From Pontibacter sp. G13 (lineage in GTDB: Bacteria > Bacteroidota > Bacteroidia > J057), in the NCBI RefSeq assembly GCF_031851795.1, contig NZ_CP134696.1, positions 868,001 to 932,000 of the forward strand: 64,000 nt of DNA. Reading direction: 5' to 3'. The notes below the pieces were generated by a model that worked only from the letters and a program-made list of their open reading frames with translations, ran no database searches and was not told the DNA's origin. Both the position numbers and the translations under genes were made by a program. The first letter of the stretch is position 1, and the number at the start of each line of letters is the position of its first letter. Positions 1 to 64,000 of this stretch are shown here, piece by piece.

Positions 1-3000
1 CTCACTGACAATGGCCAAGACGCTATCGGTATATGCACATCCTTGTGAAGAAACAGATGTAAAGTAGAAATACTGATCTTCATCTATCGTTATTTGAGCC
101 TTGGTGTCATCCAATGGATCAACCACCAAATTTGGATCTGTATGCCAAGATCCAGAAATCCCATTATGAGTTGCCGACAGATCAAATGGAGTCATTGGAC
201 ATACAACCACCACGTCCTCCAAGCTTGCATCTACATCCGGTCCAGTAACCACAATAGTCTTCGTAGTCATTAGCACCTCCACCTTGCAATTATCCCTCAC
301 CCTCATAATCACATCGTAGGTACCCGGTTGGGAATAGCTGTGGGTGACTGTGTTTCCATACTTGATAGTCCCATCGCCGAAATACCATTCGACATCTGCA
401 CAATTCCCTTGTCCTGAATTTAGTGAATCCGACAGAGTGAAGTCTTCATTTACACATATAGAATCTGGCAACACAAAGTCTGCCGAGGCGGTTTGATGGT
501 ATTTCAGAGACGTATTAGAAGTGACAAGAATCTTGTCAATCTCATATCCTTCCGCATCGATGGTCAACACATAGTCCGTATCACCACAGAGAGAGAATCC
601 TGCTTGAGTATTGGTGATCCAAGTCCATGAAGTTGATATCGTTGACAGTGTTACAACATCATTCCCAATCGTCCCAGTTAAAGCGTCCTGACCACTCGTC
701 GCTCTTCGGCATCTCACCCATAGGCGATAATCATCACAAGGCGAAGCTTTATTCGTTCGAAAATTATATTCCATGGATTGATCAGAACTATCCGTATAAC
801 TGGTAAATTCAGAAAAATCCGTGGAACCCAATCCAACCAAAGTTTCAGTTTTGATGTTATCTGTACTTGGGGTTGCGAAATCATATACCTCCGCATCAAA
901 ACAAAAATCCTCACACCAGTGAGCTGGTGCCTTCCACTCATGCCAAGCATCCAGCTGATAAAACACTGGATTGGCAAGGTCATTCAGATCCAATTTGTAC
1001 GTAGAGCCTTGCAACCGAATGGGGAAAGTAATTTCCTGATTGGCGATTTCGATGGTAGCCATCTTGTCATTTCGCCCCAAGGTCTGGGCATTTGTCAGTT
1101 TCTGGGATGTACCGAAGACCAGATAATCTTCACTATTGTTCATCTTTCGAACATAGATCAAATTATTTTGACTCCCAGAGTTGTAGCGGAATGCCACAAC
1201 ATCTAGGGAGGTTTCCTCAGCGTTAGCCAAAGAAGTCGTTTTCATCATGCCCCAACGGCCGCCTTCCTCCATCAGTTCTCCATCATCCAAAAATTCCTCC
1301 CATCTACTGGTTACCGCTTGCGCATAGGCAGGCATGACCAGTTTCCAAGTCCGCCAATTAGCATCATATACAGGAGCATTGACAAATCCGACTGAATCTT
1401 TACTGTATCCGTTAAACATAAAATTGGTGTAGGTATCCGCGCCCAGCATCGCCAACCCCTTCAATATACCCAGATATTGACCGGGTCGAATGATATTTTT
1501 GTCCACCGCCTTATAATAGGTTCCATCTGAAAATCCGGGGCTTACAAATGGATTCATTCGCAAATCTTCAGACCTTAGCTCTTGAACTCGGCCTTTGGAT
1601 ACTCGTTCAAATCCGCTCAAGGCCCCCCCGTGGAAGTCCCAACGACGTGGTGATTGGGGATAATAATATGGGGTAGATCTCCGATGTCCTCCCTCAACCG
1701 TGTTGATATCTCTACCGTAGTGATAATCATCGACCAAACTTGCATTATTCCCTGAAATGGAATACCAGAAAAACTCGGTTGTTTTGGTACCGCCAGATGC
1801 AGCGAGTGTAAAGGTATTGGCATATTCCACGAATCGATCTGCATAGAATGCTCGCATCTCGGTCTGAATATCCGACATATATCCATAGATATCGCTAGCT
1901 GTATTACTCTGAAACCAGTAATCAAAGCCATCATTCAAGGATTGCTGAAAGAAGCGTAAATCACCATTACTATCCTTATAGGTCCGCAATCCTTTAGGAA
2001 TCACCTCCCCATTTTCTCCAATCGCATCTATACGATCGATATTCAATTGTCCGAATACGATATCCAATTTGTCTCGATAGAATTGGCCATCACACTGCAA
2101 AACATTCAATGAATCCGAGGTGCCTGAGCAAGCACTTAGCAGAAACCTCCAAGGTCCGATGGGATTCCAAACAAAATTTTTCCCTGATCTGATGTAGTCA
2201 TTCAAATCAGGCGGAATATTTGAGTTATTCACATCATCATAGTAATAGTAAGCTTCATAGGGACTCAAAGGGTATGTCTCTGTATGGGGTCCACCCGGGT
2301 TAGCGACCTCATCCCAATTACGCTTTCTGATATTGGGCGTATCAACCTCCTTCCAAAGCGTGATGAAAAATCGTTCCAGATCACTATGATTATTGGCGTT
2401 TTGAATAAAGCCTGAGAACATGGGCTTGGTTAGCACACCGCTCGAATTCAAATTGTACCCTTTCAATCCCCCCATAAACAACTTGTAGTTGTAATGTTGG
2501 GCCAACTCCAACGTAAGCTCTTGGCCATATTGGTTCTGATTATTCGTAGAATTTTGCACGATCTTCCATCCTGAACCTTGAGTAGTAGTTACATACTCCC
2601 ACTTGACCGCTGAAATATTTCCAATATCGGGCGTCCAAGGCGTAATCGTCGGCAGGGTGTGATTTTGTGCGTATCTGGCATGCTGATATCCATACAGCAG
2701 GTCCACAGTTGTAGCTTGTACAGTTGGGTAATTGACATCATCAAAGTCATAGGGATTCAAGGAATAGTCATAACTATCCATGGGTTTTGGCAATGCGATT
2801 GCAGCATTGGGAGAGTGGGTGTAATGCATGCCATTTTGAATACTTTCCACATAGTGCTGGTATATCATGGATGCAGACAGTGCTTGATCATAAATGGCAA
2901 TCTCATCTACCCCCCCTTGGTATCCTTTACTGTACATGGAGCTACTCCCAATAATCAAGTTACCCTCCCAGGCTTGTATTTTCTCCTTGTTCGGATTCAC

Positions 3001-3627
3001 CACACGCATACCATTTCCAGTCAGGCCATCCACATACAGTTGGAGTACCCCCGTTGGTGCATCATAGGTAATTGCCAAATGGTGCCAATCGCCATCCATT
3101 AGATCTCCGATGGATAGCCCTCCTATACCGTCCATCGTAATTTTCAGAATTCCTGTACTCGCAGAAGATTCGCCATCGACACCTTGATAGACAAGCGTAT
3201 TCACGATATTTTCAGATATCGTGATTCGATAGCTGTCGCCTAGGTACATCTGAAAATCGGTGTAGTCTTCAGGCTTGAACAACCATTCTACGGTTAATCC
3301 CTCCCGTCCTACATTCGAGAATTCAGAAAATAAACCCGTAGACTGAAGGCGGCTACCAGCAATCCCATCTGAAAAATCTGTCCGGTGATAACTACCTACT
3401 GCGCCAGGAAGGAGATTTTCTCCATTTCCTTGTGGCTTTACCTTCTTTTCAGTGTTGATTTCTCCGTATTTCGAAAGGTCAGTTGGATCTCCATCGATGG
3501 GGACATCGTCATCAAAGGTGATCAAGATCTTGGGTGTGTAGGTCTGTGCTTGAAGAAAAGATGCTTGAACAAGCAATCCCAAGCAGAGGAGCCACCTCAA
3601 AGGCCGCTTCGTAACGAGTGTTTTCAT
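1..3627 (-). CDS. Large secreted LamG/PKD-domain protein, 3' end beyond window
   Basis: The minus-strand frame stays open from an ATG at 3627 to the left edge (1209 residues visible, no stop), so the C-terminus is missing. Residues 1-27 form a signal peptide ending near LQAQ. Residues ~95-250 look like a LamG/concanavalin-type jelly roll (EWLFKP, DGDWHHLAITYD, GGVDEIAIYDQAL). The middle is a long region rich in Tyr, Asn and Asp that I do not recognise. Residues ~1040-1130 contain a PKD domain (WYFGDG, then HSYSQPGTYDV). LamG plus PKD in a secreted Bacteroidota protein of this size usually ends in a T9SS sorting domain, but that part is outside the window. It is probably a surface-exposed adhesin or glycan-binding protein; the actual ligand is unknown. 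Confidence 0.8.
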   Translation of the reverse strand, partial: MKTLVTKRPLRWLLCLGLLVQASFLQAQTYTPKILITFDDDVPIDGDPTDLSKYGEINTEKKVKPQGNGENLLPGAVGSYHRTDFSDGIAGSRLQSTGLFSEFSNVGREGLTVEWLFKPEDYTDFQMYLGDSYRITISENIVNTLVYQGVDGESSASTGILKITMDGIGGLSIGDLMDGDWHHLAITYDAPTGVLQLYVDGLTGNGMRVVNPNKEKIQAWEGNLIIGSSSMYSKGYQGGVDEIAIYDQALSASMIYQHYVESIQNGMHYTHSPNAAIALPKPMDSYDYSLNPYDFDDVNYPTVQATTVDLLYGYQHARYAQNHTLPTITPWTPDIGNISAVKWEYVTTTQGSGWKIVQNSTNNQNQYGQELTLELAQHYNYKLFMGGLKGYNLNSSGVLTKPMFSGFIQNANNHSDLERFFITLWKEVDTPNIRKRNWDEVANPGGPHTETYPLSPYEAYYYYDDVNNSNIPPDLNDYIRSGKNFVWNPIGPWRFLLSACSGTSDSLNVLQCDGQFYRDKLDIVFGQLNIDRIDAIGENGEVIPKGLRTYKDSNGDLRFFQQSLNDGFDYWFQSNTASDIYGYMSDIQTEMRAFYADRFVEYANTFTLAASGGTKTTEFFWYSISGNNASLVDDYHYGRDINTVEGGHRRSTPYYYPQSPRRWDFHGGALSGFERVSKGRVQELRSEDLRMNPFVSPGFSDGTYYKAVDKNIIRPGQYLGILKGLAMLGADTYTNFMFNGYSKDSVGFVNAPVYDANWRTWKLVMPAYAQAVTSRWEEFLDDGELMEEGGRWGMMKTTSLANAEETSLDVVAFRYNSGSQNNLIYVRKMNNSEDYLVFGTSQKLTNAQTLGRNDKMATIEIANQEITFPIRLQGSTYKLDLNDLANPVFYQLDAWHEWKAPAHWCEDFCFDAEVYDFATPSTDNIKTETLVGLGSTDFSEFTSYTDSSDQSMEYNFRTNKASPCDDYRLWVRCRRATSGQDALTGTIGNDVVTLSTISTSWTWITNTQAGFSLCGDTDYVLTIDAEGYEIDKILVTSNTSLKYHQTASADFVLPDSICVNEDFTLSDSLNSGQGNCADVEWYFGDGTIKYGNTVTHSYSQPGTYDVIMRVRDNCKVEVLMTTKTIVVTGPDVDASLEDVVVVCPMTPFDLSATHNGISGSWHTDPNLVVDPLDDTKAQITIDEDQYFYFTSVSSQGCAYTDSVLAIVSE

Positions 3628-3934
3628 TAATTTGAAAATAAGAAATTTGCATGTGCCTATCATCCGATAAACAACTTTGCTCAAATATATACTTTTTACG
3701 AAAAAATGATTTTAAAATTTAGAATATTAAACAATAAGTTAATATTCATTATTTCAAATTAATGTTAAATCATGTTGCCCTATTGAATATTTATACGAAC
3801 CGCAGTAATCCTCTAAGTCAGGGCCGGACTTGCTCCTCCCTTTTCGCCACGAAAGTAAGTTGGGGTTGATCGCCCAATGGCTCATCAACCCCAATCTACA
3901 GTTACTCTTGACCACCATTCATTTATTTACCCAT
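3628..3934. other. Intergenic region, AT-rich upstream half
   Basis: This is non-coding sequence between the LamG/PKD gene, which starts leftward at 3627, and the end of the sulfatase gene. The part at about 3640-3800 is very AT-rich and holds the likely promoter of the LamG/PKD gene. I see no convincing gene or terminator hairpin here. Confidence 0.5.
3682..3689 (-). promoter_or_regulatory. Putative -7 box of the LamG/PKD gene
   Basis: Read on the minus strand this is TATATTTG, a full match to the Bacteroidota -7 consensus TAnnTTTG, about 55 bases upstream of the ATG at 3627. No clear TTG -33 element is visible, so the call is tentative. Confidence 0.35.
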
Positions 3935-5347
3935 CTATTGATCCTCCACCCGATCCCAGTACCGATCCATTCGTTTCATGGCTTTTCCTTCGAATCTGCG
4001 TTCCAGCTGCCATTTGGGACGAGCCAAAGTGACTTCCCAGCGGAATAGCGCTTTGTAGAGCTGGCGAACCTTGTCTGGATGTTCTGAAGCGAGATTGTGC
4101 ATCTCGCCGGGATCATTGACCACGTGGTACAACTCAGCCGGACGATCGGGAAATCTCAGCAGTTTCCAATCTCCTGCGCGGACCGCTCCCCGATTTTCCT
4201 TTTTCCAGAATAAGGTGTCGTGAGGAATTCCTTCTTCTTGCCCATTCAGGAAGGGGATCAAATCCACCCCATCCAGATGCGTCAGGGTATCGGGGTTTCC
4301 GCCAGCGGCTGTCAAGAAAGTCGGCAACAAATCAAATGTGCTGACAGGCGGCGCAAATCGTTTTCCGCCCTCGATGGCAGCGGGCCAACGCATGATAAAT
4401 GGCACCCGAATGCCTCCTTCGAGATGGTTGGCTTTGGTACCGCTTAGGGGAGAATTGTCTGAAGCGTTGCTATCCGTGGGACCGCCATTATCATTGGTAA
4501 ATACCACGAGGGTATGCTCGGTCATGCCCAATTCATCCAGCTTGTCCAGCAATCTCCCACATGCTCGATCTAGCGCTAAGGTCATTGCTGCCAGCTTTTT
4601 GCGCTTGCCTGTCAACTCGGGAAACTGAGCCAAATCCTCCGGCAAAGCATCCATTGGACTATGGACTGAATTGAAGGAGAGAAACACGAAAAACGGCTGT
4701 TCCTGATTTCGCTCTACAAACTGGATGGTCTCATCTACCAAGACATCGGCGAGATACCCGTCCGACTCTCCAAACTTTCGGTATCCACGCTCCAACCAGT
4801 CTTCCTGACGAGAAGCAGGATGATCTGCCGTAAATGGGAAATAGCTTCTCGCTCCCCCCCGGAATCCCAAGAACTCGTCAAATCCACGAAAAGTCGGATG
4901 GAATCGATCGGCGTTTCCTTGGTGCCATTTCCCGAATAAGGCAGTACGATACCCCTGTGCCTTCAGATAATCGGCCATGGTCACCTGATCCAAAGGCAGG
5001 CCCATGTCATCGTCCGTTTGAAGATAATGATCCATGATCCCTGGGACATTGTTTTCCTCGAATCCGAATCGCTGCTGATATCTACCCGTCAAGATTCCCG
5101 CGCGAGAAGGGCCGCAGACCGCAGCAGTAACATACGCTTGCTCGAAAACCACACCCGATTGGGCCAATCGATCGAGGCGGGGCGTGATCATCATCTCACT
5201 CCCCTGAAATCCAAAATCCGCATACCCAGCATCATCAGACAGAATGAAGATGATATTGGGGGAAGACTGAGCCAGCAGACAGACGATGTCCCCCTGCCAG
5301 CCCAACAGTATGATCAGGGCCAAAAACCCCTTCAAGTAGTTCCACAT
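3935..5347 (-). CDS. Secreted formylglycine-dependent sulfatase (S1 family)
   Basis: This is a 470-residue alkaline-phosphatase-fold sulfatase. A signal peptide (residues 1-27, ending LLAQ) is followed by the metal-binding ILSDDAGYADFG block (Asp38/Asp39). The signature CGPSRAGILTG follows, in which Cys78 would be converted to formylglycine by an FGE-type enzyme. A second metal site, FTNDNGG, lies in the middle. Family members remove sulfate esters from polysaccharides, typically in the periplasm or outside the cell. The gene starts 19 bases after the agarase stop, so the two are probably co-transcribed, which suggests a sulfated galactan as substrate. The exact ester position cleaved cannot be read from the sequence. 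Full length, no missing catalytic residue seen. Confidence 0.9.
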   Translation of the reverse strand: MWNYLKGFLALIILLGWQGDIVCLLAQSSPNIIFILSDDAGYADFGFQGSEMMITPRLDRLAQSGVVFEQAYVTAAVCGPSRAGILTGRYQQRFGFEENNVPGIMDHYLQTDDDMGLPLDQVTMADYLKAQGYRTALFGKWHQGNADRFHPTFRGFDEFLGFRGGARSYFPFTADHPASRQEDWLERGYRKFGESDGYLADVLVDETIQFVERNQEQPFFVFLSFNSVHSPMDALPEDLAQFPELTGKRKKLAAMTLALDRACGRLLDKLDELGMTEHTLVVFTNDNGGPTDSNASDNSPLSGTKANHLEGGIRVPFIMRWPAAIEGGKRFAPPVSTFDLLPTFLTAAGGNPDTLTHLDGVDLIPFLNGQEEGIPHDTLFWKKENRGAVRAGDWKLLRFPDRPAELYHVVNDPGEMHNLASEHPDKVRQLYKALFRWEVTLARPKWQLERRFEGKAMKRMDRYWDRVEDQ

Positions 5348-5365
5348 GTGTTGAATAATTCGAGC

Positions 5366-7717
5366 TTATTTTGATTCCCCATATCGCCGAGGATAAAGTT
5401 CTTGATTCAGTTCCTTTGCTGCTTCCACCATAGATGCGTAAGGGACATCGGTGATCCGGACAAAGCCGACATTGTAATTCTCCCCGTCATGGGCACGGCC
5501 TGATGTGGGGGAATCCAGATATTGGAACCAGTGGGCACCTACGAAATAGGGATTATCCACCACCGAACGGATGTAGGCCTTGTACATTCTGGCGCGGTCC
5601 TCGTGGTCTGTTGCGATGATCAGGCCCGGATGGAACAAGCCAGACTCCAAGGTCCCGATATGGAATTCTCCAATGATGCTCGGACGGTCGATATCTTCCA
5701 GAAATTCCCAGTATCCCTCTGTCAATGCCTCATGATAAAAATTGTAGCTAAAGACATCCACGTACTTTTTGGCGGCCGTACGGATCTCGGGAGTCATGCC
5801 CCAAGTCGTAAATCGGCAACCCATGTACAGGTGATTGGGCAAATACTCCTCCATCGCGGCATGGACCACTTCGAAATATCGGGAGGCATAGGCCTCTGTC
5901 AACTGGGAGAGATCGTCCTTCATTGCTTGGGAAAACTCCTTGCGGTTGACATATTCACCTGCAATCTCAAGGGCTTTCCAATTGGAGAAATCAGTTTGCC
6001 AGGCTTGGTTGAGCGTCTGAATATCGCCGTGCTTGGCTTTCAGAATTTTCACGAACTTGGCCTTGATGAAGCTCTCCGAAGCTTCCTTCTCCAAAGCATG
6101 AAGAGCGATGCCAAAGTGGCGTTTGGGCGGACCGGGAGCGCCCCAACTTTTCTCATTATCAATAAAAACACCCACACACCAAGGATTATCCTTGACTTCA
6201 TCAGCGACCACAGAAACCGTCAATTCCGCTCTGCGCTCAAACTCTGGATCAAACACATCCGGCATCGGTCCCCAATAATCCATCCCTGATTTTACGGTCT
6301 GGAAATCTCCGATGATCCAGCCATTGGCGAAGTAGGGCATACGATTTTGATCGTAGAACTCCGCGGCTGCCCAGTTTCCAAAGGAGGTAAATCCCCAATT
6401 CAGAAAACGATCCTGTGTGATATCTAGCCATTTTTCCAAGTGCGCACCGGGCGTCGGTTCGCCATAGCGGCGCTCAAGATTGGCCTGATAGTGACTGAAG
6501 GTTTCCCCGTGGTCGAAAGGACCGATATGCTGTTCTCGACGATAACTGTAGTTGTTGGCAAGTGGATCATCGTAGCTCGGCAGCTCGGTGAACATCTTTC
6601 TGCGGTCGGGATAGGCTACGTAGGCTGTGCGGGTCACTTCCGGCCCCAGCGCCACCATTCCCCGAGAGTCTTCGGGGGTGACATCCTCTGGATCTCGATA
6701 GCGTACAGATTCATTCCGAAAATCTACGCCGGTAAAACTGGTCGTATTGGCCATGCGCACATTGGCGAGGCCATGCGAGAAGAACAGGTATCCTTCCGGA
6801 TCGACCAGTGCCCATTTCCCATTGACTTTTTCAGCCCGAAAATAGCCGGTAGCCTCCAGTTTGGGACCATCTGACCATCCGCCGAACTGGCTTCTTCCTG
6901 CCATCGTTCCTTCCGCTGCCAGTTGGGCCAATTCTTCCTCAGCTAATTGTCTGAGTTGTTCATCCGAGGTGATCTTGCCTTCGAATTCGTTTTTCGCTGC
7001 CTGACCATATTTGTCCACGATTCCCACGAGGTAATCTTCGTCAATCTTGGGACTTTCCACCACTCGGATGTTGTCCAGTACGAGCGTACGATCCTCGATG
7101 GTGTAGGACATATAAATCTGGATCGACTTGATCAGCGAAAAATCCACCTGCTGTTTGAGACCGTGAATTTTCATTTGCTTGGCCTGCATGTCCCAAGGTT
7201 TGGGATCATCTCGCAAGCCCGTTTCATGGCTGGCATACGGTCCTTCCAATTCGAACACATAGGTCTCTGTCGCTCCAGCTGGAATGACCTGAGAACGCCG
7301 AACGGTACCGCCGTGGGCGCTTTCGACAATCGTGTAGATCTGTGCAGATTTTTCATTCGACAAATTGGTAGCGTCGAATACCAAGCTAAAATGCTCGAAC
7401 TGGGAGGCATCGATGGGATCCTCCGGCCGAATGGTGATCCCGGCATGGGTGACATCCCCTTTCAAATCCATTCGAAGCGCCCGTTGCCCTTGAGTGACTC
7501 CAGCATCTGCAATCGGCAATATGATCGCATCCTGAGCCGATAGCATCCCGGTCGAATCTTCGGCCTCAAAATCCATCACCATGATTTCGTTTCGCCCAGT
7601 CCAAAAAGGATCACTGCCCCCTGATTGATCCGTCTGAAGGCCGCCTGAGGAGGTGGTACACCCCCAAATTCCCATTCCTAATAATCCGAGTAGAAGTCCC
7701 GCCCTTTCTTTGTTCAT
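5366..7717 (-). CDS. GH50-type beta-agarase, lipoprotein
   Basis: This looks like a GH50 agarase: an N-terminal carbohydrate-binding-like beta domain (first ~240 residues), a linker with GGWSDGPKLEATGYF, then a catalytic (beta/alpha)8 barrel starting near WALVDPEGYLFFSHG. The likely acid/base Glu is in DNEKSWG (about residue 520), and the nucleophile Glu in GEFHIG (about residue 683), followed by SGLFHPGL. GH50 enzymes cleave beta-1,4 bonds of agarose, often releasing neoagarobiose. I placed the start at the Met at 7717 because it gives a lipoprotein signal (hydrophobic run, then Cys in GIWGC). An in-frame Met at 7723 and a longer start at 7786 also exist. It is followed by the sulfatase gene and preceded by a terminator and the GH3 gene. 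Confidence 0.82.
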   Translation of the reverse strand: MNKERAGLLLGLLGMGIWGCTTSSGGLQTDQSGGSDPFWTGRNEIMVMDFEAEDSTGMLSAQDAIILPIADAGVTQGQRALRMDLKGDVTHAGITIRPEDPIDASQFEHFSLVFDATNLSNEKSAQIYTIVESAHGGTVRRSQVIPAGATETYVFELEGPYASHETGLRDDPKPWDMQAKQMKIHGLKQQVDFSLIKSIQIYMSYTIEDRTLVLDNIRVVESPKIDEDYLVGIVDKYGQAAKNEFEGKITSDEQLRQLAEEELAQLAAEGTMAGRSQFGGWSDGPKLEATGYFRAEKVNGKWALVDPEGYLFFSHGLANVRMANTTSFTGVDFRNESVRYRDPEDVTPEDSRGMVALGPEVTRTAYVAYPDRRKMFTELPSYDDPLANNYSYRREQHIGPFDHGETFSHYQANLERRYGEPTPGAHLEKWLDITQDRFLNWGFTSFGNWAAAEFYDQNRMPYFANGWIIGDFQTVKSGMDYWGPMPDVFDPEFERRAELTVSVVADEVKDNPWCVGVFIDNEKSWGAPGPPKRHFGIALHALEKEASESFIKAKFVKILKAKHGDIQTLNQAWQTDFSNWKALEIAGEYVNRKEFSQAMKDDLSQLTEAYASRYFEVVHAAMEEYLPNHLYMGCRFTTWGMTPEIRTAAKKYVDVFSYNFYHEALTEGYWEFLEDIDRPSIIGEFHIGTLESGLFHPGLIIATDHEDRARMYKAYIRSVVDNPYFVGAHWFQYLDSPTSGRAHDGENYNVGFVRITDVPYASMVEAAKELNQELYPRRYGESK

Positions 7718-7910
7718 ATCCATGTCATTGCACGAAGCCCTAATCTGCGACTCCGCATGTGAATTGCTGACATTGAAAATGCCCATTCTATCTCCAATGG
7801 CGGGGTACAGACGTCTCAGAATGTAGGATGATGAGTTTTTGTCGAGTCAGGCTGTCTAGAGGCCGAGGCAACCCGGTCATGGAGGGAGGATATTTGACAG
7901 ACATACACCC

Positions 7911-7940
7911 AAAAAGGAGACCTCCGTAGAAGCCTCCTTT
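7911..7940 (-). terminator. Rho-independent terminator after the GH3 gene
   Basis: Read on the minus strand, AAGGAG and CTCCTT flank a 14-base loop and are followed by a T run. It lies just downstream of the GH3 stop codon and upstream of the agarase gene, so the GH3 gene and the agarase-sulfatase pair are probably separate transcripts. Confidence 0.6.
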
Positions 7941-7969
7941 CGGATATATTACCAGTTTTCCAATTCTTG

Positions 7970-10231
7970 CTATTCTACCGTGAACACCGCTTTCAGCAAA
8001 TCAGCAGGTGCAGAGGAACTGCCCACATACACCTCATAATCCATCTGCTCTACCTCCCAACTTTTTGTGTCGGGATTGTACCATGCTAGATCCTTCACTG
8101 GAACTTCAAGGGTGACTGTTTGAGTGCCTTGACCCTGAAGCCCCACCTTCTCGAAATCGCGGAGAAGCTTGACGGGTCGATCTACACTCGATTGATGGAA
8201 ACCCACATAGAGTTGCACAACCTCTTTGCCGGAAATGGCAGAGGTATTGGACAGCTCCACCGTGACCCGCAAGGTGTCCGTTTCGGTCAATTCGGTTTGG
8301 CCCACTTGGAGATTGTCATATCGGAAGGAAGCATAGCTCAGGCCAAATCCAAACGGGTATGCGGGTTCGATTTCTTCTTTGTCAAATAACGTATAGCCGT
8401 GATAATAGCCATATTTTTCAGACAGGGTGTAGGGATGGAATTCGGGATAGTCAGCCTGATCGCTCGCTATGGAAAATGGCAATTTCCCGCTGGGGCTGGT
8501 CTCCCCATAGAGGATATTGGCGAGCGCATGCCCCCCTTCCATTCCAGCGTACCAAGAAAATAAAATGGCTGGCACCTGATCTTCCCATGGGGACATGTCG
8601 ATAGCGCTTCCTCCAATGTACACAACCGCTAGCTGCTCATGTGTACCGGCAAGCGCCTGAATCAATGCTTCATCTGTTTGCCGGAGTCTCAAGTCCTCGC
8701 GGTCTCCCCCCATATTGGGATCACCCACCAATTGACCGGCCTCGGCATTGGCGATCATTTGTTCTCGCTGGAAGATCAAATATTCGCCCTCATCTTCCCG
8801 CGTAAATCCAACCACCACTATCACTTCATCAGCCTCCTCGGCCAATTCCTGAGCGATTGCGACATCGGTACCGTCATACAGCAGTACCTCGTGGCCATCT
8901 TCGCCGTGGTATGCCTGAATGCCCGCATGTGGCGTAACCACATAGAGCGATTTGGAATCACTGCTTCCCTGGTCTCCCGTGTTGGGGAGATTCGCCAAGC
9001 GGCCGATCACCGCGGTCTTTTTGCCCGGAGTCTTGGTAAATGGCAGCACGCCTTCATTTTTCAGCAGAACCATGCCTTCCTCAGCGGCCTCTCGTGCCAA
9101 TTCGATACTAGAAGGTTGGGCAATCAGAGATTGGGGGTATTGGTTCTGGTCGTCAATTGTAGCGTATTTCAATCTGGTGGCCAAGGAGCGAATGACCAAT
9201 CGATCGATATCCGCCTCGGTGATTTCTCCATCTGCGATTCCTTGCTGGAGTACTTCGAGGGTATAGAATTGACCAAAAGGCATTTCCACATCCAATCCCG
9301 CCTTGACTCCTCCTACTCCATCGTAAAGCCCAAAGAGCCAATCCGTGGAAACGAATCCTTCAAAGCCCCAGTCGTCGCGCAAGATCTCCGTCAACAAGTG
9401 GCGATTACTGCCACAGAATTCTCCATTGACAGAGTTATAGGCAGACATGATCGATGCGGGTTTTCCCTGTTGGAGGGTCTTCTTAAAATGCGGCAGATAT
9501 ACTTCACGCAGCGCCCGCTCGTCCACTTCCACATCCACTACCCATCTAGAATTCTCGATGCTGTTGAGGGCAAAATGCTTGGGACAGGCCATGACATGGT
9601 TTGATTCGATCCCCTTGACAGCCGCCAATCCAAATTCTCCCAGCAGCCACGGATCTTCTCCGTAGGTCTCCTGGGCACGTCCCCAACCCGGATGTCGAAG
9701 CAGATTAATGCATGGTGTCGCCCCATAGTTGGTCTGATTCGCCCGCATCTCGGCTGAGATCACTTCATTGATGCGGTATTCCAGATCTGGATTCCAGCTC
9801 GCCCCGCGGGACATCGCCACCGGGAAAGTCGTTACGCCCTTCACCCCATCTGCCAGTACCCGAGCACCACGGGGACCATCCGACAATACCCAAGGCGGAA
9901 TGCCGAGACGTTCATTCTCCCCGACAAATACATGCGGAAAGCGGCCTTTTAGGAAGAAATTGGACACCAGCTTGAGCATTCCCGTCGAGCGGGGCGCTCC
10001 GGACATCTGATTGAGCTTTTCCTCCAAAGTCATTTGGGCAACCAGCGATTCTGCCAACTTCTGGTAATCCGGCTGGCCATCGGTCATCGGGACCTCCAGA
10101 TCAGAGGTCTGAAGCGGCATCATCTCGTAATTGGCACTTCGATAAAGCACAATCCCCGCGACAATCAGCACCACGAGAATCAAAGCACCCAATATTTTCA
10201 AAGCGGTGAGTAGTAGTTTTCTTGCAGTCAT
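7970..10231 (-). CDS. Glycoside hydrolase family 3 (beta-glucosidase-like)
   Basis: This is a 753-residue GH3 enzyme with one N-terminal transmembrane or signal-anchor segment (residues 8-29), an N-terminal TIM barrel, the (alpha/beta)6 domain, and a C-terminal fibronectin-III-like domain (TLRVTVELSNTSAISGKEVVQLY). The catalytic Asp is in FVSTDW (about residue 296). The block GLDVEMPFG and the KHFALNS segment are typical of GH3. Family members release terminal beta-linked glucose, galactose or xylose; the substrate cannot be told from motifs. It is divergent from a Nudix-type regulator, with palindromic operators between them, so repression or induction by a sugar signal is likely. Its position beside an agarase suggests oligosaccharide processing at the membrane. 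Confidence 0.9.
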   Translation of the reverse strand: MTARKLLLTALKILGALILVVLIVAGIVLYRSANYEMMPLQTSDLEVPMTDGQPDYQKLAESLVAQMTLEEKLNQMSGAPRSTGMLKLVSNFFLKGRFPHVFVGENERLGIPPWVLSDGPRGARVLADGVKGVTTFPVAMSRGASWNPDLEYRINEVISAEMRANQTNYGATPCINLLRHPGWGRAQETYGEDPWLLGEFGLAAVKGIESNHVMACPKHFALNSIENSRWVVDVEVDERALREVYLPHFKKTLQQGKPASIMSAYNSVNGEFCGSNRHLLTEILRDDWGFEGFVSTDWLFGLYDGVGGVKAGLDVEMPFGQFYTLEVLQQGIADGEITEADIDRLVIRSLATRLKYATIDDQNQYPQSLIAQPSSIELAREAAEEGMVLLKNEGVLPFTKTPGKKTAVIGRLANLPNTGDQGSSDSKSLYVVTPHAGIQAYHGEDGHEVLLYDGTDVAIAQELAEEADEVIVVVGFTREDEGEYLIFQREQMIANAEAGQLVGDPNMGGDREDLRLRQTDEALIQALAGTHEQLAVVYIGGSAIDMSPWEDQVPAILFSWYAGMEGGHALANILYGETSPSGKLPFSIASDQADYPEFHPYTLSEKYGYYHGYTLFDKEEIEPAYPFGFGLSYASFRYDNLQVGQTELTETDTLRVTVELSNTSAISGKEVVQLYVGFHQSSVDRPVKLLRDFEKVGLQGQGTQTVTLEVPVKDLAWYNPDTKSWEVEQMDYEVYVGSSSAPADLLKAVFTVE

Positions 10232-10238
10232 AAATCCC

Positions 10239-10246
10239 TATCTTTG
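10239..10246 (+). promoter_or_regulatory. Putative -7 box of the Nudix-regulator gene
   Basis: TATCTTTG matches TAnnTTTG exactly and sits four bases before the first palindromic operator, so a bound regulator would cover the transcription start. The -33 element is weak (a TTTT run at 10217-10220). Confidence 0.5.
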
Positions 10247-10249
10247 CTA

Positions 10250-10266
10250 TGTGGCATACCGCCACA
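10250..10266. promoter_or_regulatory. Palindromic operator 1 (TGTGGC-N5-GCCACA)
   Basis: The sequence TGTGGCATACCGCCACA is an inverted repeat with six-base arms. A second copy lies 38 bases away centre to centre, and both sit in the divergent promoter region between the GH3 gene and the Nudix-type regulator. Such regulators usually bind paired palindromes next to their own gene. Confidence 0.7.
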
Positions 10267-10287
10267 ATGAAAGCAATATATAAACTT

Positions 10288-10304
10288 TGTGGCAAAATGC
10301 CACA
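10288..10304. promoter_or_regulatory. Palindromic operator 2 (TGTGGCA-N3-TGCCACA)
   Basis: TGTGGCAAAATGCCACA has seven-base arms and the same core as operator 1. It overlaps the most upstream possible start codon (GTG at 10289) of the regulator gene, which makes that start doubtful. Confidence 0.7.
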
Positions 10305-11053
10305 ATTGGTTTCATCCTCAATTGGCACTCTTGGACATCTATCAATATTTACAGCAAGCCTCCGAATGGTATCTCCCCCATGTATCGGTGGATATCACGA
10401 TCATTGGGTTTCAGGAAGGGACGCTCAAAGTGCTCCTGCTGGACAGTGGGGAAAAATGGACGCTGCCAGGTGGGTACATTGGCAAGGAGGAGTCTATGAA
10501 TGATGCAGCCGTTCGGGTATTGGAAGATCGAACGGGGCTGACGGGACAGTATCTGAAGCTGTTTCAGGTGTTTGGGGACAAATCGAGGAATTTCAAGGAG
10601 GACATTCGCGAGATGTTCCGGCAGCAAGGCTTTGAGTGGAAAGAGGATCTCTGGATCAATGATCGGTACATTTCGATGGCTTACTATGCGCTTGTGGATC
10701 TCGATCAAGTGCATCCTACCGGGGGAAAAATGAACCAGCCCCACGCTTGGCACGACCTGAATGATCTGCCGCCCATGTGGATGGATCATGCCCAGATTGC
10801 GCAAGGAGCTTTGGAACAACTCAAACGAGACATCACCATCGAGCAAATCTCCTTCAATCTCCTTCCCGAGGAATTTACCATGCCGCAGTTGCATCGCCTC
10901 CACGAGACCATCTTGGACAAGAAATTGGAACGAAGCCGTTTCCAGAAAAAGATGCTGGCACTCAACCTATTTGAACGCCTGCCAAAACTCAAGGAAGACG
11001 TTCCGCATCGGAAACCCTATTTATACCGAATCAAAGACGCGGATGATCATTGA
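10289..11053 (+). CDS. Nudix-family transcriptional regulator (NrtR/AraR-like)
   Basis: The N-terminal half is a Nudix fold (HVSVDITIIGF, WTLPGGYIGKEES) and the C-terminal ~90 residues are a winged helix (FTMPQLHRLHETILD, then SRFQKKMLAL), the NrtR arrangement. The Nudix box is degenerate: the RE of the REUXEE motif is RV, so hydrolase activity is probably lost and the domain likely senses a ligand. In Bacteroides this family includes the arabinose regulator AraR. The gene is divergent from the GH3 gene with two palindromes between them. The start is uncertain: GTG 10289 lies inside operator 2, and TTG 10322 is an alternative; no ATG fits. It probably controls the neighbouring glycosidase genes and itself (inference). 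Confidence 0.82.
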   Translation: MAKCHNWFHPQLALLDIYQYLQQASEWYLPHVSVDITIIGFQEGTLKVLLLDSGEKWTLPGGYIGKEESMNDAAVRVLEDRTGLTGQYLKLFQVFGDKSRNFKEDIREMFRQQGFEWKEDLWINDRYISMAYYALVDLDQVHPTGGKMNQPHAWHDLNDLPPMWMDHAQIAQGALEQLKRDITIEQISFNLLPEEFTMPQLHRLHETILDKKLERSRFQKKMLALNLFERLPKLKEDVPHRKPYLYRIKDADDH

Positions 11054-11077
11054 AGGGAAAGTCTTGTCCCATGAAGG

Positions 11078-11290
11078 TGCGGCTGTCGTGCGCGGCGTAA
11101 GCTGTCTGGCGTGTTCAGTCGGTGGAAGCTCATCGAATTTCGGCAGAAAATAGCGATTTGACCCTGATTCCATTTCAGGCGATTCATCGATTACTCCGAC
11201 CGAGCGACCAGCGAGCACAGAAGGCAGCGACCCTGCGACTCAGTGATCCAAGCGCATCCATGTTCCCAAGCACGCAGGGATACGCCCAAA
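11078..11290. repeat. Copy 1 of a dispersed intergenic repeat
   Basis: The segment contains GGTGCGGCTG near its left end and CGAGCGACCAGCGAGC at 11200-11215, plus a tail with ACGC..GGGATACGCCCAAATCC. The same blocks in the same order occur at about 37306-37480. No gene is supported in the 250 bases between the Nudix regulator and the SDR gene. Confidence 0.55.
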
Positions 11291-11304
11291 TCCCTATACC
11301 AAGC

Positions 11305-12036
11305 CTAGGCATCTTGTTGGGTATCCGCAATCACAATCTCTCGCAAGGAAACCGATTGCGGCAGCTCATAGGCAAATTGGATGGTACGAGCCACATCGAG
11401 CGCCGTGATATTGGTGGCCCCCACTGATTCCTTCCATTCGTTGTAGCCCTTAATGATATTGGAATCTGTTGTATGGCCCAGCAATTCGGTTTCTACAGCT
11501 CCGGGACAGATATGCAACACCCTTACGTTGTGTGCAGCCAGCTCAGCACGAGCCACTTGAGAGAGTCCCACCACGCCGTATTTGCTCGCGCAATAAGCTC
11601 CATGATTGGCAAAAGGCTGTAGCCCCGCGATGGAGGCGACATTGATGATGGTTCCTGTCTTGCGCTCCTTCATGCCCGGCATCACAATCTGCATCCCGTT
11701 GAGCACGCCAAGGACATTCACGTCCATCATCAACTTCCACTCCTGAGGATTTTGCGAGGCGATATCTCCCAGCATCATGACTCCTGCATTGTTGACGAGC
11801 AGATCCGTTGGCCCAAACTCTGCTTCTGCTTCCAACACTGCCGCCTCGAACCCCACACGGTCGGTGACATCCACTTTGCGACATACAGTATGGGGGAGTT
11901 CTAGGGCTTCCATTTTCTCTAGCCTTCGTGCCAATAACAAGAGCGGATGTCCAGCTTCGGCAAACAACTTGGCCATCTCCCTGCCAAATCCAGAACTAGC
12001 CCCCGTGATCACCACCAATTTGCGCTCCATATTCAT
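11305..12036 (-). CDS. Short-chain dehydrogenase/reductase (SDR)
   Basis: This is a classical SDR of about 243 residues. It has the NAD(P)-binding TGASSGFG near the N-terminus, the NNAG motif, the catalytic Ser in NVASIAG, and YCASK (Tyr-X3-Lys). It resembles the YdfG/serine-3-dehydrogenase group that reduces or oxidises small hydroxy compounds in the cytoplasm. The open frame extends a further 84 codons upstream, but that part overlaps the divergent GNAT gene and looks non-coding, so I start at the Met at 12036; the Met at 12030 is equally possible. Substrate unknown. Confidence 0.88.
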   Translation of the reverse strand: MNMERKLVVITGASSGFGREMAKLFAEAGHPLLLLARRLEKMEALELPHTVCRKVDVTDRVGFEAAVLEAEAEFGPTDLLVNNAGVMMLGDIASQNPQEWKLMMDVNVLGVLNGMQIVMPGMKERKTGTIINVASIAGLQPFANHGAYCASKYGVVGLSQVARAELAAHNVRVLHICPGAVETELLGHTTDSNIIKGYNEWKESVGATNITALDVARTIQFAYELPQSVSLREIVIADTQQDA

Positions 12037-12206
12037 CTGATTGATTCGTTGAGTGAGGGAATCCAATTCCAGAATTCCACTCATCCAATTGCAATCATGA
12101 AGCGGATCAAATTGTTTTCCGATCCTTTTTCCAGCAGGAATTCCGCCTAGCCATGGTTGTTGCGTTGGCCGAATTCCCCGTATCTTGACAACCTGATCCA
12201 AACCGC

Positions 12207-12662
12207 ATGAACCCACAAATCTCCCTCGTTGAACCCGATGATTATCCTGAACTGGTGGCAGTTTGGGAAGATTCCGTCCGAGCGACACACGACTTTTTAC
12301 AGGAAGCAGATATTCAATATTTCAAGCCCCTCATTCTAAACACCTACTTGGATGCTGTCGAATTGAGATGCGTGAAGGATGCTCAAGGAAGCATTTTGGG
12401 CTTTTCGGGGGTAGCAGAGGGGAATTTGGAAATGCTCTTCATCCATTCAGAGGCGCGCGGACAAGGAATCGGCAAAGCATTGCTGAATCACGCCATCGAA
12501 GCCTTGCTGGTGCGCAAAGTCGATGTCAACGAGCAAAACGACCAGGCCCTGGGATTTTACCTGCATGCGGGCTTTCGGATCGTCTCTCGCTCAGAGCGCG
12601 ATGCATCGGGAAAACCTTACCCCATTCTCCACATGGAATTGAACATGGATCATAAAGCCTAG
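12207..12662 (+). CDS. GNAT-family N-acetyltransferase
   Basis: This is a 151-residue acetyltransferase with the acetyl-CoA pyrophosphate-binding segment EARGQGIGKALL (RxxGxG/A motif) and the following NEQNDQALGFYLHAGF block. It would transfer an acetyl group from acetyl-CoA to a small amine or protein N-terminus; the acceptor is unknown. The stop codon is seven bases before the next start, so it is likely co-transcribed with the membrane protein gene that follows. Confidence 0.88.
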   Translation: MNPQISLVEPDDYPELVAVWEDSVRATHDFLQEADIQYFKPLILNTYLDAVELRCVKDAQGSILGFSGVAEGNLEMLFIHSEARGQGIGKALLNHAIEALLVRKVDVNEQNDQALGFYLHAGFRIVSRSERDASGKPYPILHMELNMDHKA

Positions 12663-12669
12663 TCCCGTT

Positions 12670-13362
12670 ATGAATCCGTTTTTCGAATTTCCTCCTGCAG
12701 CAAGACGCAGGTTCTACGGTAAGCTAGCAGGGCTGATGCTGCTCTCCTATCTACCCTTTGTGGGATTGATCTGGGCAATTGGCGTCCAAGGGGTACCCTT
12801 TTTGCTGATGTTTATGGCGATCAGCTTCACGATTGTGGCGCCATTTTTCGATGTACCCAATTTGGTCCAGGCGGGGACTTTGCGCTATCATTCGAAGTTT
12901 CTGCTATCAGAGCTCAAGAAAAGTGGAGATTTGGCGCTTCATGCGGGATCGCTGTTTGACTATTATTTCACATTTCGGGCTCATCCCGACATTCCCAATC
13001 GGACTGCATTCATTCTGAAGGATCAATTGGAGGGATTGCTTGCTTTGCTGGAAGCCTATCAGAATCATCCCGAGCGACGCATTTTTTGGACCACGCATTT
13101 CGTCAGTGATCGAAACGCCCAACGATTAGGTTTTCAGCGTGTCCCCATCGACGGAGTCCAAAGTATCATCTTGATTTTTAACTACTTCAACCTGATGCTC
13201 GCCGCTTCCATTGCCAAGCAGAAATGGGTGGCCCCCAACCTTTCGGAGACCAAATCTTTTGAGACCACAGTCGGTGAATTACAGGAAAAATCGGACCGCA
13301 TTCGTTCTGCCCTTGCTACGCTGAGTAGATCTACACTGGTCCATACTGAGGATCGGACATAA
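12670..13362 (+). CDS. Conserved hypothetical membrane protein
   Basis: The 230-residue protein has two close hydrophobic segments at residues ~20-40 and ~43-62, then a soluble part with no motif I recognise. The hydrophobic pair followed by a cytosolic domain suggests an inner-membrane anchor. It follows the GNAT gene after seven bases and is terminated by a hairpin shared with the convergent gene. No function can be assigned. Confidence 0.75.
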   Translation: MNPFFEFPPAARRRFYGKLAGLMLLSYLPFVGLIWAIGVQGVPFLLMFMAISFTIVAPFFDVPNLVQAGTLRYHSKFLLSELKKSGDLALHAGSLFDYYFTFRAHPDIPNRTAFILKDQLEGLLALLEAYQNHPERRIFWTTHFVSDRNAQRLGFQRVPIDGVQSIILIFNYFNLMLAASIAKQKWVAPNLSETKSFETTVGELQEKSDRIRSALATLSRSTLVHTEDRT

Positions 13363-13365
13363 TGG

Positions 13366-13389
13366 AAAAGCGTCCCGAAGGACGCTTTT
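13366..13389. terminator. Bidirectional terminator
   Basis: AAAAGCGTCC and GGACGCTTTT pair around a CGAA tetraloop, with A and T runs on both sides. It sits between the ends of two convergent genes and can serve both. Confidence 0.85.
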
Positions 13390-13395
13390 GAGAAA

Positions 13396-14133
13396 TTATT
13401 GGGTTTGAGCAGGTGTGTAAGTGAACACCTGATCATAGGAGAGCATGCTCCAAGCGGGGGTCTTTCCCTGAATCAGTTGGAGGAAAGGATTTCCGGCACT
13501 GTCCAATTCGAAGTTCTGAACCCTTCCCATAAATCCAGCGCTTTGCCACGGGACCTCGCTCCATACCACCTCACCTTCGGGCTTGCGTCCGACCATATTG
13601 ACGATCCCGGTCCAATCGAAGGGCTGGTCCACGAGCTTTTCCACCTGTAGATTCAGGCGACCAGCACCAAGGCGAATGTCTCCGATCCGGACGTCACCTT
13701 CATCCCGAATGTTCATTTCAGAATTGACCGAGTAGGGAAAACCGTAATGACGTCCCATGGCCGCTTGGACGATTTCAGAATCGGTATTGCCCCACAAGGC
13801 GATACGTCCCGTAGCTCCATTGGCACTGGCATAGCCTTCCACATCCACCACGAGAAAGGCGATTTGGAAGATCGGCAGCCCATAGATTTTCCGCGTAGTG
13901 TACATTTCCAAGGAAAGGACTGCTTGACCTTGTTCATTGGTTTGGAGGGAAAAGGGCTCGGGAATCAGGGGAGCCACCTCCGATGGATCAAGGTGAAACA
14001 CGGCCATCATGAATTGATCCGATTGGACGAGGTAGGGAGGCTGATACAGGGAATCTGCGGAAAATTGTTGGGCCCAAGAATGGGTACTCACCCAGAGGAG
14101 CATCATCGCCGTAAGGCTTATGCTTTTCAACAT
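13396..14133 (-). CDS. Exported acetoacetate-decarboxylase-like protein
   Basis: With the start at 14133 the protein has a clear signal peptide (MLKSISLTAMMLLWVSTHSWAQ) and about 245 residues in total. The body resembles the acetoacetate decarboxylase (ADC) superfamily fold: a VAPLIPEPF segment, repeated beta strands, and YGFPYSVNSEM. A catalytic Lys equivalent to that of true ADC is not obvious, so it may be a non-enzymatic or divergent member. A longer open frame up to 14337 overlaps the next gene and is unlikely to be translated. The export signal is unusual for this fold, which is normally cytoplasmic. Confidence 0.65.
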   Translation of the reverse strand: MLKSISLTAMMLLWVSTHSWAQQFSADSLYQPPYLVQSDQFMMAVFHLDPSEVAPLIPEPFSLQTNEQGQAVLSLEMYTTRKIYGLPIFQIAFLVVDVEGYASANGATGRIALWGNTDSEIVQAAMGRHYGFPYSVNSEMNIRDEGDVRIGDIRLGAGRLNLQVEKLVDQPFDWTGIVNMVGRKPEGEVVWSEVPWQSAGFMGRVQNFELDSAGNPFLQLIQGKTPAWSMLSYDQVFTYTPAQTQ

Positions 14134-14300
14134 GTGGAATGATTGAAATGGGAAATTAAGCCTGCTTACAAGTTCGAAGAGAGCTTGAGAAAAGCAGTTC
14201 ATTTTACCTGTCTGAGTCACCTTTGCACCGAAGCTAGGAATTTTCGATACACGCTGCAATTGCTCCAAGCGTTTTCTTCGAACAGCGATTTCGACCGAAC

Positions 14301-15023
14301 CTATGGAAAGCGAATCTGGCCAGTCTTGGGATCGCACACCACCTGAAACGGCACCTCATCCAGCGGCATGAAGATGCCCCTAGCGAGGATCTCAATCACC
14401 TTCAGATCGGGATTGTAGGAAATGCTTCCATCCGATTGTTGCAGGCAAGCAATGCCATGCAAATTGGTGGAGTCTGATCCCCATTCGACCTTGGAAACGG
14501 CAAATCTATACACATTCGGACTCATGGCACTCCGACACGCTGGATGGAGTACTTGAGGGATGTCCGTAGCAAATTCAACTCCGACCTCATCCATCGAACC
14601 CATATACACAGATGCAGAATCGGGCTTCGAAAGCGAAAATGTCATCGCCCCACGAATATACTTCCTATCCCCAGCTCGACGCACGTTGAAAGCGCCACAA
14701 CATTCATTGTAGGAAAACTGAATGTGGGCGGGTTCAGAAATACGCGTGATCAAGGTGTCCACATTGGCCTGCCGATATCCTCGATAATAGATCGTATCGA
14801 GCTTGTTGGGAATAATGGGGATGCGAACGGGTGGGAGTCCAATGCTCAATTTCTGTCCCCGAATCACCCACGTCTGACTCCTTATCCTGATAGCCACTGG
14901 GTCATCCGGATTCAAGTTTGTGCGTAGGTAAATTGTCGAATCCACTGAGAATGTGGCGTATGACTGAGCGAACCCGAAGACCACAATTCCCATCAAACAC
15001 AAGATGAGAAAACAACTTTTCAT
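14301..15023 (-). CDS. Exported hypothetical protein
   Basis: The 240-residue protein has an N-terminal signal peptide ending at FAQ (residue ~19). A central ECCGAFNVRRAG segment holds two adjacent cysteines, and CRSA and CLQQ further on add more, suggesting disulfides outside the cytoplasm. I do not recognise a family. The gene stands alone between the ADC-like gene and alkB. Confidence 0.7.
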   Translation of the reverse strand: MKSCFLILCLMGIVVFGFAQSYATFSVDSTIYLRTNLNPDDPVAIRIRSQTWVIRGQKLSIGLPPVRIPIIPNKLDTIYYRGYRQANVDTLITRISEPAHIQFSYNECCGAFNVRRAGDRKYIRGAMTFSLSKPDSASVYMGSMDEVGVEFATDIPQVLHPACRSAMSPNVYRFAVSKVEWGSDSTNLHGIACLQQSDGSISYNPDLKVIEILARGIFMPLDEVPFQVVCDPKTGQIRFP

Positions 15024-15143
15024 GACGATGGAACAATTCGTTTTTCATGAAATGTGGAATGAGGAAAAGGATACAGTGGGGATGTGAAAATCGAGCATTT
15101 TGGGCCCGAAAACAGCCTGATGAATGCGGGATTCCCTAATCAT

Positions 15144-15659
15144 TCAGCCTTTGATCAATCGAAAGGTCAGGCTCATCCGGCCATCCTGCACATCTGCTTT
15201 GGGGATGGCATGCTGCCAAATCTCCTGAGCCTCCTGCGTCATGTAGATCATCGATCCCGCTGGGAGTGGATAGTCGTGCTTGAGGTCTTTGTCGGAGATT
15301 TTGCGGAATCGGAGCGTTCGGGTAGCCCCCAGTGAAATGATCGCCACGCCTGTATCCACCTCCAAGATATCGGTCTGGTCTGAATGCCAACCCATGGTGG
15401 ACTTGCCGTCCAGATAGTAGTTTATGAGGCAATTATTCGGACGAAATCCCAGCGTTTCCTCAAGTTGATCGAGCATGAATTTTATACCGGGGGGAAAGGG
15501 TGCTTCTGGGTAGGTGATCTGAGAATAATTGTAGGGAACGCCAAAACTGGCGGTTTTGCGGGCGCGCATCCGCTCATCCCAGTTCACCGAGTGGAGCAAG
15601 TCGTCGAAAATGGTGGCGGGATCGGAAAGATAGTCTGGGTGAAAGGTAATGGGATTCAT
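15144..15659 (-). CDS. alkB: AlkB-type 2-oxoglutarate/Fe(II) dioxygenase
   Basis: The 171-residue protein has the full AlkB signature: the NYY segment, iron ligands His and Asp in GWHSD, the distal His in IWQHAI, and the 2-oxoglutarate Arg pair in RMSLTFR. AlkB enzymes remove alkyl groups (1-methyladenine, 3-methylcytosine) from DNA or RNA by oxidative demethylation. The short length fits the AlkB homologues that repair bases. I start at the Met at 15659; the open frame continues to 15770 but covers the upstream terminator. It lies after the FtsY terminator, so it probably has its own promoter. Confidence 0.88.
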   Translation of the reverse strand: MNPITFHPDYLSDPATIFDDLLHSVNWDERMRARKTASFGVPYNYSQITYPEAPFPPGIKFMLDQLEETLGFRPNNCLINYYLDGKSTMGWHSDQTDILEVDTGVAIISLGATRTLRFRKISDKDLKHDYPLPAGSMIYMTQEAQEIWQHAIPKADVQDGRMSLTFRLIKG

Positions 15660-15768
15660 GGTTTTGGGGGGAGGTGATGAAAGTTTCAGGTCCAATGAAA
15701 CACAGACAATGATTGTGCATAACGAGATCCTTTTATTCAGGTTCACCTCAAAGGCCCGCCTCCCCATC

Positions 15769-15799
15769 AAAAAAACCCCACAGCGCTAAGCCATGGGGT
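15769..15799 (-). terminator. Rho-independent terminator after ftsY
   Basis: Read on the minus strand, ACCCCA and TGGGGT pair around a 13-base loop and are followed by a run of T. It lies 38 bases downstream of the ftsY stop. Confidence 0.75.
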
Positions 15800-15836
15800 C
15801 TATCTTTTTCGCGAGCAGATGGAATCTACTCAGCGG

Positions 15837-16808
15837 CTATTTCGGTTGGTTGAACATCGAGTCCACGAATTCGCGGGCATCGAAGGTCTGGAGGTCGTCA
15901 GTGCCCTCCCCTACGCCAATGTATTTCACCGGAATCTTGAAGAGGTCTGATACACCGATCACTACGCCCCCCTTGGCAGTACCGTCGAGCTTGGTCAATG
16001 CCAGAGAAGAAACCTCCGTCGCCTCTGTAAATGCCTGCGCCTGATTGACCGCATTCTGACCCGTCGAGGCGTCCAGCACCAGTAGGACTTCGTGAGGTGC
16101 ACCGGGAATCACCTTGGTCATGGAACGCTTGATTTTGGAGAGCTCCGCCATGAGGTGCTTTTTGTTGTGAAGACGACCAGCAGTGTCCACCAATACGATG
16201 TCAGCACCAGATTTCACTCCTGCCTGCACAGATTCGTAGGCGACGGCACCGGGATCTGTATTCATGCCCTTGGAGTAGAAATCCACCCCTACGCGTTCAG
16301 ACCAGAGCTTGAGTTGATCTACCGCGGCAGCACGGAACGTATCCGCGGCACCGAGGAGGACCTTGTATCCTTTATTCTTCAGCTGATGGCTAAGCTTACC
16401 GATGGTGGTGGTTTTGCCGACACCGTTTACGCCGACGACCATGACCACGTAAGGCACCTTTTTGCCTTCGTGCTGTACTTCAGGAATCTCGAAGTAGTTG
16501 CGCGACTCGGGATGGTTTTCGAGGACCAATTGCTCGATCGTATCCTTGAGGAGAAAATCCAACTCCTTGGTGCTGGAATACTTTTCTTCTGCTGCGCGTT
16601 TCTCGATGCGTTCGATGATTTTGACGGTGGTCTTGACGCCGACATCACTGGCGATCAGCACCTCCTCCAAATCGTCGAGCACCTCATCGTCCACCTTGCT
16701 CTTCCCGACGATCGCTTTGCTCAATTTGGAGAAAAAGCCTTGCTTGGTCTTTTCCAGTCCTTTGTTGAGCTTATCTTTATTTTCTTTCTTCTTGAAAAAA
16801 TTCAGCAT
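15837..16808 (-). CDS. ftsY: Signal recognition particle receptor FtsY
   Basis: This is a 323-residue SRP-type GTPase with an N-terminal helical bundle and a GTPase domain: G1 GVNGVGKTT, the DTFRAAA insertion block, DTAGR, and TKLDG, plus the closing GVGEG and LQTFD. FtsY receives the SRP-ribosome complex at the inner membrane. The short basic N-terminus (MLNFFKKKEN) replaces the long acidic domain of E. coli FtsY, as is common in this phylum. I start at the Met at 16808 because the upstream extension to 16964 is not FtsY-like. Confidence 0.96.
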   Translation of the reverse strand: MLNFFKKKENKDKLNKGLEKTKQGFFSKLSKAIVGKSKVDDEVLDDLEEVLIASDVGVKTTVKIIERIEKRAAEEKYSSTKELDFLLKDTIEQLVLENHPESRNYFEIPEVQHEGKKVPYVVMVVGVNGVGKTTTIGKLSHQLKNKGYKVLLGAADTFRAAAVDQLKLWSERVGVDFYSKGMNTDPGAVAYESVQAGVKSGADIVLVDTAGRLHNKKHLMAELSKIKRSMTKVIPGAPHEVLLVLDASTGQNAVNQAQAFTEATEVSSLALTKLDGTAKGGVVIGVSDLFKIPVKYIGVGEGTDDLQTFDAREFVDSMFNQPK

Positions 16809-17007
16809 CCTTGGAAATTGAATCAATCGAATGACGGGCAAATATAGACAATTTGCCCTATTAATTGCATGATTCGTCCATCCAACGCTACGCCAGAGAG
16901 ATTCAATCGCCTTCGATTTCCAACACAACGGCCATCTTGGCGACTTTTCGCATAAAACCGTCATTCCCAGAGGTCAAAATGACACGATCCCGACATGGAC
17001 ACAGAGA

Positions 17008-18237
17008 TCATTGGGCTGATTCTGCAAGCGCTTGCGCGGCGATCCAGCTCCCTGTCCAAGCCGCCTGGAAATTGAAGCCTCCCGTGATCGCGTCAATGTC
17101 CAGCACCTCACCCGCAAAGTGTACATTTGGGAGAATTTTGCTGCCCATTGTCTTGAAATCCACCTCCTTCAAATCCACGCCTCCACAGGTGACAAACTCC
17201 TCTTTGAAGGTGCTTTTGCCATTCACTGGATATTGACCCCGGACCAATTCCTCCACCCAAGCAGAAATCTGCTTGTTGGTGATCTCGGCCCAACGTTGTT
17301 CGGGTTTGATGCCTACATATTCGCCCAAGGACTTCCACAACCGGCTCGGAAGGTCGAATTGGGCGTTGGACAAAATCTGCTTTTTGGGCTGACTGCTTCG
17401 GAGGTGCTGAAAATGGTCCTCCACTTGGCCAAACTTCCAGTCAGGAAGCCAGCACACTTCCAACTGAAACTGATAGTTGCAAGCTGCCAATGCGCGTGCT
17501 CCCCAAGCAGAAAGCTTTAGGACGGCTGGACCGCTCATCCCCCAATGTGTGATCAGCAAGGGCCCTTCATCCTTGAGTTTGGCGGTTTTGATGCGGACTT
17601 GCGCACGCGGAACCGACAACCCCATCAAGCCATCGATGCGACGATCTTTGATATTGAAGGTGAATAGGGAAGGAACAGGCGCTGCGATGGTGTGTCCCAA
17701 TTTTTCCAGCAGGTTCCAGATAGGCTGGGCAGCTCCCGGAGTGAAGACCACATGATCCGCCAGTAGTTCTCCCTTTTTGCCCAAATCGAGCCGCCATTTT
17801 CCCTCGGCACTCTGTGTCATATCCACCAATCGAGTCTGCTTCCGAATAGACACGCCGTACTTGTCCACTGAATTCACGAGGCAATCGATGATGGATTGGG
17901 AATTGTCCGAAGTGGGAAAAACACGGTTGTCCGGTTCGATCTTGAGGGGCACCCCTCGGGATTCAAACCACTCCATGGTATCTCCGGTCATGAATCGGGT
18001 GAACGGCCCAATCAGCGCTCGCTGCCCACGCGGATAATGCTTGCTGAGCTCTTTGGGCACGAAACAGCCGTTGGTGACATTGCATCGACCACCGCCCGAA
18101 ACTTTGACTTTTCCGAGGACCTGCTTGGCCTGTTCCAAGATGATGATTTCTGCCTCTGGAAGCAGCTCCGCGGTATTGGCTGCGCCGAAAAATCCTGCCG
18201 CTCCACCTCCCACAAATACGATAACCGGTTTTCCCAT
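17008..18237 (-). CDS. HI0933-family flavoprotein (YhiN-like oxidoreductase)
   Basis: The 409-residue protein begins with the dinucleotide-binding GGGAAGFFGA and carries the family hallmark GGGRCNVTN near residue 50. Later come a TPGAAQP segment and the C-terminal GEVLDIDAITGGFNFQ with AW..G. This is the HI0933/YhiN flavoprotein family, whose physiological reaction is not settled. The start at 18237 places the GGGAAG motif at the usual N-terminal distance. Upstream of the start lies the long tandem-repeat region. Confidence 0.92.
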   Translation of the reverse strand: MGKPVIVFVGGGAAGFFGAANTAELLPEAEIIILEQAKQVLGKVKVSGGGRCNVTNGCFVPKELSKHYPRGQRALIGPFTRFMTGDTMEWFESRGVPLKIEPDNRVFPTSDNSQSIIDCLVNSVDKYGVSIRKQTRLVDMTQSAEGKWRLDLGKKGELLADHVVFTPGAAQPIWNLLEKLGHTIAAPVPSLFTFNIKDRRIDGLMGLSVPRAQVRIKTAKLKDEGPLLITHWGMSGPAVLKLSAWGARALAACNYQFQLEVCWLPDWKFGQVEDHFQHLRSSQPKKQILSNAQFDLPSRLWKSLGEYVGIKPEQRWAEITNKQISAWVEELVRGQYPVNGKSTFKEEFVTCGGVDLKEVDFKTMGSKILPNVHFAGEVLDIDAITGGFNFQAAWTGSWIAAQALAESAQ

Positions 18238-18290
18238 GCCGCAAAAGTACAACATAAAGTTGTAGGCCTGCACCTACCAAGAATCCAATC

Positions 18291-19180
18291 GGTTCTCAGG
18301 AAGCCATTTTTGCTGGGCATAGTGGGGCTATGGCCGAAAAAATGGCAAACTGAGGTTCTGGACATGAGCCTTTGCAGCCAACAGGGCTCAGAAGCGCGGG
18401 GAGGAAAGAAGCTGTTGGAGGCAGGCCATGTTGAAGCGAAAAGGGTCAGTTGTAGGTTCTCAGGAAGCCATGTTCGCAGGGCGTAATGAGGCTTGAGGCA
18501 AAAATGCAAGCCAGAGGTTGGACATGAGCCTTTGTAGCCAACAGGGCTCAGAAGCGCGGGGAGGAAAGAAGCTGTTGGAGGCAGGCCATGTTGAAGCGAA
18601 AAGGACCAGGCTCAGGTTCTCAGGAAGCCATTTTTGCAAGGGGAAATGAGGCTTGAGGCAAAAATGCAAGCCAGAGGTTGGACATGAGCCTTTGCAGCCA
18701 ACAGGGCTCAGAAGCGCGGGGAGGAAAGAAGCTGTTGGAGGCAGGCCATGTTGAAGCGAAAAGGATCAGGATCAGGTTCTTAGGAAGCCATTTTTGCAAG
18801 GGGAAATGAGGCTTGAGGCAAAAATGCAAGCCAGAGGTTGGACATGAGCCTTTGCAGCCAACAGGACTCAGAAGCGCGGGGAGGAAAGAAGCTGTTGGAG
18901 GCAGGCCATGTTGAAGCGAAAAGGATCAGGATCAGGTTCTCAGGAAGCCATTTTTGCAGGGCATAGTGGGGCTATGGCCGAAAAAATGGCAAACTGAGGG
19001 TTTGCTTTAAAGCCAGCATGGGAACTCTTCTTCATTTAAACACCGAGCGAAAGCCCTTCATGTTGAAGCGAAAAGTGTCAGTTGTAGGTTCTCAGGAAGC
19101 CATGTTCGCAGGGCATAGTCGACTATTTCCGAGAACATGGCAAACTGAGGTTCTGCAAATGGCACTTTGCAGCCAACATG
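18291..19180. repeat. Tandem array of six ~160-bp structured units
   Basis: Units starting with GGTTCTCAGGAAGCCAT lie at 18291, 18455, 18615, 18775, 18935 and 19087 (spacings 164, 160, 160, 160, 152). Units 2-4 are nearly identical; unit 5 keeps the first half but has a different second half; unit 6 is diverged. Each unit has a first hairpin. In unit 1 it is GCCATTTTT (18303-18311) paired with AAAAATGGC (18338-18346), enclosing a CATAG/CTATG stem. In unit 6 it is GCCATGTTC (19099-19107) with GAACATGGC (19133-19141). A second hairpin pairs CCAACAG with CTGTTGG. No spacers or CRISPR signature are present. The region is non-coding; the repeat length is not a multiple of three. Confidence 0.85.
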
Positions 19181-19188
19181 AAACAAAA

Positions 19189-19220
19189 CGCGAACGTACC
19201 GAGCAAATCGGTCGTTCGCG
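19189..19220. other. Long perfect-arm hairpin after the repeat array
   Basis: CGCGAACG pairs with CGTTCGCG, and inside it ACCGA pairs with TCGGT around a GCAAA loop, with one bulged T. No T run follows, so it is not a standard terminator on either strand. It may mark the end of the structured array. Confidence 0.55.
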
Positions 19221-19305
19221 TCCGCGAATTGTATACGTGCAATGATAATTCGTATGTCAGCGAGGGTTATTCGCTGGAACCAACGTCATTGCCTAACGCT
19301 GGAAG

Positions 19306-20565
19306 TTATCGTTTTATGATTTTTCCGGTCCAAGAATTTTGACCATTGACGACTTGCACTTGGTACATTCCCGCTGGGAAATGCTGAACAGGGACAGTCA
19401 TGGTTTCAGCTCCTGCTTCGAAAGCAGTTTGAAGCAACATCTTGCCTTGCAGGTCATAGATGGTCAAAGCTGCAGCAGCGGAAGCATCCTCACGTTTGAT
19501 CTGGAGGAAGTCCTGTGCAGGGTTTGGATACAGAGAAATGCTGGATACGGAAGCAATCGGATCTACAGATGCAGCAGTAGACTGCACGAAGAACATCCGG
19601 CGAGGGGAGATATAGGTGGAAAGGGCAGGCGAAGTTCCACTCTCATCAAAATATCCTACTTGACCAAAAGTAACATAATCCGTCAAGGAATAAAAGAACA
19701 ATTCAGCTTCGTCGGAATAAGTCATCGCATAGACATTTCCATCAAATCCTGTGGTGTCAATGGTCATGGTATCCACCTCCATATCCGTCACATCGTACTC
19801 CAATACCACTCCACTTCCATTGAGATCGTCGAAGAAAATCTCATCATCATCGTGCGTCAAACTACCGTTGTAGACACCCACGGTATCGGTGTGGGTGACT
19901 TGGAAGGAGGTAGGATTGATCTGCTGAATGATCGTCTGATTGTTGAAGAAATCAGGGCATCCTACCCAGATATTTCCCTGAACCGCGATCACACTGGTAG
20001 GATTCACCTCAGTCTCAATCAAGGTTTGTACGATTTGACCGGAGAGATTAATCACCGCTACAGAGCTATCGGAAGGAAATCCATAAGCAGAGACGAATGC
20101 ATAGTCCCCCAAAATTTGGATAGACTCGCGGCTAGAAGGCAAATCCACGGAATCCAAGTTGTAGATTTCGCTGTAGCCATTGTTCACATCCAACGCGCGG
20201 AAAAACGGTGCGACATTCGCAGAGGCCACCAACAATTGGCTACCGAAGAAAGCAATTCCCCGAGCGGACAATCCCGTCAAGGTATCCACAGGAGCGTAGT
20301 TGTTTTGCGCATCGTAGACGAGGATATCGCCCAATCCATCCACGGCATAGAGCATATTGTTGTGCACCAAGATCTGGTTGCCGAAAGCCTCGATAGAATC
20401 GATATGCTGATAAGTTCCAGCAGGGTACTCGATTTTGCCGATGGTTCCCAAGCCACCAAATGCGCCTTCATTGAGGACATAGAGCGAGCCATTGGGCGTA
20501 TCCTGTGCAAAAGAGAGGTTGATCAGCAGCAAGGCGCCGAGCAGAGTGGTAAAAATTCTGTTCAT
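19306..20565 (-). CDS. Secreted beta-propeller protein with T9SS sorting domain
   Basis: The 419-residue protein has a signal peptide ending at SFAQ (residue ~20), a repeated YVLNEG / VHNNMLYAVDGLGD / VQGNIWVGC pattern typical of a YncE/DUF5074-type beta-propeller, and a C-terminal T9SS type A domain (SLYPNPAQDFLQI, then LTIYDLQGKML, ending WTGKIIKR). It is the third gene of the cobalamin-riboswitch operon, 27 bases after the related lipoprotein gene. The first residues after the signal (SLYVLNEG) match the lipoprotein's VWIVNEG. I infer a surface or released corrinoid-binding propeller paralogous to BtuG, using T9SS instead of a lipid anchor. Direct binding data would be needed to prove the ligand. 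Confidence 0.8.
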   Translation of the reverse strand: MNRIFTTLLGALLLINLSFAQDTPNGSLYVLNEGAFGGLGTIGKIEYPAGTYQHIDSIEAFGNQILVHNNMLYAVDGLGDILVYDAQNNYAPVDTLTGLSARGIAFFGSQLLVASANVAPFFRALDVNNGYSEIYNLDSVDLPSSRESIQILGDYAFVSAYGFPSDSSVAVINLSGQIVQTLIETEVNPTSVIAVQGNIWVGCPDFFNNQTIIQQINPTSFQVTHTDTVGVYNGSLTHDDDEIFFDDLNGSGVVLEYDVTDMEVDTMTIDTTGFDGNVYAMTYSDEAELFFYSLTDYVTFGQVGYFDESGTSPALSTYISPRRMFFVQSTAASVDPIASVSSISLYPNPAQDFLQIKREDASAAAALTIYDLQGKMLLQTAFEAGAETMTVPVQHFPAGMYQVQVVNGQNSWTGKIIKR

Positions 20566-20592
20566 ATCTGAAAAGGTTTTGGTTGGTAAGGA

Positions 20593-21636
20593 TTAGTCAA
20601 CAAATAAAAGGGCACCGGGAATGATGCCCGTATCGAAGGTTTCCAGCATCTGGCCTTCAGTATCGTATCGGATGCCCACACCGGGCTGTACAAAGTCAAT
20701 TGCATCGAGGGCATACACTTCCCCCGATTGTGGATGAACCCCCAAACCGTAGAGATTCAGGCCAGCGCCATTCACCCAAGGAGAATCGGGCAACTCCACG
20801 TCTTCAATCTCCAGGGAATGAATGCCTTCCATCAGGAAATAGAGCTGCCGGCCGTCTGGATCTATGGCGAGTTCAGTCGGATGCTCATCGGCTTCAAAAG
20901 AAAAGGATCTCACAACCTGGCGACTTTCCGGATCGATTTGCACCAGAAAACCGCCCACGTCCTGTATGACATCGCCTTCCCCCAATACCCACAAATAGCC
21001 ATCTGCATCCACCTCCAGGCTATTGGAACCCAGCCCCACTTCCACGCTATCTACTACCTCGTCCATATTGGGATCGATCAGGTAGATATGCTCTCGGTAC
21101 AGATTGGTCACCCAAACCAGGCCGTTCACTTCCGTCAGTTCTTCTGTCCAGCCAGCCAGCGGAATTTCCCCCGTACGGGTACCTTGTTCCAAATCCACAA
21201 TGGAAACCGCCTGCCCATACAAATCTGTCACATAGGCCTTCTGCTCATTTAGCCCAAGGAAAAAGCGTGGTGAAGTAAATCCCGTGAGAGTCTGGATAGA
21301 TTCCCCTGTTTGGGGATCGATCACCTCTACCTTGCCGGAGTTGTTCACCGGGAGGTAGACCTTGCCGCGAAACAAGCTGGCAGACTGGGCGACATCTCCC
21401 AAGTCTCGTTCATTGACCTGATGAAACACTGCTTGCTCGACGACATTGGCACTAGATGAGTACCGCGAAAGCGAAGCATTGGCCCATTGAAAATTGCCTT
21501 CATTGACAATCCAGACGGAAGATGAATCAGCGGGAGGGATCGGTGGTTCGGGAGTAGGAATGGGCGCCTCTCCACAGCTCGAGATGGCTGCTATCAGGAG
21601 AATTGCCCAGATATAGAAGTGTCGGGAAACGTTCAT
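20593..21636 (-). CDS. BtuG-like beta-propeller lipoprotein
   Basis: The 347-residue protein has a lipoprotein signal (hydrophobic run, then Cys in AISSC, residue ~21), a Pro-rich linker, and seven-bladed-propeller-like repeats (VWIVNEGNF, KVYLPVNNSGKVEVID, KAYVTDLYGQAVSIVD, LVWVTNLYREHIYLID). In Bacteroides the surface lipoprotein BtuG, a beta-propeller that binds cobalamin very tightly, is encoded next to BtuB. This gene overlaps the 3' end of the BtuB-like receptor gene by four bases and lies under the same cobalamin riboswitch, so the BtuG role is well supported by context, though not proven by sequence alone. Confidence 0.82.
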   Translation of the reverse strand: MNVSRHFYIWAILLIAAISSCGEAPIPTPEPPIPPADSSSVWIVNEGNFQWANASLSRYSSSANVVEQAVFHQVNERDLGDVAQSASLFRGKVYLPVNNSGKVEVIDPQTGESIQTLTGFTSPRFFLGLNEQKAYVTDLYGQAVSIVDLEQGTRTGEIPLAGWTEELTEVNGLVWVTNLYREHIYLIDPNMDEVVDSVEVGLGSNSLEVDADGYLWVLGEGDVIQDVGGFLVQIDPESRQVVRSFSFEADEHPTELAIDPDGRQLYFLMEGIHSLEIEDVELPDSPWVNGAGLNLYGLGVHPQSGEVYALDAIDFVQPGVGIRYDTEGQMLETFDTGIIPGALLFVD

Positions 21637-23537
21637 GAGGAAGATTTTGGTAGTCCTTCAAAGAAAATCTGAAGCCCCAATTGCCATGATCGGCCGGGCA
21701 TTGGTTGGCCAGCCACCCACTGGTAGGATTGATTCCAGAGATTGTCCAATCGTCCTGTGAGGGTACAGGAAATCTGATTCCATCGAAATGGGTGGCTCAA
21801 GACCAGATTGGCAACATGAGTGGCAGGAAGCTCTGTGTCGGAATTATCGGTCGTGGTGAACCGTTGACCTACGAGGCGATGCCGATATTGAACTGAGCTG
21901 GTCCGCCAAGCAAAGCCGAGCGTAACGGTGCCCTGATGCTCCGGCGTGTAGATCAGTTGCTTGTGCAGGCTTCGGTCAAAAGTAGACTTGGCCTTTTGGT
22001 TGGTGGATTTGGTCCAACTGTAAAGAAGGCCCACCTCAAGGCCGGCATCCCCCATCCGTTGTGTCCAGTGCCCATCGAGTTCCAATCCCCGAGACCAGAC
22101 TTGCTGGATATTTTCAGGAGACCAAAAAGCGCCTTGGGGGAGCCAGATGATCCAATCCTTGACTTGGCTATTGAAGGCAGTAGTTTTGACTGCGAATGAC
22201 CGGGTATCTAGCGAGCGGTCCCAACTCACAAATGCCTCTTGGCTCCATCCCGTTTCAGGCCTGAGATCGGGATTGCCACCGGGATTCCAGTACCAATCGT
22301 TGAAGGTCGGCATACGGAAATTTCGTCCGACATGTCCTCCCGCCCTCCATTCGGAAGCAAGGAGATATTCGAAGCCAAGTGCAGGGGTAAAAGGGGCTGA
22401 TTGGTCGGAAACCCACATTTGCCGGAGACTGGCCAAGGTCTTGAGCCTTCCTGACAGCCAAGCGGCCCGCCAACTTGCCCAAGCGGAGATCCGGGATTGA
22501 TGGTAGGTATTGCCTTGGTACCCGTCAGATGTTCCCGCCAATCGTTGGTAGCGAATAGATCCTTCCAAGGCATGTGCATCAGACAGCTGGACATCTGCAT
22601 TCCATTCACCCAACCATGTACCAGCCCGGCTATCGGAAAATATCGCCGCTACCGAATCCGTGTACCTGAGCGATTCATCTAGATAACTAAGGCGAGTCTG
22701 CATGTCCCATCTCCCTTGCTGGTATTCCCATGCGAGGGAGGATCGGAATTGCAGATCCCACTGAGTAGCGACAGGGTGCAGGTCTCTGGAAGATTCCACC
22801 CCCCAAAGATGGGCGGTCAATCTGTGATGGTTCCCGAGGGAAATCGCCACATCTTGCATGCCCCCCTTTTGGGTAAATCCATTGTGAGTCCGAGGAATTC
22901 GCGCTTCGTTGTCGCTAGGCTGAAAAAGGAAATCATTCTCTGCGGTTCGGAAGAAACCCTTGGCTTGGTATTGAACATGGGCACTTGAAGCGGCCAACTT
23001 CACTCCATATTGCTGAAAACCAAAACTGCCCAGTTCTGCCATACCGCCAGCCCTGAAACTCATCGGTTCCACAAAACGGCTGTCCAGATGAATGCTTCCT
23101 CCAATGGCACCAGAGCCATATCGAGCACTACTTCCACCGTATTGGACCTTGACATCATCTAGCAAAAACACCGGAATCAGCGATAGATCCTGCTGACCAT
23201 TCATGGGGCTTTGCAGGGAGATCCCATTGAGCAGGATATTGGTATGCGAGGCTCCACTTCCCCGAAAAGAGGGTGTGACGAGCCCTGTGGGTCCGTAAAC
23301 CTTGAAATATCCGTGTGTGGTCCCAGCGAGAAGGTCGGCGAGATTGCCAGCCAGCTGGAAAGTCATATCGAGACTGTCGATGGTTTGGACCTGTTTGCCG
23401 ATCGAGGATTGAATCAGACGACGGGCAGAAATCTCCACCGATTCGAGTCGTTTGACGGAATCCATTTGGGCCCATCCGGTAAAGATGCCCCACGACAATA
23501 GCCAGACCAGCGCCAGAAAGCAGCGTGTTCTCCGCAT
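21633..23537 (-). CDS. btuB: BtuB-like TonB-dependent receptor (cobalamin uptake)
   Basis: This is a 634-residue outer-membrane receptor: a signal peptide ending GWAQ, a plug domain (LLAGTTHGYFKVYGPTG, SFRGSGASHTNILLNG, YGGSSARYGSGAIGG), then a beta-barrel ending in an aromatic residue pattern (WQLGLQIFFEGL). The size fits BtuB (about 600 residues) rather than the larger SusC type. The decisive evidence is the cobalamin riboswitch immediately upstream and the BtuG-like lipoprotein that overlaps its stop. It would import corrinoids using TonB energy. No N-terminal carboxypeptidase-like domain is present. Confidence 0.88.
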   Translation of the reverse strand: MRRTRCFLALVWLLSWGIFTGWAQMDSVKRLESVEISARRLIQSSIGKQVQTIDSLDMTFQLAGNLADLLAGTTHGYFKVYGPTGLVTPSFRGSGASHTNILLNGISLQSPMNGQQDLSLIPVFLLDDVKVQYGGSSARYGSGAIGGSIHLDSRFVEPMSFRAGGMAELGSFGFQQYGVKLAASSAHVQYQAKGFFRTAENDFLFQPSDNEARIPRTHNGFTQKGGMQDVAISLGNHHRLTAHLWGVESSRDLHPVATQWDLQFRSSLAWEYQQGRWDMQTRLSYLDESLRYTDSVAAIFSDSRAGTWLGEWNADVQLSDAHALEGSIRYQRLAGTSDGYQGNTYHQSRISAWASWRAAWLSGRLKTLASLRQMWVSDQSAPFTPALGFEYLLASEWRAGGHVGRNFRMPTFNDWYWNPGGNPDLRPETGWSQEAFVSWDRSLDTRSFAVKTTAFNSQVKDWIIWLPQGAFWSPENIQQVWSRGLELDGHWTQRMGDAGLEVGLLYSWTKSTNQKAKSTFDRSLHKQLIYTPEHQGTVTLGFAWRTSSVQYRHRLVGQRFTTTDNSDTELPATHVANLVLSHPFRWNQISCTLTGRLDNLWNQSYQWVAGQPMPGRSWQLGLQIFFEGLPKSSS

Positions 23538-23644
23538 CGCTGTTTTCGGTTAGCGTGAAACAATCTCCTTGAAAGGGGAATACTGGGGTAGGCAAACAGG
23601 GGGAATCTGAGAGATTCCCATGAAGGACCTACCTTGGCTTTTAT

Positions 23645-23850
23645 CCCGAAAGCAAGGAGTCGAGCACTCTGGCAGGTCTTCTGACTTACTCCGACTTTCC
23701 GCGCCTTCCCGACAGCTCGTGTCAGTGGCAAGCGTTTGCGGAAGTCTTCCCGAGGGAGGAGCTTACAGCAGCGGGAACTGTTCAGGAATTTCACCTGATT
23801 CCCTTTTCATCCATCTATCACGGTAATGAGAGATGGAACCAAAGCTGGGG
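23645..23850 (-). promoter_or_regulatory. Cobalamin (AdoCbl) riboswitch
   Basis: Read on the minus strand the conserved core is complete and in order: the GGTGAAATTCC-like block (near 23794), CCCGCTGCTGTAAGC (near 23770), the B12-box element GCCACTG (23723-23729), GGGAAGG, and AAGTCAGAAGACCTGCC (near 23675). It lies directly upstream of the BtuB-like gene, as expected for repression of corrinoid uptake when B12 is plentiful. The outer boundaries are estimates. Confidence 0.95.
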
Positions 23851-24351
23851 CAAATGTAGTGTACTTATTTAACATTCGGAACTCCATGTTTCATTATTTA
23901 CCCAAATCGAGATCATTTGGGCAGATGGAGCAGCCAGCTTGAATGGGCCGCCGAATTTGGCCAAGATTCCCAAGTTGTGGCTTTGTCAAATCGAATCCAC
24001 GCTGTACCTTAGGTGGACCCTACGGAAAGAAAGTCAGCACTCGGATTTGCTTCATTTTTCGAGATTCTACCCCCACTTTTTCATCCACATTCCTATGCTA
24101 CTTTTCCACAGGGTTTTCTACAGGCGTGATCCTTCCCCTTTCCCTTCGGACATTAAATCCTGATTTTCAGACCATTTAATGATATCACAAACACAAATCC
24201 CATCGAATTCCTACTGAAAATTGGATTTTCCACCCACGGATTACTGATTGTTATACTCGGAGGTCAATTGTTATATTTGAATCCTTTTTTCCCTCAAGTG
24301 GGGAAACCCAGTGACCGGATTGATCCGGGCGCTGCATAGTGGCACGAACAG
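23851..24351. other. Intergenic region upstream of dnaB
   Basis: About 500 bases lie between the riboswitch (transcribed leftward) and dnaB (rightward). I see no convincing gene; short open frames here lack family motifs. The right part carries the probable dnaB promoter, and the promoter of the riboswitch transcript must lie near the left end. Confidence 0.5.
24248..24279 (+). promoter_or_regulatory. Putative dnaB promoter
   Basis: TTG at 24248-24250 and TATATTTG at 24272-24279, spaced 21 bases apart, match the Bacteroidota TTG-N19-21-TAnnTTTG pattern. The dnaB ATG is 72 bases downstream. Confidence 0.5.
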
Positions 24352-25902
24352 ATGGCAGATAACTATAGAGACTCGGGATCCTACTCCAATCCAGACCCCG
24401 GCAAGGTGCGCAAGATGGCATCAGCGGGCTTGCAAGGCGGAAAACTTCCTCCACAAGCACTGGATATGGAGGAGGCCGTATTGGGAGCATTGCTCCTGGA
24501 GAAGGACGCACTCCACAAGATTATCGATACCCTCAAACCCAACATGTTCTACAAGGACGCCAACCGGGACATTTTTGAGGTGATCATCAACCTTTTCCAG
24601 AATTCGGAACCGATCGATATCCTGACCGTCAAAAATGCCCTGAGCAAGGAAGGCAAACTGAAGTCATCCGGTGGTGCATTTTATCTGACCGAGCTCTCCA
24701 ATCGCGTCGCATCCGCTTCGAATATTGAATATCACGCTCGGGTCATCGCCGAGAAATTCATCCTACGTTCCCTCATCACCGTGTCCGACAAGGTCGTCAA
24801 AGATGCCTACGAGGAGACGACCGATGTATTCGAATTGCTAGATCGTACGGAGCAGTCCCTATTTGAAATTTCCGAAACCAACCTACGCCGAAACTATCAG
24901 GGCATGGATGAGCTGGTCTTTTCGACCCTCCAGCGCCTAGAAGAAATGCGGGGCCAAGATGGCTCGGTTGTAGGGATTCCTTCCGGGATCAATGAATTGG
25001 ACAAATCCACTGCGGGTTGGCACAAGACCGACTTGGTGATTGTCGCGGCACGTCCTGCGATGGGTAAGACGGCCCTCACCCTGACGCTTGCGCGGAATGC
25101 CGCCTTGCGATTCGACGAGCCCGTTGCCTTCTTCTCCTTGGAGATGGCGGCCACTCAGCTGGTCCAGCGGATGATGGTTTCCGAAGCGGAACTGGATGCC
25201 CAGAAAGTCCGGACCGGTAATCTCGAAGACTACGAATGGGAGCAATTACTCAAACGCATCGGCTCGCTTTCCAAGGCCAATATCTTCATCGATGATACAC
25301 CGGGCCTCTCGATCTGGGACCTTCGTGCCAAATGCCGAAGACTCAAAGCGGAGAAAGGCATTTCGATGGTCATCATTGACTACTTGCAGTTGATGACCGG
25401 AGATTCAAGCAAAGGCGGTAACCGTGAACAGGAAATTGCGGGAATCTCCCGATCGCTCAAGGAAATCGCCAAGGAACTGGATGTCGTGGTGATTGCGCTC
25501 TCCCAGTTGAGCCGTGCAGTGGAAAGCCGGGGCGGAGATAAGCGACCCGTACTCTCCGACCTTCGTGAATCTGGTTCGATTGAGCAGGATGCCGATATGG
25601 TTATGTTCCTCTATCGTCCAGAATACTATGGATTCGAAACGGATGATGAAGGGAATACCACGGTGGGTATGGCTGAATTGATCATCGCCAAGCAACGTAA
25701 CGGTCCGACAGGTACCGTCAAGATGCAGTTTATCGGCAAGTACGGTAAGTTCACCGACTGGCATCAGGGTTTAGGTGAATTCGATGCGCCTGCCTTGCCG
25801 AGTGGCGGAGGCGCTGGCGGTACGATTACCATCCCTTCCAAAATGAATGATGATGTGATTACGCCGCCCAATACAGACGGCAGTGGGACCGCCCCATTCT
25901 GA
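24352..25902 (+). CDS. dnaB: Replicative DNA helicase DnaB
   Basis: The 516-residue protein has an N-terminal DnaB domain (PPQALDMEEAVLGALLLEKDA) and a RecA-like helicase core: Walker A ARPAMGKTAL, Walker B MVIIDYLQLM, the AxxQLSR motif ALSQLSRAVE, and the arginine finger region with FLYRPEYY. DnaB unwinds the parental duplex at the replication fork and recruits primase. Length and order of motifs are normal, without an intein. The C-terminal 35 residues are Gly/Pro-rich and variable. A strong terminator follows the gene. Confidence 0.97.
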   Translation: MADNYRDSGSYSNPDPGKVRKMASAGLQGGKLPPQALDMEEAVLGALLLEKDALHKIIDTLKPNMFYKDANRDIFEVIINLFQNSEPIDILTVKNALSKEGKLKSSGGAFYLTELSNRVASASNIEYHARVIAEKFILRSLITVSDKVVKDAYEETTDVFELLDRTEQSLFEISETNLRRNYQGMDELVFSTLQRLEEMRGQDGSVVGIPSGINELDKSTAGWHKTDLVIVAARPAMGKTALTLTLARNAALRFDEPVAFFSLEMAATQLVQRMMVSEAELDAQKVRTGNLEDYEWEQLLKRIGSLSKANIFIDDTPGLSIWDLRAKCRRLKAEKGISMVIIDYLQLMTGDSSKGGNREQEIAGISRSLKEIAKELDVVVIALSQLSRAVESRGGDKRPVLSDLRESGSIEQDADMVMFLYRPEYYGFETDDEGNTTVGMAELIIAKQRNGPTGTVKMQFIGKYGKFTDWHQGLGEFDAPALPSGGGAGGTITIPSKMNDDVITPPNTDGSGTAPF

Positions 25903-25928
25903 CCAGATTTTAGGTCAATACAATCAAG

Positions 25929-25965
25929 AAGCCCCGAGCCTGATCAATCAGGTTCGGGGCTTTTG
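25929..25965 (+). terminator. Rho-independent terminator after dnaB
   Basis: AAGCCCCGAGCCTGA pairs with TCAGGTTCGGGGCTT (one mismatch region) around a short loop and is followed by TT. It begins 27 bases after the dnaB stop. Confidence 0.9.
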
Positions 25966-26365
25966 CATAAATGGCCAATTGGGTAAAATTCGACCGAACA
26001 CATACCCAAGCAAAAAACATTCCAAAATCACGGACTAAACACCCCCAAGTAAGACTTCGGCAAAGATTGACGAAAACTGGATTTTGCCTGACAGAATCTT
26101 GCAGGTAGCTATGAGGAGTTTACCACGAAGTTGCGTAAAAGATCATCCCGAAAAATCGTAAAAACAGGGTTTTCGGGCTATGTGACCTTTAGTAAGATCG
26201 CACATCAAAAAGAAAAGACCTGTGACCGATCTGCGCAAAAGCGTAATGGAAAACCCGCCCTGAGCGGCTATATTGAGATAACCAATCAGTCAAGTGCATA
26301 CTTCTGCACACGGCCCGTCCAATTTTCCGGACAACTTGCCCTGAACATTGCAAAGCCTTTCCGCT
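25966..26365. other. Intergenic region, no gene seen
   Basis: This 400-base stretch lies between the dnaB terminator and the thioredoxin-SPOR gene. One open frame crosses it but continues into that gene in another frame and has no recognisable motif. No clear promoter consensus was found. Confidence 0.45.
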
Positions 26366-27274
26366 ATGAAATCTTGGAGTATCCTCCTGATAGCGCTCTT
26401 CTCGCTCTTTACCCTGTCTTCCGTCCGAGCCTCAGAGACTCGGGTGCCTTTTTACTCGAACCTCAAGACCATCCAACAGGAAGCGCAAGCCTCCAACCGG
26501 ATCTATATGGTCTACTTCGAGATGGCCACCAACCGCTCCTGCAAGCGGATGGAGAAGAAGGTATGGCAGGACGAGACACTGGTCCCTTTCATCTCGGAAA
26601 ACTATCTCGCTTGCAAACTCCATGCGCTTTCGCCTCAGGCGATCGAAGCCGTGCAACGATATCAAGTGTATGACTACCCGACGGTCATCTTTTTCTCGCC
26701 AAATGGCAAGATGATGGGTCGCACCATTGGATATGTAGCGCCCAATACGCTCCAGCAAATACTGGAGAAGCATTCCCGCACTTGGGAAATTCGCCAGCAA
26801 AACATGTATGAGCATCTGGTCCTCCCTTGGGAGCAAAAACAGCAAGCACAAAGCATTGCCCAGCAGATGATCATCCCGAAGCCTGTCGAAGAAAAATCCA
26901 TCGGAGAAGGCACATTGGCAGATCTCTACGTGTCCCGCGGACAAGATGAATCCGAAGTTCACCTAGAAGTCCCCGGATTGGAAGCTTACAGCTTGAAGCA
27001 ATTGAAATCTCCCGAAGCCATCCAGAACCAGTTTGGGTTGTTGATCGGTAGCTACACGCAATACAATCAATTGACCGAGCGATTGGAGGAACTAGAGCGA
27101 TTCTGGCGAGGCGAAATCTACGTCTACTCCGAGGTACTCAACGGCATCCCCGTCTACAAACTCATTCTCGGCAACTACCAAGAAAAGAATATCGCGGAAA
27201 CCTATGCGCGATCCATGTATAAATTCAAACAGATGAAGGCCACTGTCCTGAATCTGCGGAACTTAACCTCTTAA
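26366..27274 (+). CDS. Exported thioredoxin-like protein with SPOR domain
   Basis: The 302-residue protein starts at ATG 26366 with a signal peptide ending at VRAS. Residues ~25-135 form a thioredoxin-like fold of the Thioredoxin_7 type (YMVYFEMATN, then SCKRMEKKVW, DYPTVIFFSPNGK). Only one Cys remains where the family has CxxC, so a redox role is doubtful. The C-terminal ~75 residues (FGLLIGSYTQYNQLTERLEEL, then YKLILGNYQEKNIAETYARSM) look like a SPOR domain, which binds denuded peptidoglycan glycan strands at the septum. The combination suggests a periplasmic protein held to the cell wall. The function is not known. Confidence 0.78.
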   Translation: MKSWSILLIALFSLFTLSSVRASETRVPFYSNLKTIQQEAQASNRIYMVYFEMATNRSCKRMEKKVWQDETLVPFISENYLACKLHALSPQAIEAVQRYQVYDYPTVIFFSPNGKMMGRTIGYVAPNTLQQILEKHSRTWEIRQQNMYEHLVLPWEQKQQAQSIAQQMIIPKPVEEKSIGEGTLADLYVSRGQDESEVHLEVPGLEAYSLKQLKSPEAIQNQFGLLIGSYTQYNQLTERLEELERFWRGEIYVYSEVLNGIPVYKLILGNYQEKNIAETYARSMYKFKQMKATVLNLRNLTS

Positions 27275-27381
27275 AACTTTCCTTTAGCCAACCGGCTCCA
27301 TGACTCTGAAACTGCGGCATTGGGATTTCGATCCCATGCCGCATATCTTTATGGCTTGCATTCTATTCGATCTAGAAATAC

Positions 27382-28617
27382 ATGTCCCACCCTTCCTCTC
27401 CCATCCTGATTGTCGGCGCTGGCCCCGCGGGATGCGCTTGTGCCCTGCAATTGGCTGAATTGGGCGTCCCCAGCATCTTGATAGATAAAGCCACCTTTCC
27501 GCGTGACAAAATCTGCGGAGATGCCCTTTCCGGCAAAGTGATCTCTGCCCTTCGCCATATCAACCCAGACATTCCCGCCCGGCTTCATGCATGGCAGGAC
27601 AAATCCCCCACATACGGAATCAGATTCACCTCTCCGTCAGGTGAACAACTCGATGTTCCATTCAAATTGAATAAACCAGATGCTTCCGTCCTATCTCCAG
27701 GGTTGGTGGCCAAGCGAATGCATTTTGATCAGTTCTTATTTGAATTGGCTCAGGAAGAACCCCTCATTCAAACTGTCGAAGGCTATTCAGCCAAAACCAT
27801 CCAGCGAACGTCTGAGGGAATCCAGATCTCAGACGGGGAACGCAGGTTTCAGGGCGCAGCAATCGTCGGAGCTGATGGCGCGCATTCGATTGTCAACAAG
27901 CAACTAGGGGCGATCAACTTCGACCGGAATCACCATAGCGCAGGTGTGCGGGCTTACTACAAGGGTATCACTGGATTTCATGAGGATCGGTATCTGGAGC
28001 TTCACTTCCTGAAAGATCTCCTGCCAGGCTATCTGTGGATATTCCCTCTGCCCAATGGACAAGCCAATGTCGGCCTCGGAATGCTGTCGGCAGATATTGC
28101 TCACAAACAGGTCAATCTCCGCAAACAGCTCTCACATTGGGTGGAAAACCATCCCGCATTGAAAGACCGCTTTGCCCAAGCTAAGCAGATCGGCAAGACT
28201 GTGGGATTTGGGTTGCCGCTCGGTTCCAAGCGATATCCACTCTCAGGGGACCGATTTGTGCTGACGGGAGATGCTGCAGCCTTGATCGATCCATTCAGCG
28301 GGGAAGGAATCGGAAATGCCCTGTATTCAGGCAGAATCGCCGCCCGGAATCTTGTGGCAGCGCTGGAAGCAGGGGACCTTTCCGCCAAACAACTCAACAG
28401 CTACGACAAGGAAGTCTACCGAAAATTGGGACCTGAGCTCAAGCTCGGCTACCAAATGCAGAAGCTGATCAAACGGCCCCGCCTATTTAATTTCCTCGTC
28501 CGAAAAGCCAACAAACACGAACAACTCCGTACGATCATGACCACCATGTTCGATGATCTTGAAGCGCGGGAGCAGCTCAAATCCTTTTCGTTTTATTGGA
28601 AATGGTTGGTTTCGTAA
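27382..28617 (+). CDS. Geranylgeranyl-reductase-family FAD oxidoreductase
   Basis: The 411-residue flavoprotein has the dinucleotide-binding GAGPAGCACALQL, the PRDKICGDALS block that follows FAD-binding in this family, IVGADGAHSIV, and LTGDAAALIDPFSGEGIGNAL. This matches the geranylgeranyl reductase / digeranylgeranylglycerophospholipid reductase group of the PHBH-like superfamily, whose members reduce isoprenoid double bonds. In Bacteroidota the substrate is usually unassigned. The gene ends two bases before the convergent next gene. Confidence 0.88.
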   Translation: MSHPSSPILIVGAGPAGCACALQLAELGVPSILIDKATFPRDKICGDALSGKVISALRHINPDIPARLHAWQDKSPTYGIRFTSPSGEQLDVPFKLNKPDASVLSPGLVAKRMHFDQFLFELAQEEPLIQTVEGYSAKTIQRTSEGIQISDGERRFQGAAIVGADGAHSIVNKQLGAINFDRNHHSAGVRAYYKGITGFHEDRYLELHFLKDLLPGYLWIFPLPNGQANVGLGMLSADIAHKQVNLRKQLSHWVENHPALKDRFAQAKQIGKTVGFGLPLGSKRYPLSGDRFVLTGDAAALIDPFSGEGIGNALYSGRIAARNLVAALEAGDLSAKQLNSYDKEVYRKLGPELKLGYQMQKLIKRPRLFNFLVRKANKHEQLRTIMTTMFDDLEAREQLKSFSFYWKWLVS

Positions 28618-28619
28618 GG

Positions 28620-29519
28620 CTATTGGGGAGGAATGTAGAGTGTCCAAAAATGCCAGTGTGGACGGGCAGGACTCAAGGGAATCCAATTCCCCTGCTCGGT
28701 CTGATATTCGAGGTCTCTGATGCTGATCTGAACACGAAGATATGAGCTGGAAATGGTGTCTATCTCTTGAATTGAATAGGGAAATGTCACATTCGTTTCC
28801 TGTAGGTAATCAAATCTCTCAATGGTACAATTGCGCCGCATCACCTCCAAATATCCTGCTCTCCATCTTCCTGAATGCGCGTACGCTGGCGTCAGCAAAA
28901 TATCCAGATGCAAGCCCTGCTGACCATCCAACACCTCGACTGGGCGTCCTGTCGAATCCAACAGCGTCAATTTCCACCTGCTGGAATCTTGTATCACCTG
29001 ATCTACCCGGTAGGGAAATCTGACCTCCGGGAATCCGAATGCCCAATCAAATGGATCCATGTGTTCCGAATAGCCGGAATCATTCCTCCATACCATCGAG
29101 TCCAAGGATAAGTTCATAGGCCCGCCCACCCATTCTGATTGCCAAGGTACCGTCCAATCCAAGGATTGGCCATTTGGAATCGCCAGTTGTGGTTCAGTCA
29201 TCACCATCTCCGCTCCTACCCGAAGTCGTGGGCGAAAGATTTGGACTTCGCCGGAAGAACCTTCAGTAGGTACATGGCTAAATCTATATCCTACAGACGT
29301 GCCTTCGCCGGGATGTTCTATGCCTCCGCGTGGGATCGTCTTGAACAATGAATCGCCCACAATCACGGCCATTTCGAGCTCCCAGCTAGCGCCTGAAATG
29401 TCCACCCCATCCTGCTCAAATATGTCTTCCCAACTTAGCTCCTGCCCTACCCCAAGGCCAGGCAGCAAGCAAATCATGATCAGCGCAATTCCTGAGACTT
29501 TCAGCAGAGAAACAGACAT
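28620..29519 (-). CDS. Exported hypothetical protein
   Basis: The 299-residue protein has a signal peptide ending at GVGQ (residue ~25) and a body made mostly of beta-strand-like segments rich in Trp and Arg. I recognise no family. It follows the methyltransferase gene by 12 bases on the same strand, though base composition suggests that gene belongs to the neighbouring AT-rich region. Confidence 0.68.
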   Translation of the reverse strand: MSVSLLKVSGIALIMICLLPGLGVGQELSWEDIFEQDGVDISGASWELEMAVIVGDSLFKTIPRGGIEHPGEGTSVGYRFSHVPTEGSSGEVQIFRPRLRVGAEMVMTEPQLAIPNGQSLDWTVPWQSEWVGGPMNLSLDSMVWRNDSGYSEHMDPFDWAFGFPEVRFPYRVDQVIQDSSRWKLTLLDSTGRPVEVLDGQQGLHLDILLTPAYAHSGRWRAGYLEVMRRNCTIERFDYLQETNVTFPYSIQEIDTISSSYLRVQISIRDLEYQTEQGNWIPLSPARPHWHFWTLYIPPQ

Positions 29520-29531
29520 AAAGATGAAATT

Positions 29532-30284
29532 TCAGGCTAGTCGCGATGCACCATGTTTCTGCGCATCTACGAAAAATATTAATTCCCGAATAAAGATCGA
29601 ATTTGACTGTTTCTTTTCCGATTCGAGTTTTTCAATCAGTTCAGCATTCAATTCATTTTCGGTGACGATCCCCTTGGCAACAAGTAAACCCGACAAGTTT
29701 TGCAAAAGCGGAATAAGGGACACCTCATTTTCAGGCGTTTGAACAATGGCCTCAGGTTTGATATTCCTCACAGAAATGGAATCATGATTGAAAATACTCC
29801 AGATCTCTTTGCCAATGGTTGGATTTCCTCCGTTGCTCTCCACTAATTTCCAAAACCAGCTATTTACTTCATGGTGCAATGGCATGTTCTCTTTGTCAAT
29901 TACGGAGGTTGAATCATGCTCCTGGAATCCCATAATTCCATTTGGCTTCAGATGATTCGCTAATTGTTCGATGGCCTGCCTGGGATTGGAAACATATTTT
30001 AACACCCTTCTACCGACAATGGCATCAAATTTTCGATCGCCCAATTTTACGTCCATTAAATCAGAAGCAAGGTATTCGATATGATGGAGGTTTTTAGCTT
30101 TTGCCTGCATCAATGCCGCGTTTAAAGCACGTGGGTTTGAATCCAACCCGACCACCTTGCCTTCCGATCCGACAATCTCAGCAAGCATTTCGGTCGTAAC
30201 TCCTCTTCCGCAGCCCACATCAAGAACAGTCATCCCTTTTGAAATGCCGATCTCCCGAAAAAAATCCTGGGTAATATCACTCAT
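29532..30284 (-). CDS. Class I SAM-dependent methyltransferase
   Basis: The 250-residue protein has motif I VLDVGCGRGVTT, an acidic end of strand 2 (VVGLDSN), a DAIVGRRVLKYV motif IV region and LKPNGIMGFQEHD. This is the UbiE/Methyltransf_11 type fold that methylates small molecules or proteins; the acceptor is unknown. It is the left-most gene of the AT-rich stretch. Upstream of it (minus strand) lies a short sequence with TATATTG as in the other intergenic segments of this region. Confidence 0.88.
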   Translation of the reverse strand: MSDITQDFFREIGISKGMTVLDVGCGRGVTTEMLAEIVGSEGKVVGLDSNPRALNAALMQAKAKNLHHIEYLASDLMDVKLGDRKFDAIVGRRVLKYVSNPRQAIEQLANHLKPNGIMGFQEHDSTSVIDKENMPLHHEVNSWFWKLVESNGGNPTIGKEIWSIFNHDSISVRNIKPEAIVQTPENEVSLIPLLQNLSGLLVAKGIVTENELNAELIEKLESEKKQSNSIFIRELIFFVDAQKHGASRLA

Positions 30285-30439
30285 TGATTTGCTGTATTAG
30301 GTGCCTACTATTCGATGGCCCTAACAATATAACAAGCACCATCAAAAATATTCAATGGCCTGATCTATCTACTCATTTCAAGACTCTCATTTTCCCCCTG
30401 TTGCAGAAAATAGCGGGGTAACTGATATCAAGAATAGTA

Positions 30440-31000
30440 TCATTTAATGATTTCATTTCGCCAATTATCTTTTTCTACTACCCGAACATTCTCTTTACCT
30501 TTTAATGAAAGCAAATATTTCCATAAATAGCTCAGTTCTTTGTCCAATGGATTCCCCATAAATGGGCGAATAATGATTGAATTACCATAATTTTGTTTCA
30601 ATTTCTCCGCACTATCATCTATCATGATAATTTCATTCATTGAATAACCCAATTTTTTTAATTTCTTCAATCGTTTGGTTTTCACATATCGGTCTAATTC
30701 CAAATCACGACGAACGGTACACTTTTCTGATCCCCAGATAAATTCCAACTTGATCTCTTCTGGAATTATTTTTTCAAGAACAGCTTCTATGTATGCCTCA
30801 TGAGCTGATGACCATATCCCTATTTCAAATTCCTTTGATAATTCCGTCACAAATTCTAGCAAAAAAGGACGCACATAGATTTTATATTCATACACCTCAA
30901 ATTCGGGCATGATTTCAAACTCGACTCCTTTTCTCGTTGCATGAATCAACGTCTCATCTAAATCTAGTACAATTAACAACTTTCTGTATTTAAAATTCAA
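30440..31000 (-). CDS. NIF/FCP1-type HAD phosphatase
   Basis: The 186-residue protein starts with VLDLDETLIHAT, the DxDxT/V catalytic motif of HAD phosphatases in its FCP/SCP (NIF) form. IGIWSSAHEAY, MIDDSAEK (second acidic motif) and IIRPF follow. This family is best known from eukaryotes, where it acts on the RNA polymerase II tail; bacterial copies are scattered and of unknown substrate. The gene is strongly AT-rich compared with the flanking chromosome, which suggests horizontal transfer. It has a homologous upstream segment shared with the next gene to the right. Confidence 0.85.
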   Translation of the reverse strand: MNFKYRKLLIVLDLDETLIHATRKGVEFEIMPEFEVYEYKIYVRPFLLEFVTELSKEFEIGIWSSAHEAYIEAVLEKIIPEEIKLEFIWGSEKCTVRRDLELDRYVKTKRLKKLKKLGYSMNEIIMIDDSAEKLKQNYGNSIIIRPFMGNPLDKELSYLWKYLLSLKGKENVRVVEKDNWRNEIIK

Positions 31001-31023
31001 AAATCATTCATAACTCATTTATT

Positions 31024-31115
31024 CCAGCAATATAGCGTAGATCCTCCAAAAAGATCCAATCAATCAAACTAGGCATGAAATGCCACTTCATCGAAGGGAT
31101 CTTTTACTTCACTTA
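31024..31115 (-). repeat. Upstream element of the array, diverged copy
   Basis: This segment lies directly upstream of the HAD gene. It shares CAGCAATATAG, CAAACTAG, ATCGAAGGG and TTTACTT in the same order with the element at 32684-32782. Where that copy has a CTCCG/CGGAG hairpin, this one has a GGCAT/ATGCC hairpin around GAA, so the stem is kept but its sequence differs. Confidence 0.6.
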
Positions 31116-31182
31116 ATCGTGCCATCTCTAAAGCACGACTATTTTTGATAGACACCATTCATTGAATAGGTTCTGCTTGCCC

Positions 31183-31217
31183 TGCCTTAGCGCTTAACCG
31201 GTGATAAAACCCGTTAC
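31183..31217 (-). other. attC-like end after the serine hydrolase gene
   Basis: Read on the minus strand, this starts in the stop codon of the serine hydrolase gene and runs GTAACGGG, TTTTATCA, CCGGTTAAG, CGCTAAGGC. It resembles the 3' part of integron attC sites (TTRARCGTTAGGC-type) and contains an AACGGG/CCGGTT inverted repeat. It is not a proven recombination site. Confidence 0.35.
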
Positions 31218-32659
31218 CTTTTTCGTAATGATGTCCGGTCAACTCCCTGTTCAGGTTGTTGTACTCTGTATTTCTCCACGTCTCCATGTTCGTCCAAAAT
31301 GAATTCGTAGGTCACTTTTGGCCTAAATCCATTTACTACAAATTTTGTATTTGCCTCAGGCATTAGCTCGAATTTCATGTCAGGGCTCATCACAATCCAA
31401 AGAGATTTGTCTTTAAACAAAATCTCGGTTTCCCTCCCTTTTTCGGAAATGTAGATGCCTGCGTATTTTTGTTGTATTTCGTCTGCCAATCTAAAGGCCG
31501 GGGCTACGGGTTGACTGTATAATATTCTCCGGGTATTTTCTGTTGGAATTCTTGTTTTTCCTGTACCATTACCATTGTTCTGAAGCATGATAATGGTTTT
31601 GTCTTTATCAAAATGTCTCTCGATGTAGGTAAGGTACCCATCCCAACTACCACTATGAGATGCAATGTTGCCGTAGTCTAGGTCGTCATTCAAAAACCAA
31701 CCAAATCCATAATCGGTATTTTCCCCTGAATCTAATGTCGGATTTGAAAAAATATGTTTGACGTCATTTTCGGAAAGGATTTCATTGCGTTTTATGGCTC
31801 GATCCCATTTGTATAAATCCGACGCCGTAGCGTACAATCTTCCTTGTCCGTATACGCCATCAAACGATTTTGCATAATCGCTCTGCCCCATATAAGCGCC
31901 TGTCGAGTCAATCGTATAGCCTAAAGCTAAATGGTCAATTGTTAAATCGTCTTTGTACACAAAAAGCACCTCGGTGTCATTCATTTCCAGAGGATCGAAA
32001 ATCTTTTCCTTCAGAAATTCACCGTATGATGTATGTGATACTCTCTCAATAATGGAGGCAAGCAAAAAATAACCTGTATTGCTGTAAGCCCAATTTTGGT
32101 TGGGTTCAAAATCAAGCTCAGGCTTTTCTTGAGCAAAAAGTTCAATTACATAATCGTTGGTTGCAATTCTAGACTTGTCTCCTTTTTCGTTCAGCAATTG
32201 CATATAGTCCGGCAATCCGGAAGTGTGATGAACAAGATGGCTGATGGTAATTCCTTCATAGAAGTCTAGCTCGGGAATATATTGAGCCATGTTGTCGTCA
32301 AGCGATAGCCTTCCATCTTTGACCAACAAATAAATAGCTGTGGCGGTGAATTGTTTCGTAACGGAAGCTAAATTGAACAAGGAATGCTTTGTGAGCGCTT
32401 CGTTCGTTTCCCGGTTTTCTATCCCATAACTTTTCTGAAGAATAATGGTGTCGTTTTCTGCGATGAGCACGTTCCCATTGAATTCTCCATATTTCAGCAT
32501 TTCGCTAAATAATGAATCTAGTTTTTGTGCCTTTTGAGTATGTGCTACATTGAGCTTTTCGGTCTCACTAGTCTGTTTGCAAGAAATTAACCCTATCAAG
32601 ATTAAAAAGGCGAAAAATATTTTTCTCATGCGTATTTTTTGCTTTGCGCTTGACTTCAT
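31214..32659 (-). CDS. Serine hydrolase, beta-lactamase class C-like lipoprotein
   Basis: The 481-residue protein has a lipoprotein signal (FFAFLILIGLISC), then a class-C beta-lactamase/esterase fold: SVTK (nucleophile Ser99, Lys102), YSN in NWAYSNTGY, and HSG in SHSGSWDG. A C-terminal ~130-residue extension follows the catalytic domain. Such enzymes are usually peptidases or esterases acting outside the cytoplasm; penicillin hydrolysis cannot be assumed. The Met at 32629 is an alternative start with a shorter signal. The gene is part of the AT-rich cassette-like array, with a homologous segment upstream and an attC-like sequence at its end. Confidence 0.88.
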   Translation of the reverse strand: MKSSAKQKIRMRKIFFAFLILIGLISCKQTSETEKLNVAHTQKAQKLDSLFSEMLKYGEFNGNVLIAENDTIILQKSYGIENRETNEALTKHSLFNLASVTKQFTATAIYLLVKDGRLSLDDNMAQYIPELDFYEGITISHLVHHTSGLPDYMQLLNEKGDKSRIATNDYVIELFAQEKPELDFEPNQNWAYSNTGYFLLASIIERVSHTSYGEFLKEKIFDPLEMNDTEVLFVYKDDLTIDHLALGYTIDSTGAYMGQSDYAKSFDGVYGQGRLYATASDLYKWDRAIKRNEILSENDVKHIFSNPTLDSGENTDYGFGWFLNDDLDYGNIASHSGSWDGYLTYIERHFDKDKTIIMLQNNGNGTGKTRIPTENTRRILYSQPVAPAFRLADEIQQKYAGIYISEKGRETEILFKDKSLWIVMSPDMKFELMPEANTKFVVNGFRPKVTYEFILDEHGDVEKYRVQQPEQGVDRTSLRKR

Positions 32660-32718
32660 ACCTGGCTACAAATAGTTTGGATCAGCAATATAGTATATAT
32701 CATCCAGAATTATCCATC

Positions 32719-32782
32719 CCACCAAACTAGTTGAGAGATATCTCCGCATCGGAGGCGTGAAAATCGAAGGGTTACTTTATTT
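32719..32782 (-). repeat. Array upstream element, copy B (64 bp)
   Basis: This 64-base segment is identical to 34596-34659 except for one base, in the same orientation. It contains a CTCCG-CAT-CGGAG hairpin and lies upstream of the serine hydrolase gene. The match to the diverged copy at 31024-31115 extends further left to about 32684. Confidence 0.85.
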
Positions 32783-32885
32783 CAGTTGTGGGTGTTGTCT
32801 CTGCGTATAAACTTTCTGAGAGACGCACTGAATATAATACTCTCACTGAAAGGGTGTATTGACAGAGTTTTCTGAAAATTCGCTT

Positions 32886-32916
32886 AAGGCGAGGCTGACA
32901 CACTTTTCTTAACATT
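32886..32916 (-). repeat. Array downstream element, copy B
   Basis: This 31-base segment matches 34839-34869 at 26 of 31 positions (shared AAGGCG.GG, ACACTTTTCT, AACATT). It lies just beyond the original end of the interrupted hypothetical gene, as the other copy lies just beyond the OLD nuclease gene. Confidence 0.7.
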
Positions 32917-32977
32917 CCCGCTCGGACGGATACTTTTTTGCTTACTTAAGATGGTGAATTAATAACTGATAATATTA

Positions 32978-33849
32978 GAGCGTGTTTTGAATTCGAAAGG
33001 TCTGGATATTAGAAAAATGTGAATCGGCCAACTAACTTTGAAGTTACCACACTAGAAAAGTTAGTATGCAAAAGCAATTTGCGGAATTGACCGATTCACA
33101 ATGGCAAGTTATCGAAAAGTTCTTGGATGTAGAGCGAAAGCGGAAAAACTGTCTCAGAACCATCATAAACGCCATTTTATGGATCACTCGAACCGGAGCC
33201 CAATGGAGGAACCTAGAGAGTAAATATCCACCATGGTCGAGTGTCTACTACTATTTTAGAACTTGGCAAAAGACCGGAGTCTGGGGCGAGATTTTGAAGC
33301 ATTTGGTTCAGTTAGAACGGGAAAGCCAAGGACGAAATGCCGAGCCTTCAGCTGTTGCAATCGATAGCCAAAGTGTGAAAAAGGTGAGCTTCATTTCAAT
33401 ATCCACAGGCATTGACGGCGGAAAACGTGTGAATGGTCGGAAAAGGCATTTGGCGGTGGATGTTCTTGGCTTGCCGGTTGGGATATATGTTGGTCCGGCC
33501 AACAATCACGATTCGGTAGAGGGCGTGGAGTTGCTTTGGCAGATAGAAAATGCTTCCCGGCGTGTAAGGCTGATTTCTGCCGACAAAGCATATCGGGGTG
33601 ATTTTGAGGAACTTGTAACAGGGATATACAATTGGGGGATGGACATTTCCCAAAAGCCTGAGTCCCAATCAGGATTTGTACCCCAGAAGAAAAGGTGGCA
33701 GGTGGAAAGATCCTTTGCCTGGCTGAATTTCTACAGGAGATTGACAAGAGACTATGAACGACTGCCTGAATCTTCAGTCCTTTTCATTCAGCTCGCTTTC
33801 TGCAGTATCATTCTGGCAAGAAGGTCAGGTTGAATTTCCAAACACGCTC
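32978..33849 (+). mobile_element. IS5/IS427-type insertion sequence, 872 bp
   Basis: The ends are inverted repeats beginning GAGCGTGTTT (left, 32978) and, on the other strand, GAGCGTGTTT (right, 33849), with further matches for about 18 bases. Both ends are flanked by TTA (32975-32977 and 33850-33852), a 3-bp target duplication typical of the IS427 group. One full transposase gene lies inside. The element sits in the 3' end of a minus-strand gene and appears intact. Confidence 0.92.
33066..33833 (+). CDS. IS5-family transposase
   Basis: The 255-residue protein is a complete DDE transposase of the IS427-like group: an N-terminal helix-turn-helix region (LTDSQWQVIEKFL, AILWITRTGAQWRNL), first Asp in AVAIDSQSVKK, second Asp in LISADKAYRG, and the closing QVERSFAWLNFYRRL with the catalytic Glu. 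It is in one frame, unlike IS427 members that need frameshifting. It catalyses cut-and-paste movement of its own element. The single intact frame and clean TTA duplications suggest recent arrival. Confidence 0.95.
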   Translation: MQKQFAELTDSQWQVIEKFLDVERKRKNCLRTIINAILWITRTGAQWRNLESKYPPWSSVYYYFRTWQKTGVWGEILKHLVQLERESQGRNAEPSAVAIDSQSVKKVSFISISTGIDGGKRVNGRKRHLAVDVLGLPVGIYVGPANNHDSVEGVELLWQIENASRRVRLISADKAYRGDFEELVTGIYNWGMDISQKPESQSGFVPQKKRWQVERSFAWLNFYRRLTRDYERLPESSVLFIQLAFCSIILARRSG

Positions 33850-34558
33850 TTAAATCTTTATTTTCATTCGAAATTTCATAACCCATTATACAATCCAAAG
33901 CCTTTTGTTTATATTCTTGGTCTTCAAATAAAAATTTTGTTCCATTAGCAAACTCGTCAAAGAATTCATTTTGAACAAGTGCTATTAGAGTTTCAATAAT
34001 AAATTTAGGACTGCAACTATCAATAGAGGCAAAAAAATACTTAAAAAGTGCCACAGATTCAGTAATTTGTCCATTTGGGGTATTCCAAGAAGTTAAAGGT
34101 TCGAATTCATATAGCCGTTTTCGATTTCTCATAGTGAACTCTCTTGAAAAATCTATACAAAAATTATAGACTACTTTATTTAAAGGGGTATCAAACTCAT
34201 ATAGTATCTCCAAGAAGGCAATCCCAATTTCTGAAAGCTTAACATTAGAAATTTCAGATGCCGATTTAATAGCTTGTGTTAACATATAACTTGACCATGT
34301 AGGATTGCTTGTGTTAAGTTCAAATAACAGTGGAATTAAACGGCAAACTAAAATACGTTCTTCTGATAAAAACTCAGTCTCCTTTCTTTTGATTTGAATA
34401 TCAACGGAATTTCTCCCAATATAATCAAGGATAGGCTTACAAAGAGCTTTATTTTTATTTGACATATTGTGTGCCAAGCCTAGTGTATCTTTTGAAAGGT
34501 TGCGATTAAGAATTAAATCTTTTTCACATATTTTAATAAAGGTATTTAAATCAATCAT
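33788..34558 (-). CDS. Hypothetical protein, 3' end altered by IS insertion
   Basis: The AT-rich gene encodes about 256 residues with no motif I recognise; helical segments dominate. The IS element at 32978-33849 interrupts it: from KDL onward the reading frame continues into the right end of the IS and stops at 33788. If the IS and one TTA copy are removed, the frame reads on from 32974 as ILSVINSPS and stops at 32946-32948. The native protein would thus have ended nine residues after the insertion point, so the present one exchanges a short tail for about 18 foreign residues. It may still be functional. A homologous upstream element precedes its start (Met at 34558; 34567 is an alternative). 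Confidence 0.72.
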   Translation of the reverse strand: MIDLNTFIKICEKDLILNRNLSKDTLGLAHNMSNKNKALCKPILDYIGRNSVDIQIKRKETEFLSEERILVCRLIPLLFELNTSNPTWSSYMLTQAIKSASEISNVKLSEIGIAFLEILYEFDTPLNKVVYNFCIDFSREFTMRNRKRLYEFEPLTSWNTPNGQITESVALFKYFFASIDSCSPKFIIETLIALVQNEFFDEFANGTKFLFEDQEYKQKALDCIMGYEISNENKDLRACLEIQPDLLARMILQKAS

Positions 34559-34595
34559 GCTCCACAATATTTATGGGTGTGTCTGGTGTTTCAGG

Positions 34596-34659
34596 CCACC
34601 AAACTAGTTGAGATATATCTCCGCATCGGAGGCGTGAAAATCGAAGGGTTACTTTATTT
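34596..34659 (-). repeat. Array upstream element, copy C (64 bp)
   Basis: This copy differs from 32719-32782 at a single base and holds the same CTCCG-CAT-CGGAG hairpin. It lies upstream of the interrupted hypothetical gene. Confidence 0.85.
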
Positions 34660-34710
34660 TATTCGTCAAAGACGGAATTGATACTCCTTAGAATTGATGC
34701 GTAATTCTTT

Positions 34711-34821
34711 TCAGTATGCTTCAACTGAGCGGAGCAATAACTCTGAGTAAGCAGTAGCTGTCTGTTCAATTTCTCGAAATTCATCTTCTTTAATTCTGTT
34801 GGAGAGGAACGGTGACGCCAT
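34711..34821 (-). CDS. Possible 36-residue ORF in the array spacer
   Basis: The frame begins with ATG right after the attC-like GTTAGGC motif, as first genes of integron cassettes often do, and encodes 36 residues starting MASPFLSNRIKEDEF, mostly helical and charged. I recognise no family. It could be a tiny gene, a degraded remnant, or chance. Confidence 0.25.
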   Translation of the reverse strand: MASPFLSNRIKEDEFREIEQTATAYSELLLRSVEAY

Positions 34822-34825
34822 TTTC

Positions 34826-34869
34826 AAGCCTAACGTTCAAGGCGCGGTTGGTACACTTTTCTGAACATT
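34826..34869 (-). other. attC-like site with downstream array element, copy C
   Basis: Read on the minus strand, 23 bases after the OLD nuclease stop, the sequence AATGTTCAGAAAAGTGT is followed by CCGCGCCTTGAAC and GTTAGGC. GTTAGGC fits the integron core site GTTRRRY, and TTGAAC fits the usual inner element. GTTCA near the left pairs with TGAAC. A full RYYYAAC partner was not found. Confidence 0.4.
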
Positions 34870-34891
34870 TCTTCTATTCGATCATAGTCGC

Positions 34892-37036
34892 TTACATTTT
34901 CTTGGGCTCAGTTTTCTTTCCATCAAACCTGTCAAATAAATTTTCCCATAGCAAATAGGAACTATCTTCAATTTTAGCAGAAAGATTGTCAATTCTATTA
35001 AATATTTCCTTTGCAAGATCAACTTTCCACCCCTTAATTAATTCTACACCATTTGTATCTGCCCAATTTTCGATTTGAGGGATGATAGGTAATTTACCAT
35101 CATGCATATCTTCAAAATAGCTTTCCCCCCTATACATTCGATCAATCGTTTGTATTATAATTTTATCTGGAAGTAAATCTTCAATTTCAAAAGCACCAGT
35201 TCCTAAAATCTCCTCAACTTCGATAACTCTTTGTTCAGATTCTTTATACTTACCTGATAAAAGCTTTGACTTAAACTGTTTCCCTTGTTGATCTGAATCT
35301 AAAAAAACTATAGGTAATGTACCATCTCTAGAAGATACTAATTTACTAACTGGCCCCATTCCTTTTACCCCTCCAGTTGGTATGAACACAAACTCTTTAA
35401 AAGTTTTTAATTTCCCATTTCCAAAAAGTAAACGCTTTATCAGATTTAGATAAATCTGATCACTTACGCCTTCGACTAAAATTGGATTGCATCCTAATAA
35501 CAGGGTATCTGAAACAGTTAATCCCAATGCTGCGTGGACGGGATAAATTGATTTTTCTGATTCAGTTTCGTTATGCCTCAAGTTTGATGTGATCTCACTA
35601 CGCCCAGTAGTTTTATTCAGATACACAGCTTTCACATTGGATAAATTATCAATATCAACCAAAAATGGAGAATGAGAGGTATATATAAGTTGATTATCAA
35701 TGGATAGTTTTTTGAAAAATTTAGCCAAATCATATTGAGCGATAGGGTGCAAAGAAAGACCTGGCTCATCTAACAATAGGATAGCATTGCTATGCCCCTC
35801 CTTTGTTTCGACAAGGAACACTAAAAAAAAACTAAAAAACCATTGCAGACCTCTACTTCTACCTTCAAGTTCTATTTTTTCTGGTCGTAAACTATCCGAA
35901 ACATTTATCCGAAAATGATTACCATCTACCTGAAAATCAAAAATATAATCACCTTGCTGCCACCACTGTTTAAAGTTTTTAGTAAGGTTAGTTGCAGCAG
36001 ATCTTAATAATACTCCCCTTTCTCTTTTTTTATCTGCCCATTCATTAATTTCTTCTTCAGACAGATCCTCTTCATATTCAGAAATTACATTATTATAATT
36101 ATTAGTTTTCCTAATAATTACACGCCTATCATTACCTAGCTCATAAATCTCTTTTGGTGATAATTTTACGTACTTAAAAAGTACTTCCATTGTTCGCTTT
36201 TTAGCTCTTGCAGATTCTGTTAAGTCTGTACGCTCATCCTCTTTTATAACTCTTGGTAAATAAATTTCACTGTCTAGATTCCCATAGTCTGAATAATAAA
36301 CAAACCTTGGGAGAGAATTTAAAATAGATTCTTTTATCTCAGCTTCAACATGAACTACTTTTCCATCAAAAGCATCTATGAATCTTTCTATTCCTGTCAA
36401 CAAAAAGTCTTTAAAGAAAGTAGGCAACTTAACTTTGCGACCGAAACCATTTTCAACTAGTTCAGTTATGTCAGACTTAATATTTTCAATAACCGGTCTA
36501 TTAATTACTTCATGAGTCAAATATTCTTCGATCTTTTTAAAGGTCAATTCGACTTTTCCTTTTATATCATCCTTTTCTTTGATGTAAAATTCCTTCCGAT
36601 TTAGAGATACAAAAAAGTCATCTATAATTGATTTAACTCTATCTGTGGGAAATTCTTCAATTTTTGTGTAAGGAAATGAGATATAGAATTCACCACTATA
36701 ATTTCGCTGTACAAGTACTGTTTTGACTTGTTCAAGATCACAAGACAAAGATTGACTAACTGAACTTGCTAAATCTTCAGATAATTCAAAATCAGCCTTA
36801 ACAAAAATATCGCTTTTATGACCGTTTGATTGGAACTCACTATAAATTTGTCTTGGAAAGTCATCAAGCGGAATTATAGGCTCTCCATTAGCTGGATTCA
36901 ATTTCCAGAGTGCAGCTAATAAGTTTGTCTTTCCTGCTTCATTTGTACCTATAAGGCAAGTATTATCACTAACACTTATCCAATCACTTTCTTCTATGGA
37001 TCGAAAATTTTTTACTTTAAATCTTTTTAATTTCAT
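34892..37036 (-). CDS. OLD-family ATP-dependent endonuclease (AAA + TOPRIM)
   Basis: The 714-residue protein has an SMC-like ATPase: Walker A GTNEAGKTN (residues 30-38), a long helical middle, the signature LEGRSRGLQWFFSFF, and Walker B ILLLDEPGLSLHP. It is followed by a TOPRIM nuclease domain (LVEGVSDQIYL with the catalytic Glu, then VFLDSDQQG with the Asp pair). This is the OLD architecture, to which phage P2 Old and Gabija GajA belong; such proteins cleave DNA and often act in antiphage defence. No UvrD-like GajB partner is adjacent, so it would be a stand-alone class. The gene is AT-rich and lies at the right end of the cassette-like array. Confidence 0.9.
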   Translation of the reverse strand: MKLKRFKVKNFRSIEESDWISVSDNTCLIGTNEAGKTNLLAALWKLNPANGEPIIPLDDFPRQIYSEFQSNGHKSDIFVKADFELSEDLASSVSQSLSCDLEQVKTVLVQRNYSGEFYISFPYTKIEEFPTDRVKSIIDDFFVSLNRKEFYIKEKDDIKGKVELTFKKIEEYLTHEVINRPVIENIKSDITELVENGFGRKVKLPTFFKDFLLTGIERFIDAFDGKVVHVEAEIKESILNSLPRFVYYSDYGNLDSEIYLPRVIKEDERTDLTESARAKKRTMEVLFKYVKLSPKEIYELGNDRRVIIRKTNNYNNVISEYEEDLSEEEINEWADKKRERGVLLRSAATNLTKNFKQWWQQGDYIFDFQVDGNHFRINVSDSLRPEKIELEGRSRGLQWFFSFFLVFLVETKEGHSNAILLLDEPGLSLHPIAQYDLAKFFKKLSIDNQLIYTSHSPFLVDIDNLSNVKAVYLNKTTGRSEITSNLRHNETESEKSIYPVHAALGLTVSDTLLLGCNPILVEGVSDQIYLNLIKRLLFGNGKLKTFKEFVFIPTGGVKGMGPVSKLVSSRDGTLPIVFLDSDQQGKQFKSKLLSGKYKESEQRVIEVEEILGTGAFEIEDLLPDKIIIQTIDRMYRGESYFEDMHDGKLPIIPQIENWADTNGVELIKGWKVDLAKEIFNRIDNLSAKIEDSSYLLWENLFDRFDGKKTEPKKM

Positions 37037-37611
37037 TTTTTTGATCAGGTTAATTAATTAAATACAACCAGAGTACCTACCCAATATACCACATATCCAC
37101 AAAAAAATATCCAACATCCCATACTAGTTGACCATACCACTCACAATAATTACACACACAACACACAAGATACTGGCAACCAGCACCATAAAAACACCCC
37201 TACTTTTAATTTTTTAAACAAAAACTCTTTGCATGAACCTGTATAAAACGCCTTTCTACACTAAAAACACCTATCGACATATCCAACTTTCGAAGCACTC
37301 CCCTTGGGTGCGGCTGGCTGGTGCGGGGTGAGGAGGCTGGAAGGTAAGGCTTTGCCGCAGTCTCGGAGCTCGCGGAGAGACCGAGCGACCAGCGAGCCTG
37401 AAAGCGTCCGGCCCGGCGACCTGTATGCCCAGCGATGTCCTATTTGCCTGATTCGCCGGGACACCCCCAAATCCTCCTAAGCTTCGCATTCTGCCAAAAG
37501 GATCTCTGGGGAAAAAGCCTGAGCTCTGTTGCTCAGTTTCCCAAAAGGTCCCGATCCAACCATTTACAGGAGATCTGAGTTTTCAGTCTACTAACCGTTA
37601 ATGCATTGGAT
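37037..37611. other. Intergenic region with weak array element and dispersed repeat
   Basis: The left half is very AT-rich; at 37080-37125 it keeps fragments of the array upstream element (CAATATA, ATCCA, ACTAGTTGA). Composition changes sharply near 37290, where the dispersed repeat starts, marking the right border of the AT-rich region. No gene is supported. Confidence 0.5.
37306..37480. repeat. Copy 2 of the dispersed intergenic repeat
   Basis: It shares GGTGCGGCTG, the exact 16-mer CGAGCGACCAGCGAGC and a tail with CCAAATCC with the copy at 11078-11290, in the same order and orientation. It also holds AAGGTAAGGCTTTGCCGCAG and GGAGCTCGCGG blocks. Both copies lie between genes. Confidence 0.6.
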
Positions 37612-38457
37612 ATGAACCTCACACGAATCGGATGTGTGCTGTGCCTATTGTTCGGGGGCATGAGCTGGGCACAACAGGCGATGGATCAATTGACCAAAAC
37701 CAACGGGGAAACCATCGAGGTGGAAGTCACGGCCGTATCGCCGCATAGCATCGAATACCATTACCCCAATGAGCATGCGACGTACTCGATCCTCAAGTCG
37801 GATGTCGCGACGATCCGGTTTGCCAATGGCCGGACCCAGAACTTCGAGGCAGCACCCGCTCCGCCTCCGGTTGTCGCCAATCGCGACCCCAAAATCAGCG
37901 GGGAATTCCATGCGAATGTGCCGATCGACCAAAACCTGGCCGCCATCCTGCCCTTCAAGTACTGGGACGAGGGCAATCTCAACGCGGACTTGGGCAAACG
38001 GGCTCAGTCAGCGGCCTACCGATATGCGCTGGATCATCCGGACAAATTCTCCTGCAAATTTCAAGACCCCAACTCCACGAATAGCCTACTGGCCAAAAAC
38101 GGGATCGAGCTCGGAAATCTGGACCAATATTCCGCTACTGACCTGGCCCATCTATTGGGCGTGGGCTATGTCGTCATGGGTACGGTGACGCGGGATAAAA
38201 AGAGTGTCTCGTCCAGCACCAGCACCTTTGGGTCCGAGGAATCTGAACAGACGCGCGTCAAAAACAAGACCGACTATTACTCCGGTGGAACGACGACCAC
38301 CACTCGCCAATTCCAGAATACGGTAGACCTTTCGATCCTCGATGCATCGGGGCAAACGCTGTACACGGATAGCAGGACGGCATTTTGGGACAATCAGGAT
38401 TCCTACCAAGACGCGATCCGTCACATGATGAAAAAATCACCGATCCATCAGAAGTAG
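37612..38457 (+). CDS. Exported hypothetical protein, possibly CsgG/FlgO-like
   Basis: The protein (about 281 residues from ATG 37612) has a signal peptide ending MSWAQ, an N-terminal segment like a protein-binding beta domain (GETIEVEVTAVSPHSIEY), a Pro-rich linker and a C-terminal alpha/beta part. That part contains LAHLLGVGYVVMGTVTRDKKS, which resembles the strand-turn of CsgG/FlgO-type outer-membrane proteins. A Ser/Thr-rich loop (SSSTSTFGSE, GGTTTTTR) follows. The family assignment is weak and the function unknown. Confidence 0.7.
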   Translation: MNLTRIGCVLCLLFGGMSWAQQAMDQLTKTNGETIEVEVTAVSPHSIEYHYPNEHATYSILKSDVATIRFANGRTQNFEAAPAPPPVVANRDPKISGEFHANVPIDQNLAAILPFKYWDEGNLNADLGKRAQSAAYRYALDHPDKFSCKFQDPNSTNSLLAKNGIELGNLDQYSATDLAHLLGVGYVVMGTVTRDKKSVSSSTSTFGSEESEQTRVKNKTDYYSGGTTTTTRQFQNTVDLSILDASGQTLYTDSRTAFWDNQDSYQDAIRHMMKKSPIHQK

Positions 38458-38655
38458 CGGGGGCATTCAAGGGCTGCAAACTAGCCGTTAATAAACCAAC
38501 AAATCTTGCACAAAAGAGCAAGCGTGTTTGGCGTAGGAGCCTTGTTCTGGTATATTGTAAAATGGAGGTTGCTCCTATGTAGCTGGACAAAGGGCTGTTT
38601 CACCTTTTGATCAGCGGTCTTTTTTGATGGAATTCTGCCGGAAACTACTTGCCCC

Positions 38656-39633
38656 ATGCCTTCCCAGAACGCCCTTACCACCCAAATTTCCGAATCTACG
38701 ATGTTGTACAGCACCCACTCCCTCAAAGATCTCATCACGGCCATCAAAGAACGTAAGGTGATCTTGTTTGTCGGAGGCGGCGTATCGATGAATCTAGGCC
38801 TACCCTCCTGGGACAGCCTGATCGACAAATTGGCGCGGGATCTCGGCTACGAGACGGAGCATTTCCGGGGATTGGCCGATCGGTTGATGCTGGCGGAATA
38901 CTACCAGATGAACAAGGGGATCGGTTCCTTGCGCAGCTGGATGGACCGCAAGTGGCACAACATGGACAATGTCAATATCCGCGAGTCCCGCATTCACCAG
39001 CTGATCGTAGAACTGAATTTCCCGATCATCTACACCACGAATTACGACCGCTGGATCGAGTTTGCCTTTGATGCCTATGACCGCGACTACATCAAAATTG
39101 CGGATGTGACCGACCTCAAGAACATCGAGGAAGGCACCACACAGATCATCAAATATCACGGGGATTTCGACCACGATGACAGCATTGTCCTGACGGAGAC
39201 CAGCTATTTTGAACGGTTGGATTTCGAGACACCGCTGGACCTGAAGCTGCGTGCGGACGTATTGGGGAGATCGATCCTGTTTATCGGATACAGCATTTCG
39301 GACATCAACATCCGCTACCTGCTCTACAAGCTGAACCGCATGTGGGAGCGCGCCACGAAACAGGGCGCCAAGCCCAAATCGTTCATTTTGCTGATGAAGC
39401 CCAATCCAGTCTTGGAACAAGTCCTGGAGAACCGTGGGATCACGACGTTGATCAGCACGTATGAAGACCCCAAAAAGGGGTTGACGGACTTTTTGGAAGT
39501 CCTGTACAACGAGACGCGGGAAGATTCTCCACTGACAAGCGGAAAAGTCTCAGGGCCTGATGCGCCTGAAAGCTGGACCTCCCCTTCGGAGGATGAATCC
39601 GGCGCTAAGAATCACGATGGTTTCGTCCTCTGA
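38656..39633 (+). CDS. SIR2-domain protein, candidate antiphage NADase
   Basis: The 325-residue protein has a SIR2-like fold: nucleotide-binding FVGGGVSMNLGLPSW (residues ~39-52, with GGG in place of the usual GAG), the catalytic-site YTTNYD, the His in KYHGDF, and the GYSISDINIRYLL block. This is the SIR2_2 group found in many defence systems (ThsA, Dsr, SIR2-HerA and others), where it depletes NAD+ when phage is sensed. No clear effector partner is adjacent; it may be a stand-alone protein. A Met at 38701 is an alternative start. Its 3' end overlaps the convergent receiver-like gene by 29 bases. Confidence 0.83.
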   Translation: MPSQNALTTQISESTMLYSTHSLKDLITAIKERKVILFVGGGVSMNLGLPSWDSLIDKLARDLGYETEHFRGLADRLMLAEYYQMNKGIGSLRSWMDRKWHNMDNVNIRESRIHQLIVELNFPIIYTTNYDRWIEFAFDAYDRDYIKIADVTDLKNIEEGTTQIIKYHGDFDHDDSIVLTETSYFERLDFETPLDLKLRADVLGRSILFIGYSISDINIRYLLYKLNRMWERATKQGAKPKSFILLMKPNPVLEQVLENRGITTLISTYEDPKKGLTDFLEVLYNETREDSPLTSGKVSGPDAPESWTSPSEDESGAKNHDGFVL

Positions 39634-40219
39634 TGAGGTTGCGCATACGGAGGAGCAACTCATTGAATTGGTCCATTTCGAGCGCCACTTCTTCTCGCTT
39701 GGAATCGGCGGGAGCCTGATCGGACAAGAAAGACCGGATTTGGTCCAATCCTTCGAGATTCTCGCGGATTTCCTTGAGGATACGCATGTGGGTGAGTTGT
39801 TCTCTCGATCCTTGATGCAGGGTGAGGGCGGCTTCGAATACGTAGGGAATCATCTCGACATCTTCTCTCGACACGCAAATGGATGCTCCTTGCCGTTCGA
39901 GGAATTCCAGATCTTTGCACTCCAAATCTTCCTCAAAGAACACAAATGGCACCTGTGGATATAGCCTTTGGGCGAATAGAAGGGCCTCCCTTCCGGTGAA
40001 TTCGGGAGCAGGTCGGTCTACGATGATGATATGAGGAATGAATGACAGCAGGCGGCTGACAAAATCTTTTCTTGTGCTAATGGTATCTGTGCGTACTTCG
40101 TATCCAGCTGATTGAAGGTGTTCTTTCAAATTTTCAGCAGAGCAAGCTAGTTCTTGGATGATCAACACCCTAAGGTGCCGCTCAAGGTACTGGCTTTTTG
40201 CGTGGGCCAACAAGTTCAT
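39605..40219 (-). CDS. Degenerate response-regulator receiver protein
   Basis: The 204-residue protein resembles a CheY-like receiver (LRVLIIQELACSAENLKEHLQ, PHIIIVDRPAPEFTGREALLFA) but the first acidic pair is replaced (IQE). The phospho-acceptor Asp could be the one in VDRP; no strong Thr/Ser-Lys pair is evident. The C-terminal ~60 residues are predicted helical and charged, with no output domain I recognise. It may be a pseudo-receiver used for protein contact. The end overlaps the SIR2 gene. Confidence 0.7.
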   Translation of the reverse strand: MNLLAHAKSQYLERHLRVLIIQELACSAENLKEHLQSAGYEVRTDTISTRKDFVSRLLSFIPHIIIVDRPAPEFTGREALLFAQRLYPQVPFVFFEEDLECKDLEFLERQGASICVSREDVEMIPYVFEAALTLHQGSREQLTHMRILKEIRENLEGLDQIRSFLSDQAPADSKREEVALEMDQFNELLLRMRNLIRGRNHRDS

Positions 40220-40498
40220 GGTGTAAAGTCGTCTCAGGTGATCAAGTCAGAGTAGGGGCCGAATGTGCGACCCAGCAGTAGGTTGAGGAAGTTGCAAATC
40301 CAGTATAACCATTCCGCGGTATAAATGAAGGAAAGCGAAAGGTTTATACGAAAATTGAAGTAGCCTATGATTCATCGGAAAAGCCGACTAGGTGACTGAC
40401 TACCATTCCAATATGCATGGGCAAAATCCCTTGATCAATCCAGAAACTCGCTTGAACTTGCGGATGCATTTCCTACCATTTCCCCAAAATAGCACGCA

Positions 40499-41161
40499 TT
40501 AAATGGCGCCGGGGCGATCCAAACTTACGAGGGAAACATGCAAGTGATCGGCGGTTCCCACATGTCTCAGCGTATTGAATCCCATGAGTGAAAAGTAGGC
40601 TTTGAGGAGATTATTGCGGAATTCGCTGCGGCCATTGGTACGGAGATCCATGGCATGGACCCAGCCATCGGATTGTGGATAGTGTAAGGAATGCTTCTTG
40701 GAGGAAAGGCCCATCTTGCCGTAATCTTCCTGCCCACGAGCCATATCGGTCACGAGAAGATCTTGATCCAACCACATCAGGGTACCAGTCGCAATCCGGA
40801 GATAAGGGTGAAGCGAGGTGTATTCTGACCTGACCTCTTCGGTCTTGGCGTTTTTGCCGGAGAGGTTGATGAGGGTATTGCCGAGATACACCCCCATGAG
40901 GAGCAGCACGATGAATGCTTTGAATTTGATGGAAGTCCGTGTCATTTTATTGGGACCGATGAGCCAATCATAGACCATGGCCACATACACCAGCAGGATG
41001 AAGAATACGAGGGCAAACATCAAGACCAGCGCCAGTGAGAAGTGCCACTCATAGTGAGCGTACAGCAGGACGGACCCTCTGATCAGCAGCCAGAAAGGAA
41101 GGACCAGCATCAAGGTCAGCTGGAAAATGAGCGATATGAATTTCTTGAAAAATGTTCCCAT
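40499..41161 (-). CDS. Membrane protein with M15-like zinc-binding motifs
   Basis: From the Met at 41161 (MGTFFKKF) the protein has 220 residues and three to four transmembrane segments (residues ~12-30, 36-60, 80-95), then a soluble C-terminal domain. That domain holds SDGWVHAMDLRTNG and TADHLHVSL, whose His, Asp and His spacing resembles the D,D-peptidase M15/hedgehog-type zinc site. The fit is by motif only, and the open frame upstream to 41326 is probably not coding. If correct it would be a membrane-bound peptidoglycan peptidase, which fits the nearby amidase gene. Confidence 0.55.
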   Translation of the reverse strand: MGTFFKKFISLIFQLTLMLVLPFWLLIRGSVLLYAHYEWHFSLALVLMFALVFFILLVYVAMVYDWLIGPNKMTRTSIKFKAFIVLLLMGVYLGNTLINLSGKNAKTEEVRSEYTSLHPYLRIATGTLMWLDQDLLVTDMARGQEDYGKMGLSSKKHSLHYPQSDGWVHAMDLRTNGRSEFRNNLLKAYFSLMGFNTLRHVGTADHLHVSLVSLDRPGAI

Positions 41162-41508
41162 AGCAACTTTCAAATCCGAGCATGGTCGTTGCACAAAAAA
41201 ACGACAAATCTCGACGCTTGATTGATTGTGATACACGAAGATAGATGTTGGCGCACCAAAAATTGTTGGAACGAAGCGCTTCGAAAAATCGCCGATTTCG
41301 GATTTTTTTCTATTTTTCGTTGTCAAAGAAGCTGTGTTCCATTTGTAGACTCAGCAGCAAACGCTCATTTCCACCGCCTCCAATAGCCATTTATTCGACC
41401 ATACAAGCACTATGATCTATCCCAATGGCGTATTGAAAAGTCAAGAATGGCCGTTTTTGCTTCAACATATTTCCTTTAGACGGCTTCAAAAATAGCAGAT
41501 TCAACCCT
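41162..41508. other. Intergenic region between divergent genes
   Basis: About 350 bases separate the M15-like gene (leftward) and the amidase gene (rightward). It should contain both promoters, but I found no clear TAnnTTTG match. No gene is supported. Confidence 0.45.
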
Positions 41509-42795
41509 ATGAATATCCGGAAAATGCTCTCCTGCTGGCTCTTGTTGTCAGGACTTGTCACTTCGTTATTTGCACAGACCAACCAGCCGCATTTGATCGT
41601 CAAAGCTCAGAAAGGGGATGGTGTATTGGCTCTACTTTCGAAATATCAAATCCGCTCAACGTGCAATATCGATTACTTCTATCAGATCAACCAACTGAAG
41701 AAAGGGGCTGGTCTCATCGCTGAACGGGAATATTACCTCCCCATATTCGTCTACAACTACAACGGCAAGAGCATTCGCAGCACCACCGATATCCATGAGC
41801 TTCCCTGGGCGCAGAAAATCCAGAAGTACAACGAGCTGATGCATGCAGGGGGCCTCAAATCAGGTGACTACCGGGAGGATCTCAAACTCTGGGTGCCCTA
41901 CAACCAAATCTATTGCAAATCAGAGCCATTCGACCTACTGGAAGCGGCAGGAGCTTCCATTTCGCAAGTCGCCTCCACTTCCACTCCCTCCAATACCCGC
42001 CTGCAAAGAGGCGTACAACCTGCTTCCAATTCTCCAGCCCGTGGATCGGTCTTGCGTGGCGTATACCCGATCTTTGGGCCCAACTATGCCAGGGTTCCCT
42101 TGGAGAGCGATGAGCTTCGAGGCCAAGTCTACTACATCGTCGGTGGCCACGGCGGCCCCGATCCGGGCGCAGTCGGAAACTACAACAACCAAAGCCTCTG
42201 TGAGGATGAATACGCCTACGACATTGCGTTACGCTTGGCCCGAAATCTACTCGCCAATGGCGCAACGGTCTACATTATCACCAGAGATGATGATGATGGC
42301 ATCCGGGAAGGAGAGGTTTTGCCTTGCGACAAGGATGAAACCTGCTGGCTGGATCAGGAAATTCCAGTCAGTCAAGTTGCTCGACTGAACCAGCGTTCTC
42401 ACGCGGTCAATAGCCTCTATCGGAAAAATATCAAGCAGGGCGTAACGTACCAGCGAATGATCGTGATCCATGTCGATGCAGGCACGAAGAGTAGGAAGAT
42501 TGACATGTACTATTACTACAAGCGGGGAGACCAAGCCGGCAAGGCATTCACGGATCAAATCAAGAAGACCATCAAGGCCAAATACGAATACTATCGCAAG
42601 GATCGGGGGTATTCTGGAACGGTCAGCACGCGGGATCTTCACATGCTGAGGGAAACAGATGTGCCCGCAGTATTCATCGAACTTGGGAACATCAAAAATC
42701 CCGTAGATCAAGGTCGTTTTGTGGTCGAAGGAAATCGTCAGCTAGTGGCCAATTGGCTATTCGAGGGAATTGTAGCAGATCCCAATCGTCCATAA
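41509..42795 (+). CDS. N-acetylmuramoyl-L-alanine amidase (Amidase_3)
   Basis: The 428-residue protein has a signal peptide ending LFAQ, an N-terminal ~170-residue region with a LysM-like first segment (HLIVKAQKGDGVLALLSKYQI), then an Amidase_3 zinc domain. Its ligands are His in VGGHGGPDPGA, Glu in LCEDEYAYDIALRLA and His in IHVDAG; the catalytic Glu is in VFIELGNIKNP. These enzymes split the amide between muramic acid and L-Ala in peptidoglycan, usually at cell division. Full-length domain, no missing catalytic residue. Confidence 0.92.
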   Translation: MNIRKMLSCWLLLSGLVTSLFAQTNQPHLIVKAQKGDGVLALLSKYQIRSTCNIDYFYQINQLKKGAGLIAEREYYLPIFVYNYNGKSIRSTTDIHELPWAQKIQKYNELMHAGGLKSGDYREDLKLWVPYNQIYCKSEPFDLLEAAGASISQVASTSTPSNTRLQRGVQPASNSPARGSVLRGVYPIFGPNYARVPLESDELRGQVYYIVGGHGGPDPGAVGNYNNQSLCEDEYAYDIALRLARNLLANGATVYIITRDDDDGIREGEVLPCDKDETCWLDQEIPVSQVARLNQRSHAVNSLYRKNIKQGVTYQRMIVIHVDAGTKSRKIDMYYYYKRGDQAGKAFTDQIKKTIKAKYEYYRKDRGYSGTVSTRDLHMLRETDVPAVFIELGNIKNPVDQGRFVVEGNRQLVANWLFEGIVADPNRP

Positions 42796-42813
42796 TCGTG
42801 CAAAATCAAGACA

Positions 42814-43803
42814 TTACCGAGGAGGCTGGTTTTCGCTGGCCTCCTCTTTCTTTTTGCGCTTGCTGAACCCCACAATGATTTTGTCGGATTGAATTTGCTG
42901 AAGAACTGCATTCAAGCGGATCACCAAGGAATCCACCTGGGTGGCAAATTGCGGGTCTTGGAGGGCTTTTCCGACAAACGAACGTTCATCCTGCGCATCC
43001 GCCAGAAGCCCTTCCATCTCTTGGGTCAATCCTCGAAGCTCTCCCACCAAGGCACTGGATTGGTCCAGCACGGTATCGACCTGCCCAATCAATCCGCTGT
43101 TTTCTATTTCTGCTGACCAATCATCCACCCGACCGGCTACACGTTCGGCGACCGTAGCCAAGCTATCCATTCGATTCATCCAACCCGCCACCTGCTCAGG
43201 TTTGATTTGCCGATCCAATTCAGCAGTCCAGCGATCTAGGCGGCTGACGGTTTGGCTCAGTTGAACCATCATCTGTCCCAAGAGGCGAGGATCAATTTCC
43301 GCTGCCATGGATTGTGCGTATCCTCCCAGCGAATCGACCCTTCCCATCAGTTGTTGGACATTGACCTCCGACATTTGAGTCATCATATCCCCGGCCATGG
43401 AGAAGCCGGTTGAAAAATCTGGACTTGCACGACCGATCAATTCAGACCCAGATGTCCAAGGTGTGGCTGAACTCCCCAGAAATAGCTCAATCTGCTTACC
43501 GCCCATGAGTTCCTTGATCTGAATCTCAGCGGTGGCGTCGGATTGCACTTGGAGGGACTCATCTACACTCGCCCACACCACCACTCGGTCCGAAAAGGGC
43601 TGAATAGCCTCTACACGCCCAACCTGATACCCTCGGACCTGCACAGGATCGCCCACCAAGAGGCCATTGACCTGTTCGAAACGAATCGGATAGGAGATCG
43701 CGGAGGGGGCGAAAATATGGAGTCTCTGGGTCCAAGCGATCAACAGGTAGATCATGAGGACTCCCAACAGGACGGTCAGGCCAACTTTGATTTCTCGAGT
43801 CAA
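42814..43803 (-). CDS. MCE/MlaD-family lipid transport protein
   Basis: The 329-residue protein has one N-terminal transmembrane helix (residues 8-24), then an MCE domain (YPIRFEQVNGLLVGDPVQVRGYQVGRVEAI, IQIKELMGGKQIEL) and a long helical C-terminal part with heptad-like Leu pattern. MCE proteins form hexameric lipid channels between the membranes. In Bacteroidota they accompany MlaE/MlaF genes, which are not present here. It is the last gene of a probable three-gene minus-strand operon (27 bases after the adenosyltransferase). Confidence 0.88.
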   Translation of the reverse strand: MTREIKVGLTVLLGVLMIYLLIAWTQRLHIFAPSAISYPIRFEQVNGLLVGDPVQVRGYQVGRVEAIQPFSDRVVVWASVDESLQVQSDATAEIQIKELMGGKQIELFLGSSATPWTSGSELIGRASPDFSTGFSMAGDMMTQMSEVNVQQLMGRVDSLGGYAQSMAAEIDPRLLGQMMVQLSQTVSRLDRWTAELDRQIKPEQVAGWMNRMDSLATVAERVAGRVDDWSAEIENSGLIGQVDTVLDQSSALVGELRGLTQEMEGLLADAQDERSFVGKALQDPQFATQVDSLVIRLNAVLQQIQSDKIIVGFSKRKKKEEASENQPPR

Positions 43804-43829
43804 GCGGATCGGTATTCAGGGGTTGAAAA

Positions 43830-44372
43830 TCAAGGTTTCCAAGGGATCTCTCCTTCACCGTGATGGACGGCGACATGTCTTCCCAACACAAACAGCCAAT
43901 CGGACAAGCGGTTGAGAAATTGAATGATGAGCGGCTCCACGGTAGCACTTCGAGAAAGCGCCACGCACCTCCTTTCAGCACGACGGCAGACACATCTTGC
44001 CACATGGGATTGGGCGTTGACGGGATGTCCACCCGGCAATACGAAGGACTTCAGGTCTGGGAGTTTGGTATTCATGTCATCGATGGAAGCTTCCATTTCC
44101 TCGATGATCGTCTCGGGAATTTTGGGCAATTCGAAGCGAGAATTTTCCGGATCATTGGCCAAGTGAGAGCCAATGGTGAAAAGGTGGCTTTGCAATTGTT
44201 GGATAAAGGTGCGGTAATCGCTCAGGACTTCCGCATCCGCCAGCATGCCCATCCAGCTATTCAGCTCATCGACCGTGCCATAAGCTTCGATCCGGAGGTC
44301 ATCTTTATCCACTCGGGTTCCTCCCAGCAAGGAAGTTTTACCGCCATCCCCTTTCCGGGTATATACTTTCAT
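43830..44372 (-). CDS. PduO-type cob(I)alamin adenosyltransferase
   Basis: The 180-residue protein carries the ATP-binding N-terminus YTRKGDGGKTSLLGG, the VDELNSWMG helix and the C-terminal RCVCRRAERRCVAL, all hallmarks of PduO-type ATP:cob(I)alamin adenosyltransferase. It makes adenosylcobalamin in the cytoplasm. It fits with the cobalamin uptake operon at 19-24 kb, although the two are not adjacent and no riboswitch was seen here. It starts ten bases after the preceding gene's stop and is probably co-transcribed with it. Confidence 0.95.
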   Translation of the reverse strand: MKVYTRKGDGGKTSLLGGTRVDKDDLRIEAYGTVDELNSWMGMLADAEVLSDYRTFIQQLQSHLFTIGSHLANDPENSRFELPKIPETIIEEMEASIDDMNTKLPDLKSFVLPGGHPVNAQSHVARCVCRRAERRCVALSRSATVEPLIIQFLNRLSDWLFVLGRHVAVHHGEGEIPWKP

Positions 44373-44382
44373 AGAATGATTG

Positions 44383-44958
44383 TCAGTAACTCAAGAAGGA
44401 CACCTTCTGCGAATCGGGCATTGCCTCGGGAGAAGTGTCGATGAAATTGATCAGTACCCGTTTTCTCGAATCTCCGAGTCGAAGCCTCACTTCCATCTGG
44501 TTGATCAACTGATTGCCGCTTTCCCAATAGTAATCTCCATATTGTCCCATACCGACCCCGTATTTGAGGTTGAATTTGGATTGGACTTCTTGATAAAATT
44601 GGGAAGCTAGTAGCTCATCTTCCAGCAAGATGTTGGCGACGATGGAGGTAATCCGATCGGTGGCCTGATTGGTCCGCAAATTATCGGAATAATAATCCAC
44701 CAGCATCATTCCACCTTCTGAGAGCGGTATTTCGTAGGCTAGACCTAATTTGTCTTTATGGATGGGCTGTGGAATCTCCTGCTGTACGACCCGTTCAATC
44801 GGCCCTCCCAAATTGGTCCCTCGGAAGGTGGTTGAATCGTCGAGGAATACCTCACCATAAAGCGCGGAGTAAGATCTCTGCGGTCCTTGGCAAGCTACAT
44901 TCAGCAAACAGATACAGGCAAAGGCAATCAAGTAGGTCGATGTAGGGAAAAACTGCAT
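44383..44958 (-). CDS. Hypothetical lipoprotein
   Basis: From the Met at 44958 the 191-residue protein has a lipoprotein signal (MQFFPTSTYLIAFACICLL, then Cys in NVACQG). The rest shows no motif I recognise; the C-terminal part has a YDGDYYWESG-like segment. The gene starts the probable operon with the adenosyltransferase and MCE genes. A longer start at 45018 is possible but gives no better signal. Confidence 0.7.
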   Translation of the reverse strand: MQFFPTSTYLIAFACICLLNVACQGPQRSYSALYGEVFLDDSTTFRGTNLGGPIERVVQQEIPQPIHKDKLGLAYEIPLSEGGMMLVDYYSDNLRTNQATDRITSIVANILLEDELLASQFYQEVQSKFNLKYGVGMGQYGDYYWESGNQLINQMEVRLRLGDSRKRVLINFIDTSPEAMPDSQKVSFLSY

Positions 44959-45220
44959 TCGAGGTTGGGAGATGAATTTTCGCAGCCTAAAAATAAGAAA
45001 TGTATCGCGGAAGGCCAATGAATCCTAAAAAGGTCCATCGGATCAATGACGGCAGACAAGCACCATTCGCGCATCCATATAGCCATTGAGTCGAGAAAAC
45101 CCCGTGATTCCCTTTGAGTCTCTCCACCTTTCCCAAAGATTGTGTAAGTTGCCGCATCGCGTCCCTCCTACCCATACGGGATGTACTTTCCGGAATTGCC
45201 ACCCATTTTCGAGACCATTC

Positions 45221-46231
45221 ATGAGCCTATTTTCCAGCAAATCCTTTCAAGAAAAAACCTCCCTCGACCCGATGCTGAAGGAAAAAGGGGAAAAGATACA
45301 AGCATTAACCACTGAACTCAACAAAGTGGTAGTGGGCCAAACCAAAATGGTCCAGCGGTTGCTGATCGGGCTATTTACCAATGGTCACGTATTGTTGGAA
45401 GGGGTTCCCGGTCTCGCCAAGACCCTGACGATCAACACCCTCGCCAAAGCACTTGATCTCAACTTCAGCAGGATTCAGTTCACTCCGGATTTGCTGCCAG
45501 CAGACTTGATCGGTACGATGATCTACAATCAGGCCAGCGGCAAATTCGAGGTCAAGAAAGGACCGATTTTCTCCAATCTGATCCTTGCGGATGAGATCAA
45601 CCGTTCCCCCGCCAAGGTCCAGAGTGCGTTACTCGAAGCCATGCAGGAGCAACAAGTCAGTATCGGAGATACCACCTTCGAGCTGCCGGAGCCTTTTTTG
45701 GTATTGGCCACACAGAACCCCATCGATCAGGAAGGGACCTATCCCCTACCCGAGGCTCAGGTGGACCGTTTTATGATGAAGGTATTTGTCTCCTACCCGT
45801 CCAAGGAGGAGGAAAAGGCGATCATGCGGCGGATGGCCAGAACGAAGCAGGCCCACAAAGTCGAGCCTGTCTTCTCTGAAAAGGACATATTCGAAGTGAG
45901 GGAAATCATCGATGAGATTCAGCTTTCAGGTAAGCTCGAGGATTATATCATCGACATTATCATGGCTACCCGGAATCCCGAGGAATATGGACTCCCCAAA
46001 TTGGCCGAATACATCGAATATGGCGTATCTCCCCGGGCGAGTCTTGCGCTCAACCTTGGCGCCAAGGCACACGCATTCATGGAAGGACGTAGCTATGTAT
46101 TGCCCGAGGATGTCAAGGAGATCGCACCAGATGTACTCAATCACCGGATTATCCTGAACTACGAGGCCGAAGCCGAAGAAGTCAGCACGGTAGATTGTGT
46201 GGATCTGATCCTACGAAGCGTGGAATTCTAG
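45221..46231 (+). CDS. MoxR-family AAA ATPase
   Basis: The 336-residue protein is a MoxR ATPase: Walker A EGVPGLAKT, Walker B LILADEINRSPA, sensor 1 ATQNPIDQEGTYPLPEAQ with the arginine finger in VDRFMMK, then the C-terminal helical lid. MoxR proteins work as chaperones with a VWA-domain partner, often in the BatA/BatD system in this phylum; no such partner is in the window. The ATG at 45221 is preferred over a 5' extended frame to 45086, which lacks family similarity. Confidence 0.92.
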   Translation: MSLFSSKSFQEKTSLDPMLKEKGEKIQALTTELNKVVVGQTKMVQRLLIGLFTNGHVLLEGVPGLAKTLTINTLAKALDLNFSRIQFTPDLLPADLIGTMIYNQASGKFEVKKGPIFSNLILADEINRSPAKVQSALLEAMQEQQVSIGDTTFELPEPFLVLATQNPIDQEGTYPLPEAQVDRFMMKVFVSYPSKEEEKAIMRRMARTKQAHKVEPVFSEKDIFEVREIIDEIQLSGKLEDYIIDIIMATRNPEEYGLPKLAEYIEYGVSPRASLALNLGAKAHAFMEGRSYVLPEDVKEIAPDVLNHRIILNYEAEAEEVSTVDCVDLILRSVEF

Positions 46232-46255
46232 ATTTTGGGATTTTTTCGAGATAAG

Positions 46256-46287
46256 TTTTGCGATTTATATAAAGCCTCCTATCTTTG
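46256..46287 (+). promoter_or_regulatory. tRNA-Arg promoter
   Basis: TTTTG at 46256-46260, then 19 bases, then TATCTTTG at 46280-46287: a complete Bacteroidota sigma-A promoter with ideal spacing. The tRNA begins 19 bases after the -7 box. Confidence 0.85.
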
Positions 46288-46305
46288 CAACCGCAAAAGC
46301 GAGAT

Positions 46306-46379
46306 GCACTCGTAGCTCAACTGGATAGAGCACCTGACTACGGATCAGGAGGTTGAGGGTTCGAATCCTTCCGAGTGTA
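46306..46379 (+). tRNA. tRNA-Arg (ACG)
   Basis: The 74-base sequence folds as a standard tRNA: acceptor GCACTCG with CGAGTGT (G1-U72 wobble), D-stem GCTC/GAGC, anticodon stem CCTGA/TCAGG with loop CTACGGA (anticodon ACG, Arg, position 34 normally modified to inosine) and T-loop TTCGAAT. The discriminator is A. CCA is not encoded. A terminator follows within 15 bases. Confidence 0.97.
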
Positions 46380-46392
46380 CAGATTACTACCC

Positions 46393-46427
46393 AACCCGCA
46401 CACATTCAACCGTGTGCGGGTTTTTTT
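46393..46427 (+). terminator. Rho-independent terminator after tRNA-Arg
   Basis: AACCCGCACAC pairs with GTGTGCGGG and is followed by seven T. It lies 14 bases after the tRNA. Confidence 0.95.
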
Positions 46428-46509
46428 GCAGCTGTTTTCAAACTTGGAATTTCGGCTGAACCCCAACTGATCCTTCCCCATTAGTGTTTCCCGGTGATCG
46501 GTCCTGGGA

Positions 46510-47223
46510 CTAATCTTCCAAAAGCATGTCTCCCTCGTGGGCAAAAAGCTCCTTGAGTTTCATAAGCGCCACAGAACACAGGTTTCTTGTCACTTGTAGA
46601 CTCGAATGCCCGAAGTATTGCTGGACCTCTTCGTAGGAAAGCTCCTTCAGATATCGAAGTTCGATGACTTCTCTCTGGCGTTTCGGCAGTTGTTCTATTT
46701 TTCGTAGGAGAATCGACCTACGCTCATCTTCTACCATTCGTTCGGCTGGCAAAGGTTCCGTGTCTGCGGTTTCAAGCCAAGTCGGCTCCTCGTCCTGAGG
46801 CTGGGCAAAAAGGGCCTGATTTCGAGCCATTTGACGCGCATGCTTTTTCATGATATTCCGTAAGATTACCGAGTAATAAGCCAACAATTGCCGAGGTTCG
46901 AATGCTTCATCGGCCAATTTCCGGAAAAGGGCAAATCGTGCTTGCTGGATCAAATCTTCAGAAATGGAAGGGGATACACGAAATTGCCGAACGATCTGGT
47001 TTTCAGTTGTTCTTACCGCCTGATCAAACAATTCCATGGCCTGATGGTGAATTTTGCCGTAATCGCACCTCAGCAACATCAACAACCAATTGCTGGTCTG
47101 AAATTCCTGAGGATTGGACTTAATGGTTTCCAGCACCTCCGAAGGTTGGCAACCCATTTGGTCGGCTAGAAACGACAGATTGATTCGAAAAGGGGTATCC
47201 ATGCGCTGCGAGTTGGCATCCAT
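46510..47223 (-). CDS. Sigma-70 family RNA polymerase sigma factor (ECF-like)
   Basis: The 237-residue protein has a region 2-like helix set (ISEDLIQQARFALFRKLADEAF, then YYSVILRNIMKKHARQ) and a clear region 4 (LPKRQREVIELRYLKELSYEEVQQYFG, HSSLQVTRNLCSVALMKLKELF). It lacks regions 1.1 and 3, as ECF factors do. It is longer at the N-terminus than most ECF factors. No anti-sigma gene is adjacent. It would direct RNA polymerase to a set of stress or envelope genes; the signal is unknown. Confidence 0.82.
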   Translation of the reverse strand: MDANSQRMDTPFRINLSFLADQMGCQPSEVLETIKSNPQEFQTSNWLLMLLRCDYGKIHHQAMELFDQAVRTTENQIVRQFRVSPSISEDLIQQARFALFRKLADEAFEPRQLLAYYSVILRNIMKKHARQMARNQALFAQPQDEEPTWLETADTEPLPAERMVEDERRSILLRKIEQLPKRQREVIELRYLKELSYEEVQQYFGHSSLQVTRNLCSVALMKLKELFAHEGDMLLED

Positions 47224-47465
47224 TCTAAGATCATCAGGTGAAGTCGGGAATTGCCTTTCAATCCCGAATTACAGCTGATTGAATAGAATGAACAGATTTG
47301 ATGTACAGAAGCATTCACACACAACCTATTGTTCAGAATAGGCCGAATGCTTACACTACAAATCTAGGAGGCATGAATACGGTGGAAAACCCCTAAAAGA
47401 AACGGATTCGTAGGGGACATACCCCCAAAAGCAGGGGGTAAAGCATGAATGGGGGGAAGGAGCTC

Positions 47466-48020
47466 CTATGATTGGGCCACCAATTGCGCCATTTCATGAA
47501 GCTTGAGCATGGTCTTCCAATTTCGGGTGGTTGCTCGTTGCTTGAGCTTACGCTCGAAAAAATTGTTGTTGAATGGCGTCTTGCCGTATCCATTGGGCAC
47601 ATACAGATACAACCAATGCTCCTTGGCGGCAAAACTTGTCGGATCATCTTCAGGTGCGGAAATGGCTTCAAGCAAAGATGGGTCAGGAGATTGATCCAAC
47701 CACACTACATATAATGAGCCTTTTTGGTCGGGCGTATCATAGTCTGATGGCAGACTATTTAGGGCATTCTCCCAAGTTTGAAGGGGAATGATCCAAATCG
47801 GCACCTGAAATTTAAACACTTCCAAGATGCGCGCCTCAATCTTTCTGCCCAATTCGGACATGTCATCAATGGTGGTTCGAAACACAGCATTCCCGCTTTG
47901 GATGTAGGTCTTGACATCCACCAAACCCAGCTCGGAAAGCAGTTTCCGGAGTTCGGCCATGGGAAGTTTTTTCTGACCGGAGACATTGATTCCCCGAAGG
48001 AGGCAGATATAGGTGTTCAT
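47466..48020 (-). CDS. DUF1697-family protein
   Basis: The 184-residue protein begins MNTYICLLRGINVSGQ, the N-terminal hallmark of the DUF1697 family, followed by LPMAELRKLLSELGLVDVKTYIQSGNAVF. C-terminal positions are conserved as well (FFERKLKQRATTRNWKTM). The family's role is unknown. The Met at 48020 is chosen because it starts this conserved block. It stands alone; no operon partner. Confidence 0.85.
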   Translation of the reverse strand: MNTYICLLRGINVSGQKKLPMAELRKLLSELGLVDVKTYIQSGNAVFRTTIDDMSELGRKIEARILEVFKFQVPIWIIPLQTWENALNSLPSDYDTPDQKGSLYVVWLDQSPDPSLLEAISAPEDDPTSFAAKEHWLYLYVPNGYGKTPFNNNFFERKLKQRATTRNWKTMLKLHEMAQLVAQS

Positions 48021-48105
48021 CGTTTTGGAATTGCCGCAATTTGAGTAAAAACCCAAGCAGTAGCCAATACTTTTCCACGATCCGGTACTGATTTATCCAC
48101 CTACG

Positions 48106-48132
48106 AAAAAACCCTCCCGCAAACGGAAGGGT
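48106..48132 (-). terminator. Rho-independent terminator after the small membrane protein gene
   Basis: Read on the minus strand, AACCCT and AGGGTT enclose CCG-TTTG-CGG and are followed by a T run. Confidence 0.85.
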
Positions 48133-48168
48133 TCCAAAGCTATGATCGGTTCTGTTCTGCTTGAATCT

Positions 48169-48372
48169 TTAGCGACGGACAAAGCTGAAAAATAGTCCTC
48201 CTGCCATCATTGAGGAGGCGATCAGTCCTTGTCGGAAAGGCTTGATTGTTTCATGACTCGCTCCAGAAAACTCTTGAATCACCCAAGAAATCAATAAGGA
48301 CACTGCCAAGATCCCCATCAAGGATGATGAGGTGATCGCGAATCTCTTTACTGACTGCTTTACTTTTTCCAT
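48169..48372 (-). CDS. Small membrane protein
   Basis: From the Met at 48372 the gene encodes 67 residues (MEKVKQSVKRFAITSSSL) with two transmembrane segments (residues ~13-33 and ~50-64). A terminator lies 37 bases after its stop. The longer open frame to 48519 starts in an unlikely context. Function unknown, but the hydrophobic pattern and terminator support a real gene. Confidence 0.6.
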   Translation of the reverse strand: MEKVKQSVKRFAITSSSLMGILAVSLLISWVIQEFSGASHETIKPFRQGLIASSMMAGGLFFSFVRR

Positions 48373-48609
48373 GCAAAAATCGCTTTTGATGCTAAGGTGA
48401 AATAGGAGCAAGATCCGAAAACCATGCATTCCACTTTTCACATTGTCCATTCGTAGAAATATGAGCGAGTTGGGAAGGTATACGGCACTCCCAATGCTTG
48501 GATTTGACCATTGCCGCATTTCTGCAAAGTTTCATTTTACGCTGAAAGAATCGTGTACTTTCCCTGTTTCTCGTCTACACTTTTCAACGTATCTCTCCCG
48601 GTCATGCAT

Positions 48610-48651
48610 AAAAAATCAGGAGGCCACTCCGAACAAGAATGGCCTCCTGAT
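48610..48651 (-). terminator. Rho-independent terminator after the T9SS gene
   Basis: Read on the minus strand, ATCAGGAGGCCA pairs with TGGCCTCCTGAT and is followed by six T. It lies just downstream of the stop of the gene at 48670. Confidence 0.92.
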
Positions 48652-48669
48652 GATTATGGAAAGCTTCGA

Positions 48670-50202
48670 TTATTCAATCACCACCTTGCCCACATAGCTT
48701 TCTTTCCCCTTCAACTCGAAGAGGTACAAGCCCGGAGCAAGTCCCTCGCGATTCAGCGTGAATCGGTCGGTGCGTTGAGCGGGAATCACCTTCACCTCGC
48801 GGCCTTGGAGATCACGCAAGATCAGGGAAACTTCCTCCATCTCGGTATTCTCGAAAGTGATCTGGGTCGCATCTTGGAATGGGTTTGGAGCCACCTGCAC
48901 ATTCCCAAAAGTCCTCGGATCAACAGATATAGAAGTCATCTCTAGGATCTCGAGATTCATGAAAAAGTCCGCTCCAGAAAACAGGGGCATGGCATTGTCT
49001 CTAATCTTGAAAGGTACCATGATCGTTTCTTCTGTCATGCTTGTATCTGGGGTCCAGTCGATCTGTACAGTCAGAGGATTCGAGCCTGAAACCGTCACCA
49101 TCGCTCCCGGGAGCATTTGGGTCAAATCTGTAACCAGCTCCAAAGAATCGCCTGCATCCGCATCCGTAAAGACCATGTCCCATACATTCGATACACCTGC
49201 CTCTAGCTCGAAATTCAGCTCGGTCGTCTCTATCACTGTGGATGAAGAAAACTGACTATAGATCGGCTGAACATTTTCAAAATCATCAAAGACCTTTACA
49301 TGAAGATCCCGATTGTAACGACCTTGAAGGACTCCGTTCCTGTACTCTTCTGCCTGGACACGAATTACCCCATGTACGGCTTGAGGATTGATTTTGGGAG
49401 AAATAGTAAGCCACCCTGTCTGAGGATTCAGCTGAACATCAAAACCCGACCCTAAAGGCTCAACAACTGAATATCCGGGAAGGTATGCGACGTTCTGAAT
49501 AACACCGTTTTCCTTTTCGCTCACTGGAATCATCGTGTATACCAGGCTATCTCCATCAGGATCAGTCATAGACATATCGTATTGATATACTCCAGAGTAG
49601 TGGTGAAGCACTGAACCCACCCCATTTTGGACGGGCCATCCATTGGCTGATGGATTGTCAACATTGTGAATCTCGCTAGAATTATAAACTGGAGAAGTAC
49701 TGTTGACAATGAATGTTGTTACGCCCATATGCAAACAGCAAGTCTCATACTCAATTTCGAAGTAACAGCTACCCGAAGATTGAGGACAATAGGTAAAATC
49801 CCATTCAAACACCACTTCAGCATAACCTGGAAAAACTCCCCCATCACAAGCAGAGTTCAAACCGGGAGCCAGTTGGGTAATGTCTGTTACACTAATTTGG
49901 GTGGGATTGGTCAGCGTATCAATCAACGTACAGCCTTGGGAAGATTTGAGGGTCAGGGTCCTCATCTTCTCGACATCGACAGTTCCGCCCAAAGTAGCAA
50001 ACGCCCCTGTGCAATCGAAATATGCGCGTTGGGTTAATTTCCAATCACAACCACTTACATGGTCTACAGAGACATCTACCCCTTGCACATGAGTGGCACG
50101 AGACAGAACAAAGGAAAACAGGATGGTCGAAAGCAACAGTCCGCTGCGGAGTGTCGCCATCATGGAAGAACCTAGATTCAGGTTCAACAGGTTGGTCTTC
50201 AT
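48670..50202 (-). CDS. Secreted adhesin-like protein with T9SS sorting domain (paralogue A)
   Basis: The 510-residue protein (from Met at 50202; 50226 is an alternative) has a signal peptide, then an N-terminal domain with RAYFDCTG, CYFEIEYETCC and YQYDMSMTDPDGDSLVY, a group common in Bacteroidota surface proteins (THxxGGD / YxDC type), and a T9SS type A C-terminal domain (VAPNPFQDATQI, LRDLQGREVKV, YVGKVVIE). It is a shorter paralogue of the next gene, sharing both the N-terminal domain and an almost identical C-terminal end. The middle of the larger paralogue is missing here. The ligand is unknown. Confidence 0.82.
   Translation of the reverse strand: MKTNLLNLNLGSSMMATLRSGLLLSTILFSFVLSRATHVQGVDVSVDHVSGCDWKLTQRAYFDCTGAFATLGGTVDVEKMRTLTLKSSQGCTLIDTLTNPTQISVTDITQLAPGLNSACDGGVFPGYAEVVFEWDFTYCPQSSGSCYFEIEYETCCLHMGVTTFIVNSTSPVYNSSEIHNVDNPSANGWPVQNGVGSVLHHYSGVYQYDMSMTDPDGDSLVYTMIPVSEKENGVIQNVAYLPGYSVVEPLGSGFDVQLNPQTGWLTISPKINPQAVHGVIRVQAEEYRNGVLQGRYNRDLHVKVFDDFENVQPIYSQFSSSTVIETTELNFELEAGVSNVWDMVFTDADAGDSLELVTDLTQMLPGAMVTVSGSNPLTVQIDWTPDTSMTEETIMVPFKIRDNAMPLFSGADFFMNLEILEMTSISVDPRTFGNVQVAPNPFQDATQITFENTEMEEVSLILRDLQGREVKVIPAQRTDRFTLNREGLAPGLYLFELKGKESYVGKVVIE
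48672..48892 (-). repeat. T9SS C-terminal coding repeat, copy A
   Basis: About 221 bases of the 3' coding region of the short T9SS gene match 50510-50730 with only two differing bases, while the rest of the two genes is strongly diverged. Identity begins near the stop and ends sharply at GGTTTGGAGC. Confidence 0.9.
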
Positions 50203-50508
50203 GAAAAACTTTAAAAAATGAATCAATGAATAATGGGCCTAGGATTACAAAGGCGATGCTAAATGGTATCTGTTGTGGTGAATTCGAATTGGCAATTAGA
50301 GGGAATAATTTCCTCAAAATTCCAAAATAATATCTATAAGCGAATAGATCTGACCTTCGAAATGAACTACAAATTACAGTCCATTCAGCAATATTTTCAA
50401 TTCAGAATATTATTTTCTCACATAACATCAACAATACCCGCTCCAATAATCAAATCCCCCATCCAGCCAAGAGCCGAATGGGGGATTTCACATGGATATT
50501 CAAAGAGC
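50203..50508. other. Intergenic region between two T9SS genes
   Basis: About 305 bases hold the upstream region of the short T9SS gene and the terminator of the long one (50452-50488). The middle is AT-rich. No gene is supported. Confidence 0.5.
50452..50488 (-). terminator. Hairpin terminator after the long T9SS gene
   Basis: AAATCCCCCAT pairs perfectly with ATGGGGGATTT around a 15-base loop, 20 bases after the long gene's stop. The stem is symmetrical, so it could also act on the other strand. Confidence 0.85.
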
Positions 50509-53500
50509 CTATTCAATCACCACCTTGCCCACATAGCTTTCTTTCCCCTTCAACTCGAAGAGGTACAAGCCCGGAGCAAGTCCCTCGCGATTCAGCGTGA
50601 ATCGGTCGGTGCGTTGAGCGGGGATCACCTTCACCTCGCGGCCTTGGAGATCACGCAAGATCAGGGAGACTTCCTCCATCTCGGTATTCTCGAAAGTGAT
50701 CTGGGTCGCATCTTGGAATGGGTTTGGAGCGACTTCCACTTGGCCGAAGATCGTCGGATCGATGCTCACCGCATCCACCGGAATCGTGTAGGTCACAGTA
50801 TCCATGCCACACTCGTTCTCGACAATCAGCGTGACATCGTAAACTCCCGGCCCGGCAAAGGTATACTCTAAGGACTCTGAAGAAGCCCCGCTGAGCGTAT
50901 CTACAGACCAACTGATGGAAGTAGCATTCATGCTCACATCCAGCAACGATACAGTCAAGCCTTGTACATTGTATTGGAAATCCGCCTCAGGCAATGGGAT
51001 CACCTCAACGTACTGGCTATCCAGTGCAGTTACACCCAAGGCATCGGTCACCTGTACCCAATACCATCCCGATACGGTCGGTTCAGTCATGCTCGCAGCG
51101 GGATCAGCGGTAGATGCACCCGTGCTCCAATCGAATTGGTACGGAGGCAAACCATCGGAAATCACCGCGGCATCCAACATTCCATCCCCACACAGGGTGT
51201 CTGGCGCAGAAAGGGACACTTGCGGATAGGCGAAGATCGTATTCACCGTCTCATTGGTGAAGATCGGATCGTTGTAGTCGAAGTAAATCGCGGCTCGGTT
51301 GGTGATACTCGTGCCAATCGGCGCGGTGCCATCGTGGCTCACACGGTAAGACAAGTACCCGATACTTCCGGCGGGGTTACTCGCGGAATCAGGCAACCAG
51401 ATGTTGTCAAAGGTCCAGACCAGCACATTGTCATCCTCTATGGCGAGACTAAAGTTGTGGCTGGCGCCGATCACCAAAATGGAGCTGGCTGGAAGCGATG
51501 GATCGAGGGTATCGCGAACCACCACCTTGATCGCCGGGAAGTTACCTGTATTCTGGAAGCGGACGGTATAGGTCAGGTCTTGCTGATCCGCCTCGATCAA
51601 TCCAAGTGGTCCGATTCCCGCCGGAGAGACCTGCTTGTCGTTTGGATCGTAGGACGCCACAATCTCGGTCTTCAGGGTATCGATGTTGTTGGTGGTATCC
51701 GAATCTCCCGCAAATGGGGTGATGATGGAAGAGAAACAAGCAGTATCTCCTACCACGGCAGACGTATCACCTGTTACCATGATATGGATTTGTCCGCCCT
51801 GAAATGGTATCAGGGAACCCAATGCCCAAGTTCCGGTACGGGTGGCAGGATCATAGGTCGTCATCGGTGGATTGGCAAAATTGATCGTCACACTCGGATC
51901 ATGCGTCCATGAAACGGTAGTCGTGGATGGACTTACGCCTCCTCCGATGTTCATGTAGGACAAATACGCGGGGGTAGTGGCTCCCGGTGCGACAACCGGG
52001 CCCATCTCATGGACAAACAGGTTGAAATCCGATCCAATGGATACGGGGAAATGCAGGTTATTCTCCACCTGTCCTGTAGTACTGAAGAAAACGCCTTGCG
52101 TAATGATGCTTGCACAAGCCGAATCAGCAGTCAACGCCAGAGCACTCATGGACACAGCCGAGGTCAAGTATACCCCCGTCCCAACTTGCATCTCATAGAC
52201 CCCATTGGCATCGGTAAACGCCTGATCCCCCGTATTCAACGTCACCAAGACGTAGGGAATAGGAATATCCGTAGAATCATATTGGCAGTTTCCATTCATG
52301 TCGAAATACACGACACCGGAGATGATGTTGACGCAAGAATCGTCCTCAGCGAGGGTGAACAGCTGCACCGCCATACATCCCATGGAATCCGTGATTGTCA
52401 ACCAGTAATCCCCAGCAGCTACCCCAGTCAGCGAGCTGGTGGTATCTCCTGTGCTCCAAAGCAGGGTGTATGGACCCGTTCCGCCGGTTACGCTCACATG
52501 TATCTCTCCATCGGCCTGCCCACAACTTGGAGTCACGATGGAGTCAGCTACAGCAGAAAGCTCATTTGCCGAGATGAAAAAGGTATCCGCTCCAAATGGC
52601 ACACCGGAACCGTCATAGTAGCTCACATAGTAATATCCCACCCCCAAATCAGAAATCGATGAGGTAGTATCGCCTGTGCTCCACAGGTATTGGATACCCA
52701 AAATATTGGAGGACAGGGAGATGCTGCCATTGGTGGAATCGCACTCGGTATCGACCACCGTTGCATCCAGACAATTAGCAGCCACATGGATCGTCATCAG
52801 GTAGTCTCCACCTGTAAAGTAGGAAGAGGCACCATCTACAATCTCGATGGGCACATTGAGGGTTTGTCCGGCATATTGTGCAGATGGGGTCCAAGAGATC
52901 TGCACATTGAGTGGATTGGTTCCAGAAGTGGTGACCACAGCTCCCGGCAGATAGTTCTGGATATTGGTGTAAAGAGATAGCGTATCTGTACTATCAGAAT
53001 CCGTAAATACCATGTCCCATGATCCTGTCAGGCCCGCACACATGGAGTATTCCCAGTCGGCAATCTCTGTCACTTGAGTAAATGTCACCGTATCCAACAA
53101 GGTCTGGACATTGGATTGATCATCGACTACCAGCACAAATACATCACGCTCATAGATCCCTAGGATCACGCCATTTCGGTATTCGGTGGTTTTGACTTTG
53201 AGCATCGTCTGCTCATAGGTCGGCATACTGTCAGGAGAGATCGTCAGGAATCCATTCAGCCCAAGGGAGATACTATAGTGGGGACCCATAGGGCTCAATG
53301 GCGAATATCCTGCTGAATAGCCCATCGGAACACCAGCCTGCTGCGTCATGGTAGCCAACTCATACACAAGGCTATCCCCATCCGGATCAGTCATGGACAG
53401 ATCATAGATGTAGGTACCATTCATGCCATGTGTGATGATGTCATTGCCGTTGGGAAAAGGAGGCGTATTTGACGAATCGATAAAAGCATCCCAAGGAATC

Positions 53501-54048
53501 GTCATGGTACGATACATCGCTTCATTGGCCATCCCCGATGTCATGGTGCTGGAAGTACAGCACACATCGAAATCCACGATGAACTGGCATCCGGAAATCG
53601 CAGTGTCGCAAAGCGAGAATCCGTGCCGATAGACCACTTCTGCCATCCCATAGACAGGGCTTCCGGGCAGAAAACAGGAGGAAATCACCCCGGGTGCCAA
53701 TTGCGTGACCTCCTGATTGGAGATCAAAACAGGCGCACCTAAAGGCAATGGCGAGAGGCATCCCCCAGAAGTCAGCATCGAAAGCTCAAAATTCGACTCT
53801 GGAGGCATGACATTCCCTGCGCCTAATGGGATATAAGCCGAAAATGCTCCACCACTACAATCAAAGTACCTTCTGGAATACAAAAACCAGTTGCAGCCAG
53901 AGTCATGTTCGATGTACATGTCGCCCCCGATGTAGTGGGTAGCGTAGGTTTGGGAGGAAAAACCCAGATAGCAAAACGCACTGAGTAGGCACACCTTCAT
54001 CAGCCATCCCAGGCGGGAGGCAGGTGCTCCAAAAGTTGAAAGGTTCAT
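50509..54048 (-). CDS. Large secreted adhesin-like protein with T9SS sorting domain (paralogue B)
   Basis: The 1179-residue protein has a signal peptide (ending QTYA), an N-terminal domain (THYIGGDMYI, RRYFDCSGG, LSMTDPDGDSLVYEL) shared with the shorter neighbour, and two SprB-like repeats (WSTGDTTSSISDLGVGYYYV, WSTGDTTSSLTGVAAGDYWL). A carboxypeptidase-like domain follows (GVVYFDMNGNCQYD), then a DUF11-like domain (YTVRFQNTGNFPAIKVVVRDTLD), a PKD domain (LEYTFAGPGVYDVTLIV) and a T9SS type A end. The build suggests a cell-surface adhesin secreted through T9SS and tethered after signal cleavage. Receptor or glycan target unknown. Confidence 0.85.
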   Translation of the reverse strand: MNLSTFGAPASRLGWLMKVCLLSAFCYLGFSSQTYATHYIGGDMYIEHDSGCNWFLYSRRYFDCSGGAFSAYIPLGAGNVMPPESNFELSMLTSGGCLSPLPLGAPVLISNQEVTQLAPGVISSCFLPGSPVYGMAEVVYRHGFSLCDTAISGCQFIVDFDVCCTSSTMTSGMANEAMYRTMTIPWDAFIDSSNTPPFPNGNDIITHGMNGTYIYDLSMTDPDGDSLVYELATMTQQAGVPMGYSAGYSPLSPMGPHYSISLGLNGFLTISPDSMPTYEQTMLKVKTTEYRNGVILGIYERDVFVLVVDDQSNVQTLLDTVTFTQVTEIADWEYSMCAGLTGSWDMVFTDSDSTDTLSLYTNIQNYLPGAVVTTSGTNPLNVQISWTPSAQYAGQTLNVPIEIVDGASSYFTGGDYLMTIHVAANCLDATVVDTECDSTNGSISLSSNILGIQYLWSTGDTTSSISDLGVGYYYVSYYDGSGVPFGADTFFISANELSAVADSIVTPSCGQADGEIHVSVTGGTGPYTLLWSTGDTTSSLTGVAAGDYWLTITDSMGCMAVQLFTLAEDDSCVNIISGVVYFDMNGNCQYDSTDIPIPYVLVTLNTGDQAFTDANGVYEMQVGTGVYLTSAVSMSALALTADSACASIITQGVFFSTTGQVENNLHFPVSIGSDFNLFVHEMGPVVAPGATTPAYLSYMNIGGGVSPSTTTVSWTHDPSVTINFANPPMTTYDPATRTGTWALGSLIPFQGGQIHIMVTGDTSAVVGDTACFSSIITPFAGDSDTTNNIDTLKTEIVASYDPNDKQVSPAGIGPLGLIEADQQDLTYTVRFQNTGNFPAIKVVVRDTLDPSLPASSILVIGASHNFSLAIEDDNVLVWTFDNIWLPDSASNPAGSIGYLSYRVSHDGTAPIGTSITNRAAIYFDYNDPIFTNETVNTIFAYPQVSLSAPDTLCGDGMLDAAVISDGLPPYQFDWSTGASTADPAASMTEPTVSGWYWVQVTDALGVTALDSQYVEVIPLPEADFQYNVQGLTVSLLDVSMNATSISWSVDTLSGASSESLEYTFAGPGVYDVTLIVENECGMDTVTYTIPVDAVSIDPTIFGQVEVAPNPFQDATQITFENTEMEEVSLILRDLQGREVKVIPAQRTDRFTLNREGLAPGLYLFELKGKESYVGKVVIE
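50510..50730 (-). repeat. T9SS C-terminal coding repeat, copy B
   Basis: This is the partner of 48672-48892: about 221 bases with two mismatches, at the 3' end of the long T9SS gene. Confidence 0.9.
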
Positions 54049-54223
54049 AATCTTGGTTGATAGTAAAAAAGAAAAATCAAAATCAGTGATGTCAATATCT
54101 ATCTAATTCTATTACTAAAAAATTATATTCCATTGAATGAAAATTATTTCTTTCTCTTAGATTTTCGTGTGTCTCCGTGACAAGCTAATTCCCCTCATTT
54201 CCCCATTTATTTCTGTACCAAGC

Positions 54224-54253
54224 AAAAAAACGGACACCCCTCGAGATGTCCGT
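54224..54253 (-). terminator. Orphan minus-strand terminator hairpin
   Basis: Read on the minus strand, ACGGACA pairs with TGTCCGT and is followed by seven T. The nearest upstream features on that strand are intergenic, so the terminated RNA is unknown. Confidence 0.6.
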
Positions 54254-54430
54254 TCCATTCCATACATGTAATAGTAGTTTTGAAAGCAATCAGGTTTATC
54301 CGCAGGAATCGTCCGAAGATATTTCTTCGCATAATCTCTGGGGTCCCAGACCGTGATTACAATTATGAATTACCAGAATATTTGGGATAATTCCGAATCG
54401 GGTCCCAAGACAAACCTACGACAAGCACCC

Positions 54431-54462
54431 AAAAAAACGTCCATTATCGGCCAATTTGGACG
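54431..54462 (-). terminator. Second orphan minus-strand hairpin
   Basis: Read on the minus strand, CGTCCA pairs with TGGACG around a 20-base loop and a run of seven T follows. It could end a short RNA read from within 54463-54620. Confidence 0.4.
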
Positions 54463-54570
54463 CTTTCACCCCGACGGACACAAGACAACCCCGGATTTGG
54501 TTTAATTCGACCACCAAAAAGGTCGACTGCCATTCGCGAATTCAAATGTTCTTCCAAGTCCATCCATATC

Positions 54571-54600
54571 TTGTTGCGGGCGTAAAAAGTGGTATCTTTG
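54571..54600 (+). promoter_or_regulatory. Promoter of the cyclotransferase-like gene
   Basis: TTG at 54571-54573, 19 bases, then TATCTTTG at 54593-54600: a full Bacteroidota promoter. The ATG is 24 bases downstream. Confidence 0.8.
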
Positions 54601-54623
54601 TCCCACCAAAATTGCCCTGATTC

Positions 54624-55046
54624 ATGCATGAAGCCGAAGCTTATCCGCTATTCGTTTATGGCACATTGATGCGCCAGACGGATAATATTATGTCTGAGTT
54701 TCTCAGCCGGAAAGCCACGCTTGTGGGACCCGCCAGCATGCCCGGGCACATCTACAAAATCAACTTCTTCCCCGGAGCGACCTATGACCGCTACATTCCT
54801 GATCGGGTGAAAGGAGAGCTCTACACCCTGAGCGATCCCAAAATCGTCTGGCAGGTATTGGATAGGTATGAAGGATATGATCCCCAAGATGAAGAACACT
54901 CCCTTTTTGTTAGATCACTCTGTGAAGTAGAAACACCCAACGGTATTTGGCATACCAGCTGGGTGTATCTGTATAATCTACCTGTAGAGGAGTATCCAAG
55001 AATTCAAGGCGGGGATTTCCTTGAATATGAACAAAATCGAGCCTAA
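54624..55046 (+). CDS. Gamma-glutamylcyclotransferase-like (AIG2) protein
   Basis: The 140-residue protein has the family start FVYGTLMRQ, the GHIYKINFFPG strand, KGELYTLSD and LDRYEGYD. The Glu in YEGYD is the usual catalytic residue of gamma-glutamyl cyclotransferases, which release 5-oxoproline from gamma-glutamyl amines. Bacterial members act on diverse gamma-glutamyl compounds. It ends two bases before the convergent META gene. A clear promoter precedes it. Confidence 0.9.
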   Translation: MHEAEAYPLFVYGTLMRQTDNIMSEFLSRKATLVGPASMPGHIYKINFFPGATYDRYIPDRVKGELYTLSDPKIVWQVLDRYEGYDPQDEEHSLFVRSLCEVETPNGIWHTSWVYLYNLPVEEYPRIQGGDFLEYEQNRA

Positions 55047-55047
55047 T

Positions 55048-55734
55048 CTATTGCCGTTCCAAACGCCAAGCCATTCCCGCCTCGGTCGTTAGGATCAACT
55101 GACCTTGCTCAAGCTCATATCCAGTTAGAGACTCCAAATCCTTCAGAAACTTGTCCTCCACTTCCATGATCTCAGGTGGACACATTTTGCGAGTCGCTCC
55201 CGCTGGACCGAGTGATAACGTCCCCCCAGAAGCAGTATAGCTCGAGAAATATCGATTGCATCCAGCAGATCCTGCCACGCGCTCTTCCTCAAATTCCATC
55301 GTAACCTCCACATCTACCGGGACTTCCGTCAGATCTGCGGGGTCTCCCCATTCCTTCAGTCTCCAGGAAGTGTTGGCCAAACCTTCCTCAAAAGGATTGG
55401 CTGCTTCCGCCTGATTCACGATACGGATCAGTTTCATGCCCTTATTAGAACCGTCCGCAGGTGGATTGGGAATGACGTATTCCTCCACAAGCAACTCGTA
55501 CTCAACTCCCTCCTGATGACTAAATCCATCGATGTCCTGATAGTACATCTTCCATTCCTCATCAGGATGATACCGGATCTGGAGGCATTTCATCGGTCCT
55601 ACCCCCACACAATTCACCTTGGTTGGACCCACAAAAACGGTTTTGTTGTTGACGGACTTATTACCGTTGCAGGCTGCCAAAGTCCAAACCATCACCAATG
55701 GCATCCAAATCCAATTCAGGGTTGAGATATTCAT
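55048..55734 (-). CDS. META/DUF4377-domain lipoprotein
   Basis: The 228-residue protein has a lipoprotein signal (WTLAAC), an N-terminal DUF4377-like part (CLQIRYHPDEEWKMYYQ, FSHQEGVEYELLVEE) and a C-terminal META domain (AGSAGCNRYFSSYTASGGTLSLG, then TRKMCPPEIMEVE). META proteins are linked to heat-shock and motility phenotypes (HslJ-like) in other bacteria; the molecular role is unknown. It would sit in the periplasm anchored by lipid. Confidence 0.88.
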   Translation of the reverse strand: MNISTLNWIWMPLVMVWTLAACNGNKSVNNKTVFVGPTKVNCVGVGPMKCLQIRYHPDEEWKMYYQDIDGFSHQEGVEYELLVEEYVIPNPPADGSNKGMKLIRIVNQAEAANPFEEGLANTSWRLKEWGDPADLTEVPVDVEVTMEFEEERVAGSAGCNRYFSSYTASGGTLSLGPAGATRKMCPPEIMEVEDKFLKDLESLTGYELEQGQLILTTEAGMAWRLERQ

Positions 55735-55804
55735 AAATCAAAGGTTTCATGTTATGCATGGAACCCTTCCATGCATTCATTGTTTCGAGCTTCCATTCAT
55801 CAGA

Positions 55805-56326
55805 TCAACCCTCCGGCTGGTCATCGGAAGAACGGTTGCCACTGAGGGCTGCTTGCAACCTTGCTTCATCCTCTTTGGACAAGCTGGTTTGAAGCAGGGT
55901 ACCTCCTACCCCATTCAGTTCATCTTCGACCTTATCCATGGTCGCACTTCGAAGGAGGATAAAAAGTGCAGAACTACCGGGCGTCATTTTGGCAGCCAGA
56001 TCTTTCATGAATTGATCATTGATCCCGTAGTCGACCATCGAACCACCGATAGCACCCAATCCGGCAGCCGCCGCTCCGCCAATTACCAATCCCAGGCCCC
56101 CACCGAATAGCAGACCGATCAAACCTCCCCACCATGCACTTCCGATGGCTCCTTCTTTGACTAGATTGAATGATTGATGGAGTTTGACCTTGCCATTTTC
56201 CAAATGCGTGGCAATCACAGCATCCTCCAAATCCACCAAATACTCCTTCTGAAGCTTCTGAAGTTTGTTGAGCGCTCCATTGGCGCCTAATTCGTTGTCA
56301 AATGCAATCGCGACTAATGTGCTCAT
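55805..56326 (-). CDS. DUF1269-family membrane protein
   Basis: The 173-residue protein starts MSTLVAIAFDN, the DUF1269 start, and carries two Gly-rich helices (GSAWWGGLIGLLFGGGLGLV, GGAAAAGLGAIGGSMVDYGI) that could form a hairpin in the membrane, then ALFILLRS and an acidic tail. The family is common in stress-related clusters, with unknown function. I start at the Met at 56326; the frame to 56473 is not family-like. Confidence 0.86.
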   Translation of the reverse strand: MSTLVAIAFDNELGANGALNKLQKLQKEYLVDLEDAVIATHLENGKVKLHQSFNLVKEGAIGSAWWGGLIGLLFGGGLGLVIGGAAAAGLGAIGGSMVDYGINDQFMKDLAAKMTPGSSALFILLRSATMDKVEDELNGVGGTLLQTSLSKEDEARLQAALSGNRSSDDQPEG

Positions 56327-56562
56327 TTCGTCTGGTTTAAGCGTGAATTTCAGCAAGCAAAGACGCCTGTTTCCCGCGAAATCCCAGCACCTTTTGAGGA
56401 TGCTTCCTACACTCTCCAATCCCCCCATTTTCCCCGACACCCATCTACGACAGACTACAAACATTTCAAACAATTAATATAATGATGTTTGAAATGTATC
56501 CATTTGACCTACTATAAGTTTTGGCTGGTCATTTTTTTGGGGCATTAGATTCATTCCCCGAT

Positions 56563-58047
56563 ATGCCTGACCACCCAAATTCTGCACATTCAAGCTTACC
56601 GCGGCTCCTGCTTCATCTCTCTGCGAAGCAAGGACTGTCCTGGGGCTTGGTGATGCTCCTGATGTGTTTGTCAATTCCCATGATGGGCCAATTTCAAATC
56701 GCCACCAACAAGAATTTCAGCATGGGGGGCTATGGCCGGATTGGGGTCAACTGGTCTTTCACCTCTGGTGGCCTAGTTGGAAGACAACTCAATCTGTTGG
56801 GCATGGGGAGCATGGGAGGTAGAACCGAAGAACAAGACTATCTCGAATGGGTCAATACAATTCATTTCTATCCCAAGAATAGAAAGGCCGGCGATACCAC
56901 CTTCGTAGATTTTCAGCTTCGAATCGCGGTATTCTCACAAAGCGCTCAACTTTTCGGAAACCAAAACACCGTTTCTCCCGGGGGGCTGGTATTCGCGCTT
57001 CCAGAGATGTTTGTGTATGCCAGAGGGATCAATGGCACGAACTGGGATGCATGGATCGGCAACCGATTTTACCGAGGGGATGATGTATATCTGGCCGACT
57101 ACTTTTACTTTGATGACCACTCTGCCCAAGGAGCTGGAGTCAGGTACCGCAATACCACCTTTGCAGCGCAATTCATCGGCTCGGCAGATACCACCACCAA
57201 CCTCCCCCCCTACTTCTACCTCAACATCATCAATGGGGCGCCCATCGTCGAGAACCGACAACGGGTGGTATTTGTAGGGGAGCAAGAATGGCCGATCAAT
57301 GACCGCCATTACCTCAAATTTCTGGCAGAGTATCATGTGATTCCATCTGGCGAGAATCAATTCAACACCTTGCTGGATACCCTCAATTTCCCGTCAGACT
57401 ATGGGTTTGTCGCGGGGGTCAAACACAAATGGAACTTACCCACAGGACTGCCGGGTTCATTCAACCATTTCGCAGCGAGAATCGGCACCCGCATCGCCAA
57501 CGGAGGAGATGGCGGCAGTACGAGAACTTGGCTGACCTATGGAGCCCCCGATGAAGATTCTGATCGATATGATGGTGCCTACTCATTTTCGGTGACCAAC
57601 CATCTCCTACTGAATTGGCGGGAGGACCTCACCTTCAACGGATACTTTATCTATCGGCATTCACGAGGAGGGGCAGACACGCTGGGGACTGCCGAATCAC
57701 TCCTTGGAACAGAAGTGTTCAACCGGAAGGATGATCTCGCAATTGGCCTTCGGGGCACGCTCAAAATCACGCCATACTTTCATTTCCACAACGAGATCCA
57801 TTTTTCCCTCCGAAAAGATGGCACACAAGATCCTGCCAGCATGATCAAGGTCGCCTTTCAACCGACCCTGGTTCCTACCGGCAACAACGACTATTGGGCT
57901 CGCCCGGAATTGCGACTGGTAGCCTCTTTGGCCGTTTACAATGACTTTGCACTCAACAATCAATATTCGGCCTACCTCCAGCAGGCAGGTGCCCAAAGGT
58001 TTGGAGGTTTTCTCGGCTTCAGGGCAGAGTGGTGGCTATGGGATTGA
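56563..58047 (+). CDS. LamB-like carbohydrate porin
   Basis: The 494-residue protein resembles maltoporin: after a signal peptide ending MMGQ, it shows GGYGRIGVNWS, then WIGNRFYRGDDVYLADYFYFDDHSAQGAG, and a C-terminal barrel end WARPELRLVASLAVYNDFA and FRAEWWLWD. The ATG at 56563 is preferred to a TTG at 56521. LamB porins let sugars or other small hydrophilic compounds cross the outer membrane; there is no sugar-transport gene next to it, so the substrate is unknown. A beta-barrel protein gene follows 69 bases later. Confidence 0.83.
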   Translation: MPDHPNSAHSSLPRLLLHLSAKQGLSWGLVMLLMCLSIPMMGQFQIATNKNFSMGGYGRIGVNWSFTSGGLVGRQLNLLGMGSMGGRTEEQDYLEWVNTIHFYPKNRKAGDTTFVDFQLRIAVFSQSAQLFGNQNTVSPGGLVFALPEMFVYARGINGTNWDAWIGNRFYRGDDVYLADYFYFDDHSAQGAGVRYRNTTFAAQFIGSADTTTNLPPYFYLNIINGAPIVENRQRVVFVGEQEWPINDRHYLKFLAEYHVIPSGENQFNTLLDTLNFPSDYGFVAGVKHKWNLPTGLPGSFNHFAARIGTRIANGGDGGSTRTWLTYGAPDEDSDRYDGAYSFSVTNHLLLNWREDLTFNGYFIYRHSRGGADTLGTAESLLGTEVFNRKDDLAIGLRGTLKITPYFHFHNEIHFSLRKDGTQDPASMIKVAFQPTLVPTGNNDYWARPELRLVASLAVYNDFALNNQYSAYLQQAGAQRFGGFLGFRAEWWLWD

Positions 58048-58116
58048 GCCCATGCCCCTCATTCAACCATTAGAATGATCACGGACATGTATACACATCA
58101 ACGGCAAACCCGGACA

Positions 58117-58722
58117 ATGAAACGAATTCTGACCAGTACCATCGCTTTGCTGATCCTCGTGTTTTGCGGGGGGCAAGTCCATGCTCAGGACGAGATTATC
58201 GTCGTGGAAGTGGACGAAAGTGCGTTCAATTGGGGCAATGACCTCATTTACCTGAGGCCCAGTTTTTCTTGGGCGGAAGACGGAATCGACACACTCACGA
58301 GAAATCTGAATGGAAACGGATTTACCATTGGGATAGAGCACTTTATGCGAGATCGCTGGTCGATTGGCATGGAGGTCGGATTTACCACGCTCATTCCCAC
58401 CAATGAGGTGCAGCTCGAAATCGACCATTTTGTCATTCCTGCCTATATCACTGGGGGCTACCATTTTGGGGGAGAACGTCTCAAGGGGAATATCGGGATT
58501 GGACTAGGCTCCCAGATTGACAGAAGGGTTGCCGAAGACTTCAGCCAATCCAAGGTGCGATCCAGTGTCGCGATACAAGCCAAGGCGGGCTTCACCTGGT
58601 TTTTTGCGGATAGAGCGGGTCTGAGCGCCAATTACGCCTTTCACTATCTGGAGCATAGTTTTGTCGAAGATGGAATCATGCAGCAGGTCTCGATTGGCAT
58701 CAGTTTCCATCCTGAATTTTGA
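58117..58722 (+). CDS. Outer-membrane beta-barrel protein
   Basis: From ATG 58117 the 201-residue protein has a signal peptide (ending VHAQ) and alternating hydrophobic strands closing with QVSIGISFHPEF, a typical barrel end with terminal Phe. It is of the small OmpA-like/porin-like eight-strand type. It is co-directional with the LamB-like gene, with a terminator after it. Ligand unknown. Confidence 0.78.
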   Translation: MKRILTSTIALLILVFCGGQVHAQDEIIVVEVDESAFNWGNDLIYLRPSFSWAEDGIDTLTRNLNGNGFTIGIEHFMRDRWSIGMEVGFTTLIPTNEVQLEIDHFVIPAYITGGYHFGGERLKGNIGIGLGSQIDRRVAEDFSQSKVRSSVAIQAKAGFTWFFADRAGLSANYAFHYLEHSFVEDGIMQQVSIGISFHPEF

Positions 58723-58772
58723 CAGGGAGTCCTTCATAGGTTTTTCCGCTGCGAATATCCTCCATCCATTTA

Positions 58773-58814
58773 GTGGCAAGTGTCTCCAGTTTTAGGGGCA
58801 CTTGCCTCTTTTTT
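58773..58814 (+). terminator. Rho-independent terminator after the beta-barrel gene
   Basis: GGCAAGTG pairs with CACTTGCC around a 16-base loop and is followed by TCTTTTTT. Confidence 0.9.
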
Positions 58815-59265
58815 GCTTGCCTGATGGATAGAGGAAATCGATCCTTTCGCCATATTCATAGGAAGATTCTTTCAGCATAATCTTCGACCCGTGGAAAACA
58901 CTCCAGAAATCATTCATCGCAGGGAAATGCCCCACACAGCTTTTCACATTCTCGTTCCCACAATCATAAATACCCATCGCTCTCCCAATATCAGCCCTCC
59001 ATGCGTATTGTCTAATTCCCCTATCGATCATACCATCCCCATTCCCTTCCAAGCAAATACCAGATTCTGACTGTCATTGAAGCAATGAAGGGTATGAAAA
59101 TTGGCCCCTTTGAAACCACCAAATTATCGGGGCTTGGAGCCTCCCATTTCCACAGGTTCCAAACCCACAAGGGCCGACACGCAATGTGCCGACCCATGGT
59201 CCAAGTCTTGAGTATTCAAGTAGCAGGACAATAGTCTTAAAGACCTTTGGCCACCTATTTTGCCG
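58815..59265. other. Intergenic region, no supported gene
   Basis: An 86-codon minus-strand frame (58792-59052) overlaps the terminator and shows no family features, so I do not call it. An imperfect hairpin (59171-59195) lies nearer the next gene, without a T run. Confidence 0.4.
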
Positions 59266-59877
59266 CTAGAATCCGAACCCTACATGAAAACCCATCCAAG
59301 ATTGGGCGATGTCAGAGCTTTCGAATGCGTAATTGTAGCGCGCAGAGATATGGAGGTAGTTGCGCTCATAGCCGAATGGAATCAGGATGCCCACCTCCGG
59401 ATACAAGGCAAATTGCCACACATCCCGATCCGTGTAGAACAGTCCCATCTCCAGTCGACGATTGAACCACCATGGGCCAAGTCCCGCCCCTACAAAAGGG
59501 ACGATATTTCGATCTCGATTCCAGTAATAATGTCCAGTGACACTAAGCGTAACCGTATTGATGTATCGGTACTGCTCGCCAGAGACAGTCAATTCGGGGG
59601 TATCATCAGGGGTAACTGACCCACCAGATATTTGCTGATAGAAGACATTCCATCCAAAACCGCCTCCAATCGCCCAATGGTCATCAATGAAGCCACGGCC
59701 TTCCATCCCGATTCCACGGAGGCTATACCGGCCGATATAGTCCGCAGTTTCGCCCAGCGGCAATCCCATGTTCCAAGTGATGGAGAAGTAGGAAGGCCGA
59801 TAGATCATCGTATTCTGAGCCGCCAAGGGGAGCTGAGTCATTACCAGCACTCCCAACAAGAGGTATCTAAGTTTCAT
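59266..59877 (-). CDS. Outer-membrane beta-barrel protein
   Basis: The 203-residue protein starts at the Met at 59877 (MKLRYLLLGVLVMTQLPLAAQ signal) and shows a barrel pattern (YFSITWNMGLP, VGILIPFGYERNYLHISARYNYAFE, then a final Phe). It is the second gene of a pair with the DUF4136 lipoprotein (25 bases apart). Function unknown. Confidence 0.78.
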   Translation of the reverse strand: MKLRYLLLGVLVMTQLPLAAQNTMIYRPSYFSITWNMGLPLGETADYIGRYSLRGIGMEGRGFIDDHWAIGGGFGWNVFYQQISGGSVTPDDTPELTVSGEQYRYINTVTLSVTGHYYWNRDRNIVPFVGAGLGPWWFNRRLEMGLFYTDRDVWQFALYPEVGILIPFGYERNYLHISARYNYAFESSDIAQSWMGFHVGFGF

Positions 59878-59902
59878 GATATTCGTGAGTTTGGGGTGAA
59901 GG

Positions 59903-60556
59903 CTACTTGATAAGGATAGGAGATTGCTCAAACATGGCATCGATCGCCGTCAACACTCTATCCAAACTGGCTTGGTCTGAGTTGCTGAGAAGGCCGTTTC
60001 CTGCTCCCGCCCAAGCAAGTGGTACAGTCTGGGAATTTTCATCTGCATCATTGACAGAGATCATCTCCACGACAATGGTGCCCGTTTCATAAGTATAGAC
60101 GATGGGCACTCCCCATCCATATCCAGGCCCCCAACCGGGTCCCCATCCGGGTGGCCATCCGGGGTACCACCCCCACCATCCCCACCAAGGATAGTCGATC
60201 CACCAACTCGAATTGGTGAGCCGCACGACAGAAACCAGCATGACAACATCGGCGGCGACATTCGGGTCGCGATCGAGCGTCCAGCCCAGATTCTGCATAT
60301 TTGTATTCACGCGGTCGAGAATTCGATCTTGGGTTCGCTGGTCCAGCTCGGAGGATTCACCATCTTCGATAAACACCACCGAATCCGCAATCTCATAGGA
60401 TATCAAGTCATCGAAGTTGATGTCAGGATCATACCGCGTCCCAACGAGGTCGTAGTCGGTAAGCGAGCGGTCGAGTCCAGGATAGCAACCAGCAACCATC
60501 ATGAGGGCAAAGGCAGCAATTCCGGTCAGGCAAACAAGTCGGCGAGTCGAACTCAT
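59903..60556 (-). CDS. DUF4136-family lipoprotein
   Basis: The 217-residue protein has a lipoprotein signal (LMMVAGC) and the DUF4136 features YDLVGTRYDPDINFDDLISYEI and LDRVNTNMQNLGW. A Trp/Gly/Pro-rich stretch sits in the middle (about residues 120-150). DUF4136 proteins are periplasmic/outer-membrane lipoproteins of unknown role. It precedes the beta-barrel gene in the same direction. Confidence 0.88.
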   Translation of the reverse strand: MSSTRRLVCLTGIAAFALMMVAGCYPGLDRSLTDYDLVGTRYDPDINFDDLISYEIADSVVFIEDGESSELDQRTQDRILDRVNTNMQNLGWTLDRDPNVAADVVMLVSVVRLTNSSWWIDYPWWGWWGWYPGWPPGWGPGWGPGYGWGVPIVYTYETGTIVVEMISVNDADENSQTVPLAWAGAGNGLLSNSDQASLDRVLTAIDAMFEQSPILIK

Positions 60557-60698
60557 ATTTTGACTTTAATATTTTTCCTAATCAGTTTTTTCCAAGCAAA
60601 TAATTGATTGGGGGATTTTTCAATCCAAACCCATGGGGGTATTACATCCTGTTGGGAATCGGTCGCAATTGCCTGAAGGAATCTGGCGGCACCCATAC

Positions 60699-60725
60699 AA
60701 AAAAGCCGCCCGAATTGGGCGGCTT
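60699..60725 (-). terminator. Rho-independent terminator after the response regulator gene
   Basis: Read on the minus strand, AAGCCGCCC pairs with GGGCGGCTT, followed by a T run. It lies about 50 bases after the response-regulator stop. Confidence 0.9.
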
Positions 60726-60773
60726 CATTGGTCCACTAATAATCCTCAATAAGGTGGTTACGCAACATCCATG

Positions 60774-61199
60774 TCAGGCAACGAGCTGGGTAGGCAACTT
60801 GGCCATCTTCCAGAAGTTGGTGACGTGATTCATGACAGCTACAAACTCATCGAAATCGACCGGTTTGGTGATATAGCAATTGGCCTGATGCGAGTAGCTG
60901 CTATGTATATCTTTCAATGATTCGGAGGTGGAGAATACCAACACGGGAATCAATCGAAGCGAGGCATGGGTCTTGATGAATTTCAGCACTTCGAGTCCAT
61001 TGATCCGGGGCAAATTGAGATCCAACATGATGATATCATGCGCGGGCGCACCGAGTCCTTCCAAAGTCTTGAGATAAGCGACAGCCGCTTCACCGTCCTG
61101 AATTACCTTCATCTGATATTCATCCAGCTGACAATAGTTCAGGGCTTCTTCGGCGAGCAGAATGTCTCCAGGGTTGTCTTCGATCAATAGTATGTTCAT
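60774..61199 (-). CDS. CheY-like response regulator (Rcp1 type)
   Basis: The 141-residue protein is a single receiver domain: acidic pair in IEDNPGD, phospho-acceptor Asp60 in MLDLNLP, FSTSES with the Ser/Thr, and Lys in ITKPVD. The spacing and the NPGD motif fit the Rcp1-like group that pairs with phytochrome-type kinases. No kinase is adjacent. It would act by protein contact, as no output domain is present. Confidence 0.93.
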   Translation of the reverse strand: MNILLIEDNPGDILLAEEALNYCQLDEYQMKVIQDGEAAVAYLKTLEGLGAPAHDIIMLDLNLPRINGLEVLKFIKTHASLRLIPVLVFSTSESLKDIHSSYSHQANCYITKPVDFDEFVAVMNHVTNFWKMAKLPTQLVA

Positions 61200-61327
61200 G
61201 GGGATGGTATTGGATGATTACGTCGAACAAGGGAGTCGTGCGTTTTTCGTCCGTATGATCTTAATACCAATCTTACCACGAATGCGCGGAAAATTCTACG
61301 CTTAATGGGAAGGAATCTAACGCCATT

Positions 61328-63856
61328 TTATCGGATCTTCGCAATCACCCGAAGGTTCAGCATCATGCCCGATAGACGGCTCGGCACCCCGTATTGATTG
61401 TTGTCCAAATCCTCCACCCAGATGTACGAAATGGTGTTGGCTTTCTGCAAAAGGTTGAAAACTTCAAAGGTCGCCCAAATGGATTCAAGGCCAGCATGGT
61501 TCCCTTTTCCAGCTCTAGACTGGAAGGTGATCAATTTGGAAAATCCAAGGTCTGCACGATGATAGGCAGGTAGTTTATAGTCGGTTCGGGTCTCAAACTG
61601 ACCGGGGATCCCCACGCGCATACCAGAACCATAGGTGTAATTCAGGTGCACTTTGAAGGTCGGATCGATGGGCAATTCGTCCTGAAAATACATGGCAAAT
61701 GTCAAACGCTGATCCGTTGGACGAGATACGTATCCTTCCTCGTCTCCTCGTACATCCTCCATCGTTTTCAAGAGTCCTACACTTACCCAAGAATCCACTC
61801 CCGGTATAAATTCCCCATTGACTCTGACATCTGTCCCATACGCAAATCCATCTGCCACCTCATCCGGATAATAACGGATGCGGATGTTGTCAATCTCGTA
61901 GGGGATGAGATTGTACAGCCATTTGTAATAGGCTTCTGTAGTCAATCGGAAGGGTCGGTTCCACATTTGGAACTGATGATCCAACCCGACAATCGCATGA
62001 ATGGACTGCTGAGAAGCGATATCCAGATTCAGCGTACCATCCAGTCTTCGTAGCTCGCGATAAAACGGAGGCTGAACATACAGTCCCCCTGCGATCTTCA
62101 AGCGGGTCTTGACACCTCCACGCTCATTCTCAGCCAGATTGACCAGCAGCTGGCCCCGAGGAGATAGCAACCACTCATCCAGCAGATCATTGTAAATTCC
62201 CCGAACCCCCATCAACAGGAATGCATGGTCGGAGAGCTGCCATTCATCTTGGATGAAAGCTTTGTATTGATTGGAAGACAAGGTGATGTTCCCTCTCGTG
62301 AAGCTATTCACATTGAAAGAATAGTCATTCTCATTGACGACATAGCCCGCGGAATCTGTCAGGACATATTCCTTCAAATCATCCTGGACATCTTGATGCT
62401 GGAATCTCACACCGAATTGAAAGCGGTGGTTGTCGTTTTTCCCCAATACCCATCTAGCGCGGAATTGAGCGGCGTAAACCTGAGCATCCAGATAATTTCT
62501 ACCAGACCTGAAAATCGATCCAATTCCCAAATCGAAGTCCGTCTCATTGAATTCTTCAGATCCAAGGTTATTGTTGACCTGCCCAAGGAGATAGCCGCCT
62601 TCCAGATCAAATAGTTCACTCTCCTGTGTGCGATAGGCAGATAGGATATAATCAAATTTGACGCGGGTAGTAGGCTGATGCTCCACCATCAATGCGCCAA
62701 GGGTGGTATTGTATGCGGTGATCTCGCGTCCTTCAAATCCCACGAGCAAGCGGAATGGCTGTTGGAGCGTACCAAAGGTCGTCTCCATTGTAGATGGCTC
62801 TACCGAATAACGATTGCGAGTCCAAGCGACAAAGGAGGTAATCTTGAGGGGATTGGTCGGACGATACAGGGTGTCCTGCGTACCATCTCTGCGCTCTCGA
62901 ATTTTCAACAGTGGCTTATTGGACTTCGGGGTGTAGGTGAACAATCCCTGATAATCGAGGAAATTACTCGAATACTCTCCATCTGTCTCAAGGGTGTTCA
63001 GGAGGTTGCCGAACGTAAATCGACGTGCTCCCATGAGATAGGTCAATTTACCCGGTTCATCTGGGCCATCCTTGAGCAGGGTACCTTCCACATGGAGATT
63101 GGTGTTGAGCAATCCAAGCTCTGCGGTAGCGGCAAATTTGGTGGGCTGACGATAGGTAATATCCAGTACGGAACTGAGCTTGTCCCCGTAATTGGCTCCG
63201 AAACCACCTGTGCTAAACTTCAAGCCTTGCGCCATGGATGGATTGGAAAACCCAAGGCCTTCCTGTTGGCCACTTCTCGCAAGGAAAGGGCGGTATATTT
63301 CAATTCCGTTGACGTAGACCAAGTTCTCGTCAAAGTTCCCACCACGGACATTATACTGAGAGGAGAATTCGCTATTGGAGGTGACGCCCGGCATACTTTT
63401 CATCAAGCCTTCGATACTCGTCACAAGTGGAACCTCTTGTACCTCTTCCATACTGATGGGAGAAATCATCATGCCCTCCCGCTCATCAATGCTTGTCGGA
63501 TCTTGCTCTCCCAAAATGTCGACCTGCTCCGTTTCGCGAACGACCATTTTGATATTCAAATCATAGGTCCGTCCCGGTGCCAGATACATTTCGCGGACTG
63601 AACGGGCGTATCCTGCGTGGGTGAAGATGATGCGATAGGTATTTTCACTGGGGAGTGTCAGGGAAAATCTCCCGTCTTCATCGGTCTGGGCCCGAAAGGA
63701 AGTTCCTTCTACTGAGATATTTACGTCCACCAAGGGCTGATTTAGGGGGGTAACCACCTTCCCGACCAATTTGGCATCCTGAGCAAATCCAGCAAACGAC
63801 AGTCCTACACACAAGCAGAGCAGCAACCATGCTGTCCGAAACGAAGCATCTTTCAT
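61328..63856 (-). CDS. TonB-dependent receptor with carboxypeptidase-like N-terminal domain
   Basis: The 842-residue protein has a signal peptide (GFAQ), a carboxypeptidase-regulatory-like domain (LVGKVVTPLNQPLVDVNISVEG, DEDGRFSLTLPSENTYRI), then a plug (SSQYNVRGGNFDENLVYVNGIEIYRP) and a long barrel with a terminal pattern ending RVIAKIR. The size is like SusC-class proteins, but no SusD partner follows. The plug tells nothing about the substrate. The motif GFGANYGDKLSSVLDI is typical. It probably transports a nutrient or siderophore; the class is certain, the cargo unknown. Confidence 0.9.
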   Translation of the reverse strand: MKDASFRTAWLLLCLCVGLSFAGFAQDAKLVGKVVTPLNQPLVDVNISVEGTSFRAQTDEDGRFSLTLPSENTYRIIFTHAGYARSVREMYLAPGRTYDLNIKMVVRETEQVDILGEQDPTSIDEREGMMISPISMEEVQEVPLVTSIEGLMKSMPGVTSNSEFSSQYNVRGGNFDENLVYVNGIEIYRPFLARSGQQEGLGFSNPSMAQGLKFSTGGFGANYGDKLSSVLDITYRQPTKFAATAELGLLNTNLHVEGTLLKDGPDEPGKLTYLMGARRFTFGNLLNTLETDGEYSSNFLDYQGLFTYTPKSNKPLLKIRERRDGTQDTLYRPTNPLKITSFVAWTRNRYSVEPSTMETTFGTLQQPFRLLVGFEGREITAYNTTLGALMVEHQPTTRVKFDYILSAYRTQESELFDLEGGYLLGQVNNNLGSEEFNETDFDLGIGSIFRSGRNYLDAQVYAAQFRARWVLGKNDNHRFQFGVRFQHQDVQDDLKEYVLTDSAGYVVNENDYSFNVNSFTRGNITLSSNQYKAFIQDEWQLSDHAFLLMGVRGIYNDLLDEWLLSPRGQLLVNLAENERGGVKTRLKIAGGLYVQPPFYRELRRLDGTLNLDIASQQSIHAIVGLDHQFQMWNRPFRLTTEAYYKWLYNLIPYEIDNIRIRYYPDEVADGFAYGTDVRVNGEFIPGVDSWVSVGLLKTMEDVRGDEEGYVSRPTDQRLTFAMYFQDELPIDPTFKVHLNYTYGSGMRVGIPGQFETRTDYKLPAYHRADLGFSKLITFQSRAGKGNHAGLESIWATFEVFNLLQKANTISYIWVEDLDNNQYGVPSRLSGMMLNLRVIAKIR

Positions 63857-63861
63857 ACTGA

Positions 63862-63869
63862 CAAATATA
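63862..63869 (-). promoter_or_regulatory. Putative -7 box of the TonB receptor gene
   Basis: Read on the minus strand this is TATATTTG, a full TAnnTTTG match only five bases upstream of the ATG, which would give a nearly leaderless mRNA. No -33 TTG is apparent. Confidence 0.3.
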
Positions 63870-63907
63870 AGGGATGTCGAATGTAACGAAAGAGAATTAT
63901 TCGTTCC

Positions 63908-64000
63908 CTATTTCAATTTTCCTCGGAAAAACTGGACAGATGACGGCACTTCCCGAATCATAGAAGCACTCAACTCCTTCATCCGGGCGAGCTGAGATCG
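63908..64000 (-). CDS. Partial CDS, C-terminal end only
   Basis: A minus-strand frame enters from the right edge and stops at 63908-63910 after 30 codons (RSQLARMKELSASMIREV and onward). The composition is that of a real protein C-terminus, but the fragment is too short for a family call. Confidence 0.3.
   Translation of the reverse strand, partial: RSQLARMKELSASMIREVPSSVQFFRGKLK

What the first reader, a model, noticed from the sequence alone, without database searches (positions are those of the whole stretch)
18291..19180. Tandem ~160-bp units with compensating hairpin stems
Six units with about 160-base spacing fill the gap between two genes. The first hairpin stem is GCCATTTTT/AAAAATGGC in unit 1 and GCCATGTTC/GAACATGGC in unit 6, so both arms changed together. 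In units 3 and 4 the left arm pairs with a different right-arm sequence (CATTTTTGC with GCAAAAATG). A second hairpin (CCAACAG/CTGTTGG) recurs. Unit 5 has replaced its second half. This looks like a structured non-coding element under selection on structure, repeated in tandem: an unusual mobile palindromic element, an RNA cluster, or a recombination substrate.
Basis: seen in the sequence. Interest (0 to 1): 0.72.

Follow-up and report, generated by a model that had tools for sequence, protein, structure and literature searches.

The report
Hairpin transposon array abutting a terminator
The six repeats are one site of a family of about 100 small hairpin-shaped mobile elements in this bacterium; nearly all well-kept copies sit head-on against the stop signal of a neighbouring gene and have multiplied there, and base changes show that the fold of one strand has been preserved.

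Summary
The array is real. Window 18291-19180 holds six copies of a ~120-nt imperfect palindrome. The genome has about 47 loci and ~100 copies, many in tandem with a locus-specific period (140-168 bp). Across 26 copies the fold is strongly supported: 93% of cells paired, 31 of 47 pairs changed on both sides, 156 double-change cells against 42.5 in shuffles. In the window itself support is mixed: unit 6 (and partly 1 and 5) keeps the fold; units 2-4 are degenerate and unit 2 is an unmatched mosaic.

The outer stem (GAAGCTGTTTAAG) equals the terminal inverted repeat of an IS5-family insertion sequence in the same genome. Solitary copies show 3-bp target duplications. So these are IS5-type MITEs.

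Three features are unusual. G.T wobbles exceed A.C mismatches 156:20 on one strand, so folding of that strand (RNA or single-stranded DNA) is selected. In 33 of 39 loci the 3' end abuts the T-tract of a convergent gene's terminator; no reversed case was seen. Arrays start with a 5'-truncated unit and share a locus-specific spacer. Best reading: an IS5-type MITE lineage that inserts or persists at terminators and amplifies by recombination. Why terminators, with fixed polarity, is unexplained.

The parts
18291..18426 (+). Unit 1, 5'-truncated (starts at GGTTCTCAGG), core plus spacer
   Evidence: RNA fold z -2.3 for 18291-18384
18427..18586 (+). Unit 2, degenerate mosaic: left arm of the unit-6 type, right arm of the unit-3/4 type
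   Evidence: z -1.5; R1 46.9 bits
18587..18746 (+). Unit 3, rearranged right arm (CATTTTTGC pairs GCAAAAATG)
   Evidence: z -0.7; R1 55.0 bits
18747..18906 (+). Unit 4, rearranged right arm like unit 3
   Evidence: z -1.6; R1 55.4 bits
18907..19058 (+). Unit 5, canonical inner hairpin, outer 3' arm and spacer replaced
   Evidence: z -3.8; R1 85.5 bits
19059..19180 (+). Unit 6, complete inner element (CATGTTG...CAACATG), lacks the outer P1 3' arm
   Evidence: z -8.8, -61.6 kcal/mol; R1 123.2 bits
19181..19220 (-). Intrinsic terminator of the 19306-20565 (-) gene: hairpin CGCGAACG...CGTTCGCG and its T-tract, which abuts the array
   Evidence: read from the sequence; the automatic rule missed it because of a bulge
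17008..18273 (-). Flanking gene: HI0933-like FAD-binding flavoprotein
19306..20565 (-). Flanking gene, convergent to the element's sense strand: protein with T9SS C-terminal sorting domain
41328..41487 (-). Second copy of the family in the window: solitary, decayed, ends GAAGCC...AGCTTC flanked by TTT on both sides
   Evidence: R1 42.7 bits; sequence

Best explanation
The array is one locus of a family of IS5-type MITEs (small non-autonomous transposons). The complete element is ~165 nt: a rod-like hairpin whose outer stem P1 (GAARCTGTTTAAG...) is the terminal inverted repeat of an IS5-family insertion sequence, and whose inside is a conserved fold with a GGTTC/GGTTC wobble motif. Shown: dispersed copies, inverted repeat shared with a resident IS5-family element, 3-bp duplications at solitary copies, conserved pairing with strand-specific wobble, precise abutment of convergent terminators, locus-specific tandem units. 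Inferred: (a) movement in trans by the IS5-family transposase; (b) folding of the sense strand, as RNA or as single-stranded DNA, matters for the element's spread or persistence; (c) the minimal terminator-side structure [5'-truncated copy - spacer - full element] supplies direct repeats, and unequal recombination between them makes arrays of 1-7 units and keeps units alike within a locus. In the window the array lacks the P1 3' arm and three of its units have decayed.
For: About 47 loci and ~100 copies. Covariation over 26 copies: 31 of 47 pairs changed on both sides, 156 double-change cells vs 42.5 shuffled and 15-29 slid. G.T 156 vs A.C 20 (69 vs 20 without three invariant pairs, p = 2e-7), not explained by a C-to-T bias within arrays. 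Resident 932-bp IS at C1:1066897-1067828 with the same inverted repeat, a 3-bp duplication GCT and a transposase above the NCBIfam IS5 cut-off. Relatives in Bernardetia and Adhaeribacter have the same ends. Eight of 16 solitary copies with exact 3-bp duplications. L068/L078 97% alike over 177 bp, essentially the P1-bounded element. Terminator abutment 33 of 39. Diverged solitary copies in another genus of the family and in one genome of the same class.
Against: Ordinary MITE transposition gives no reason for one fixed orientation at terminators, for the missing 3-bp duplication at array loci, or for the 5'-truncated partial copy at nearly every terminator locus. The near-perfect P1 arms are more than a transposase would need. 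No transposition or recombination was observed.
Confidence: 0.66

Rival explanations
1. Terminator-primed copying. The free end of a terminator T-tract (DNA or transcript) primes copying of an element template with an A-rich 3' end. Copying runs from the 3' end towards the 5' end, may jump once to a second template, and aborts at a random point. This leaves a fixed 3' end at the T-tract, a 5'-truncated first unit and a locus-specific junction filler: a SINE-like second mode of spread beside IS5 transposition.
For: Exact abutment and fixed polarity; truncated 5' ends with variable breakpoints and 3'-half-only copies L070 and L076; near-perfect P1 arms as if one was copied from the other.
Against: The only reverse transcriptase found is a UG17 defence RT with a SLATT partner. 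Each spacer is locus-specific but the same in all units of its locus, so recombination is needed as well.
Confidence: 0.17
2. Domesticated structured RNA: copies at terminators are kept because the sense RNA, or its hairpin at the gene end, does something for the host (for example shielding from convergent transcription, or binding a protein).
For: Strand-specific wobble and covariation; terminator-side copies score about 90-137 bits in R1 while the fully solitary ones in this genome, apart from L078, score 30-87.
Against: The 5'-side gene has no preferred orientation, so no common promoter or host transcript is evident; units in the window array have decayed; only two other genomes among 60 searched have the family.
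Confidence: 0.1
3. REP/BIME-like repeat moved by a Y1 (RAYT) transposase.
For: Two Y1_Tnp genes in the genome; palindromic intergenic repeats in clusters.
Against: No copy within 1.5 kb of either Y1 gene. Solitary copies have 3-bp duplications and IS5-type inverted repeats, which Y1 elements are not known to have.
Confidence: 0.02
4. No selection on structure: template switching in quasi-palindromes corrects one arm to the other, and the array is an unstable duplication.
For: P1 has 45 double-change cells and only 2 G.T and 1 A.C, which fits arm-to-arm copying.
Against: In the core, correction should not favour G.T over A.C, yet 156 vs 20 are seen, and conserved internal loops persist.
Confidence: 0.05

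Closest known systems
BOX elements of Streptococcus pneumoniae (PMC3049150)
   Same: Small interspersed repeats with inverted ends resembling those of a resident IS, tightly folded, with a variable number of tandem modules, over-represented between convergent genes
   Different: In BOX only an inner module (boxB) repeats; here the whole hairpin repeats with a locus-specific spacer, and the end abuts terminator T-tracts in one orientation
BrickBuilt and MITE464/PgRS of Porphyromonas gingivalis (PMC4596501)
   Same: Bacteroidota MITEs with IS5-type ends (GAGACTGTTGCA in MITE464 and ISPg4) and inner tandem repeats
   Different: Their repeats are 23 or 41 nt without such a fold; no covariation or terminator abutment found in the passages read
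Correia/NEMIS and ERIC elements
   Same: Palindromic intergenic MITE-like elements that fold in RNA; RNase III or RNase E effects are described (review PMC10969869)
   Different: Not IS5-type here; RNA effects untested
Group IIC introns
   Same: Insert just behind intrinsic-terminator hairpins (own knowledge; abstracts listed)
   Different: No group II intron RT in the genome and no Rfam intron hit in the loci searched; no ribozyme; polarity relative to the terminator differs

Membership tests
MITE of an IS5-family insertion sequence | Terminal inverted repeat shared with a resident IS | tested here: met
   P1 GAARCTGTTTAAG vs IS ends GAATCTGTTTAAT / CTTAAACAGCTTC
MITE of an IS5-family insertion sequence | The IS encodes an IS5-family transposase | tested here: met
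   NF033580 transpos_IS5_3, 132 bits vs cut-off 110
MITE of an IS5-family insertion sequence | Short target-site duplication at solitary copies | tested here: met
   Exact 3-bp duplications at 8 of 16 solitary copies, read by eye
MITE of an IS5-family insertion sequence | Target-site duplication at terminator-side array copies | tested here: not met
   Three bases left of P1 and right of P1' match at only 1 of about 19 loci read by eye
MITE of an IS5-family insertion sequence | Mobilised in trans by that transposase | not testable with these tools
   Needs a transposition assay
REP/RAYT (Y1) element | Repeats flank a Y1 transposase gene | tested here: not met
   No profile hit in 1.5-kb flanks of the two Y1_Tnp genes
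Retroelement (TPRT/SINE-like) | Reverse transcriptase of a mobile retroelement in the genome | tested here: not met
   Single RVT_1 hit, a UG17 defence RT next to a SLATT gene
Retroelement (TPRT/SINE-like) | Fixed 3' end with variably 5'-truncated copies | tested here: met
Known Rfam RNA family | Match above gathering score | tested here: not met
   Window: only a cobalamin riboswitch and a tRNA; five loci with copies: nothing relevant

The most novel reading that the evidence does not exclude
A bacterial hairpin element with two ways of spreading: ordinary IS5-type transposition bounded by its inverted repeats, and a strand-specific copying reaction that starts at the T-tract of an intrinsic terminator, makes a near-perfect outer stem, and leaves 5'-truncated, tandem, SINE-like insertions.
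Probability: 0.15. Interest if true: 0.87.

Novelty: new variant of a known kind. Interest (0 to 1): 0.52.

Why it matters
MITEs are usually treated as debris whose inside does not matter. Here the inside is a fold kept by compensatory change on one strand and recognisable in another genus, and the copies mark terminators with fixed polarity. If the polarity reflects the insertion reaction, it points to a terminator-linked mode of spread not described for MITEs as far as I know. If it reflects selection, it points to a role for structured repeats at gene ends. Either way the arrays are likely hypervariable loci.

Tried and rejected
Rfam families: no relevant hit. REP/RAYT: no copy near the Y1 genes. 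Group II or retron RT as mover: the only RT is a defence RT. A sense-strand C-to-T mutation bias as cause of the G.T excess: within-array polymorphisms show none. A congener with empty sites: none held; of 13 genomes of the family only one other has copies. Plasmid relatives of the element: no match. Automatic alifold in Python gave an empty structure and was replaced by the fold of one copy plus pair counting.

Full report
What is there. The window is part of a 7.54-Mb chromosome of a Bacteroidota genome; Saprospiraceae and Flavobacteriaceae are among the nearest matches to its flavoprotein gene. Window 18291-19180 holds six copies of a palindromic unit. The array lies between a flavoprotein gene and the terminator of a T9SS-sorted protein gene, both on the minus strand. 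Unit 1 is 5'-truncated. Units 2-4 carry a rearranged right arm. Unit 2 combines the left arm of one type with the right arm of the other. Unit 5 has lost its outer 3' half. Unit 6 is intact except for the outermost stem. Folding agrees: sense RNA z-scores are -2.3, -1.5, -0.7, -1.6, -3.8 and -8.8 for units 1-6.

A genome-wide family. BLAST with unit 1 gave 81 matches in the genome. A covariance model from 26 copies (A1, R1) gave 105 hits, some being the opposite strand of the same palindrome. Merged with the profile hits, there are about 47 loci and ~100 copies, counting fragments. Many are tandem with a constant, locus-specific period: 140, 148, 155, 160, 161, 164, 165, 166 or 168 bp. Units are much more alike within a locus than between loci. 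The window holds a second, solitary and decayed copy at 41328-41487.

Structure. On A1, 93% of cells form standard pairs, 31 of 47 pairs have changes on both sides, and 156 cells are double changes against 42.5 +/- 6.3 in shuffles and 15-29 in slid controls. Related sequences inflate such counts somewhat, but the margin is large. Wobbles are strand-specific: on the strand read as sense, G.T 156 and A.C 20 in 32 copies, and 69 to 20 without three invariant G.T pairs. A C-to-T excess on that strand is not seen within arrays (A/G 47, C/T 32 polymorphic columns). I infer selection for folding of that one strand, as RNA or as single-stranded DNA. G.T is also the better tolerated mismatch in DNA (own knowledge), so the two cannot be told apart here. 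The outer stem P1 behaves differently: 301 of 312 cells are Watson-Crick, 2 G.T, 1 A.C, with 45 double-change cells in 24 hand-read loci. Its G.T rate is lower than in the core (p = 7e-5). P1 thus looks fresh or copied arm to arm, rather than slowly compensated.

What kind of element. P1 reads GAAGCTGTTTAAG or a variant. The genome has a 932-bp IS (C1:1066897-1067828) with ends GAATCTGTTTAAT and CTTAAACAGCTTC, a 3-bp duplication GCT, and a 301-aa transposase above the NCBIfam IS5 cut-off. Related IS5 elements in Bernardetia (GAAGCTGTTTAAG, duplication CAT) and Adhaeribacter (GAAGCTGTTTAGG) share these ends. Another genome of the same family (G006, eight hits) and one of the same class (G044, one hit) carry diverged solitary copies. 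Eight of 16 solitary copies have exact 3-bp flanking duplications, read by eye: L078 TTA, L180 TTA, L183 and L185 TGA, L187, L189 and L240 TAA, and window 41328-41487 TTT; well under one is expected by chance. L068 and L078 are 97% alike over 177 bp, essentially the P1-bounded element plus about 13 bp on its left. The family is therefore best filed as an IS5-type MITE lineage. That this transposase moves it is inferred.

The terminator association. In 33 of 39 loci of the profile set a terminator of the convergent strand lies right behind the element's sense 3' end. Its T-tract is 28-35 nt from the core when P1 is present and 4-6 nt when it is not, so it abuts the element in both cases. Sense-strand terminators in the same stretch: 5. 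Control windows 5' of the loci: 3 of 117 over both strands. The window's own terminator (19181-19220) was missed by the rule because of a bulge, but is plain by eye. ORF calls agree: the 3'-side gene is convergent in 29 of 39 and the 5'-side gene shows no clear preference, 23 to 16. I saw no reversed case. The solitary copies found later with the model are not next to terminators.

Array anatomy. Most terminator-side loci read: 5'-truncated partial copy, spacer of about 8-26 nt, full element(s), A-run, terminator. The spacer is the same in all units of a locus and differs between loci; only L079 and L089 were seen to share one. The partial copy and the full element form direct repeats from which unequal recombination can make arrays of up to seven units. 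This accounts for within-locus likeness and variable copy number. It does not account for the first truncated copy, the fixed orientation or the exact abutment.

Mechanism. My favoured account is MITE transposition by an IS5-family transposase plus in-place amplification by recombination, with the fold maintained because the folded strand matters to the element. The terminator polarity is its weak point. A copying reaction starting at the T-tract would explain the fixed 3' end, the truncated 5' end, the two end types and the near-perfect P1, but the only reverse transcriptase found is a UG17 defence RT with a SLATT partner. I give it 0.17.

Comparison. BOX elements (PMC3049150) and the P. gingivalis MITEs BrickBuilt and MITE464 (PMC4596501) are the nearest known kinds; the latter share IS5-type ends of similar sequence (GAGACTGTTGCA). 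The whole-hairpin repetition, locus-specific spacer, wobble asymmetry and fixed position at terminators do not appear in the passages of those papers that I read. I did not search the literature exhaustively.

Noticed in passing
L079:4770-4936 and at least 41 places in the genome: A second, GC-rich ~167-bp dispersed repeat (TGTGCGGTTGGCTGGTG...CACACCCAAAT), often on the 5' side of the hairpin arrays.
   Followed up: partly
L223:222-2334 (C1:5417789 region): The only reverse transcriptase found is a UG17-type defence RT followed by a SLATT-domain gene, a DRT-type anti-phage system.
   Followed up: partly
window 23654-23858 (-): Cobalamin riboswitch upstream of an outer-membrane receptor-like gene (21633-23537, -).
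   Followed up: no
window 33342-33806 (+): DDE_Tnp_1 transposase segment with a near-identical score at C1:5933242; its ends do not match the P1 inverted repeat.
   Followed up: partly
L229:2968-3022: A ~55-bp hairpin made of little more than the two inverted repeats (GAAGCTGCTTAAT...CTTAAACAGCTTC), perhaps a minimal derivative of the same IS.
   Followed up: no
L210:4000-4395: A diverged three-unit array of the same family at a terminator, found only with the covariance model.
   Followed up: partly
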